A stretch of 64,000 nt of DNA from Oryzias latipes (Eukaryota; Chordata; Actinopteri; Beloniformes; Adrianichthyidae). The DNA is taken from contig NC_019866.2 in NCBI RefSeq assembly GCF_002234675.1, positions 709,083 to 773,082 of the forward strand. Reading direction: 5' to 3'. A program made the translations under genes and the position numbers. The first letter of the stretch is position 1. Every line of letters starts with the position of its first letter. Below the pieces are notes generated by a model. The model saw nothing but the letters and a program-made list of their open reading frames with translations, was not told the DNA's origin and did not search any database. Below, in pieces: positions 1 through 64,000 of this stretch.

Positions 1-414
1 TTATTAATAAACAAGCTAGTCGGCTATCGCCTTTATCGTGACGGAGAGTCGTACCTGAACACCGCGGCCCACACCTGGTCACGCGCGCCTGCAGCCCCTC
101 AGCGCTGCCCCAACCTGCGCGGCGGGACAGACATGAAAGCAGCTGTTGTTGTTGCTAAATATCAATGTCGCCTTAGCTTCTCTGCTCCTGATCTTCTCGC
201 ACTGGCTCGAGGTCTCGCGGGATCTGCGGAGGGGTGAGCGAGTCCAAACGGCCGCTGATCAGATCAGATCAGACGACGTGAATGACGTTAAAAATGTAAA
301 ATTAAAAACGTGATGTTCTTCAGCCGAAAAGACAGATTATGGTGTACTTTAATTCAAGTACGAATTCTAAAAATGTTGCTAAAATGGAAAATAAAAGTAT
401 TTAATTTTTTTTTC
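1..414. other. GC-rich window edge, no gene assigned
   Basis: The first 280 bases are rich in C, G and CpG, then composition falls to AT-rich. This could be the edge of a CpG island of a gene lying to the left. I see no open frame or splice pattern firm enough to call an exon. Confidence 0.3.
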
Positions 415-1260
415 TAGATGCGACTTTTTTTATTGCACAATTGCAACATACAAAACAAGAAAATACAACAATTATGCACATATGATGTACAATAGAATTC
501 TGAATACAGAACAAACATGTTACATTCTTTAAAAAATTCTAATTATTAATAACAAACACAAGAGGGAATAAAAAATAAAATGAAATAAAAAAATAAAAAG
601 AGAAAATGCGAGTCTATGTCAGCAGTCCAAAAGAATTACAAATGTTAATTGTTTTTTGAGCTTTTGTATTTTTTGAAGCAGAAATTAAGTTTAAATATTG
701 CTGCAGTTCCAGTTTGAACACAAAGAAATCCGTTTTTTATTGGAAAATTTTCTTTTGTGAATATGAAATTTAGCCATAAATAATACCATGTTTACACAAA
801 AGAAAGCATCTCGGTCTTTGACATCAAAGCTATGAAAACCAAAAAGTACATTTTTATCATAAAGTTGTATGTCAGCAAAAATAGAATCGGTGATAAATTT
901 GTGAATGTTTTTCCAAAATCTGTATGTAAATTCACAAGACCAGAATAAATGAGAGCAGGTTTCAGGTTGTTTCTGGCAGCAAGTACAGCGCCTTAAATTT
1001 AGTCAAGTAATGCTTTGCTGGATAAAATCTGTGTAGGAGTTTAAAAGAGATTTCTTTGACTTTATTTGTTAAGAAGTATTTTTGTGGTAAAGATCAGACT
1101 TTTTCTATTCAATGTTCGAGGTGAAATTAGCCCAATAAAAGGAAGCTGATGGAACAGAAACTAAATGATCTTGGAACAAAGCTCTGATTTTTGAGTTCAA
1201 CTGTTTAGCGGAAGTGAAGCAGAAACGACCAGAGGGGATTTGAACGCATCAGGAGGATGG
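415..1260 (-). mobile_element. LINE fragment, L1/Tx1-like ORF2 C-terminus
   Basis: Read on the minus strand, about 1230 down to 700 translates in broken frames to a C-terminal LINE ORF2 tail. A stretch like ISFKLLHRFYPAKHYLTKF is followed by a cysteine cluster (RCTCCQKQPETCSHLFW) and then a hydrophobic region ending near NKKRISLCSN. This tail is typical of fish L1/Tx1-type elements. The piece contains frame breaks and is a dead 5'-truncated copy. The AT-rich stretch at about 415-650 would be its 3' untranslated part. Boundaries are approximate. Confidence 0.6.
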
Positions 1261-1943
1261 AGAGTCAGAGGAGGAGCGCTGTAGAAACCCCTGAATAACA
1301 TGCAAAGCCCAGACGGGACGGCATCAAACACTAATGCAAAGTCTTTGGGAGTTAATGGTATTTTATACTGCATTGTGAATTCTGAGTAGTTATATAATAA
1401 TCCAGGTTCTTTGAATAATTGAGGAAAATTATACCATTATTAACCCAGTTATTTAAAAACAGAGTTTTCCTTTTATAGACAATATTACAGTTAGATACGA
1501 CTTAAAATCAGAATAACATTTACAATGACGTCATTACCATAGCTAAAACATTTTGTTACTATACAATAAATTAAGAGTTAGTGTAACCCTTCTGTTGGGG
1601 AAAAAGAAAATGAACATAATTTATTTTGAAATAAATTGTAGAAATTAAGTAATTTTAAGAAAATCCCTTTTTTTAAACACTATCTTGGTCCCAGTGATGT
1701 TGAACTCATATTACTTACATTTTGCTCCATAAAAATATTTAAAAAAATGACTTTAGTTAATTATTTTATGTTGCAATGTCCCCAAGACATTTATTATTAA
1801 AATCTATACTCAAAGCTTCACAGTATTCAAAGGTACATTTCAGCATTTAATTTTTGTTTTAATTCTCATTGGAATTTTCATGTAATATTTAATAAACTGA
1901 TTCTGACTCACTGACAGAAAACAGAGAACTATAAAGAAACAAG
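1261..1943. other. AT-rich intergenic spacer
   Basis: No open frame, splice pattern or repeat was recognised. It ends where the hsp70 palindrome arm begins. Confidence 0.4.
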
Positions 1944-2236
1944 TTAAACTGTGTTCTACTCTAAATGCAAGACAAAGAGAAAGAAAAGAGTGATTTTAAT
2001 TCTTTTTATTAAAAAAATAAGTTAGTATTTTCCATTCAAACACAGGATTTTAGAAGCTGAGGTTCCAAACGTGTCGGACAGAAATGACATCACAGCTTTT
2101 TCTTACTTCCCTCAAACATCTCAGTTCAGGTTTTCTTGCAATGTCCAGCAGAGCAAAGTCTGAGTAAAGTTTGACACTTGACAATATTTCCATGTTCACG
2201 TCTGTCCAGTCAAGCGGGTCCAGAACCAGGGCCCCT

Positions 2237-4156
2237 TCAGTCCACCTCCTCAATAGTGGGCCCCTGGCTGTCGGCCCGCGCCTGCTCTCTGCAGGAGCCG
2301 CTGGGCATCCCTCCCTGATACAGCTTGCTGATGATGGGGTTGCAGACCTTCTCCAGCTCTTTCTGCTTGTGCTGGAACTCGTCTTTGTCGGCCAGCTGGT
2401 TGTTCTCCAGCCAGGCGATGGTCTCGTCGCACTTCTCCACCACCCTCTTCCTGTCTTCCTGGCTGATTTTGTCCTTCAAGCTGTCGTCCTGCGCGCTGCT
2501 CTTCAGGTTGAAGGCCAAGGACTCCAGGGAGTTCTTGGCGGCGATCTTGTCCCTCTGCTGCTCGTCCTCGGCTTTGTACTTCTCCGCCTCCTGCACCATC
2601 CTCTCGATGTCCTCTTTGCTGAGGCGGCCCTTGTCGTTGGTGATGGTGATCTTGTTCTCCTTGCCGGTGCTTTTGTCCACCGCCGACACGTTCAAGATGC
2701 CGTTGGCGTCGATGTCGAAGGTGACCTCGATCTGCGGGACCCCTCTGGGAGCCGGCGGGATTCCCGTCAGATCAAACTTGCCCAGCAGGTTGTTGTCCTT
2801 GGTCATGGCTCTCTCGCCTTCGTAGACCTGGATCAGGACCCCGGGCTGGTTGTCGGCGTAGGTGCTGAACACCTGGGTCTGCTTGGTGGGGATGGTGGTG
2901 TTGCGTTTGATCAGGGCCGTCATGACTCCACCGGCCGTCTCGATGCCCAGGGACAGAGGCGCCACGTCCAGCAGCAGCAGGTCCTGGACGTTGCCCGAGG
3001 TGTCGCCCGACAGGATGGCGGCCTGCACGGCGGCGCCGTAAGCCACCGCCTCGTCCGGGTTGATGCTCTTGTTCAGCTCTCGGCCGTTGAAGAAGTCCTG
3101 CAGGAGCTTCTGGATTTTGGGGATCCGGGTGGAGCCTCCCACCAGGACCACGTCGTGGATCTGCCCCTTGTCCATCTTGGCGTCCCTCAGGGCTTTCTCC
3201 ACCGGTTCCAGCGTTCCCCTGAACAGGTCGGAGCACAGCTCCTCAAAGCGAGCTCTGGTGACGGAGGTGTAGAAGTCGATGCCCTCAAACAGAGAGTCGA
3301 TCTCGATGCTGGCCTGGGAGCTGGAGGACAGGGTCCTCTTGGCCCTCTCGCAAGCGGTGCGCAGCCTCCTCAAGGCCCTCTTGTTCTGGCTGATGTCCTT
3401 CTTGTGTTTCCTCTTGAACTCCTCCACAAAGTGGTTGACCATGCGGTTGTCAAAGTCCTCTCCGCCCAGGTGAGTGTCTCCGGCCGTGGCCTTCACCTCA
3501 AAGATGCCGTCTTCGATGGTCAGGATGGACACGTCGAAGGTGCCTCCTCCCAGGTCAAAGATCAGCACGTTTCTCTCTCCCGACTTGCCCTTGTCCAGTC
3601 CGTAGGCGATGGCGGCCGCCGTGGGCTCGTTGATGATCCTCTGGATGTTGAGTCCCGCGATGACGCCCGCGTCTTTGGTGGCCTGTCGTTGGGAGTCGTT
3701 GAAGTACGCCGGCACTGTGATGACGGCGTTGGACACCTTGTGGCCCAGGTAGGCCTCGGCGATCTCCTTCATCTTCACCAGGACCATGGAGGAAATCTCC
3801 TCGGGGAAGAAGGTCTTGTTCTCTCCTTTGTAGTCCACCTGGATTTTGGGCTTCCCTCCTTCTGAAACCACCTTGAAGGGCCAGTGCTTCATGTCGGCCT
3901 GCACCACCGGCTCGTCGAACCTCCGCCCAATCAGCCTCTTGGCGTCAAACACGGTGTTGCTGGGGTTCAGAGCCACCTGGTTCTTGGCCGCGTCTCCAAT
4001 CAGCCTCTCCGTGTCGGTGAAGGCCACATAGCTGGGGGTGGTCCTGTTGCCCTGGTCGTTGGCGATGATTTCCACTTTTCCGTGCTGGAAGACGCCCACA
4101 CAAGAGTAGGTGGTGCCCAGGTCGATGCCGATGGACACGCTCTTGGCCGCAGACAT
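2237..4156 (-). CDS. hsp70: Inducible heat shock protein 70 kDa, copy 1
   Basis: This is a cytosolic ATP-driven chaperone of the HspA1 type. The 639-residue frame is uninterrupted and has the usual length. The ATPase domain (about 1-385) opens with [14 protein letters not shown] and contains the HSP70 signatures [13 protein letters not shown] and [13 protein letters not shown]. The substrate-binding domain follows, and the protein ends in GPTIEEVD, the cytosolic EEVD tail that binds TPR co-chaperones. The coding region is intronless. A 5'UTR intron runs from 4658 down to 4177 (donor GTAAGT, acceptor TTTACAG), and the ATG lies just downstream in exon 2. A poly(A) signal is at 2005-2010 (TTTATT on the plus strand). 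The protein differs from copy 2 at one residue, Ile171 here and Val171 there. The heat-shock element upstream indicates HSF1 control. Confidence 0.97.
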
Positions 4157-4776
4157 GTTTGCTGGATGACTTTGTGCTGTAAAGACGCGCAGACACAGAC
4201 GGGAGGAAACGTTACAAACATGAACTTCTGCAGCCGCTCTGACAGAGTCTCGAAAGAACCCAGTCCAGCATCAGAGCTCGGATTCCTCTAGAAGGAGGAT
4301 TCAGGCGGTTCTGGCTCACGCTCATCTGCTCTGGTCTCTACTCGGTAAAGTTAGCACATCAAGGCTTCAGGTTTCTACTTCAACCAACCAAACATCTCCA
4401 AAGCTTCTGTCGTTCAGACTAAAGCAATAAAGTTTGATTGGCATGAAAAAAAGGTTTCTAATCCAATCTAATGAAAATAAATTAATTGATTTAAAAAAAG
4501 TAAAAGGTTTCTAATCCAGTTTAATAAAAGTAAATAATTAAATTAAAACAAAGTAAAAGGTTTCTAATCAAATCTGCCTTTTCCTCCCGATAGTCTGGAT
4601 CAAAGCTTTTCCTCCACTTTCCTGCCTTTTCTCTAGAAAGAATGAAGGAAATACTTACAGCTGAGTGATGATGGAGTGATCTGTGAAGAGGAAGGATCTT
4701 CTTCTCTTTCTTCTCCTCTGGATCTTCTCTGCGCTCTGCTCTCTTTCTCTAACTGTCTCTGCTCTCGGATCAGCCG

Positions 4777-4827
4777 CTTTATATCTGCGGAAGCTCACAG
4801 CCTGGCTGCTTCTAGACGCTTCACGAA
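4777..4827 (-). promoter_or_regulatory. hsp70 copy 1 promoter: HSE plus TATA
   Basis: On the minus strand a TATA box (ATATAAAG, 4784-4777) lies 26 bp below a four-unit heat-shock element at 4827-4810. The element reads TTCnnGAAnnGTCnnGAA, one mismatch in four alternating GAA/TTC triplets. Transcription should start near 4750. A short non-coding exon would run from there to 4659 before the 5'UTR intron. Confidence 0.85.
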
Positions 4828-5269
4828 CAAAACCGTCGAGTCTGCGGAACGCTCCACAGCCGTTTCCGGTTTGACCCTTCACAATAAGACGTTTCCTGTT
4901 GGACGCGCGTTTCCGTCAGTGAGGCTCAACATTCAGGCGTCTTATTGTGAAACTGGATCGGGACCACGTGACGCAGCTTCATGAGAACTTTCTGGAGTCA
5001 ACGAGAGGAGAAGAGAAGCTTATCGTTCACTTTCATTCCAACTAAAGTTCTGCCGGAACAACCGAAAAGACTCAAACATAAATACAGAAACAAGAATGAC
5101 ATTAAAAAAAAGATTCTCTAAACAATTTATTGAAACTAAAACTGTAAAAAAAAAAAATCAGCAAACCAAAATCTAATAAACTGGAAATCAGATTCAGCTT
5201 ATTAAAGTTACTTTAAAAACTTAATCATCTGTGTTCATAGTTTTTAAATAGCCCAAAGCTGATGGATCT

Positions 5270-5721
5270 GCATTTTTATCCAAATATACTAGAAACACTT
5301 GAGGAGTAAAAATAAACGTTCTAGCACTTTACAGCTAAATTAAAGTGCTTTCTAAAAACTGACACAGTCGGACAAACATTTAGAATCAACTTTACATTAA
5401 ATATGGATAAAACTGATGTGGAAAAAGTAGGAATTAATATTGAGAAATTTCTATAGCAACACACCTGCAGAGAACACGACAGTTCTAGCTTTAACCTACA
5501 TTTTTATGGAGTGTCATTTGGTCCAAATGTTAATAATTATATAGAAAATTGTTAGTTTAAGAAACGTAAGAAAAGCTAAAGAATATACACATTTATGTTT
5601 AAATAATATTAATTTAAAGGAGACACATTGGAATCATTTTTACAAGTCTTATTAGTGGAGGTATGTTTTACAATATTTGTTTTATCGAGAAAAAAAAACA
5701 AATACATAATCACTAAATATG
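5270..5721. other. Spacer at centre of the hsp70 palindrome
   Basis: This unique AT-rich stretch separates the two inverted arms and so lies between the two divergent promoters. No open frame or known motif was recognised. Confidence 0.5.
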
Positions 5722-6162
5722 AAGATACATCATCTTTGGGCTATTTAAAAACTATGAACACAGATGATTAAGTTTTTAAAGTAACATTAATAAGCTGAAT
5801 CTGATTTCCAGTTTATTAGATTTTGGTTTGCTGATTTTTTTTTACAGTTTTAGTTTCAATAAATTGTTTAGAGAATCTTTTTTTTTAATGTCATTCTTGT
5901 TTCTGTATTTATGTTTGAGTCTTTTCGGTTGTTCCGGCAGAACTTTAGTTGGAATGAAAGTGAACGAGAAGCTTCTCTTCTCCTCTCGTTGACTCCAGAA
6001 AGTTCTCATGAAGCTGCGTCACGTGGTCCCGATCCAGTTTCACAATAAGACGCCTGAATGTTGAGCCTCACTGACGGAAACGCGCGTCCAACCGGAAACG
6101 TCTTATTGTGAAGGGTCAAACCGGAAACGGCTGTGGAGCGTTCCGCAGACTCGACGGTTTTG

Positions 6163-6213
6163 TTCGTGAAGCGTCTAGAAGCAGCCAGGCTGTGAGCTTC
6201 CGCAGATATAAAG
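6163..6213 (+). promoter_or_regulatory. hsp70 copy 2 promoter: HSE plus TATA
   Basis: The heat-shock element TTCnnGAAnnGTCnnGAA lies at 6163-6180 and the TATA box ATATAAAG at 6206-6213. A further two-unit palindromic element (GAAGCTTC) lies at 5968-5975 and an imperfect one at 5998-6005. Exon 1 is non-coding and ends at 6331 before a GTAAGT donor. Confidence 0.85.
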
Positions 6214-6331
6214 CGGCTGATCCGAGAGCAGAGACAGTTAGAGAAAGAGAGCAGAGCGCAGAGAAGATCCAGAGGAGAAGAAAGAGAAGAAGATCCTTCC
6301 TCTTCACAGATCACTCCATCATCACTCAGCT

Positions 6332-6919
6332 GTAAGTATTTCCTTCATTCTTTCTAGAGAAAAGGCAGGAAAGTGGAGGAAAAGCTTTGATCCAGACTAT
6401 CGGGAGGAAAAGGCAGATTTGATTAGAAACCTTTTACTTTGTTTTAATTTAATTATTTACTTTTATTAAACTGGATTAGAAACCTTTTACTTTTTTTTAA
6501 ATCAATTAATTTATTTTCATTAGATTGGATTAGAAACCTTTTACTTGTTTTAATTCATTTATTTTACTTTTTTTAAATTGGATTAGAAACCTTTTTCTAT
6601 TTTAAATTTATTTATTTACTTTTATTAGATTGGATTAGAAACCTTTTTTTCATGCCAATCAAACTTTATTGCTTTAGTCTGAACGACAGAAGCTTTGGAG
6701 ATGTTTGGTTGGTTGAAGTAGAAACCTGAAGCCTTGATGTGCTAACTTTACCGAGTAGAGACCAGAGCAGATGAGCGTGAGCCAGAACCGCCTGAATCCT
6801 CCTTCTAGAGCAATCCGAGCTCTGATGCTGGACTGGGTTCTTTCTAGACTCTGTCAGAGCGGCTGCAGAAGTTCATGTTTGTAACGTTTCCTCCCGTCTG
6901 TGTCTGCGCGTCTTTACAG
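6332..6919 (+). other. 5'UTR intron of hsp70 copy 2 with tandem repeats
   Basis: The donor is GTAAGT at 6332 and the acceptor is TCTTTACAG ending at 6919, giving 588 bp. Between about 6420 and 6650 the motif GATTAGAAACCTTTT recurs five times with a period of about 53 bp. In copy 1 the equivalent intron (4658-4177, 482 bp) has three, and the 106-bp length difference equals two units. Confidence 0.85.
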
Positions 6920-6939
6920 CACAAAGTCATCCAGCAAAC

Positions 6940-8859
6940 ATGTCTGCGGCCAAGAGCGTGTCCATCGGCATCGACCTGGGCACCACCTACTCTTGTGTGG
7001 GCGTCTTCCAGCACGGAAAAGTGGAAATCATCGCCAACGACCAGGGCAACAGGACCACCCCCAGCTATGTGGCCTTCACCGACACGGAGAGGCTGATTGG
7101 AGACGCGGCCAAGAACCAGGTGGCTCTGAACCCCAGCAACACCGTGTTTGACGCCAAGAGGCTGATTGGGCGGAGGTTCGACGAGCCGGTGGTGCAGGCC
7201 GACATGAAGCACTGGCCCTTCAAGGTGGTTTCAGAAGGAGGGAAGCCCAAAATCCAGGTGGACTACAAAGGAGAGAACAAGACCTTCTTCCCCGAGGAGA
7301 TTTCCTCCATGGTCCTGGTGAAGATGAAGGAGATCGCCGAGGCCTACCTGGGCCACAAGGTGTCCAACGCCGTCATCACAGTGCCGGCGTACTTCAACGA
7401 CTCCCAACGACAGGCCACCAAAGACGCGGGCGTCATCGCGGGACTCAACGTCCAGAGGATCATCAACGAGCCCACGGCGGCCGCCATCGCCTACGGACTG
7501 GACAAGGGCAAGTCGGGAGAGAGAAACGTGCTGATCTTTGACTTGGGAGGAGGCACCTTCGACGTGTCCATCCTGACCATCGAAGACGGCATCTTTGAGG
7601 TGAAGGCCACGGCCGGAGACACTCACCTGGGCGGAGAGGACTTTGACAACCGCATGGTCAACCACTTTGTGGAGGAGTTCAAGAGGAAACACAAGAAGGA
7701 CATCAGCCAGAACAAGAGGGCCTTGAGGAGGCTGCGCACCGCTTGCGAGAGGGCCAAGAGGACCCTGTCCTCCAGCTCCCAGGCCAGCATCGAGATCGAC
7801 TCTCTGTTTGAGGGCATCGACTTCTACACCTCCGTCACCAGAGCTCGCTTTGAGGAGCTGTGCTCCGACCTGTTCAGGGGAACGCTGGAACCGGTGGAGA
7901 AAGCCCTGAGGGACGCCAAGATGGACAAGGGGCAGATCCACGACGTGGTCCTGGTGGGAGGCTCCACCCGGATCCCCAAAATCCAGAAGCTCCTGCAGGA
8001 CTTCTTCAACGGCCGAGAGCTGAACAAGAGCATCAACCCGGACGAGGCGGTGGCTTACGGCGCCGCCGTGCAGGCCGCCATCCTGTCGGGCGACACCTCG
8101 GGCAACGTCCAGGACCTGCTGCTGCTGGACGTGGCGCCTCTGTCCCTGGGCATCGAGACGGCCGGTGGAGTCATGACGGCCCTGATCAAACGCAACACCA
8201 CCATCCCCACCAAGCAGACCCAGGTGTTCAGCACCTACGCCGACAACCAGCCCGGGGTCCTGATCCAGGTCTACGAAGGCGAGAGAGCCATGACCAAGGA
8301 CAACAACCTGCTGGGCAAGTTTGATCTGACGGGAATCCCGCCGGCTCCCAGAGGGGTCCCGCAGATCGAGGTCACCTTCGACATCGACGCCAACGGCATC
8401 TTGAACGTGTCGGCGGTGGACAAAAGCACCGGCAAGGAGAACAAGATCACCATCACCAACGACAAGGGCCGCCTCAGCAAAGAGGACATCGAGAGGATGG
8501 TGCAGGAGGCGGAGAAGTACAAAGCCGAGGACGAGCAGCAGAGGGACAAGATCGCCGCCAAGAACTCCCTGGAGTCCTTGGCCTTCAACCTGAAGAGCAG
8601 CGCGCAGGACGACAGCTTGAAGGACAAAATCAGCCAGGAAGACAGGAAGAGGGTGGTGGAGAAGTGCGACGAGACCATCGCCTGGCTGGAGAACAACCAG
8701 CTGGCCGACAAAGACGAGTTCCAGCACAAGCAGAAAGAGCTGGAGAAGGTCTGCAACCCCATCATCAGCAAGCTGTATCAGGGAGGGATGCCCAGCGGCT
8801 CCTGCAGAGAGCAGGCGCGGGCCGACAGCCAGGGGCCCACTATTGAGGAGGTGGACTGA
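6940..8859 (+). CDS. hsp70: Inducible heat shock protein 70 kDa, copy 2
   Basis: This is the mirror copy of the gene at 2237-4156, with 639 residues and a single amino-acid difference (Val171). It is the same cytosolic HspA1-type chaperone: GIDLGTTYS phosphate-binding start, [13 protein letters not shown] and [11 protein letters not shown] signatures, and a C-terminal EEVD. The coding region is intronless and the ATG follows the acceptor of the 5'UTR intron by about 20 bases. A poly(A) signal AATAAA lies at 9079-9084. Near identity, including many silent sites, means either recent duplication or ongoing gene conversion between the inverted arms. Its HSE and TATA match those of copy 1. Confidence 0.97.
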
Positions 8860-9145
8860 AGGGGCCCTGGTTCTGGACCCGCTTGACTGGACAGACGTGA
8901 ACATGGAACTATTGTCAAACTTTACTCAGACTTTGCTCTGCTGGACATTGCAGGAAAACCTGAACTGAGATGTTTGAGGGAAGTAAGAAAAAGCTGTGAT
9001 GTCATTTCTGTCCGACACGTTTGGAACCTCAGCTTCTAAAATCCTGTGTTTGAATGGAAAATACTAACTTATTTTTTTAATAAAAAGAATTAAAATCACT
9101 CTTTTCTTTCTCTTTGTCTTGCATTTAGAGTAGAACACAGTTTAA

Positions 9146-10559
9146 AATCAGCCATTCCCTCTCCATCCATTAGTTATTCGTGTAGAAACAGGAACTGTCC
9201 TGCAGGTGGCGCCAAAGGTAAATGTAAAATAAATCTATTACTTTAGCCAGAGTTTCCCGCATTTAATTTTCTTCTTAAAGGTAAATGCATATCGTATTTT
9301 TTTTAATTAAAAAGAAGATAAAAAAAATCACTGTTTTTCTGTCTCTTTGTCTTGCGTTTAGAGTAGAACACAGTTTAAATTTTTTCAGATCTAACTTGAA
9401 AATGAGTTTGAACAGATTCTTAATGCTGTTGCTGTTTTTCAAAGGTTCTTCAGAATTTCAGGTTTTCTGAGTAAACTGGCCACGTTTAAAGATCCGTCTA
9501 AGAATTCCCAGATAGGCAGATGGACCCAGAGTTGAGGAATTCTGCTCTAAAATCAATGCAAAGCAAGTCAAACAAAGGAGGCTTTATAACATGCTGTCAA
9601 TGTAGAAAGTTTTTAAAAAGTCGTCAGAAGTTAGATTTTAAAGATGAAGTCTCCTATCAGGAGTCTTTTAACTGAACTGCTGATTTCAGTCTTGCAGTGG
9701 GCAGATTTCCGGTACATTACAGGCGGTCAGGTTCTGCAGAATCTGAGACTGCAAACCCTTTTCTGACCCACATGGTCCTGAACAGCTGTGTCTAAACACT
9801 GAATTGTATTTCACTAATATCTGATAAAATGACCTGAAGTTCAGCTCTGCAGCCGTGTTTGGTCATTTCCATGTTTTCCCTCTAGTGTTGGTATTTTAAA
9901 GACCGTCTCCGGATGCATCTTAATTCCCTCATAGCTACATAAAGCACTTTTTACGACGTTTGCCATTTTTTTGGGGTGTCTAAATCTACGTTCCAAAGTC
10001 CAAAGTTCTGGAAGTGCATTGATGCTCACAAGACCACAATGCATTATGTTTGAATGATTGTCATCTAAACATGTATGTAAATGTATTTTTTTCAAATTTG
10101 AACATATTTGTTCTGCAGACTGGTCCTCTAGGATGTCACCACAGACTGTTACATCTTAGATGTTTGCAGACCTTCATCGTTTCAAAGACGGAATGTTTTT
10201 GCATCACATGCGTTTGTGGACATTTGCTACTGATTTAGTGGCCATTTTGGTGACATAAACTGACCAGACAAAGGGGGGGGGGGTCTCTTCACTTCAACTC
10301 TCTGATCCGTGAAGTACTGTAGACCATCTTTGATCTGTTTTTGTGTCAGTTTACAGCATAATTGCCCGTAGACCAGATTAATAATCCCTGATGTGTCCCT
10401 AGGGATTATAAACAGTTTCTAATCAAACCAAAAGTGGGTCAGGTATGTGGACTGGCTGGAACGTCTTCAACTCTGGGTGAGACAAAAGGTAAAGTGGAAG
10501 TTTTCATGAGCCCACTCACCTGCCAATCATAAATACAACCCTTAAACTCAGTTTAAACT
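9146..10559. repeat. Intergenic region with a second copy of the hsp70 3' end
   Basis: At about 9293-9378 a sequence resembling the last 85 bp of the hsp70 unit (9062-9145) recurs in the same orientation. The shared part includes CTCTTTGTCTTGC, then a TTAGAGTAGAACACAGTTTA block. It is a diverged tandem fragment. The rest, to 10559, holds no gene I recognise and has a poly-G run near 10267. Confidence 0.55.
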
Positions 10560-11684
10560 GAGGGTGTATTCAGACTAGAAAGATCCTTTGTTCTGGATCG
10601 AGTCCTGAATCTTGCGTTTGGTCTGTATTCAGACCGGCATCAGTGGACCATTCTGTTCCGGACCAAAGTTTGTGAACAAAACCACATGACTGAAGATCTC
10701 TTCCGTCATTGGCCAGGCGGGTCAAAATAAGAGAAAGACATGCGTGCCGCTTACAATCCTTATCAGGACAGTTAACTCATTAAAACTTTATATTTGGATT
10801 ACCAGTTTTGAACGTTAAAAAACAAATTTTTTACTTGTTACTCTGGTCAGCGGCTCATGCTGCAAGGCGGTTACTGAGGAGACGTCGGGTATGAAGGTGA
10901 TACGTGTTTATGACATATAGATATAGATCTTTTCATCATCCACAGTCTGTAAACCATCCGTCCTCTGAGCGGAACAACTGGACCAAAACAGCCACTGTAG
11001 CGTAAACCGAGTAGGAGTGATACAAAATATAAAGCTACAATTGTCGTTCTATCAAACAGAAAAAAGGGTCCAACTGTTTATTTGTTCGGACCTTTATTTT
11101 AACACAGATGAAAACGCTTCTTCCACCCTTTCCTGTGTCTCGTTACACGTCATTCGCCCAACAGGCGCTGCTGTGACGTCATCCTTAGAGTTACCTTGTA
11201 GTTTCCTCAGCAGAATTCTCGTAACCATGACACCACAACGATGAGACACAGCAACTCATTGGAATGTGGTTGGATGAATGTAGGCTCATTAAAACACCTA
11301 TTAAGGTGATCCACATCACTTCTCATTGTTTTCCTGACAATCTGTACGTCATAAACACGTGTAACCCCCCCTTTATATCCGGCGTCTCCTCAGTAACCGC
11401 CTTGCAGCATGAACCGCAGAGTAACAAGAGTTTGGTTCTTCATGTTCAAAACTGCTAATCCAAATATAAAGTTTTCATAAGTTAACTGTCCTGATAAGGA
11501 TTGTACAGTGGTTGTTTTGATCTGCCCTCATTGTTTCTGACTGAAGAGATCTTTGGTCACGTAGTTCTGTTTACTAGCTTTGGTCTGGAACAGAATGGTC
11601 CACTTGATGCCAGTCTGAATTCAGACCAACACAAGGTTCAGGACTTGATCCGGAACAGAAGACCTTCCCAGTCTGAATAGAGCC
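10560..11684. mobile_element. Non-autonomous DNA element with long terminal inverted repeats
   Basis: The first 355 bases (about 10561-10915) are an imperfect inverted copy of the last 340 (about 11344-11684). Shared landmarks are TATTCAGACT at both tips, GTGGACCATTCTGTTCC inside, and CTGAGGAG near the inner ends. The centre (10916-11343) is unique and non-coding. This is a foldback or long-TIR MITE. The family and the target-site duplication were not resolved. Confidence 0.7.
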
Positions 11685-12056
11685 TAAATCTTCACCATGC
11701 TATGGAATTCTTTTTTTCATCCACTATTCCAAGTGAGGGTGGGGTGGTGGTGTAGTGGTTTGCCCTGCCTCTTCACAGGGAGATGAAGCTTTAGTGTTAA
11801 CTTCACAAAAATTATTTGAAAAATAACTTCTATATTAAAAATATTATAACTTATAGTTACTAACATCCAATTCATCTGATCCATGCACATTTTATACTTT
11901 AATATTAGTGGTAAATGTAACGAGCAATGTAGAAAAACTTTCTTTCATTTATTTTTCTATTATTTGAAAACAAAGACAGGAAACTACTTAAAGTTAACTT
12001 ACTGGGTAGTTGGTGGGGGGGTTTTGAAACATTTTTAGAGGGGTTTTCGTCTAAAA
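11685..12056. other. Intergenic, possible truncated SINE head
   Basis: GTGGTGTAGTGGTTTGCCCT at about 11750-11769 resembles the A-box part of a tRNA-derived SINE, but no B box or tail follows. The rest is AT-rich with nothing recognised. Confidence 0.25.
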
Positions 12057-12068
12057 CATGGATGCTAT

Positions 12069-12445
12069 TCATTCATCTTCTACCGTTTATTCCCTTTCAG
12101 GGGCCCCAGGGTTGCTGGAGCCTATCCCGGCCACTTGGGCGTAGGCAAGGGATGCCCTGGAGTGGTCGCCAGTCTGTCGCAGGGTGGGATATCCTCAATC
12201 ACACATCCATTCACTCTCACACTCACACCTATGGACAATTTAGAGTTGCCAATCAACCTATGTAGCATGACTTTGGAGGAAGCCGGAGACCCCGGAGAAA
12301 ACCCACGCATGCACGGGGAGAACATGCAAACTCCACACAGAAAGGCCCCCATTGATGTAGTTTTTCAGGTCCCCCAGCCGGGACTTGAACCGGGGCCTTC
12401 TTGCTGTGAGGCAAGAGTGCTAACCACTGCGCCACCGTGCAGCCC
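12069..12445 (-). mobile_element. tRNA-derived SINE with target-site duplication
   Basis: On the minus strand it opens with a tRNA-like head: TGGCGCAGTGGTTA as A box and GGTTCAAGTCCC as B box. The common fish SINE body follows, including the GTGGAGTTTGCATGTTCTCC and TGTCCATAGG segments. It is bounded by a perfect 12-bp direct repeat, CATGGATGCTAT, at 12057-12068 and 12446-12457. The intact duplication suggests a fairly recent insertion. Confidence 0.85.
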
Positions 12446-12699
12446 CATGGATGCTATGGATATGTTTATTTAAAAATGGACCAATAAATTACATAAAATT
12501 ATGTGTCAGAAATGTCCATGATTGCTGTAAATTTAGGCTGAAGAAAACATTCCCATAGAGATCACATTAAAAGTTACTTAGTTTTACCTAACACTTATAG
12601 TAATTAAATATGATTTTAAATTACTTTATAAATGTAGATAAAACGTATTGGAAATGAAATGTATTTTTTACTGTAAACTTGAAAATGTGTGGTCACACA

Positions 12700-12900
12700 T
12701 TAACCCCTGTTCTATCCTAGGCACTTTACCATTGGGAGTGGGGTCATCTAGACCCACTAGACAGAGCTCTGAACCTTTTTTCTTCAATGATTTGTGATCT
12801 TCACTGGTGTCCATGGATTACATGAAATCTTTCCACCTTTATCCACCTTTGTCATGGTAGGGAGAACACGCCAATGGAAGGGGGGGGGGGGGTGATCTAA
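12700..12900. mobile_element. TTAA-ended MITE, copy 1
   Basis: It begins TTAACCCCTGTTCTATCCTA. It shares a long block (GGGTCATCTAGACCCACTA, then the AACCTTTTTTCTTCAATGAT region, then GGTAGGGAGAACACG and a poly-G run) with 31361-31522. The partner copy ends in GGGTTAA, so the family has TTAACCC tips, as piggyBac-type MITEs do. The far end of this copy is degraded. Confidence 0.6.
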
Positions 12901-13069
12901 GATAGTGTCCCTGATACCCAAAATAATGTAGTAACTTCAAAATAGTTTTGCTCTCCTTCCATTCACGTCTGTCACGTTTAAACTGCGCAGGAGCAGAAAG
13001 TTCCAGTCCAGTCCTGCTCTGCTCAGTGCTCACGTGCAGAAAGGCACGAGCTCTGAACGTTAGAATTGG

Positions 13070-13397
13070 GAATTTTCCATTGGTTTCTAGAACGTTCTGT
13101 TGTTGGGTAGAAAATCGACAGTAAACTCCATTTATGGTAAACAAGGTTGTGATTGGTCTGTTTATTCGCCAGGGAAAAGGGGGTCGTGTCATGTTGTTTG
13201 GGTTAATATCCATTTCCGTGATTCAATTTTTCAAAATAAAACAAATTGTCCAAATTTCTGGATTCTTGCAACAACAAAAAACGAGAATAGCCTTTATTTT
13301 GAAATACGTCACCGGACACGCTTTTAACATTTTTCCGACTCGACAGCCGAATTGTTGCGAAGTTTCTCGAAGCGTCGGTCTTCTCTCTATAAAAAAG
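13070..13397 (+). promoter_or_regulatory. Orphan heat-shock promoter: two HSE arrays and TATA
   Basis: The distal array starts at 13070. Triplets spaced exactly 5 bp apart read GAA, TTC, (mismatch), TTC, GAA, TTC at 13070, 13075, 13080, 13085, 13090 and 13095. The proximal array reads GAA, TTC, GAA, GTC at 13359, 13364, 13369 and 13374, so three of four are perfect. A strong TATA box, TATAAAAAAG, follows at 13388-13397. Array, short gap and TATA form the layout of a classic heat-shock promoter. The flanking sequence is not a copy of the hsp70 promoters. No heat-shock protein gene is recognisable downstream. Confidence 0.75.
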
Positions 13398-13417
13398 CAA
13401 GGCGCAGACCGTCAGTC

Positions 13418-13512
13418 GTATCGGGATGACGCGGACCAGGCTGTCGGTTGGAGGATCGGTCGGGGCGGACCAGACCGGACCGGACCGGACCGGACCGGAC
13501 CGGGCGGCGATC
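13418..13512 (+). other. Putative first exon of the orphan heat-shock transcript
   Basis: The start is inferred from the TATA box about 30 bp upstream. The exon ends at a good donor, GATC|GTGAGTAC, at 13513. A candidate acceptor (TTTGTTCGTTTCAG) ends at 13604, giving a 92-bp intron. The exon contains a run of five CGGAC/GGACC units (about 13470-13502). Open frames are short: the first ATG gives about 39 codons if unspliced. It may be a 5'UTR or a non-coding RNA. Confidence 0.4.
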
Positions 13513-13604
13513 GTGAGTACAGAAATAGGATCGAGTGTTTAGGCAGGCTGTGGTTGTTTGGGTTTAATGCAGTTCATGCTGAAAACTACTTTTGTTCGTT
13601 TCAG

Positions 13605-14469
13605 AAATGTTGCCGTCCGTGACGCAAAGATGTTTCCATAGGTTGAAGTAAATTGTCAGACGGGATCAGCTGACGGTCGGTTTAAAGCCGGTCTGCTAAC
13701 AGTTTCCGTTTGAAAGTAACCGGACGGTCAGCAGGAAGGTTTGGATCATAAACGAGGACAAACATGGCGGGATTTCCTCCAGTTATTTCTGTTTCAGTGG
13801 CGAAGAGAAACAACAAAAACCAGAAGATTCTTGGGATAAATGTTTGCTTTTGATCGTAATCCTAGCAGTTATTGTGTAACTAAAGGAAATCTATTTAAAT
13901 TAATTCAAATAATTAAAAATGGTGTCAGCAATGAAATAAAAAACTTTAAATATTTTAGTGAAGAAACCTCAGTAATGATGTCATGAAACAACAAATGCAG
14001 ATATTTTTATGCTCATTATGACTGTTGAAGATTAAAACGGCTGCTTTAGTTAGTAAAAAAAATAAAGATAAAAATTCCAAAGGTCAAACCTGCTGCAGGT
14101 GAAGAGGGTGTGGTCAGTGTGTGCAGGAGTGGGGGCTCTGGGGAAATGGGCGGGGCCAAAGAAAGAATGTTCTGGATTGTTCTACCTGGACCAATGAATA
14201 TACCGTATAGAAGGAAAATACTCCGGACCACAGATCATGAGGTGAATGATGACATAACTATGTGGTGTCAAACCTGGTTTTAGTCATATTTGATGAAACT
14301 ACTTGAAATCTAAATCTGGTGAGATGTTGATTAAAAGATTATTTCTGATAAAGTTTTTAACTGTTAAAAGGGAAAAAAAGGGACATTTCCGTAAATGATA
14401 AATTCATAGAGTTTACCAACATTTCTGTTCAAGTATTTCCTTATATGTGGTTTGATAAATATGTGGGTT
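13605..14469. other. Intergenic or unassigned transcript body
   Basis: No frame over about 60 codons is convincing. If the heat-shock exon is real, its second exon should begin at 13605, but I cannot place its end. Confidence 0.3.
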
Positions 14470-15696
14470 AATAAACAACTTTAACACAGGAAAGTGGGCG
14501 TGGTTAAATCTGCAGTCTGGTTTAAAAAACAGGAGTCAGTTCAGGGAGACCTGGAATGTTCTGGAAACATCCTGGAAGTTTCCTGAAGGTTAAACTGGTG
14601 ATTAATTATAAAACTAATGAAGGTTTTTGATGCAAAATCTATATTTTCATATTATTGACAGAGCTTCAAAACAGCAGATTTAATGTCATGTTGTTGTCAA
14701 CAAATCAGATCAAATATTAGTGTTTATTTTTATGGATGTGGCTCATCAGAAGAGAAAAACTGTGAAGTTGATTTGGTTTAATATTCTGTCCAAATCTTTA
14801 ATGCCATATTTGTGGTAATAATGTGATGAAGGTGATCAACATCAAACTGTTTACATTTGGTCTTTTTTAAGGTGAAGCTCTTAGCTGCTAATGATGTAAC
14901 ATGGTGGTGGCTAGAATATTTATTGATGTGTTTATATATTAACACGTATGTTTACTAAAGTGTTCATGTCCCTACAAATAAATCATTACAAACTTTTACT
15001 AAACTAAAGTGTTGTAAATCTGGTTAAATAATCGTCATGGAGATGAGCAGCATCCAGATTAGATTAAAAATTATGACTTCTACAGATTATGGTTCCTGCT
15101 GCTCTGTAGGGACGGGGTTTCTACTGGGTTTTGGGTTGTTCCATGCAGGAAAATATTAAAGTACTATTTTAATCAAAAGGTACCATAGATCACAAGCTGA
15201 ACTATTGACTATAATAAAAATCTGGTCTCAGAAATGGAGAGATACTGCCTGAAGGAGAAAGTTCTGCAATTGTGTCACAAACTTGTATTACTGAGTATTT
15301 GAATAATCAGGTTATGTTAAACATTTTGAGTTTTAAAGTTTATGAAAACAACTTTTAACACAGCAAAGTGGGCGTGGTTACATCCAGAATGGTTCAAAAA
15401 CAGGTGGCGGAGTCGATTCAGGCAGAGTTTGAATGTTCTAGATTGATCCAGAGAAGTGGCTGTGATGCAGAGAAATACCAAACAGGAAGTTCATTTGGTC
15501 TAAACTGGTAATGAATTATAAAACTAACCAATTTTAATACAAACATGGATTTTGAATAAACAGAAATAAATAGCAATTTTATCAACAGAATAGTAGAAGA
15601 GCAGATTAAATGTCAAGTTTATATCAAACTATAACACGACCCATCAGATTAACTACTCAAAGTGATGCTCTGATGATACATTTATAAATAATATAG
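14470..15696 (+). repeat. Diverged tandem copies of a 0.9 kb sequence
   Basis: The segment around 14480-14700 (AAGTGGGCGTGGTTA, then an ATTATAAAACTAA block, then CAGATTTAATGTCA) recurs in diverged form at 15360-15640. The part 14688-15103 also recurs almost unchanged at 18509-18930, with about four single-base differences noted by eye. The unit ends in ATTATGACTTCTACAGATTATGG, the seed of the minisatellite that expanded next to the other copy. Confidence 0.7.
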
Positions 15697-16481
15697 CAGT
15701 GACGTGCAGTCAGGAGAGGCAGGTGAGGCTGTGCCTTACCTGTCATTATGGGAAGAAAAGAGAAACAATAAATTCAATTATTATATTTAATCAGTAATTT
15801 GTGCTTTGCAGTCATTTTCCATTTAAATGTACCATTTTTGGGTGTTTTTTCTTTTCAAAATCGCTGAATTTCCGCATTTGCCGTTCAGATACTAAGAAGT
15901 GACGTGCGATGAGGCACCAGCCCGCTGAGCCTCACCTTGGATTGCGCAATACCTATGCAGTCAGACGGTCCTGCTGTCTCTCTGTATGTCGGTTCAATCA
16001 CTTGTACTATATGAGCTGAGTTTACATAATTTAGCAGATGTATATGATGTACAGTGTTTGTTTTTATAAATAACTGTATGTGAGGGACGTGTTTCTTGTG
16101 CTGAGCGCTAAACGCCGGCGAAAAAGCCGCTGGGTGAGGCCAGCAGTTCTCGTGCCTCATGTTAGGGGGCGCCGGTGAGCCCTGAGATTATGACGCTAAA
16201 AAACAATAGAAGAAGTGATAGCAAGCGGAAAGTCATTTTCTTCAGAAGGAGCGGCATATGGACTTTATTTACAAGTAAAGGTAAGACGATAATAACGTTT
16301 GTGCTTTTTTCTATGCCGCAGTTTGTATATGAAAAAACATGTTGAAATGATATTTTAAACAAAACACGTTAACTGTTGTCAATTAAATGGTGAATAAGTT
16401 ACTCAGTATGGTTCATATGTTTGTAAGTCTGACTGATGACGTCAGTGCCTCACCAGCCATTAACCTCACCGCACGTCACTG
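15697..16481. mobile_element. hAT-type MITE with 8-bp target duplication
   Basis: Terminal inverted repeats read CAGTGACGTGC at both ends. The flanks carry a perfect 8-bp direct repeat TAATATAG (15689-15696 and 16482-16489). Eight-base duplications and CAG-type tips are hallmarks of hAT elements. At 785 bp with no transposase frame it is non-autonomous. Internal segments repeat the tip motif (GTGACGTGCGATGAGGC near 15900), so the element may be composite. Confidence 0.85.
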
Positions 16482-16499
16482 TAATATAGAATAAACTTA

Positions 16500-18508
16500 T
16501 ATGAGTAGACTAATGACATGTGACAACTGATCATTTCCCAGTTTTACACTATTTGACATCAATGTGAAGACAAAGAAAATAAAAGAACCAGTTTATAAAA
16601 TGTTAAGAAATGAAAAAACTATGACTTCTCAAAATAATGACTTATTCATCAGAAAGCTCAAAGCTAGAACATCACTGAAGCAGCAAACGGCCTCAAGAAC
16701 TATTCTGTAAACGGGGTCCAGAGATGGCAGCAGAAATTCCAGAATGTAAAACCAGCAAAGACAATAATCCACCATGGAAAGGATCCCAAACTCAATCCTT
16801 CTCTGATGGGAAAAACATGTGCTGATATCAATGTGAATACATTCCAGAGTAAAAACTCTAAATATGGTGAGGATATAGATATGACAGTGATGAAAAAGGT
16901 CATTAATAGTCTCTCTAAGCCTCTAACTTATCATTACTAACTGGGAGATTCCCAAACCAAATGAAAATAGTAAAAGTGATTCCTATCTGTAAGAGTGGAG
17001 ACAAACACCAATTTACAAACTATAGACCTGTTTATCTCCTCCCACAATTCTCAACAATATTCAATGATAATTTAGCTACATTTATTGATAAACATAACAT
17101 TATAAATGAAAACCAATCTGGTTTTAGAGAAAACAGATCCACCTCATTGGCTATCATTGATGCTGTGGAGGAAATCACAAACGCTCTGGACAAAAAGAAA
17201 TATGCAGCTCATTAACTTAAAAAAAGCATCTGACTCTCAATCATGACATCCTACTTGACAAACTGGAAGTGTCTGGGATTAAAGGACTAGCGTTAATTTG
17301 GGTCAAAAGCTATTTAATAGGAAGAAAACAATTTGTCAAGATTGATGAATATCCATCAGAATCCATAGAGATAAGTTGTGGTGTCCCACAGGGATCAAGT
17401 CTAGGCCCGCTGCTATTCAATATTTATATAAATATTAAATGTTTCAAAATGTTTAAATCTCATAATTTGCTGATGACACAAATGTATTCTATTCTACAGA
17501 CAATCATAGGGAATTTATCAATGTGGTAAACAGAGTTCACCAAAATAAAATCATGGATGGATTACAACAGATTATCTTGAACCTAGATAAAACCAAAGTG
17601 ATGTTTTCCAGTAACTACAAAGCAAATAAAGAGCTCTCAATTATAATTAATAATGTCTCAATTGAAAATGTCACAGAAGTCAAATTCTTAGGGGTTGTTA
17701 TCGATGACAAACCAAGTATGTCAATCATCAATAAATCTAAACATATATTAGAATACAACAGTAGATATTTATTTTACTGCTCCTTAATATTACCATATTT
17801 CACCTACTGTATAGAAATTTGGGGGAATAATTCTAAGAGTTCACTACATCCTCTCTGTTTACCTAAAATCCAGCCGTCAGAATTGTACATAAAGCCGGAT
17901 ATCTTGATCATACAAACTATTCATTTTCAAAGTTTCTGTGTCGGTGTGTGGCACTAAAGTTTGGAACGGGTGAAGTAATGAGCTCAATCAATGTTTAAAT
18001 ACCCAAATATTCAAGAAAATGTAGACAGAAACTCTGATTTCATGATGTAAAGATAAGAGTTAAGGATCAACAGGTGTTTGAATAATTCCAAATCCATGTG
18101 TGAACTTGAATGTGGTGAAATAATCAAAGCTCTTTTAATTACAATCAATAAGTATTACATTGTGTAATGTGCAATAATGATAACTGAAATGTTTGAATTA
18201 CAATCAATAACTATTGATTTTCTTTAATTGATCTGCAATGTGTAGCAATAATTACTGGTTTAATGTGATCAGGTGTTCTAATAATCAATGATTATTACAT
18301 AACTGTTACCGTTACTGTTTACTGAAATGTGAAAGAATGTTTTCTGAAGATAATCAATCTTTAATAACAACTGGATTTAGTAACTTGAAAAGAATCTATT
18401 GGATCAGAACCAGATGACAAAAACTATGTAAAACTATCAAATGAATGAACTCAGGAGGGGTGGGGTTATATAAACTCGCTTCTTCCTGCTCCTTTCCAAG
18501 CAATAAAT
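16500..18508 (+). mobile_element. LINE, decayed reverse-transcriptase region (Rex/L2-like)
   Basis: Broken frames at 16860-17957 encode reverse-transcriptase blocks in order: FTNYRPVYLLPQFS, GFRENRSTSLAIIDAV, SYLIGRKQFVKI, GVPQGSSLGPLLFNIYIN, a degraded active-site block, then NNVSIENVTEVKFLGVVIDD and YCSLILPYFTYCIEIWGNNS. The last two are the C-terminal signature of common fish non-LTR elements. Stops and frame changes show it is dead. No endonuclease domain is present, so it is 5'-truncated. A TATATAAACTCGCTTCTTCC stretch near 18470 may be its 3' tail. Confidence 0.8.
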
Positions 18509-18930
18509 GTTGTTGTCAACAAATCAGATCAGATATTAGTGTTTATTTTTATGGATGTGGTTCATCAGAAGAGAAAAACTGTGAAGTTGATTTGGTTTAA
18601 TATTCTGTCCAAATCTTTAATGCCATATTTGTGGTAATAATGTGATGAAGGTGATCAACATCAAACTGTTTACATTTGGTCTTTTTTAAGGTGAAGCTCT
18701 TAGCTGCTAATGATGTAACATGGTGGTGGCTAGAATATTTATTGATGTGTTTATATATTAACACGTATGTTTACTAAAGTGTTCATGTCCCTACAAATAA
18801 ATCATTACAAACTTTTACTAAACTGAAGTGTTGTAAATCTGGTTAAATAACCGTCATGGAGATGAGCAGCATCCAGATTAGATTAAAAATTATGACTTCT
18901 ACAGATTTATGGCTCCTACAAATTATGACT
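18509..18930 (+). repeat. Second copy of the 0.4 kb duplicated segment
   Basis: It is almost identical to 14688-15103, beginning TGTTGTTGTCAAC and ending in the ATTATGACTTCTACAGAT motif. Here the last motif runs straight into the 16-bp minisatellite. At the other copy the same motif occurs once and is not amplified. Confidence 0.85.
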
Positions 18931-20778
18931 TCTACAGATTATGGTTCCTACAGATTATGGTTCCTACAAATTATGACTTCTACAGATTATGGTTCCTACA
19001 AATTTATGGCTCCTAGAGATTATGGTTCCTACAGATTATGGTTCCTACAAATTATGACTTCTACAGATTATGGTTCCTACAGATTTATGGCTCCTACAAA
19101 TTTATGGCTCCTATATATTATGGTTCCTACATATTATGGTTCCTACAAATTATGACTTCCACAGATTATGGTTCCAACAAAATATGGTTTCTACAGGTTA
19201 TGGTTCCTACAAATTATGGCTCCTACAGATTATGGTTCCTACAGATTATGGTTCCTACAGATTATGGTTCCTACAAAATATGGCTTCTACAGATTATGGT
19301 TCCTTCAAATTATGGCTCCTACAGATTACGGTTCCTACAAATTATGATTTATACAGATTATGGTTCCTACAGATTATGGTTCCTACAGATTATGGTTCCT
19401 ACAGATAATTGTTCCTACAGATAATGGTTTCTACAGATTATGGTTCCTATAGATGTATGGCTTGTACAGATTATGGTTCTTACAGATTATGGTTCCTACA
19501 AATCATGGCTCCTACAGATTACATGTCCTACAGATTATGGTTCCTACAAATTAGGTTTCCTACAGATAATGGTTCCTACAGATAATGGTTCCTACAAATT
19601 ATGGTTCCTACAGATTATGGTTCCTACAAATTATGGTTCCTACAGATTATGGTTCCTACAAATGTTGGTTCCTACAGATAATGGTTCCTACAAATTATGG
19701 TTCCTACAGATAATGGTTCCTACAGATAATGGTTCCTACAGATAATGGTTCCTACAGATTATGGTTCCTACAAAATATGGCTTCTACAGATTATGGTTCC
19801 TTCAAATTATGGCTCCTACAGATTACGGTTCCTACAAATTATGATTTATACAGATTATGGTTCCTACAAATTATGGTTCCTACAGATAATGGTTTCTACA
19901 GGTTATGGTTCCTACAAATTTATCGCTCCTAGAGATTATGGTTCTTACATACTATTGTTCCGACAAATTATGACTTCTACAGATTATGGTTCCTACAGAT
20001 TATGGTTTCTACAGATTATGACTCCTACAGATTACGGTTCCTACAAATTATGGTTCCTACAAATTATTGCTCCTACAGATAATGGTTTCTACAGATTATG
20101 GTTCTTACAAATTATGGTTCCTACAGTTTATGGATCCTACAGATAATGGTTTCTACAGATTATGGTTCCTATAAATTTATGGCTTGTACAGATTATGGTT
20201 CTTACAGATTATGGTTCCTACAAATAATGGCTCCTACAGATTATGGTTCCTACAAATTATGATTTATACAGATTATGGTTTTTACAGATTATGGTTCCTA
20301 CAGATTATGGTTCCTACAGATAATGGATTCTTCATTTTATGGTTCCTATAAATTTATGGTTCCTACAAATTTATGGCTTCTACAGATTATGGTTCTTACA
20401 GATTATGGTTCCTGCAGATTATGGTTCCTACAGATAATGGATTCTTCATTTTATGGTTCCTATAAATTTATGGTTCCTACAAATTTATGGCTTCTACAGA
20501 TTATGGTTCCTACAAATTATGGTTCCTACAGATTATGGTTCCTCCAAATTATGACTTCTACAGATTATTGTTCCTACAAATTTATGGCTTCTACAGATTA
20601 TGGTTCTTACAGATTGTGGTTCTTACAAATTATGGTTCCTGCAGATAATGGTTCCTACAAAGTATGGTTCCTACAGATTATGGTTCCTACAAATTATGGC
20701 TCCTACAGATAATGGTTCCTACAGATTATGGTTCCTACAAATTATGACTCCTACAGATTATGGTTCCTACAGATTATT
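18889..20778 (+). repeat. 16-bp minisatellite, about 118 units
   Basis: The consensus is TACAGATTATGGTTCC. Variants have AAATT, AGATAA or AGATTTA in the middle and GGCTCC or GACTTC at the end. Because 16 is not a multiple of 3 and the unit lacks stops, all three frames stay open and give repeats like MVPTDYGSYRLWFLQI. These are not proteins. Blocks of several units recur as larger repeats (for example 19230-19360 against 19740-19870), showing segmental expansion. Confidence 0.95.
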
Positions 20779-21529
20779 TTCTAAATAACTTTTTGGGTTA
20801 AAGCAAACAGAAAAGTTGATTCCATCTGGATGAGATGAATAATCTGCATCTACAGATCCTAAAGGAAAAGATTTTGGAAGATCTTTCAAACAAATGTTGA
20901 ACAGATGAGAAACTACAGCAGGTCGGGGGTGGATTAAAATACCCCCCCTCCCCTCCAATTAGTGTAGATAACTTTACCTCTGGTTTTGTAAAAGTTCCAA
21001 ATGCAGGTCTGCCAGAAAAAGAAAACGTCTTTTCAGATGCTTATAGAAGAAATACTGCTGGTTCAGGTGTAGTTCAGGTGTGTAGAAATGCTGTATCCAG
21101 GCCTAAAGCAACATGGATTGAGCCATTAGCAGGATTGATCCTTTTAAAGCCACACATTAGGAACTTATGATGACAGCGTTGCTTAGCAACACAGGAGTTG
21201 AGTTTTTGGGTACATTTTAATAGAATCTGACTTTGGTCAGACGGCCTGCAGCTGAATCTACATCCCTTTCATGTTAGGTCAACGTGGGAATCAAACGTCT
21301 CTGCAGTGAACATGCCCCCCCCTCCCATTCCATCGGTGTTAACCGTATGTTGTCATCTGCATGTGGTCTTTAGCTGCCCCCCCCCCCCCCCGCCTGTGTT
21401 TGTTCTAACAACCCATTGACTGTACATGAGACTGGACTGAGTGAGGATGACCCCCCCCCCCCCCCCCATAGAAAATGGTTTATTCCGGCTCCAACTAAAT
21501 GAAGTGACTTAAGTCGCCATTTTTTTCAT
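20779..21529. other. Intergenic with poly-C tracts
   Basis: Runs of 14-19 C occur near 21376 and 21451. No gene is visible. Confidence 0.4.
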
Positions 21530-21925
21530 GAAAGGACGCCGCCATGTTGGAGCCAGATGATGCCAGTAAGCAGAGATTGGTCTGACTTTATCTGTTTCTA
21601 CGTTTCTATGGCAACCACTCTCACCAATCCGGAGTGAGCCTGTTGGAAGGCCACACCCCTACCACCTGAAAGCAGGCTGCATAAAGTCTGTCAAATGTTT
21701 TAAACATTGGGGCCAGCAGGCTCCACCTACTTTTATTGAGGCATCTGATTGGTCGGTTCATAATTTAAATAACTTGAACTGCAGAAAAAATGACGATTAA
21801 TAAGAAAATGTTAGAAAAGTTTCAGATCCAGAACGGGTCTTCTGACCAATACAGTAACAGCTGTTTATTTTAGCCTTTTGGAGCCACTTCCTGTTTGGAA
21901 CGCCAGGGGGGCGGAGTCACTCAGT
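21530..21925 (+). repeat. Dispersed repeat, partner of 51676-52000
   Basis: Segments such as TATGGCAACCACTCTCACCAAT, GGCCAGCAGGCTCCACCTAC and GAGCCACTTCCTG recur in the reverse orientation in the first intron of maz. A non-coding dispersed family is likely; the class is unknown. Confidence 0.65.
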
Positions 21926-23749
21926 CCAGGTCTTAGTTACAGTCATTGTAAAAGCTGCATGTTTTATGTCAGAGCCCTGAGGGATTCCACAACTAGCCGA
22001 TGATTTTATTAGATCGACTTCCAGCTGCTTCTTCTAGATGCTTTCATAAAATATGAAGATCTGTGAACTAATTACTTTTATCTTTGAGTAACTAAATGAC
22101 CCCCCCCCCCCCCTACACACAGATGGTGAGTTCAGGGACAGTGGAACAAACAACAATTATGCTGCAAAAGCAAACTTCCTACAAGTTTTTATTCCAAATT
22201 CTTAAACTATTTCATGTGAACTGAAAGGATCCACAGAAAAACCTTCATTTCAGAGCAGAATCCCTGCAGTTCTGCAGCTTTAACTGATAAACTGTTTATT
22301 TATGAGTTCATGTTAAAGGATTTGGTCAAATGCAGAGATTCTACTGTTTTATCAAAGAAGTTCATTAAAAAAAACATTCCCAGAATGCACCTCTCCTGTC
22401 ACAGTTCACAGTATTATTTGAAACAGATAAAAAGGATCAAAGCTAATGTTGGAATTCAATTCCCATGTAGCTACAAAATGTGATTCATCTGAAAGGCTCA
22501 GAGGCCACGCCCACTCCACCACTCCTGACCACCAACTTTTATATAGAATCAACATGAAGCAACAGTTTCCTGTGAGCGGAAAACATTAGAATTCAATAGA
22601 AGTTCAAGTCAAAGAAAAGTGCAGCAAACATGATGACAGTGTTTCTGTTTGGATCTGAATTATTTGAAAATGTTATAAAAATGATCCTTAAATATGAAGC
22701 TGCTTGAATGAGTTTCTTACATTAAAATAATAATAATATTGTTCTGTAATAATTATTTTACAGGTTTGGAATCTAGAATATTCAGTTTTATTTACAGCAG
22801 CACAGATTCAAACGTCCTGATTTATGTAAAAAAAAAAACAGTAGTTCTGTACAAAAAAAGCTGAAAGTTCCTTTGAATGAAAAGAAATGAAATCAGTTAC
22901 ATTTAAAAAAATGATGCCTTAAGACGACAAGTAATAAATAAGATCTTCATTTTCTTTACATTAATTCAAAATTCCAAAGATGTAAAGAAACAAAAAGAAT
23001 TAAATCCGTTATGTAAAGTAATTACATTTATGAATTATTGACTTCCTAAGATTAGATTTACATCGACTGTGAATATTTATTGTATTTCCAGCATATTCCA
23101 GTTAGCAAAGGCTGTTTTTGGCTCCATTGGTCCCAAACTAAAGGCAGAGTCTAGCATTAGAGGCTCCCCCTGTGTTAAACATGACGGCTCTGTAACATCC
23201 AGGTTTGACGTACAGAACCAGAACCAGACAGATCCAATGCATCTAGTTGATAAACACAAAGCAGATCCAGTCCTGCAGTTCTGCTCGAGTCTTTTTTTGG
23301 CTGCACTGGACCAAAATATAGAACTACAGACCGCTAGAATCAGCATCGTATCAAAGTATTAAAGCGTTCCTATGAACCGTGGTACCTGTATGTGTGGCCC
23401 GGGACGCTGTTTGGTCCAGTGTTCGACCCAACAGGTTCTCCTCCATGGATGCTTAGTGGCTTCTGTAGCTAAACTTGCAGCTTTTGGTCGTCAACGACGT
23501 AAAACCAACCACAACCAGACTTTCAGTTTGTTTTTTTCTGCCTCCCAATTCACCGCTAGATGCGAGCTCCTGATACCTAACATCACTGGATGTAACTGAT
23601 CCAAAACAAGCTGTTGATGAGGCCAAAGAGTATTTTGACTGGGATTTGGATTGTTGTAGGACAAACATGGTCCAGTTAGAAAATGAAAAAGTATTTCCAT
23701 TGTCCATGGATTACAAAAGGACTGCAAAATACCCGCAAGAAAAGAATAT
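21926..23749. other. AT-rich intergenic, nothing recognised
   Basis: It contains a poly-C run near 22101 and long A runs. Frames at 23069-23362 and 23077-23346 are short and resemble no family I know. Confidence 0.35.
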
Positions 23750-25090
23750 CCTTCATAAAAACAACTTAAACAGAGAACCAAAGAGGCAGAAATTAAATAT
23801 AAAAAATACTAAAATGAATGAACGCAGATCATTAGAACATGTAAGGAGGAATATTCTGGAAAACCTGTAGAGAAAAACAAAAATAATATCAAAAAAACAT
23901 GTGGCATACTTAATAATAGTCTGTAACAAGGAAAACATGTATCCAAAATCCTTCATTAGTGAGGACAGACATGTATTAAATGGAGGACATTGCTGAAAGT
24001 CTGAGTGATTCTTTTGTAAACGTGGGACTTGAATTAGAAAAACTAATTCTAGATCCAGGAACAGGAAAAGATGAGGAAATACGGATCAACAGGAACCCCA
24101 GTCAAATGGTTGTTAAGCCAGTAACTGAAAATGAAATATTAAAGACAGAGAGGACTGAAGGGGAAACTCTGCACTCATGTTGACGACATCAACACGACTT
24201 TGGTGAAAACTGTAATCAGTGGAATCCAGAAACCAGAATAGATCTGGAATTTATCATCCAAACAGATTTGTTTCCAAATCAAATGAAAATAGCTGAATTT
24301 GTACCATTACACCAAAACGGGAACAAGCATCACTTCACAAACTACAGACCCGTTTCTATGTGACCTCATAGCAGATAGATGTTCATAACTAGACTGAACT
24401 CTCATCAACGTCACCGGCCCTTATGAATGCAATAGAAAATCGAACAAAGAATTGATTCGAAAAACATGTAATTGGGGTATTTATTGATTTCAAAATGCTT
24501 TTGACACAAGGAACCACTGCATATTAATAAGTAAGTTGGAACGATGTGGCATTAGGGGGGCAGAGTGAGACTGGAACCGAAACTATTTCAGCAACAGGAA
24601 GCAGTTTGTAAAGGTTGGAATTTCCCAATGTTTGGACATTGTTTGTGGAGTCCCTCAGGGCTCGGTTCTGGGACCAATATCTTGTTGATCTTGTATAGAA
24701 ATTCTTTATTTATGATTTCCATGACAGTTGTTTTATTTGCTGATGACACACATGTTTTTGTGGTGATTTGCAGCAACTCAGAAATATTTAAGGAGATGGA
24801 CAAACTGAAGATATGGTTTAAATAAACTTTCATTAAATTAAGTTAAACAAGGACGATGTTATTTGGTAACTATAATGGTTAAAATAGAAACATTGTCATG
24901 CTCATAAATGGGCTGAAACTTGAAGGAATTTATGAAAATAAATGTCTGGGGGTTAGAATTGATGAAAAACTGGCCTGAAAAGCACAGATTAGGTCTTTAC
25001 AAACTAAATAGTCCAAAAGTTTTAAACGAGCCGTTTCAACGACACTCTTTACAGAAATCAGGGTTGTACTCATTTACCTTTTTAATCCAC
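23750..25090 (+). mobile_element. Second LINE copy, heavily decayed (same family as 16.5-18.5 kb)
   Basis: Translated pieces match a non-LTR element in order: INREPKRQKLNIKNTK, EDIAESLSDSFVNVG, KPVTENEILKT, FTNYRPVSM, then VCGVPQGSVLGPI and VLFADDTHVFV (the F-ADD catalytic motif) near 24730, and KCLGVRIDEKL near 24950. It is broken many times, lacks the endonuclease and is inactive. Confidence 0.8.
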
Positions 25091-27239
25091 ACAAACTAAA
25101 GTCAAAGATAGAAACACATATTTTCCACAGTCCTCTTATTCTTTTCAGTCTCTTTAGTTCCAGTGTTCAAACAGAATTCTGATGTCCAAAAAAGCATAAA
25201 TCCACAAGGAAACGGAAGTCTAAAATAAACGGAACGATCTCACCTAAACGTGTTTGTTTGTAGCTTCCAGCCTTAACCCGCTTTTCTTGGGGGGGCCAGA
25301 TCTTTTTCATTTCTTCCTGGGGTTCCTCGTAACCTTCCAGCCTCTTTCCTTATTTCCTCTCTCACAGCTGCCGACGCCCCAAACTTTTCCCCTTTTCGTC
25401 CCTTGCTGGTGACTCCGCCCACTTCCTCCAGAATCCAACATAGAATGAAACAACATGATAAGTTATAAGTACAAGTTTCACATTACAAACAACATTTATA
25501 TAAACCAAGAAACAGTTTCTACTTGTTTTTGTAGTTCAGTCGTCACTAAGATTTTTATTTTATCTGGATATGTTTGTGCTACAAGTTCCTCAGTGTTGAA
25601 TGAAGCTAAACTGGTTCTGTTCTCACCACATTTCTCTCGTTGAATGGAGGTTTGGGGGAACAGCTATTGAGCAACGTTACGTTCACCTTCAACACTTCTA
25701 TAGAGAGCAACACAAATCTACACCAAGTCAGTTACTTTGAGCACAAACTCATTATTCATTCAATGATGTCGTCGAGGATTGAACAGATTCAAACATTTAA
25801 AAATGATTCTGAGGCTGTTTCCATAAAAAATGAGTTAATTCCAGAGAGGAAAATAATCCTTTAGAAAACTCAACAAAATGATGTTCATCTTTGTCCTAAA
25901 GGCCAAATATGGCCAATGTTGATGATTGATTTCCTTTAGGATGGTTCTGGATTCACTTCTGGACTCTTATGTTAAGAATAATAAACTGTTTTTATTTATC
26001 TGATTAAGGTAAAATCTGGACTTTTCCTGAAGTTTATTCATAAAATCTGGAAAAATCTGAAATGAGGAAAACAGAAACATGAAGGTTTCCTAAATAATCC
26101 CAGCAGATTACTGAGAGTTTTCTAGATCAGTGAATGGAAAACTGTAGAATAGAAGGTTTTTTTCTGCTTTGATGGACAAAAACTTAATTTCTGTCTGTCT
26201 GAAAACAGTTCATTCATGGGATTGGCATAAAGTCTGACTGTAATCTGAAGCTGCAGTTCCAGATTATTCCAGTTCAAACTCTGGGTTCCTGAAGGTCTCT
26301 AACGGGTTTGAGACTTTTTTGGGTTCTGGGTTCAGAAATGTTTCAAACTGTTGAGAGTTTGTGGATCGAAAGACTTAAATATTTATTTGGAAATCAAACC
26401 AAACAGAAAATCTGCTCAAATCTGAACAATGAGGTTTTTTTCCAGGATGTTTTGATTTTGACAGAAATATTTTGGTTTTTGCCAAATATCAGAAACTAAA
26501 TGATTTTTTAGTCTTGAATCTGAAAAACCTTTGTTGGTCTCCCGTCTCGTTCTGACATTTTGTGAAGAAGTGAGTGGAAAAAGTAGAAACAGAAGTTTGA
26601 GAGTCTTTTACCTGAAGGAAAAGGTTGCAGCTGTTCCTCATTCTCACCTGGTCAGGTGGGTTTAGCTCCACCCCCTTTGAACCAGACACAGGAGGAACAA
26701 TAAAGTTTCCTTGAACGGATCATCAGAACAGAACCAGCAGCTTTGAGATCCAGATCGGTCCGATGACCAGAGGATCTCTAGATGAACAAAGATTCATTTC
26801 TGTTTCTTAGGAAACGGTGAAAAGGGTTCCGAATTTAGTTTAAAGCAAAAGAAATGAAACAAACAGGAAATGCTGAAGCCTTTCAAAATAAAGTTTCTGG
26901 AAATGTTTGTGGGTCAATAATCAGGGTTTGGTGTTAAAATATTCTTTCATGTTTATAGGAATAGAAAATCTGTTTGTAGAATTTCATGTTGAGACGACGG
27001 ATTTATGGGAGGAAAAAGACCAAAACATCCGTGGATGAAAGTTCCTCAGAGAAGCGGTGGTGAAACCATCAGACCTCGCTGGTGTTTCTGTCAATTCTCC
27101 TTAAAAAAAAGCTGTTTTCCCAGAATGAGAACGGCTAAATTGATCTTATTCCATAAAACATTCCTTCAATTCCAGACCAGAGTCTCTGCTTTCACACTTT
27201 AAAAAACGGAATCCTTTCAGGAAAAACTCAAACTCTTAA
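25091..27239. other. AT-rich intergenic, no gene recognised
   Basis: No convincing coding exon or repeat family was seen on either strand. Confidence 0.35.
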
Positions 27240-27480
27240 GAGTCTGTTGATCTACAGCATCAGAAAAGATAAATAAACACAGAAATCTACTAAATTTGAT
27301 TTGATTAAAGCATCTGATTCTATTTGAATGTCTAAGTTCAGTCTGTGTGGGGTCATGTCCAGTTAGCAGCTCATTCCTCCTAATGCATGAATATTGAATA
27401 TGGAGTCCCACAGGGATCAATATTGGGTCCTTCCTTTTTCTTTCATTACTAATTTGTGGAGTCTCAAATGTTTTCAAACG
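27240..27480 (+). mobile_element. LINE reverse-transcriptase scrap
   Basis: FDLIKASDSI near 27297 and EYGVPQGSILGP near 27398 are reverse-transcriptase motifs lying close together, so the sequence between them is deleted. It is a dead fragment of a non-LTR element. Confidence 0.6.
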
Positions 27481-27892
27481 TGTTCTTTTTGATAGAAATT
27501 CAAATGGTTAAACTTCAAAATGGATTTATTAAGAATGTTTTATTGACTTTGTAAAAGACAGAGTTCTTGTTTCTACTGATAAAACAGGAGGAAGGACATT
27601 TGTCTACTAATGGAGGAAAAATGGAGAAAGTGTCTGGGTTTGGATTCTTTGGGTCTTTAGTTTTTTTTGCCACATTCTTCTGAACACATTTGACATTTCC
27701 ATTCCAATAGCTGCAGCTTTCTTCAGCAGTATTTAGGTGATGCTTTCTCTTATTCAGTCTTCTCCTCTCCAGGAACAACACGCCTCTCATTGACAAAGAG
27801 GATTAGAAAGTGAAGAAACGTCAAAGTAAACACAGATTTCTGTTATACCACCCAGAAAATGATCAACACTCTCTTCTAAAGGCTCCATATTC

Positions 27893-28330
27893 ATTTTTTT
27901 TTTATTTAACCCTTATTTACCCAGAAAAAGTCCCATTGAAAATAAGAATCTCTTTTTCAAGGGAGTCCTGCAGGAGGAAACAATCAATTATATTTACAAT
28001 TAAAATGTAAACGTCAAATAAATAAAACTGAGAGTTTATGGAAAACAGGTACAAGTAGAAGTGACTTTCTCCTCCATTCTCAGCCTGGATTTAAACATAT
28101 TCAGAGGAACGAGTTCAAGCTGCAGATGCAGGAAGGTGAAAGCAGAGATCTGGAAATGAAATGAACCTCCAGCTGGACAGAGAAGAGCGTCCCCCTCCAG
28201 AGCTCACAGGGACGAGTCCAGGCCTTCCAGTCCGTCACAAACCTCAAAGCAGAATCCTCAGAATCCTGTAGCCTTCATAGATAAAGGTCTCCACGATGTC
28301 AAATGGATAAGAAGCTGCGGTGACGAGTCT
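27893..28330. repeat. Interspersed repeat of unknown class
   Basis: TTATTTACCCAGAAAAAGTC, AAAATAAGAATCTCTTTTTC and AAGGGAGTCCTG resemble a repeat I recall as common in fish genomes. No coding capacity or clear ends are seen. Confidence 0.4.
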
Positions 28331-28389
28331 CTGGTTGATCCCAACAGGAAAACAAACCCAGTTTCAGTTTCCTCACATTCTTTAATAAA

Positions 28390-29100
28390 TGTATGAAAGG
28401 TTGCCGTATATTTCCAAATTCTTCAATGTCTTTTAGAGTTTATGTAATTCTTTCTAAAGGGACTCCTAACAGCATTTGTTGGATCCACTGGGTTTGGATC
28501 CACTGGGTTTGGATCCACAGGGTTTGGATCCACTGGGTTTGGATCCACAGGGTTTGGATCCACAGGGTTTGGATCCACTGGGTTTGGATCCACTGGGTTT
28601 GGATCCACAGGGTTTGGATCCACTGGGTCATGCTCGGCCTGGAAGGGTTTTTCCAGTGTTTGGTAAAACACATTCTTGCGTAACTCGAATAAGTCTAGAG
28701 GTGGTGGTAGGAGTATGTTTTGAATCAAATAAATTCGTTTTGGAAGTACTTATCTTTAGTTTGTTTATTCTTCCCATAATTGGGATTGGTGATGTCATCC
28801 ATTTCTCTATGGAGCCGTTTCTTTTTGTCATTAATTTGAAGTTTTCAACAACATTAAATTGAAACGGCCAATGGACCTTCTGGAAGGCGTCTTCAGCATC
28901 CAGAGCTAATAAAGCTGTTTCTGCTTTATTTGTGTTCATATTTGAAACGCTCCTCATGTTGTGGAACCTTCACCTTCCAGATATGAATCCATTTTGGGTT
29001 TCTATCAATAATGTTTGGCTCCATATTCTGTCGTCGTGTTGCTAAGAGTTTACATATGATTGGAAGGTCAGAGTTTAACAAACTTCTTGCTCTAAAATGT
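28390..29100 (-). mobile_element. L1/Tx1-like LINE reverse-transcriptase fragment
   Basis: On the minus strand, 28957 to 28700 reads ALLALDAEDAFQKVHWPFQF, then IEKWMTSPIPIMGRINKLKI. These are the L1-type motif A (LDAEKAFDRV-W) and the conserved PISLxGRINxIKM block. A 15-bp minisatellite interrupts the C-terminal side. It is decayed and inactive. Confidence 0.7.
28481..28629 (+). repeat. 15-bp minisatellite, about 10 units
   Basis: The unit is GGATCCACTGGGTTT with a common T/A variant (CACAGGG). Each unit carries a BamHI-type GGATCC. The multiple-of-three period gives an open frame WIHWV or PVDPN that is not a protein. Confidence 0.95.
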
Positions 29101-30259
29101 TCACATTTAAGGTTTTTCTGTATTAGGTCGTAGAATTATGATTGATGGGAGGAGCTTGACGTGACGTCTGACCTTTAAAAGCTTCCGTCTGACGTTTGCA
29201 ATGTTTATGATGAAGAACTCATCAATATGTTTTCCTATATACTTGATCAATTCTTTGTCCTGTAACCATTTATGCTGAAAATGTCTTTAATAGGATTTTT
29301 ATCCAAAAACATGGAGCTCCAGATCACAACAGAGTCCTGAAAACATCAAAATACACATTCTAGGACAGAATTCTAGAGAGATTCGGAAATAATCCTGGAA
29401 AATGTCTCGTATTTGACTTTAATCCTCTCCATAATCAGTTCAGTTCTGGGATGTTCCTCTGGGTAACCAAGAACTTGTAATTATGGGATGGAATTTCCCT
29501 GTAGATCTATGTGTTCTAGAGTTAAAGTCAGCGGCTCCAATCTACTGTCCTGTGAGTCCTGCCTTTGTCAGAAATACGTCTCCTAGAGCCGTAAACCGAA
29601 TCTTGATTCATGTAGAAACGTCTTCAGTTCTGGTATCAGCTGATTCCCGGGTTCTGGTTCTGGGTGACAGGTCTCCCACAAAAACACAAACAAAACATCA
29701 GTTTTGATGTCATTTCCTGTAGTTTTAACAGAAAAACTGTTCAATCTAATTTTTTACGTCCATAAAACGTAATTAGTGTTTATACAACTCAAACTTCTTA
29801 TTTTATTTATATATTATTTACATTTTTTAACAGAAACGTGGACGACTTTGTGATGAAAAACGGAAAAGACAGAAATTCTGATTTTTGTGAAGAAACTTTT
29901 TTTCCGTTCTCAGAAAAAAAGCAAAAGACTAAAACTGAAAATCCTGGATTTCATCTCCAACCAGAAAATGTCGACTCTTTAAAATCTGAAAGTATTTTCA
30001 TGTTTTCTCTGTTTATAATAAAAGACGAGAACTCAGCAGTCGCCCCGGTAACGGGGCGGGGTGGTGGAGTGGCTTTAAAGCCCGGGACAAAAAAAAACTT
30101 TATTGATCCTGATGTTGAGATGAGCGGACAGATGTTCTCGTCAGTGTAAAAGTACCCCCCCCCCCCCCCCCCAGCTTCAGATCGTTGCGCTCCATGTGGG
30201 TCGGCTCTTCATCTCCAAAAACCTCCTACTCCTCATCCTCAGACCAGCTCTGATCCGCA
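29101..30259. other. Intergenic, nothing recognised
   Basis: It includes a poly-C run near 30156-30172. No coding exon is convincing. Confidence 0.35.
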
Positions 30260-30720
30260 TCCAAACCTAAAACCACCTCCTTACGACAGCTGAGGCCGGA
30301 CTCCTCACCATCCTCTTCCTTTTGACCTGAAGGCGACCTTTGACCCCGCCTGTCATCATTCCTTCAGGCGTTCCGCAGGGTTCCGTCCTGGAGCCTCTTC
30401 TCTTCATTTCTGTGATGACGCCCAGCTCTTCATCACCACCGAAGTTCTCAGCAGTGAAATCCTGTTTCTCCTCCAACTTTCTCAGACGACCAGAACCTGC
30501 GGTTCCTCTGTTATCTAGAACCACACCTCGTCTTTTCCCTCACTTCCTCCGTTCCTCGTCCCCTCGGTCCAGGTCTCAGATCAGAACCATCTCCTGACCC
30601 CCCCCCCCCAAAGTGCTGCAGTCTGGTCTCCTCTCTTTTCTGTTTTGTGTGATTTTGTTGTACGGTGTCCCTGAAGACCAAAAGGCATCTCCATCTAACA
30701 TTTAATATTTATTATGACTG
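30260..30720 (+). mobile_element. L2-like LINE fragment
   Basis: DLKATFDPACH (motif A) near 30326, GVPQGSVLEPLLF near 30368 and CDDAQLFITTE near 30412 are reverse-transcriptase motifs squeezed together by internal deletion. The family is probably L2/Maui. It is inactive. Confidence 0.65.
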
Positions 30721-31360
30721 TAGAGAAAGATTTGAACTTTGTTTAAAAATGTTAAAAGATAAAACAAGTTGTTGCTGCTTTTATTTTGAAAATATCCCAA
30801 TAAAGGTTCTTTCAAAGCTTCGGTGCTTTTAGTTTTTCAATCAAAGCTCCACAGAATAAAAAGTTTCAAGTTTTACTGAATCAGAGACGTTTTTCAGAAT
30901 AAACCTGATGGAGTCCTTCACATTCACCTGAGTTCAACCTAAAGCTCAAAGACAGCAGGTGAGGTATCACAAAAGGGGCGGGGCATCATCAGGTCAATGA
31001 AGAGAGCCTCAAACTGCAGGTTTGACAAACACTGAAAGCCACAATCAGGAAGCGTTGATGCCACATCTTCATCACGCAGGCGCTGTGGTCCACGGCCGGG
31101 TCCCCCCTCCCCCGGGGGTTCCTGCGGGTCCTTTTTGGGTCTGGGTCGGGTCTGTACCGACTAGATTCTGAATGAATCTGGATCCCAGAAGCTTTAAAAA
31201 CAGACGTCTGCTTTACGGCGTTTCTCCTTCAGGGAAAGAATCAAAATCAAAGATCTTCAGTCCGACTTTCAGGACTGCAGGAAGTGGCCAGCGGGGGGCG
31301 CCAGCGCCGCAGGAAGTTCTGCTCAGAGAGGAGCTTCAGGCATGAAAGCAGTAAGAAAGG

Positions 31361-31522
31361 AGTGGGTCATCTAGACCCACTAAACAGAGCTCTGAACCTT
31401 TTTTCTTCAATGATCTTCACTGGTGTCCATGGATTACATGAAATCTTTGTCATGGTAGGGAGAACACGTCAATGGATGGGGGGGGGGGTCATCTGGACCC
31501 CATAGGGCAGCACAAGGGTTAA
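31361..31522. mobile_element. TTAA-ended MITE, copy 2
   Basis: It matches 12715-12890 over most of its length and ends GCAGCACAAGGGTTAA at 31522. The left end is truncated. Confidence 0.6.
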
Positions 31523-31609
31523 CAAACAAACCGATCGATCAATAAACCTAAACTTGGGAAAACGCTGTGACCCCCTCCTGTGCGATAAGCCCCTCCTCCT
31601 CAGTCCGTG

Positions 31610-34600
31610 TCAGCCTGCTTGATTGGTCGCTGCCTCGTCTGTGTGTGGGCGTGGCCTCATCTGCCGCAGGGCCCCCCTGCAGATCAGAGAGAACCAATAG
31701 AGCTGCAGGGGCCACAGCAGAGCCGCCCCCAGGTTGCACTGCCAGGGGGCCACCAGGGGGACCTGGTGGAGCGGGATGGAGGCGTACCTGCAGACAGAGA
31801 GGAGAAGACCCGATCTTCAGAACCTCAGAGGTTCTGGACCGTCTGTGGAGTCGTCCCAAACATGGATGTAAAGTGAGCAGCTCCAGGGCCGGTCCCAGAG
31901 GTTTAAATGTTTAAATATTACAATATCTACCTCATAGTACTTTCTTTTTATTATTTATCCTCTCCTGTCTTACTCCTTTAAACTTTTTTATAGCTTTCTA
32001 GTTTGGATGAAAAGACACCAACCAGTTTTTACCAACAGTAAAAACTGACGTTTGCGTTCAGAAAACAAATGATGTTTATATTAATATCCAGAAGTGAAAA
32101 ACATGAAATGTATAAAAAAATATTAAAAAGATCTAGAATGTAAAATAATAATCATTATTATTACTGAGTAAACTAAAGAACCATCAGCCTGACTTCACTC
32201 AGGATTACGTAATATCTGGTGCAGCAGAACCCACAGCCTGATTCTCATCCAGAACCGGCCCAAATGATGTCCATCCACCTAAAGCAACATTTACCCGCAA
32301 AGTCAGAAAAAAGCCGCCCTAATGAGCGGGAAACCCCCCCCCCTTCTGCTCGCTAACCTGCTGTTGACTGGAATGTACCATTGCTGCAGAAGGACGGGGG
32401 GACCAAAGACTCTACATGATCATTCTATTATGCTAGTTCACTATTTCTTTGTTTTTTATGAGTTATGGGTGTAAAATTCATTATGGAAACTTTTATGAAG
32501 CGTTTAGCTTGGGGCCCCTAGAGTGTTGGGGCCCCGAGTCTGAGGGTAACTCCGCCCCTGGCTGGTTCTAACCTTCATGAGGCCAGAGGCCCCCGGGCCC
32601 CCCCATATAGCATCTGTTCTGCAGTCAGACCCTGATCTGCTGAGACCCAAACCCGGTTCTCCTCCTTCAGCTCAGTGGACCCGCAGGCGGACAGGCGGCT
32701 CACCTGCTGTAGGCGTAGTACAGGTACGGGAAGAGCAGCACGCGGCAGCAGAAGAAGGACAGCAGCATGAAGACGCCGTTGGCCCTGTGCAGCAGCGTCC
32801 GCTGCTTCCTGTACTGAAGACACAAACACCTTCAGCTGCTGCTGAGGAAGAGGAGGAGCACCTGAACACATCGGCCAATCAGATCAAAGCTCCAGGAAAC
32901 CTTCAGCTTCACCAGAAAGACTGAAGCTTCTGGTTCTGATCCGATCACCTGATGCAGATTCTTCTCCAGAACAAAAGCCCGTCAGCTTCTCAGCTTAACA
33001 TTTTAGCCTGGACTCAGACGTGCACGCTCATCAGCCGGTCACGTGCACGCACATTAGCAAGTCACGTGCACATTCATCAGCCGGTCACGTGCACGCACAT
33101 TAGCAGGTCACGTGCACGCTCATCAGACAGTCACGTGCACGCTCATCAGACAGTCACGTGCACACTCATCAGCCGGTCACGTGCACGCTCATCAGACAGT
33201 CACGGGCACGCTCATCAGAAAGTCACGTGTACACTCATCAGTCACGTGCACACTAATCAGCCGGTCACGTGCACGCACATTAGCAGGTCACGTGCACGCT
33301 CATCAGACAGTCACGTGCACACTCATCAGCCGGTCACGTGCACGCTCATCAGACAGTCACAGGCACGCTCATCAGACAGTCACATGCACGCTCAACAGAC
33401 GGTCACGTGTACACTCATCAGACAGTCACGTGCACACTAATCAGCCGGTCACGTGCACGCACATTAGCAGGTCACGTGCACGCTCATCAGGCAGTCACGT
33501 GCACACTCATCAGCCGGTCACGTGCACGCTCATCAGACAGTCACGTGCACGCTCATCAGACAGTCACGTACACACTCATCAGGCGGTCACGTGCACGCAC
33601 ATTAGCAGGTCACGTGCACATTCATCAGCCGGTCACGGGCACGCTCATCAGACAGTCACGTGCACGCTCATCAGACAGTCACGTGCACACTCATCAGACA
33701 GTCACGTTCACACTCATCAGCCGGTCACGTGCACGCTCATCAGACAGTCACGTGCACTCTCATCAGACGGTCACGTGCAAACTCATCAGACGGTCACGTG
33801 CACGCACATTAGCAGGTCACGTGCTCGCTCATCAGCAGGTCACGTGCACGCTCATCAGACAGTCACGTGCACACTCATCAGGCGGTCACGTGCACGCACA
33901 TTAGCAGGTCACGTGCACATTCATCAGCCGGTCACGGGCACGCTCATCAGACAGTCACGTGCACGCTCATCAGACAGTCACGTTCACACTCATCAGCCGG
34001 TCACGTGCACGCTCATCAGACGGTCACGTGCACGCACATTAGCAGGTCACGTGCACGCTCATCAGACAGTCACGTGCACACTCATCAGGCGGTCACGTGC
34101 ACGCACATTAGCAGGTCACGTGCACATTCATCAGCCGGTCACGGGCACGCTCATCAGACAGTCACGTGCACGCTCATCAGACAGTCACGTGCACACTCAT
34201 CAGACAGTCACGTTCACACTCATCAGCCGGTCACGTGCACGCTCATCAGACAGTCACGTGCACTCTCATCAGACGGTCACGTGCACATTCATCAGCCGGT
34301 CAAGGGCACACTCAACAGACAGTCACGTGCACACTCATCAGACAGTCACGTGCACACTCAACAGACAGTCACGTGCACACTCATCAGCCGGTCACGTGCA
34401 CGCACATTAGCAGGTCACGTGCTCGCTCATGAGCAGGTCACGTGCACGCTCATCAGACAGTCACGTGCACACTCATCAGGCAGTCACGTGCACGCACATT
34501 AGCAGGTCACGTGCACATTCATCAGCCGGTCACGGGCACGCTCATCAGATAGTCACGTGCACACTCATCAGGCAGTCACGTGCACGCACATTAGCAGGTC

Positions 34601-36930
34601 ACGTGCACATTCATCAGCCGGTCACATGCACGCTCATCAGACAGTCACGTGCACTCTCATCAGACGGTCACATGCACACTCATCAGACAGTCACGTGCAC
34701 TCTCATCAGACGGTCACGTGCACTCTCATCAGACGGTCACGTGCACGCTCATCAGACAGTCACGTGCACGCTCATCGGCTGCTCCAGAACATGAATAGTT
34801 ATTCCAAAATCTCAGCAGATCACAGACGAGTCCACTTCCTTTTCGAGCACAAAGCTCCAGGAAGTCACATGATGCACAGCAAGTAATCTGATTACTGCAC
34901 TGGATTACCTGGATCAAGACTTTTCCCAAACAGACAGACGGCGTGCTGAGCTCGGCCAGAAAGAGAACGCCTTGGAAGTAATCACCTTTACCCCGCCGCC
35001 ACAGCTGACACACACACACACAACAGAGACACAGAGACACACACACAGAGAGACACACACACAGAGGAGGGAGAAAAGGTTTCAGATTACATAACCGGGT
35101 CGACAGATGGTCTCATTGCAGAATTTCCAGAATCTGGATTAAACCGTTCAGACAGAAACCGGTGCAGCATCAGGCTGCCTCCAGAACTGGATCTTGCCTG
35201 TTTACACTGAGCAGAGATCAACTGCAGGATAATTCAGAACCTTTTAACTTTGCTCATATGGGTTTGGTTCTGGTACTGGCTGCTCTGGTTTCTGGCTCTA
35301 GAACCGGTTCTGGACCGGTTCCAGCATCCAGTCAGTGGCTGAACTCCTCCTATGGCGTTGTCATGGTTACCAGGGATGCGGGGAAGCAGAAGGCCACCAT
35401 GAAGACGTGATGCAGAACCATCAGGATCTCCCGGCGGAGGTAACCCGGCAGCGCGGCCCGCATGGAGAGACCGCCGCGCCCCGCCTCCTCGTGACCTTTG
35501 ACCTGCATTTTGTGCCAGTAACACACAAACATAGCGTAGATGTCGTACAGGAAGTATGGCGTTGCAAACAGGATGTAGTTGTTGGTCAGCCAGTGTCTGA
35601 GGAGCAAACAGAAGGTTTGGATTCATGTTCCTCCGTTTTCTGTCTTCATGCATAAACGAACGTTTCCTCTAAACGGCGGGAAAACAAACATTTCTAATAA
35701 ACTGGATCATCACTTTAATGTTTTTCTGATTTCTGATTCTAATAAAAATCTTGAAACTCTGAAGTCTTTTCGGTTTTTTTTTCAAACGTTTCTGGAGATG
35801 AACCGAAAAAACGGCTCAAAAAGACAAAACTCCAGTTTCTGCATCTTCAAAGCAGGAAGAATCTGGAAAAAATCATCTGGAATAAATCCAGATGTCAAAC
35901 AGAATTCATGCAGGAGAATTTTGTTTCTGCTCTGGGGAAATGTGGACTTTTCCAACGTTAGACGCTTAAACCAAACTTTTCATGTTGTGGTTACCAACTG
36001 ACTTGTGGGAGGGGCTTATAAGATTTAAATAATCTCTGCTTTGAGTGTCTACAGTGAATCTTTGCGGTGGAAAGCTCCCAGAATTCCCTGCAGCTGATGG
36101 ATTTGTTAATCAAACAAGTGGAGGCTCCGCTTTGACTGTAAAATCAGGGAAGACGCCGCCTCCTCCCATCATGCAGTGCAGCAGGATTAGCCACTGAAAT
36201 AACGCGGCTCAGCAGACAAACTAATCTGAGACGATAATGAGATTAGAGAAAATCAGAGTCTTCTGATTGGAAGCATTTCAATATTCTGACCTTCAAAGAA
36301 ACATTTTCATAGAATTTATGGATTTAAAAACCGGTTCTGAAGATCGTGAGGCTCTGGGACAGGAACCAAGGGGGCGGGGCCTCACCCGTCCTCCAGGATG
36401 TCCCTGCAGGACGAGGCGATGACGCACCCGGCAGACGACGCCATGATGGCCTGCAGGGACGACACTAGGCTGCAGACGCACACAGGAGGCAAACATCAGT
36501 GTACAGAAGGCCAAAGTCATCAGGAGACAAAAACACACAACGACAAACACAGAAGAAATGACACAAAAGTACAATAAAAAAAACCAGAAGACAAAGACAG
36601 AAGTAAGACAAAAAAACAGATGAGGTGGACAAAATAGGGGTGCAAATAAACAACAACATGACCACAGACACACACCACAATCGTGGAGACACAACTTTAT
36701 GACATGTGATTCAAAAACCACAACAAAAACAGAAGAGAAACACACACAAACGTGAGGCTGCAGGTTGTGGTTGTGTCATCAGTAGATGCAGTTGTGTGTG
36801 TGTGTTGTTACCGTGAAGACACAATCACAGCGTCGCCCTCGCTCCATCCCAGAAGGCACTGCAGCGTCCGCCTGGAGACCAGGAAGAGTCCTGGGAAGAA
36901 GACAGAGCCGGCTGCCAGCAGGGCCAGCAT
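31610..36930 (-). CDS. tlcd3b: TLC domain-containing protein 3B (FAM57B)
   Basis: This is a multi-pass membrane protein of the TLC family (ceramide-synthase-related), which acts in ceramide and sphingolipid balance at the ER and Golgi. Six exons join in phase to 270 codons: 36930-36812, 36469-36386, 35596-35371, 35004-34909, 32813-32704 and 31787-31610. All introns are GT-AG. Family landmarks are a hydrophobic start (MLALLAAGSVFFPGLFLVSR), HWL at 69, the block PYFLYDIYAMF (81-91), QVKGH (99-103), the conserved His pair MVLHH (127-131), KGDYFQGVLFLAELSTPSVC and CNLGAALLWPLQLYW. Length and motif order match vertebrate TLCD3B (about 274 aa). Paralogue TLCD3A is less likely given the neighbours maz, cdipt and taok2. 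Intron 4 (34908-32814) is filled by a 23-bp minisatellite. Confidence 0.9.
31884..32560. mobile_element. Possible hAT-like insertion in tlcd3b intron 5
   Basis: The left tip CAGGGCCGGTCCCAG and the right tip (reverse complement CAGGGGCGGAGTTACC) resemble each other and hAT ends. The flanking 8-mers do not match, so this is tentative. Confidence 0.35.
33014..34779 (+). repeat. 23-bp E-box minisatellite in tlcd3b intron 4
   Basis: About 77 units have consensus CACGTGCACGCTCATCAGACAGT. Common variants are CACTCATCAG(C/G)CGGT and CACGCACATTAGCAGGT. Most units keep the palindrome CACGTG, the core bHLH-Zip E-box. All three plus-strand frames stay open over hundreds of codons because the 23-bp unit lacks stops; these are artefacts. 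Units are contiguous, without the unique spacers of a CRISPR array. Confidence 0.96.
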
Positions 36931-36963
36931 GTCGGTGTGAGTGTGTGTGTGTGTGTGTGTGTG
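36931..36963 (+). repeat. (GT)n microsatellite
   Basis: A GT-rich run begins immediately upstream of the tlcd3b start codon, in the 5'UTR or promoter. Confidence 0.9.
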
Positions 36964-37187
36964 AGAGGAGCTGGCGGGTCAGGAGCCGGGGGCGGGGCCT
37001 GCCGCGTCACACCGTCACAGGAGGAGCTCTACAGAAGACTTTTGGATGCAGTTTCCAGTAAAAGTAGATGGAAATCAGAGCCACTTAACGTTAAAGCACT
37101 AAAGAAAGGATGCTGCAGCGCCCCCTGCTGGGGGGTCACTGCCACTGCAGCCCCCTTTGCACAAACTCCAGCTGTTTTTGAGTTTTG

Positions 37188-37477
37188 GGGGGGTATTCCA
37201 GAAAGCAGGTTCTGCTAGCTCCCACGATAAGTTTGAGGCTAAGGAAGTTAATAACCTCAGCTTTCTGTTCCAGAAATGGAGGTATGTTTCAGGGTATGTC
37301 AAGTTGCCATAGCAACTCATGCTCTGAACATAACCTGGTCTGGAGCAGGTTTAGTTGAAGGTTAGTTTGTTTTCAGAGAGGTGCAGCAGCATGGCGTGTC
37401 CATTTGAAGATGATTTAGTGGATGAAGAAGCTCAGATAATACTTTTTCCACCGTGAGAGGATGATAAGACCACATAT
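37188..37477 (+). mobile_element. PIF/Harbinger transposon 5' fragment
   Basis: The tip GGGGGTATTCCAGAAAGCAG is typical of fish Harbinger ends. At 37391 an ATG opens MACPFEDDLVDEEAQIIL, the recognisable N-terminus of fish Harbinger transposases (usually MACPF..DPVDEGA), before a stop. The rest of the transposase is missing. It is a dead 5' remnant. Confidence 0.65.
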
Positions 37478-40400
37478 GGATGTTGGAAAGAGAAACTTTT
37501 TTACATTGTTGATCTGACTTAATTATTTGCTTCAGTTAAGATTTTTTTTGTTAAGTCAGTTTAAAAATAACACGTAGTTTTCAGACAGTTATTTTTTTTC
37601 ATTCAAATTAATTCAATTAAGTAGGTGTAACTTTGGTGCTGCTGTTAGATCGGCACCGCAAGGAATTGTGGGATACCATTCCCTTTGCCTGTCTGGACGG
37701 ATTTGGGTTTAAGTGTGGGTTTTTGACCAAATGTGTTTAGTTGTTTAGCTGTTTTACTGTGTTTTGTCTAGTTATTTGTAGTGTTATGTTTAATTCTTTC
37801 TGCACCATGAGTGAGAGGGAGGAAGAGGAGGATGAGGATATTTAGCAGCACTAGTGCAACAGTATGGAAGAAGAACTGAAGTTAAAGTCAGAGTCATGAT
37901 AATCAAATGTCAGGTATATATTATTGACCATATTGTATCATTTATTTTAATGTTGTAAAAATGAGCAAATCTGCAGCCTCTAACTATGAGAGTTCAAGAA
38001 TTATTATACATTAAGATGGAAAAACTTTAATTGAATTGGAGTAAAATGACATTTAGTCAGATAAATATGCAAATTTGAGTTGTAGAAACAACTATTGAGT
38101 TTTATAGACGTAAGAAATTGGGTTGAATAAATTATACTCAATTACTTGTTACCAATAGAAGTAATTCATTTAAGTTGGATAAGTTATTTATAAATATATA
38201 TATATATATATATATAAGCGTCACAATGGAAATAAGATCAGAAACTCGTACGTTTACTTTGTTCTTCTACTACAAGCAGAAACTCTTTCTTTTGCTGATG
38301 ATGCAGCCGTGTTACTTTTTTAAGGACGTATAATCTTCATAGCCGTCATTAAAATCTCAGCCTCTTCAAACATGCTTTAAATTAATTGGGGGGTAGTTTA
38401 AAGCACGTTTGAACTTAACTGGATTGGAGGCGTCTGTGTCTCCCGGTTCTGTGGTCATCCATCCCTTCAGAACGTCTCCATGGTGACGCGGCTGCAGAAA
38501 CTGGTCTCTGCCGTGTTGGAACATTGACACAGAACCTCTGGAGGACGGTTGTTTGGATCATTAATGTTCTGCTCCTCAGCGGGTCAGAACGAAGCAGCTG
38601 AAGTTCTGTTTGTGTAAAACGCCCAGAAAACAAGGATCTGCTGCTCTCAGATTATCAGACGTTTCTGCAGATTATCCACAGAAACGTGACTTCAGCAAAC
38701 TGAAGCAGTTTGAGGAGAAGATTCTGAATCTGAGACCCAGAGGATGTGCAAACATGACATCATCAATAACGGGGGTCTGTCCCACCTCCTTTAAGCAAAC
38801 TAGGAAACAAACTAATAGATTCAATCTGTCCTGTGTTTATTCATAAACACGTCTAAATCCTTCTCAAGCATCTGTAGATGTGCTGCGTAGGATTGAACTT
38901 TGACGTCAACACATCCATTTTCTTTAGTCTGTCTCCATGTTTCCGTCTGACACTCAGCTTCCTGTTTGTTTTTTGGGGTCTTGAGGTTGAAACTCCTTCG
39001 GTCTGCTTCACGTCAGGACTGAAGGAGACCACCGGATTCTGGCTTTCAGTGACGGCGTTTCTCTGAAGCTGAGGAAAGATCAAAGATTACCTGAAAGCGC
39101 GGCGAGGCTGTGGTCCAGTGTCCGTTCCTTTATTTAGTCATTCACTACTTCAACTAAACATTTGATAAGAAATTCAAGTATTTTCTGGGAACACGAGTCC
39201 AAAACCCTTGGAGCTAAAACAGACACAGAAACATCGAATTCAGAAGAAGAAACATCAACAGTTTGCTGCAGGAAACCATCTAATCTCTACAGACGGGGGC
39301 CGCCGCCTCGCTCTGCTCGAGCGCACGCCGCGGCCCGTCCCGGGACTGCAGCGGGGAGACGAGACGGGTCGACCGGGTCCAGCAGCAGCCGCTGACCTGA
39401 AAGGACCTCATGACGAGGGGGCGGAGCCTGGAGAGCCGAGGGCCTCGACATCATCCGGCGCTCTAGAAAACGATCATTGACGTCTAACCTGATCACAACA
39501 GAACTAAAAACCAGCTCCGGGTCAAAGGAACCCATCGCCACTGGAACCAAAGTACAGGAGCGCGGGACCCGCCTGCTGGGGGTCCAGACTGACCCGCCTG
39601 CTGGGAGTCCAGACTGACCCGCCTGCTGGGAGTCCAGACTGACCCGGCAGCTCCAGAAGCTAAAGGTTCCTCCAGAACCTTCCTCCAACCTGAAGACTTG
39701 GGTTGTGAAAAGGTTTTTGACTGAAACGACTGAGATCCAGTTCTCTCCAAAGCGGGTCAGCAGAGACCCGGTCAGGTTTGGCTCTTTTTCCAAACGTTTG
39801 TGAACGTTCAGGACTCAGGATCACCAACACTGGAATAGATCAGAACCAGACTCGCGTCCACAGTTTCAGATCCTGACCCATCTGGAACCCGACCAGAACC
39901 CTCACTGTTCAGCTGGGTTCAACACTGTGATAACTTGGAGCTGGATTTCTGAAACCTGCTCCAGAGTGAAGCCAGAGTCTCAAACCAGAGTCGAACAGCG
40001 GCCATCTTTGTTTTGACCCAGAAGCAGCTACATTTATGCTAGCAAAGCTGCCGCCGCTACTTCCTGTTAGCTCGACGAAGTTTTACGCTGCAAAGACTGA
40101 ATCTGAAGAAAGAAAATAAACCTTGTTCTGTATTATGTGAAGAAAATATTAAAGTTTTTCAGTAGCAAAATAATCTTAGTTTGAGAAAAACGTCTTAGTG
40201 ACTTAAAGGAAGAATTCTGTCTGAATCTGAATTTAGGGCCATTTTAAGCTAAAGCTAATAGTTTAGCTAGAGCAGCTAACTTAACGACGTGGTTGGGAAA
40301 CATGTGATTGACTGCTGGTTAAACCCGATCAGAACCGGGTTCTGGGTCACGTCCTGCAGTAACGATTGGTTTGAGCTCAAGTTCAGAACACAAAGTTCTG

Positions 40401-41481
40401 CTCTTCAGTGGAACCGGATCCTTGGAGGACGGGCTGGAGGAACCTTCAGTCCTCGGGCCAAAGCCTTCAGTTCTCCTGGTTTGGAACCACCAGAACCAGA
40501 GCTTTACAGTTTCTACAGTTCTACAGCGGGACACCTGAGCCTTGAACTAAACACAATCAGCAGCAGCATTTCACCCACAACCTCCTTCGGTCAGACGCCC
40601 GGCGGGCCGAGGCCCGGAGCCACTTTGAGGTAAGTAGAGTCTGGAGGAATGGCGTTACAGATGCAGGGGCGCGTTCGGGGCAGACGCTCCCTGGGGAGCC
40701 CCGTGTCTTTATTACAGAGGGTTTGAGGTAACCGAACCGGCAGAGGAGGAGCGTCAGAGGTGAAGGGGGCGGGTCCGGGACCGCTGCAGGTAAAGGAGCT
40801 GAGCGGAAAACCAAAACGCCGCCAATCCGGCAGAAAATCGTCGAGCTTAAAGCGCAGAAGAAGCCGCCGCAGGTCGACTTGGCTGCGGAGCAAAACCCGC
40901 TTTTCCTGTTAGGATTTTCAAAATAAAACTGCAGGATCCTGGACCACAAAATGAGGAGGAACACCAGCTGCTCTAGGCTGCTACATCTGTCGTCTAGGCA
41001 ACCCTTAGGAACGCCGCCATGGCGAGAACACAGTGAGTTGAATACTCTGAGAAAACAAAACAAAGAAAAAAAAACTTTGTGGCGTTTGGGTGGTCACATG
41101 ATCAAAAACATGTTGGCAACAGAGCGCGCTCAGAGCGTTGACTCCGCCCATGGGGGGCGTGTACTGCAGCTGGAACCACTTCAACACCGACGCAGAACAG
41201 AAAAGTGTCAGAGTTTCTGCTCGCTGATGGAAGTGCGGTCCGGTCCGGTCCGGAGTCCTGCAGAGTCCAGTCCTTTAACGAATCCATTCCTTCAAGCAGC
41301 TGAACTGCTGAGAACCTGGGATCCCGTCAAACAGTTTCACTCAACTAAATCATAAATTAGAGAGAGGGGGGGGGGGGGGTGTTCAGGAGGCGGGGCTTGT
41401 TGGGCGTGTCATTTCCCCTCTGGACAAAGGAGGAACAAAAACAAAACAGCCCAGAGTCTTCCTGGTGGATGGGCTCCTTCC
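37478..41481. other. Intergenic between tlcd3b and nlk1
   Basis: It contains a (TA)n microsatellite at about 38195-38217, a three-unit 25-bp tandem repeat at 39566-39640 (GACCCGCCTGCTGGGAGTCC-type), and a poly-G run near 41368. GC-rich frames at 39287-39793 and 40557-41063 show no family resemblance and were not called. Confidence 0.4.
39566..39640 (+). repeat. 25-bp tandem repeat, three units
   Basis: Three near-perfect units begin GACCCGCCTGCTGGG. A partial fourth (GACCCGGCAG) follows. Confidence 0.9.
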
Positions 41482-45935
<4,454 letters not shown>

Positions 45936-48900
45936 CCTCCCGCCGTACCGAACCCCGAACCGGACCACCGAGCTCCTGCTGCTGGCGAGCCGCGCTCCTC
46001 ACTCAGCAGGACCCATCAGCTTCCTGCGGGACGGACACCGAACACTTTCATCGCTGCGGAGCGGACATCCCCCCGCAGGAGGTGCAACACCGAACCCAGC
46101 ACATGTGACCCATTACTACAAAATAAGAGCACTGCCATCACCGCTTTTAATCTGAAAACTCCAGTTCACGGACAACGTTACACAACGAATCACAAAGGAA
46201 AAAAACAAACATGTCGGACATGTTCGAGAAATCCACGAAAAATAAAAGTAGCGCTGCGTTACAAAGGAAACGCCGAAAAACGGCTGAATATTCGCATCCG
46301 GTCCAGAAATCTGAAGCGATCCAGAATCTGTCGGAACACCGAAGCAAACAAAGCTCGGTGGTTCCTTCTGTGTTATGAAACCCAGAAAACACAACGACCG
46401 AGCCGCAAATAAACTCAAACTATTGAAATAAACAGGTTAACTAGTCATAATAATAGTTAGCTTTGTTACGGGGAAAACAAACAAACTCAGCTAATTTATA
46501 TTGTTTAGCTAACGCTGACGAAAAGAATTACACACGACTCTCGATGAAAACCTTAAAACTGTCGATTAAAATTAACATTTAACTGCGTTTTTATGGACAG
46601 GATGAGGAGTAAAACTGTCCGAGACGTAATCCAGCAGTTTTAACTACTTAACGCACCGATATCTGTGACCCACATAGCAGCGCCTGAGCTGACCTAAATA
46701 ATTTTTTTTTAAACCGGAAAGCCGTCGTTACCGTTCATGACAACCGTGCACCAACCTGGCTCCGTGAAACAGCTGCTGACATGGCACGAAAACGGACTTG
46801 AGCGGGGAAACCGGCCGAACTGGACCCTCGACGAGCCGGAGCTAGCCGGATAGCAGCTAGCTCAGACTCAGAGATTTAGCCAGGCAGCTAGCTGCTCTTT
46901 AGCCGGCCATCGCGCCATTTTTGTTTCCAATTTCAGGTTTAGTCTCCCTCTAACAGAAAAACAGGATGGGAGCTCGCCCAGCGAGCTCTAAATATTCATA
47001 TTCTATTCAGCCAAACGGCGGTTCTGGCCATTATTTCCCCCCACCAGCGACGGCTAAAGCTAGCGGAAAGGGAGGAGGAGTCTCGGTGCCAGTGGGGGAG
47101 GGGCGCACTGTAAACAACGTCAACGAACTCTGCAGCTTCCGAACCGTTGGACCGGGAGCGCGCCTGTCGGGACCACAACTGGGACCCGGCAAATCAGAAG
47201 GTTCCGCTCGGGTTCTGTAACAGCCGAACAAAAGATCGAAATACGGCACAATGCAAATGAGCACCGCGTCATCCAACCATGAGACAAAGCGACACCTGCG
47301 GACTGCAGACAAGAGGAGGCACGCGGGGACGGCACGCGCCACACAGGGCCGAGAGGGAAAGCTGATTATTAAACAACGGAGACGGAATTGTAATGCGTTT
47401 GTTTCTAGTATTATATAAACATTTTTGAGACAAGATGACAAAGTCATTAAAATGCAATAAAACACATTCATTTGGGTTGAAAATAAATGTATATGTTATA
47501 AAACTGAACTTTCTGGAGTTTTTATGTCAAAACTGTAGCTTCTCTCATTTTACTGCTAGTTGCACCAATGGGTTGCCTCCCCTCAGGGAAAACTGCGTGA
47601 AATGTGTTCATTGGGGGGGGGGGGGGTTATACTGATCAGAAACTAACCTGGAAAACACACAAACGTTAAAAACAGGTCATCTTCCAACACCACATGAATG
47701 TCAAGTAACTTACTGCACTTAAACAAAGGTCAGTTTATTTGTAGGGACACAGAAAATAAAACATTATAATTAGGGTTATCAATGGATTCCAGTTGGTCGG
47801 GTTAGATTCAATAGTTCGACTCCTGGGCCAAAGTTTGGCTCGCCGGTCCAACACAACTGAAGGAAAATGAAACAGTCGGCTGCACGGCCAGCAGGCGGCG
47901 CTGTTTGGAAACTCACCTGTTTCCTCTGCTTCTGTGGATCCCAGACACACAAAGCTCTCGCTGGCATCCTGCATGCATGTCACTGCCTTTAAATACGGTC
48001 ACTATGCATCAAAGTACAATCAGAACGCACAGAAGAGTCACCGAGGAACGGACGACACAGCCCGTCCCGGGTCAGACTGACACCGGCGTCCAGAACCAGA
48101 AGCAGTCCCGCAGCGACGCACCGACGGCGGTCCGTCCACAGGAAAGCGCCCTCTGAGAAACACGCTGCTGCGTCCAAAGTCCCGCCAAAATAAAGACAAC
48201 AAATCCGGACGGCTTCATGATGGTAAACAAACATGGATATCGTGGCGTGTGGAGAACAGATGGCTTCACCAAACTACCAGAGAAACACAACATAGCAGCT
48301 ACAGGGATGGAAACACTCCGGGTCTCCAGAATCCCACAAAGTTCCTCATCATGGAGTCCGGGAGGCCGTGCAGTTCTGACCATGTTCCAGGCGGATCCGG
48401 TCCAGAAATGGGTCCGTGGCCCAGAGGCTGGCTGCCTCCGCCCCATCTTCCAGTCAGAAGATCCCTGCAGGACCACAAACGCCATCGCCGCTCCTGTTGG
48501 AGAACCACACGGGTCAAACATTTACCTGCAGCAGAACAAGCCCACATGACCAGCCCTCCACCTCTGTGCCTCAACAAACAATGCGGTCTGCATCAGAACA
48601 AACGCTTAGCTGTTTGGACCTTTAGCTGCTGCTGGACGGGCCAGCAGAACCTGATGGAGAACAGGAAAACTTCCTGTGCTCCCACGTCTTCCTGCCTCTC
48701 CAATACCATCCGGTTGGATGCTTCCCCGTCCAACCAGCAGGTGGCAGTCCACTGGCTTCATTGGTTTACTGTCCACCTAAGCGTGTTTTCCGGTTCCCTC
48801 TATGCTTGTCGGATCACAGAACCATCACGACCAACCGGACTCCCGGTTACCTGGTTTCCTCACCTGGACCTCCCGCCGTGTCCCTCTTCTTCTCTTCATG

Positions 48901-48972
48901 TTCCATTCGTTGTTCCCTCAGCCTCCGTCCCGAGCCCCACCCCACCCCACCCCAGCTGCCCCCCCCAGCGTG
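45936..48972. other. nlk1 promoter side and maz 3' side
   Basis: 45600-47250 is CpG-rich and should hold the nlk1 5'UTR and promoter. Short frames there, such as 46966-47220 on the plus strand, show no family resemblance. 47260-48972 is mostly the region below the maz stop and may include its 3'UTR. There is a poly-G run near 47614. Confidence 0.4.
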
Positions 48973-51900
48973 CTAGCTGTGAGGCTGGGGGGCAATACTG
49001 GAGCAGTCAGTAACCAGCAGTCCCACTGCGCTGGTGCTGGACACGGTGACCGCCACGCTGGTGGATCCCGTGGGCGCCGCGCTGGTCGGGTCAGGGTCGG
49101 GGTCGCCTTGTTGGGCGTGGGTGCCCATGTGACCCTGCAGCTGAGTGGCCGTCTTGCACTGGACGCCACACAGCTGGCAGAGTAACACCCCTCCAGCCCC
49201 GGTCCCACCGAAGCCGCCGCGAGCCCCGCCGCTCTCCTTCCACTCCTGTCCGTGGTGCTTCTGCGCGTGGACCCGCAGGTAGGTGAGCGTGGTGAAGCCT
49301 GAAACAAGGACACACCTATGACGGAGGCTCTGATTGGACCAACCGCTGCAGGGAATGACGCAGCTTTGACATCAAAGGATGAGAGTGGGACAAGACTGAA
49401 ACTCAATGATGGAGGATCCCAGCAGCTGTGGGTAATGTGACCCGTCATGTGACCCGTCATGTGATCCGTCATGTGACCCGTCACGTGACTGCATTCTTAC
49501 TGCGGTTGCAAAGGTGGCAGGAGTGATGCTGCGACTGGTTGTGGACCCTCATGTGGTCGGTGATGTACGCCGCCGACAGCAGCTTCCCACATATGTGACA
49601 CGGCACCTTCTCCTCGTGACGGATCAGGTGTGCACGGAGGCGGTCCCGCGTGGCAAACGCCGACGTGCACGTCTGCGGAGGACAAGAGGAGGAGCTTTAG
49701 TGGAGGCGATTGGAGTGGTGTTTCTTTTGTCTCCTCTTTCTACGGACCAACAGACTCTCAGCGTTTTAGGAAAGACCTGACGGAGCTTCTCTGCTCCTCC
49801 AGGTGGACATGACCCACGTTACCGTGGAAAGAGGTGGACATGAACCACGTTACCGTGCATTTGAAGGGTCGCTCCGTGGAGTGGACCTGCCGTACGTGGC
49901 TGTTCAGATGATCCGGCCTGCAAAAAGAGCACAGATTAAATCGGACGCTGGAGCCGGTAAAGCGGGCGACAGGTGAGCGGCTCTGGGACCTGGAGAAGGC
50001 CTTGGCGCAGTGCGGACAGATGTAGGGCTTCTCCACGCCGCCCTGGTGCGAGCGCACGTGGTAACTCATGCGGTCTTTCCTCTTGAAGCGCTGCTGGCAG
50101 ATGGGGCAGGAGTACGGCTTCTCGTCTGAGTGGGACAGCCGGTGGCGGTTCAGGTGGTACACGTCCCTGAAGGCCTTCCCGCAGGCCTCACAGGCGTGGT
50201 TCTTCCTCACCTGGTTGGCGTTGGGGAGGGGGCTGGGGTTGGGGTTCTGGGGGAGAACTGAAGTTTAGGTCGTCACGTCTTTAACCCTCAACCCTGCAGC
50301 GGCATCTCAGGCGTGACCCACCTGCTCCATGGACCCCACCACCACCACCGCTTGAATGGGCTGGGGCGCTGCCATGGTAACAGTTGCCGGGGCGATGGAC
50401 ACGGCGATGTGCTGGCCGTCCTGGGTGGCGAGCTGCCCGGGCTGGGACAGGGCCTCCGGGGCGGCAGGGGGGGGCTGTGTGGGCAGGGTGAGCTGCAGGA
50501 GGGACAGCGGGATGGAGGGCTTCTCCAAGCGCGCCGCCTTGGCCACGTCCTCCTTCTCCCGCGCCGCGCGGTCCTTCATCTTGATGCCCGTGTGGACGGA
50601 CTGGTGGCGCCGCAGGTTGTAGCTGTTCTTGAACTCCTTGTTGCAGGTGGCGCAGATGTGGGCGGGCCGAAGGGGTTTGGCGAGCGGCTTGACTGGTGGA
50701 CGCAGCAGAGATGGCGAGTCATGTTTAAATATTACAGAAACTTTCTAAAGAAAACAGCAGAATTTCATTTTCCAGACATTTTTGCTGTTTTCCGTCTTCA
50801 CAGACTCAGCAGCGAGTCATCAGTAAAACCCTCCAGACCCCGGCAGCAGTGCACCCTCGCCCTCTGTGGGCCCCCCCACACCCTTCATCCACAGGACGTC
50901 TGCACTGTCGTGGTCAAACTCAAACAGAAGCCGTCAGAACCGGTTTTATTCTAAACCCGTGTCTGTGCCACCTCCATCCTTTGTGTTTCAGGACCGACAA
51001 ACGTGTTCGGCGCTCACCCTGCAGAGGCTCCTCGCTCAGGGCGGCCGTGTCCACCGTGGACGGCGGCGCGATGATTTGCTCCTCCGGGGGACTCTGGGCC
51101 GGGCCGCTCAGCTCCGGCAGCAGCTCGGCCTGCAGCTGCGTCTCCGGCTGGTTGGGAGTCGGCGCCGTCTGTGACGTTCAGCAGAAGAACAGACAGACCG
51201 GTTGAAAGCACGCGGCGCTGCAGCAAAACCCATCACACCTGGGTTCCAGCTGAACCGCACAGAACCTCAGAGTCGGGATCTGAGCCTCATTCTGTGATCT
51301 GCGGCCTAAAGGAGGCAGGAGTGGCCCCCCCCCCAGGACGGACTGAAGAACTGGTTCATGCATTCATCTGCAGCTCATGCAGCTGCGCTCCAGATCCTCT
51401 TCCTCCCCGTTTATGAAACCCGATCCCTGAAACGACCCGTTGGAGGGTCAATGTGACACCAACAGCAGCGATGAGGACGATGGCGTCCCCCAAACCATCT
51501 GATGGGAACGCCGGGAGGCTTCTCCCTGAGGTCCTGTCACCTCAAACGGAATAAAGCTCAGCAACAGGAACAAAGACCAACAGGAGCATCTGCAGGATTC
51601 TGAGTCTGCGTTCTGCATCGGGGAAAAGAGACGGTCTTTATTCTGGAACGTGGGTACCGGAGAACTGGACTGAGTGGCCCCGCCCCCCTGGCGTTCCATG
51701 CAGGAAGTGGCTCTAGGAAGCCAAAACCCCGTAGACTTCCATAGAGAACCAAGCAGCTGTCAGTCATTCTATTGGTCAGAAGAACCGATCTGGATCTGAC
51801 ATTTTTCGTAGTTCAAGTTATAAACTGACCAATCAGATGCCTCCATAAAAGTAGGCGGAGCCTGCTGGCCCCCAAGTTAACATATTTGATTGACAGATTT

Positions 51901-52418
51901 GGTGTAGCCTCCCAACAAGCTCAATTCTGATTGGTGAGAGTGGTTGCCATAGAAACAGACCATCACTTCTTACTGACGACGTCTAACATGGCGGCATCTG
52001 TATCACACAAAAAGGGACAGAATTGATTTCCCTTGATCAGATCAGATCAGTCTTGGGGGGTGGGGGGGTCCACACTAAGTGGGTCCAGGTCTCTGATCCA
52101 GTCTTGGTTTTGGCCTCGGCTCCTCCTCTTTAACCTCCCATCAAGGCGTTTTCTGCTCCTTCCAGCTTCTCCGTTTGAACCTCCCAGCAGCTGGGGGGCC
52201 AAACCAACGACCCTCCCCCGTGTGCTCTGTAAACAACCAGCAGGCTCCCCCACCCGTGGAGAATGGAGCCCCAGAACAGCTGATGTCTTGCCCCCTCCCT
52301 CCCCACCGTGAAGATGCAATAACCCGACCGACAGCTTCACCCTGAACCCTCCGTGACCCCCCCCCCCCCCTCCTTGAAAGCTCACCTGAAAGAGGAAATT
52401 GCTCCAGGAGGTGTCCAT
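48973..52418 (-). CDS. maz: MYC-associated zinc finger protein
   Basis: This is a C2H2 transcription factor that binds GC-rich promoter sites. Seven exons join in phase to 457 codons: 52418-52386, 51168-51018, 50692-50322, 50246-49990, 49917-49854, 49672-49501 and 49298-48973. The start MDTSWSNFLFQ parallels the short MAZ isoform start. An upstream in-frame stretch to 52538 has no ATG. STVDTAAL, a MAZ motif, lies in exon 2. Fingers lie at residues 75-95, 204-224, 232-252, 262-283, 291-311, 317-336, 344-364 and 390-410. The run RKNHACEACGKAFRDVYHLNRH matches MAZ closely. The last finger is separated by a Gly-rich linker, as in MAZ. The related VEZF1 and PATZ1 are less likely because of the motif set and the cdipt-taok2 neighbourhood. 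The exon 4 donor is GTCCCA, weaker than the rest. Confidence 0.93.
51676..52000 (-). repeat. Dispersed repeat in maz intron 1, partner of 21530-21925
   Basis: Read on the minus strand it repeats the order TTGCCATAGAAAC (here TATGGCAACCACTCTCACCA), GGCCAGCAGGCTCCGCCTAC, the CTGATTGGTCAG block and the AAGCAGCTGTC/CCACTTCCTG blocks of the 21.5 kb copy. Confidence 0.65.
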
Positions 52419-53420
52419 CCCGCCCGGGCCCGCAGAGGGGGAGGGAGGAGGACCGCTGAGAAGCGCTGCCCGAGGCCCGCGGCAGCCGCGCACCTGCTCG
52501 GTTCGGTCGGTGTGGAAAGGCGCGAACTCCCGCTCCAATTAAACTCGCTTTGATGTGCCGCCGAGTGGACGCTTGTGGAAACGCGACAAACGGCTCGGCG
52601 CCATGGCGGCCATCATTTTAACACAACTTAACGAGGAGGACTGTCATGAAAACTGGTGGCCGGCGTGAGGCGGACTCGGGCTTTTGGTGCGGTTGGGGGG
52701 GTCGGGACGTGCAGTCATGTCCCGCTGCGGTCCCGGGCGCGTGCATTCGCGTTGGCTGCCGAAAGGCCGCAGGAGGAGTCAAAGCCTCGGTGTTGCGTGG
52801 AGCGCTTCCCCTCGCTAGAGGGCCCCCGGCCGGCCGCGGTCCGTGGCTCCGCCTCGGCGTTTGAATCGGCGGGATGACATCTTTCTGTTTTTTTCAAAAT
52901 CGCTCCTCTCGCCCTCCCTCCCCGAGTCTTTTCTTTTTTTAACTCCTCTTCGCCCCCTCTGTCCCTCTCCGCTTTAAAGGGAAAGTATTTGGCGCGTGCT
53001 CCCTCCTCGCAGGCCCGCGCGGCGCCGTCCCTCTCGCCCCCGCGCCTCCTCTCGGTGGGCCGACAGAAAATGGAATCCCTCCGTTCAACAGTCAACCCCC
53101 CCCTCACCGCGAGGACCCCCAACCGGACCGAACCGCGACGGCGGAGCTGTGGGCTAAAATGGTGTCGGGTTCGTGTATAGCGAGGCTTTATCCCGGAGCA
53201 TCTTAAAGGCAACGATCCGCGCAGGTGCAACAGCTGGATCACGGAGCCGAACCGAACGTGACGTCCGAACCGAACCGAACCTCCCAGCAGCGGCGGCCGC
53301 TGGGAGCGAAGGAGAGCCAAAAGAAAAACGTTCAAATGTCTTTTTTATCACAATTAAGTGGACATTTCTAATTTTCAAAAATCAAACGATAAAAAGAACC
53401 GCAACGTGACGTCATCGCAA
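52419..53420. promoter_or_regulatory. CpG-island promoter region of maz
   Basis: This is very GC- and CpG-rich sequence upstream of the maz start, including CGGACCGAACCG-type runs. No single TATA box is apparent. The presence of a CpG island is seen; its promoter role is inferred from position. Confidence 0.5.
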
Positions 53421-54833
53421 AGGTCTTTTGTGTTTTTGTATATTAGGGTTTTGTGTCTTTAAAACACAACCATGAAAAACAGACTTTGAATTGTTTAATT
53501 CCTGGACTCCACACTTCTAAAATGTAAAACAGTTATTAGAAAACATGGCTGTAATCTTTATTACAAACGGATCAGTCACTGAGGTTTCTGCTTCTCTTTG
53601 GAAAAAGGTTTCAACTTTTAAAACAGTTTATAGATCAATTGACTCACATGAACTGAAGTGCGTCTCGTTCATAACCCAGAGACGTCAGTCGACCGCCTTT
53701 ACAGCCTCAGCTCTTCTGGGACGGCCGTCCACGAGGTTCTAGGAGTTCTGGACCGTTCTGTTTTCCATTTTTACCTTAAAAGCAACATTTCAGCAAACAA
53801 ACGTTTCACGGCTGAAGTCCATTTATTTGCTTCACAGAAACTTCAAACCCACAAAACGTCAACATTTCTGGGGCAAACGGCCGAGCGCTGATGGACAATA
53901 AAGTTTTACACATTCAAACAGGCTTCATCACATACAGTAAAGAGGTCTTCCTCAGGTGAACGGAGCCCACAGCATCCCATGAAGAAAACCACCAAAGGGC
54001 TTCTGTTCAGAGGATTCTGGGTTTTCCTCAGCAGCGGATCCGTTTGTCAGAACCAGAACCCGCCTCCTATGAAAGCTCACCTGGATCCGGCCGCAGGAGG
54101 TTCTACTAGACATGATGTCATGGCGGCAATAAATTAGAGGTGAAGAGGATTACGATCAAATCTTCAAATAAAATCAGGCTTCCTATGACGCGTGGAGGAG
54201 GGTTCTCCTCAGGAGAAGCTGCCTGGTTCTGCCGAGGAACTTCCTAAAAGCTAGTGTCCCATCTAACAGATCCCCCCGTTTCCATGGAAACCAGGCTGAC
54301 AGAGCTCAATGGCTGCAAATGACAACAATGCAAGCAAGAGAACAGGCAAGAACCTTTAGATGAAGGAACGCAGGAAGTCGGCTTCAGATTCACAGCTGCG
54401 GTTTAACGGACCGGAAGGTTCTGAGGAAGTTCCTCCATAAACCCACAGAGAAGTGTACGGAAAGAAAGATGCATTCTCAAAGCTCTTATTCTGAAAAGTT
54501 CCTCAGTAATTATCCTTCACGGGTTCCCTTAAAGTCAGAGGCTGTGAATCAGAACCGGCGCCGGCGTGTTCTTCCATCTGCATGTTCTCCGTTCTAGTTT
54601 GAGCCTTCTCAGCCGCCGTAGGAAACCTCGCTCCTCAGCGGGTCCAGCAGCAGAGGAGGGGGGGGGTTTCTTGGACCTGCAGGAATGTGGAGGAAGTGTG
54701 CAGAGCTGTCACTCAGCAGGGGGTCACGCCCCCTGGTGGATGGCAGAACAGGAAGCAGACGTTCTTCGTTTATGCTGGAAAATATTTGGCCAGGAACCTT
54801 CAGAGCACTGGAAGCGACCGTCCTCCCGACGCC
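53421..54833. other. Spacer, probably including the cdipt 3'UTR
   Basis: The region lies below the cdipt stop on the minus strand. TTTATT at about 53821 and elsewhere could be its poly(A) signal. No other gene is seen. Confidence 0.35.
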
Positions 54834-56885
54834 TCACTGCTGCTTGGCCGCCTTCTCGCGCTCGGCGGCGTCCAGGGCGGCCATGTTCTGGGAGGCGGTG
54901 ACCAGGTGCAGGACGCTGATGGCGGACTTGAGCAGGCAGATGAGGCCGCAGAGCCCCTGCAGCCACAGGAGCCAGCCTGAAACACAGGAGCGACAGACGT
55001 GAAGGAGAGAGGCAGCAGGCTGCAGAGTTTAGCCCCGCCCCCTGTGTGGAAAAAAGACGGCTTTGGTTTTTCTGTTGACCTCACTCCCCGTGAGCGGGTT
55101 CTGTCGGCGTGTTTCACGGCGCCTCCTGGGTTCAGCTCCTCCTCTTCTTCACCTCCTTTTCCTTATTTGGAATCGACCTTCTTTCCAAACGCGGCGCCGC
55201 TTTGGGGCCGCTTCACTCACATCTATTTCTGCTCTCCATCTGAGCACGCTCAGAAAAGATCAGTGATGTCACCGACTTAAAAAAAAAAAAAGGTGGCCGT
55301 CCTCTGAGCGCAGATCCAGGTTCTCCTTCTGATGGACCGAAGGAGGACCTGAGAACCTCCAGGAGCTCTGACCTCAGAGGACGCCGCCAGGCGGGCGGGA
55401 GCGGCGAGGACTCACCAGCAGGCTCCTGGATGTGATGAAGAAGGTAGAGCAGGCAGAAGAAGAGCTCGTTCCCGGCGCACATCACGAACAGAACGGGCTG
55501 CGGGAGACAGGGGCATTACGGCCTCGCCGCCTTAACGCCACGGCGGTTCTGCTCTGGTGTTCTCACCTTGGAGGTGTAGTAGATCCGCAGGACGGGGTTC
55601 CCCGACAGGTCGATGCTCTTATGGCTCGCCGAGCCTTTGATGGTGGAGCTGGAGACCACAGCAGAGGTCACGTGACAGCCGGGAGGACGCGGGGAGGATG
55701 CGGCGAGGCCCCGCCCTCTCACCTGTGCAGGTGCAGCCAGTGGCTGGCGACGTCCAGACACATGCTGAGCTGGAACAGGAAGGCGTAGGCGGGGTAGAGC
55801 AGCGACAGGTTGACCAGCAGACACATGGTGGCGCAGCGGTCCGTCAGCATGTCCAGCATGGCTCCAAACTTGGTGGCTGGAAGAGACGCAGAAACCACGT
55901 CAGGAGGCGACGCCGGCCCCTGGAGGCCACGCCCACCACTGCGCACGCCTACACTGGTTCAGCGCCCGCGCCGCGTGGCCGTCGAAGGCGTCCAGGAGGC
56001 CGCTGAGCAGGTAGAAGAAGATGGCGGGCCACGGCCAGATGGGCATCAGGAAGAAGGAGAGCAGCGCCAGCAGCACGCGGGCGTAACCTGCGGACGCACA
56101 AAATCAACGTTAAAAGTAATCGAGTATTTCAAGGCTGTTTGTTACTTGGAGGGAAAGTTTCACAGAGAAATTCGCTGTGAAAACAAACAAAAGTATATAT
56201 GAAGTATACATATACATGTACTAATTATGTCTCATTTAGTGTCCATGATGCACACAGCGGTCATCTCAGGTCAAAGCTGCCGAAATCACGGAGGTACGGA
56301 AGCCTGAAGGGAAAGGCGGCCAAACCGCAAAATACTGCAGATATTCAAGAATCCGTTTAATTTGTGATTTTCGTGAAGTTTCAGCCGCAGTTTGGCAGAA
56401 ACTGTTGTTTATATTCAACTCAGCGGAGTGAAAAATATATATACAATTTATTATTACGACAATCTTTTAAAAAAACAAACGACAACAAAAATCATCTATT
56501 TGTCTCTCGAGGCTTCAGCTGAAACAATTAGGTTTAAATTTATATATATTTTAATTTGAATCTAAACCAAATTCTTGACATCTGACAGCAAATAATGATC
56601 GTTTATGATCGGAGGTTTTTACGAGAAAACGGAAACAGATCAGAATAGATCTTTACATTAATAAAAAACATTAGCCGAAATGTTCATTTTACTGGATTTT
56701 GACTCAAAATCTTTTTGGTAAAGGTAGTCGGGCTAAATTTCAGAGAAAACCAGATTTATTTATTTATTTTTTTTGAACGGAGTTCATTCCTTCCCGGCTA
56801 ACGCTAAGCTAACACGGCTTTAGCGGAAACGGAGAAACTCACCGATTAAATTCGGAACAAAAAGGAAAATATTTTCCTGCGACAT
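54834..56885 (-). CDS. cdipt: Phosphatidylinositol synthase (CDP-diacylglycerol-inositol 3-phosphatidyltransferase)
   Basis: This is an ER membrane enzyme joining CDP-diacylglycerol and myo-inositol to make phosphatidylinositol and CMP. Six exons join in phase to 212 codons (family about 213): 56885-56843, 56087-55953, 55876-55723, 55648-55567, 55497-55416 and 54976-54834. The CDP-alcohol phosphatidyltransferase signature D-G-x2-A-R-x8-G-x3-D-x3-D is complete, with Asp50, Gly51, Ala54, Arg55, Gly64, Asp68 and Asp72. Several hydrophobic segments fit a multi-pass protein. The start MSQENIFLFVPNLIGYAR matches the family start. The exon 2 donor must be CAGT|GTAGGC to keep phase, giving LNQSTKFGAM. 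The C-terminus is EREKAAKQQ, more Gln/Lys-rich than a mammalian RAKKK end. Confidence 0.97.
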
Positions 56886-59800
56886 CCTGGAAATCTGCGA
56901 GAAAAGGGTTCAAAGGTGAGTCTGAGTGGGTCAGCTCCGGAACGAAACCCAAGAAGAACGTTCGGAGGTAAAGTTCGGGATGGAGTGAACCGGAAACGCG
57001 AACCGGAAACACCGGTTCTTTTCAAAATAAAAGTAGTGAGGTTTGGATCCCAATCCTCAATCCTTGTCTTTGTCTGGCCAAAAATGAAACTAATGCACAT
57101 AGATTACAACTAACTTTGTGAGTATTGTTTCAGTTTCTTAAATTGATATTTCATAATTTAAAAATTAAAATTCTTTCTTAAAATTTCTAAGAAAGAGAAC
57201 GGAAGACAAAAAGACACAAATCTGTTTTTGTTTTTTATTTCTTCAAAAGTATTTTCTTATGTTTCTGTACATTTCAACTTTCAACAGCTTCCAACTAAAT
57301 GTCTGCAGCTCTGTGGAACAGACCAGCATCCATCCTCCTCACCCTCCTCATCCTCACAGCAGCCTCTGTCAGTTCTGTCCTGCCGGCCTCAAACATGAAC
57401 ACGATTTCCGTCAAAGCTGCACCAGGACACAGAAACCGGAAAGTGGGGAGTAGATTCACGATAATTAATAATCTCTTTTCCACGCATGTGTGACTAAACC
57501 AACAGAGTTCTTTCCTGTTATTGTTTGGATTTCCATCAAACGTTCCCGCATTTCCCTTTTTATGGCAAATAAGCTTTTGGGCCACTTTAACATTTCAAAC
57601 ATGAGTTTGGTTTTTAACTGCTGAACATGTTAAAGAACTGAAATGTTCGACTCCTCTGGAAGCTATAAAACACTGGAGAAAATAAACCAAAATCTGAAAT
57701 AGAAAAATATTTTAGTGAGTTCTACAAAACAACAAGTGTCTCTGGGAATCATTTTAGGAACTTTTATGAATGGAGTTCTTTGAAACAAATGAGCCGATAT
57801 GATCCAGATTTAAGGGTGAAAATCATGAAGCTGTAGCAGAAAGTGCTGGATGGCTTCATGAGAACCCGCCTCAGAGCAGAACCCGCTCCAGAGCAGAACC
57901 CATCCGTCTCCCGGTGCAGCTTCCACCAGCAGGAACCATAAAACGTTGGCAAAATGAAATCTCACAAAGAGGAACCAAAGTCTTCCTTCAAAGGCCAGCA
58001 GGTTCCAAGCAAACATTAGAAAAGGAACCCGAAAGAACGTGAACCGAATCTGTTCTTGAAGCATCCCCAAGTCCCAAACTTTTGCCCCCCGGTGTCCTCG
58101 TCCCGCCCACATTTGCACACGATTTGAAAAGAAAGAAAGAAACCACGAAAAAGCTTCATTTCTAAAGTTGACCAAACATTCGTTCACCATCAGTGCAAAT
58201 GAGGTAGACAGACAGCTGCAGACGCGCAAACATACTACTGCGGATGCGCAGACTACTGCAGATGCGCAGACAGACTACTGCAGATGCGCAGACAGATGAG
58301 TGTGGATGCGCAGAAAGACAGCTGCAGATGCCCAAACTGACTACTGCGGATGGACAGAAAGATATTCAGCTGTGGATGTGCAGACAAACTGCTGTATATC
58401 CACTGTCAGATAACTGCAGATGCGCAGACAGCCTTCTACATATCCGCAGACAGACTGCTGCAGACGTGCAGATGGCTTCCAGTCAGACAGCAAAGCAAAC
58501 CGCAGGAACATTAAGTTTTTTAATCAGACAAACTCAGGAAAGGAGGCAACAATAATCAGATGAATAAACTGCATTAAAAATTACGGCTTAAATATGTTTC
58601 AGTAAAAATGTGATATTTTTTCTGGTTTCTCTTTAAAAATGGAGGAATTTTGGAACATTTTGTAAAACTAATGTATTAAAAAATCCTTTTTACAGCCAAA
58701 CTTTACTTTCAAATGACGGCTAAATATTTTAAATTAAAGTTTTAAAGTGACTTCAGTCGAATAGGTTTGCTTTCACAATTGAAATGTTTCTAATGAAATA
58801 AATTGCACTTCATTCTTTTGATGTAAACTTTAAATCATCTGAGAGTAAAACAGTTTTAAAATGTGATCAAATAAACTTAATCAAAGTTGAGCTTAAACTC
58901 TAATTATCCTCAGACTCAAAAGTTAGAATCACACAAGAGTTTTCCTTTTCCTCACTTCATGTTTTTAAAACTTGTTTTTTTCTCAGACTAACAGACAAGT
59001 TATGGAGAATTTTCTAGAACTTCTTTAATAACAGTATAAACCTTAAACACAGTTTGTTCATGTGATTATTTCTGGCTTTTGTTCTGCTGTAACCCTAAAG
59101 ACTCCAAAGAACCGACGTCTGAACTCCTAAAGTAACACAAAAAAACAAAACATGGCACAAATGTCATGACGGAAAAGTGAAAACGTGTCCGACGCTTAGC
59201 TCCGCCTCCAATGCTCAGCGCTTTAATACTGGCTCCAGAGAAAAAAAGATGTTGCAACGCAGCCCTGCCCAGAAAAGAGGTCCCCCACCCCCCCGAAACC
59301 ACGCTGGGAATGCTGGGAAAGGTAGTCCTCTAAAGAAACATTATTTTAAAAACAGACGATCACAGTAACATTGCGATTCTTCCCCACCTAGTGGTCAAAA
59401 TTGGCATCAACATCTTAAAAACGTAAAAATACAACATAAATATTCCAACTGCAGCAGTAGAAATAATGATGATGGCGTCTATTCGTCTGAACTCACGGAC
59501 AAAAGAATCATTTTACTCTAACACAGTCTGATAGTTAGTGCTTCTATGTACACTGGTAAGTACAATGCCAGTCAAAGTGTTGGACAGGGAACAATCTTCA
59601 TACCTGCTCCGCCCGCAGGTATCTTACATTTATATGCATTTATATAAATAGGTAGAGTGCAGGATTATTCATACAAGCGCTGCCTGTACACCGGCTCCGC
59701 CCACTGGACCCGACTCGTCTCTACAGACCGCTGGGCCGATGGAGCGGCGTGCCGCTGGGTTTCCCCTCGGTTGGAGGTTCAGCACAGGAGGGGAGGAGAA

Positions 59801-60557
59801 AGCAGATGCAGCGTTTCCACGACTGAACCGGGACTTCCTCCTCCGCCTCTTTTAGCCGCCGGTAGCAGCTTCATGGCGTGATGCTCTTCCCTAGTGAAGC
59901 CTTTTAAAGCCGCAAACGGAGAATAAAACTGAATGAAAAATCATCTTTGATGAAAAAAAAAGTTGAAATATCCGCGTCTGTTCAGTGAAGAAAGGATTCC
60001 TGCCTCAGTGCCTCTGAGCTTAAAGCTGCAGCGGTTCTAAACGGAACCAGACGCTGGACTTTGACTTCCGCCCAGCAGGGGGCAGTGGCGCACACGGGTC
60101 AGCCCTGCCAGCAGATGGCAGTGTTTCTACTCTCACTTATCACTACAAAAACCAGGAAACCAGAGTCGACTTGACGAGTATTTACAGTTACAGTGGTTCT
60201 GAAAGCACCACCGCTGGAGTGGAAGCTCTGCGACCGTCGCTCAACGCAACGGAACAAAATGTCTGAAATGCCGACGCGCCCACGGCGCCGAGCTCAGGGC
60301 CTCCGTCTACGCGTCACAAAACCAACAGGCGGACGCCGGCCTGGGTTTTGTGGAAGAGACGAGGCGGCTCCACGCGTTCGCTTTGTGACACGGCACTCTG
60401 AGTCAAATGTGACTCCGCCCCTTTCCGACACACTTCAGGAGACGAGAACCTAAAACCCAAAATGTAAAATGTGGAAAAAGAATGAAATAGTTAGAAACGA
60501 AAGCCCGCCTCCCTGAACCGTGGCCACGCCTCCCTCATCCTTGGCTCGCCGAATGAT
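56886..60557. other. Region between cdipt promoter and taok2 stop
   Basis: The cdipt promoter should lie just above 56885. The side near 60557 probably holds the taok2 3'UTR. A diverged minisatellite lies at 58205-58480. No other gene is supported. Confidence 0.4.
58205..58480 (+). repeat. Diverged minisatellite, about 20-25-bp units
   Basis: Imperfect repeats of CTACTGCAGATGCGCAGACA occur about a dozen times. Many units contain TGCGCA. Confidence 0.85.
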
Positions 60558-63500
60558 TCACGAGTAGGAGAGGTGGGAGCTGTTGGAGATGTGGGAGGTG
60601 ACGGAAGTGCTGCGGCTAAGTCCGCCGTCACTTCCTGCCCCTCCCCCCGGCCCCCCGGAGGCGGTCCTCCTGAGAGGCTGCGGGCTGTTCCTGAGCGCCA
60701 TCATGCCGGGGCCCCGGACACTCAGGCCGCCGTAGCCTCCCTGAGACGATGAGGACGAAGAGGCGGAGGACGGGGGCGAGGAGGACGAGAGGGAGATGGG
60801 GGGCGGCGGTGGAGGCGGGGGCAGGAGAGCCAGCGACTGGGAGGAGCCGTGGGAGGAGAGGTGGTGCCCCTGGGGGTGATGGGAGTAGTGGCCCGCGCTG
60901 CCCCCCCAGTCCCGCCCGCGCTCCCGGGGGTCGCGGTCGTCCCGGTACAGTTGGGGGGTGCTCTGGTGGTGCTGGTAGTGCTGGGGGAGGTAGTGCTGCT
61001 GCTGCTGCTGCTGGTGGTGGTGGTGGTGGTGGTGGGAGGAGGCGTGGCCTCTACGGTTCACGTCATCGTCCCTGCTGTAGCCTTGAGAGTACGCCACCGA
61101 CTCGGCGCGGCCGAAGCCCCCCCCGCCGTCGTTCTTACTGCGCCAGGAGGGCGTGGCCACCGAGTTCTGCACGCTGTGGGTCCAGTGGCTGCCGGAGCGC
61201 GGGACTGGCCGCGACGGCCAGCCGCCGGCGCCCGAGGCCGGGCTCGGGGTGGGGTAGCCCTGGTTGTAGGCCTCGGCGGGGATGCCGGTCAGCGCCATGT
61301 TGCTGAAGCCCAGACGCATGCTCTCCGAGTCAAAGGCCTCGATCTCGTGAGCCTGGCGCTCCAGCAGCGTCCGGATCCGCTCGGAGCGCTCGTTCTGCAG
61401 CGACAGCATCTCCTCCTCGATCTGAAACACAGCCACAGGTCAGTGCACGGGCGGCGCGGCGGCGGCGGCGTGGCGCCCCGCGGTCGCTCACCCTCTGCTC
61501 CAGCAGCGCCCGGCGGATGGACACCCGCTGCTCCAGGTCCTTGATCTCGCGCTCGTGCTGCGTGTCGGTGTGCATCTTGATCTTGCTCTGGTAGGCGTTG
61601 AGCAGCTCCAGCTCCTGCTGCAGCTGCATGTTCAGAACCTGCTCCTCGGCCTCCTGCGTCTCGTTCAGCCGCAGCTGCAGAACCAACAGAACCACAATCA
61701 GGACTTTGGGGTGAGGAGAGACCGGATCCAGGAGCAGCTTCTCACTCGGCTAGACTTGTAGCGGTTTTAGGCAGTAATTTTCACAGTAACAGGTTTTCTC
61801 TGATCTGTTTCACAAAGACACTGAACGTCACACACCAAGAAATGAACTTAGTGCTAAAATGATGCAGGAGTCCAGCTGTAAAAAATGATAATAGAGCAAA
61901 GAAAACGTTATGACACCATAAGTTCTTTCTGATTATGAATGTTTCCAGGCTCTCTTTGTTTTGTTAAGCAGCATCTTCATATTTGTATAGTTTTGACAGA
62001 GAGCAAAATATTATTTGCTAATAAAGGTTTAAGTTATTCTGGATTCATGTTCCTGTTTTTATTCATACTTATGTTCCAAAAGTTCAGTTTTAAGGTTTTA
62101 AAGTTCAGCTGTAGTGTGTTCAGTTAATGTTTATCTTGTTCGGCCCAAAACCTAAAGCGTGTTCTGGATTTAGTGGGACCGAGTTTGACCCCCCCTGTAA
62201 GACGAGTTTATAAAAATTCCTGCATTTTTGGTGTAGAACGGCCAAATAAAGACGGATGGGGAACACTAGAGGATGAGGGGTCATGGGGTCACTGGCCCGG
62301 GGAGGGGTGAGTGTAGAACACGTTAACCACAGGGGGCGGGGCTTGCCTTGGTCACGGCCTGCGTGGACAGCATGTCGTTGATGGAGTGGTTGTACTGCTC
62401 GGACAGGATGGCCAGCTTGCGCGTCTGCTCCTCCTTCAGCCGTTTCAGGATGTTCTTGTGCTCAGACTTGGGCGTGCTCTCCAGCAGGTGGTTCTTCAGG
62501 GCTTTGTACTGTCGGGTCTGGATCTTGCCCGTCTCCTGGAACTGACGCTTGATCTGCAGCTCTTTGGACTGGAAGCGGGACGAAGGAACCAGGTCAGGTG
62601 TTTGGACCGAGTTCAGCTGCGTGTAGAACCAGAACCGCCTCCTACCTTCAGGCTCTTGGGCTGCTGGCGGGCCTCGGTGGCGTGTTTCTGCTGCAGCTCT
62701 TGCTTGCGGCGCTCGTTGTACTCCTTCTGGTTGGTGAGCTCGGTCTGGTGCTGCGTTCGGATCAGCTCGGCCCGGGTCCGCTGCACCAGGCTGAGCTGCC
62801 TGAACTCCAGCTCCTGAGTGGACTCGTGGTGCCGCAGCAGCATGGCGCACTCCAGGTCCTTCTGGGTCTGCTTCTTGTTCAGCTCCTGGAAAAGAGGGCA
62901 AAGGTCGTCTGAGGATGCCCGGACCCCTGCCGCCGGGCTCTCGGGGCGGCGGGCCGGTACCTCCCGCAGCAGGTCCTGCTCCAGGTTGTGGTGGGCCAGC
63001 AGCATCTTCCTCCTGTACTGCCGACACTGCAGCTCGTAGTACTGCCTCTGCCTCCTCAGCAGGCTGGCCTCCTCCTCCGCCTGCATCTGCTGCAGACACT
63101 CCTTCTGGCGGACCAGCCACTCCTGCTTCTCCCGCTTCGGCGTCAGCTGGTTCTCGCTCAGCTCCTGTCAGAGCACAGACCGTCAGCCCCTCTGGTTCTG
63201 AGGACCTCCTCCGCGCTCCGCTCCGGTACCTCTTTCAGCTGCTCCTTGCGCTGACGATACTGCCGTTTCTGGGAGTCCAGTAAGCCGGTCAGCTCCTTCT
63301 TCTGCTGACCCAGGATATGCTGCTGGAACTTCTTCTCCTCTGCCAAAGCTGCTTTGGTCTGCGGGACACGCAGAGGCTCAGAGGCTGAGGCCGCACACCG
63401 TTCTGCTCACCGGATGGACGGACGGAGGACGTACCTCTTTCTCCAGGATGGCCTGGTGCTTCTTCACCAGCTTGTCTGCTTCTGTGGAGAAACTGTTCCT

Positions 63501-63987
63501 CTGGTTCTCCAGCTCCTTGTCCAGCTTCAGCTGATGCTCGTCCATCTCCGCCTTCAGCTTGTTCTCCAGGCCCATCAGCTGCTTCTGGTGCTGCCGTCTC
63601 ATCCGCTTGTATCCGGACATCTGCTCCCGCAGCGCCGAGCCCTGCTCGTGCTCCTGGATTTGACGGGTCACCTGCAGGAGAGGAACCCGTCAAGAGATGC
63701 AGCTACCTGGAGAACCTGGTCTGTGACCCCTGACCCTAGGACATGTCTATGGTCCTCCTAAAGTCTGACGTTTCCGGGGCTCTACTGCTCAGTACAGACC
63801 CCCTGGGGTCAGGAACCTGGTCCAGCTCCGCTGAGCTCAGCACTGAGGCCGGCCGTACCAGCGAGGCGGTGCGAATCGTGGCGAAGTGGTCTCTGTTGCG
63901 ATAGTAAGCCCGGCGGCGTCCAGCAGAGGGCGCCTGCGGCTGCTCCATCTCTGGCTGGTAGGGGTCGTCATAGATGTTGTCCTGGCC
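60558..63987 (-). CDS. taok2: TAO kinase 2, C-terminal part (gene continues beyond window)
   Basis: TAOK2 is a STE20-family MAP3K acting on p38/JNK and the cytoskeleton. Only the part after the kinase domain is here. Eight exons, all phase 0, give 735 codons: 63987-63859, 63671-63435, 63358-63230, 63164-62961, 62885-62646, 62568-62347, 61674-61492 and 61421-60558. The first encodes [21 protein letters not shown], then long coiled-coil regions ([58 protein letters not shown]). The last exon is low-complexity, with His7-Gln6 and Pro runs, and ends [19 protein letters not shown], the short-tail ending shared with TAOK1. The intron after 62347 uses a GC donor (AAG|GCAAGC). TAOK1 is a possible alternative, but the maz and cdipt linkage supports TAOK2. 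Confidence 0.92.
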
Positions 63988-64000
63988 CTGAGGACAGAAG

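Follow-up and report, generated by a model that had tools for sequence, protein, structure and literature searches.

The region at 13.07-13.6 kb of the analysed window (the whole 64,000-nt stretch of Oryzias latipes DNA, C8:709083-773082) carries clustered heat-shock elements (HSEs) in a CpG island. Together with a TATA box, NF-Y and CRE-like motifs and a donor/acceptor pair, these features support a promoter-like anatomy. The preferred reading, to which we give about an even chance of being correct, is that an HSF1-type promoter here gives rise to a short spliced RNA that encodes no conserved protein. From motifs, composition and splice sites we infer that the locus would be heat-induced and its product a non-coding RNA.

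The initial annotation had placed five of six HSE units in exact 5-bp phase at the distal site, and the scan returned the same arrangement. The distal array GGAATTTTCCATTGGTTTCTAGAACGTTCT (13069-13098, + strand) has five of its six units perfect and in 5-bp phase and is the only six-unit array of the window with five perfect units. An inverted CCAAT of the NF-Y type lies inside it at 13077 on the minus strand. The proximal array (13348-13377, + strand) has four perfect units of six, three of them contiguous (13358-13372), with GTC as a near-match. The scan agrees with the earlier description of three perfect units and a near-match 11 bp above the TATA box TATAAAAAAG, the distance being counted from 13376 to the T at 13388. 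Three contiguous nGAAn units in 5-bp phase, the pattern taken here to mark an HSF1 target, are present near the predicted start both at 13084-13098 and at 13358-13372.

Because its motifs were the reason for selecting this stretch, shuffle counts overstate its rarity and the figures that follow are upper bounds. An array with five perfect units of six appeared in none of 2000 dinucleotide shuffles generated from 13000-13512 but in one of 60 shuffles of the whole window; of the same 2000, one contained two perfect three-unit HSEs and 17 reached the best four-unit score. The four perfect three-unit HSEs found within 13000-14600 were matched by none of 1000 dinucleotide shuffles of the stretch (mean of 0.056), and the seven of the whole window, against a shuffle mean of 0.93, were reached in none of 60. 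Two of the four elements in the cluster, at 14554 and 14575, belong to a single array and are offset by 21 bp, and the rest of the window holds three. Seven stretches from the neighbourhood of hsp70 genes on C8 and C7 (65.6 kb) yielded no perfect three-unit HSE, and 13 unrelated loci (40.1 kb) yielded one.

The combination of an HSE with a TATA box did not stand out in this way. In the 734 Mb genome (25 contigs), a perfect three-unit HSE followed after 8-24 bp by TATAAA occurred at 81 sites (42 + 39 on the two strands) versus 145 (70 + 75) in the reversed control; the architecture by itself is at chance level genome-wide, and it is the local clustering of HSEs that is exceptional. The proximal element and its TATA box are consequently not evidence by themselves; what supports a promoter here is the clustering together with the CpG island, rather than any single array. 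Two of the 81 sites come from this locus (TATA at 13388 and 14607); lying 1.2 kb apart on the same strand, they form the closest pair among the matches listed. A third site in the window, with a perfect HSE and TATAAA at promoter distance, was found at 59007-59040 on the + strand.

Perfect five-unit HSEs numbered 53 genome-wide versus 8 in the control, with 20 of the 53 located in a tandem array on C12 and nine in a dispersed element with one copy each on C8 and C10. The C12 array (439740-441588) contains long repetitive open frames on one strand. The two dispersed copies, L038 (C8:13339508) and L042 (C10:23880821), share about 815 bp at 91% identity, including perfect five-unit HSEs and a TATA box, and a nearly identical HSE-TATA string occurs again at C21:15731603; the shared sequence resembles a dispersed element that carries a heat-shock promoter. 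The 13000-13700 segment matched only itself in the 734 Mb genome, in a search that passes over simple repeats and very common words, and a dispersed repeat as the source of the promoter was ruled out on this basis.

The TATA box (13388-13397, + strand) is accompanied by an NF-Y (CCAAT) box, GACCAATCA, at 13150-13158 on the minus strand and by a CRE/ATF-like TACGTCA at 13305-13311 on the + strand. The predicted promoter occupies the centre of a CpG-rich island (13051-13950) with an observed/expected CpG ratio (o/e) of 1.31 overall, rising to 1.58 in 300-bp steps, compared with a window mean of 0.70 and with flanking values of 0.14 (12501-12950) and 0.24 (13951-14850). The peak is at the 99.8th percentile of the window's 300-bp steps, with peaks of similar height also present elsewhere in the window; those at the window's hsp70 promoters reach 1.20 and 1.24.

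The window contains two hsp70 genes, at 2.3-4.1 kb (- strand) and 6.9-8.8 kb (+ strand), both with uninterrupted coding frames. They form an inverted pair (2237-8859) encoding near-identical proteins, and over 1.1 kb the two promoter and 5' regions align in opposite orientation with about 89% identity. Introns are predicted in their 5'UTRs, with the donor at 6332 and the acceptor at 6919 for the + strand gene. Two further hsp70 genes lie on C8 at 793 and 803 kb. A search of C8 with PF00012 at E 0.001 (73 of 74 candidates scored) gave nothing beyond these four known genes; no HSP70 reading frame follows the candidate promoter, and an hsp70 pseudogene at the site was ruled out, with no PF00012 remnant on C8 besides the four genes. 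A second copy of the HSE cluster near the other two hsp70 genes was also rejected after a scan of C8:773083-812500, in which one array of comparable strength was found upstream of each gene and no cluster. A C7 flank near hsp70 (L030) has one six-unit array with a score of 20.

The claim that the promoter is at least as strong as those of the neighbouring hsp70 genes held in part. Its best six-unit array scored 20 of 24 versus 19 and 19, with five perfect units versus three and three; the best four units were equal (15 of 16 each), and in moderate three-unit sites it fell behind, with three versus five and four. L001, L003 and L005 were omitted from the promoter motif comparison, the promoter side being uncertain at these loci. 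Not one perfect three-unit HSE occurs in the hsp70 promoters of the window, which is why perfect matches do not measure function. The view that the sequence is not a copy of the hsp70 promoters was borne out, as no BLAST match to those of the window was obtained at E 1e-3 and none elsewhere in the genome.

The HSEs continue downstream. A further array at 14164-14183 (+ strand), with three of four units perfect, has a GC box upstream at 14148 and a CCAAT box downstream at 14189. Beyond it lies a diverged tandem duplicate on the + strand, with copy A at 14461-14709 (GGGCGTGG box at 14496, HSE at 14553-14588, TATAAA at 14607) and copy B at 15337-15627 (GGGCGTGG at 15370, a weaker HSE at 15430-15449, TATAAA at 15517). 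Both copies retain the GC-type box GGGCGTGG, the HSE core GAATGTTCT(G/A)GA and TATAAAAC (14607 and 15517), with identities of 94% over 31 nt in the GC-type block, 93% over 27 nt in the TATA block and 76% over 41 nt in the HSE block. The 14164 array was not upheld as a third copy of the module: the aligner sets it alongside, and a profile built from A and B misses it. The arrays at 14164 and 14553, like the CpG island and the acceptor at 13604, had not been mentioned in the initial annotation.

A genome search with 14100-15700 (40 of 59 candidates scored) detected an approximately 99% identical copy of 14688-15097 at 18507-18917; the other outside matches among these candidates were short ones in a 16-bp tandem array, together with those of a dispersed tail located at about 15616-15696. 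The 16-bp array comprises about 117 copies at 18899-20777 and starts at the end of the 18507-18917 copy, for which the comparison within the window gave 98.5% identity. The last bases of 14688-15097 hold one 16-bp unit, from which the array seems to have grown out of this locus.

The candidate transcript has two exons on the + strand. Exon 1 (13414-13512), whose start is placed from the TATA position with an uncertainty of about 6 nt, includes a CGGAC repeat; a 34-codon ORF begins in this exon. The GTGAGT donor noted initially at 13513 is present and ranks at the 97.2nd percentile of the window's GT sites, compared with the 97.0th for the predicted 5'UTR donor 6332 of the + strand hsp70 gene under the same matrix. 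The acceptor at 13604, TTCGTTTCAG, reaches the 99.5th percentile of AG sites (91.5 for the hsp70 acceptor) and is the strongest among the matches listed for 13.5-15.7 kb. The two sites delimit a putative intron of 92 nt (13513-13604), and candidate exon 2 would extend from 13605 to 14085, the 3' end being a guess. AATAAA signals occur at 13935 and 14061, with a GU-rich stretch behind the latter. This is not the only exon model that the sites allow, because donors at 14099, 14242 and 14319 score above 13513 and a second good acceptor is present at 13797. The ORFs of the model transcript have 48, 34 and 29 codons; the 34-codon one crosses the exon 1/2 junction and consists partly of the CGGAC repeat, and the other two lie within exon 2. 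Unusual folding of exon 1 was ruled out by shuffle comparison, as its RNA folded no better than the shuffles (z of 0.72; 151 of 200 folded as well).

Downstream protein-coding potential was assessed with Pfam at E 0.05 on 92 of 104 + strand open frames of at least 48 codons listed for 13.4-42.0 kb, which covered 13.4-40.6 kb; the list omits frames starting in two tandem arrays, and the 12 unscanned frames comprise one at 32940 and 11 beyond 40300. Eight families were returned. The RVT_1 matches come from two frames located at 16.9-17.5 kb, PMG and Pentapeptide_2 share a single frame that spans the 15-bp tandem repeat at 28.5 kb, and the frame 13700-13876 accounts for Olduvai (E 0.032, 14.8 bits versus a cut-off of 23); none of these resolved frames reached the Pfam cut-off. 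The other four families, DUF4383, PP2C_2, DUF6579 and ASLyase_C, had one member each, with E 0.024-0.05. Of the four open frames at 13401-14280, three had no Pfam match at E 0.05 and the fourth is the Olduvai one. The statement that nothing recognisable as protein lies downstream is accordingly valid for Pfam-detectable domains in open frames of at least 48 codons; coding exons that are shorter or carry no Pfam domain would escape this search. Rfam 15 gave no match at gathering score in the whole window, and a known structured RNA at the locus was ruled out on these grounds. The best score in 13.0-18.9 kb, that of SNORD87 at 14237-14320 (20.9 bits versus a gathering score of 50, E 2.1), is probably due to chance.

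In the preferred reading, heat would cause HSF1 trimers to bind at two places, the distal array and the proximal one some 40-70 bp above the start; NF-Y and a CRE-type factor would sit in between. RNA polymerase II, directed by the TATA box, would start near 13414-13420 on the + strand. The predicted product is an RNA with a minimum of two exons (13414-13512; 13605 to perhaps 14085) and a spliced length of about 0.58 kb, which would encode no conserved protein and at most short ORFs of 29-48 codons; any effect of this RNA is likewise conjectural. The HSE modules at 14.16, 14.55 and 15.43 kb may act as additional HSF1-binding enhancers or alternative promoters of the same locus.

The spread of these modules over 2.4 kb (13.07-15.45 kb), rather than around one start, could also suit an HSF1-bound enhancer of the hsp70 pair, whose nearest promoter is about 7 kb away, with the RNA as a by-product. 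Such a role agrees with the retention of the GC box, the HSE core and the TATA-containing block in the duplicated module, and HSF1-bound enhancers that make eRNAs are described for mouse and human cells in a review (PMC9032817). However, a directional promoter is the better fit for 13.3-13.6 kb, given the TATA box, the CpG island and the pair of splice sites there, and the other two hsp70 genes (C8:773083-812500) have a single comparable array upstream of each and no cluster, which makes an enhancer possible and yet unlikely. The promoter might instead precede the 5' non-coding exon or exons of an unrecognised protein gene, possibly one for a micropeptide. The window's hsp70 genes likewise appear to have a 5'UTR intron (6332/6919), the good donors at 14099, 14242 and 14319 could extend splicing, and short ORFs are available over the exon junction (34 codons) and in exon 2 (48 and 29 codons). 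This reading is considered rather improbable in view of the two AATAAA signals within 0.7 kb of the start, the partly repetitive (CGGAC) nature of the 34-codon ORF and the Pfam results, in which eight families at E 0.05 in 92 frames included no resolved frame at the cut-off.

It is just as doubtful that the cluster arose by chance or is an untranscribed relic, left by the promoter of an hsp gene since lost. The lack of genome-wide enrichment of the HSE-TATA combination and the weaker HSE of copy B speak for this, but the clustering exceeds every local shuffle, the PF00012 search of C8 found no hsp70 remnant outside the four genes, and a high CpG o/e confined to the promoter suggests continued germline hypomethylation.

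The locus shares with the inducible hsp70 (hspa1) promoters of vertebrates, including the window's two copies, the HSE arrays, the TATA box, the CpG-rich context and a short 5' exon with a predicted intron behind it. It differs from them in that no hsp70 or other recognised chaperone frame follows, and from the window's two promoters also in the absence of BLAST similarity, the better best array and the smaller number of moderate three-unit sites.

A further system considered for comparison was Drosophila hsr-omega, for which PMC9865238 gives a short ORF of 23-27 aa starting in exon 1, an intron of about 700 nt and a 280-bp repeat unit. Like hsr-omega as described there, the locus would combine a heat-shock promoter, two exons and a short ORF from exon 1 with a tandem array on the same strand (18899-20777). 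Unlike it, the unit has 16 bp and not 280 bp and the putative intron 92 nt and not about 700; no homology is claimed, and the array also lies about 5 kb past the predicted polyadenylation signals, with reverse-transcriptase-like frames in between. By analogy, a convergent vertebrate counterpart could be imagined, in which a short spliced RNA with a tiny ORF is made together with a nuclear RNA reading through into the 18.9-20.8 kb array, which could hold RNA-binding proteins under stress; because of the distance of the array from the polyadenylation signals, this idea is held to be very improbable.

HSF1-driven non-coding RNAs are already known, with SATIII, TERRA, SINE RNAs, eRNAs and NEAT1 named in PMC9032817, a review mainly on mammals, and relative to these the locus would add at most another example. 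It was named in no title or abstract opening found by literature search. As a predicted HSE-bearing non-coding target of HSF1 it resembles the reviewed RNAs; it differs in being a single genomic match and neither satellite, telomere nor SINE, in containing a TATA box, in adjoining hsp70 and in that its transcription is a prediction. As non-coding HSF1 targets, the abstract of that review lists satellites, telomeric repeats, SINEs, enhancers and NEAT1; if its transcription is confirmed, the present locus would stand beside them as a heat-shock RNA gene at a single locus within the hsp70 cluster of a vertebrate.
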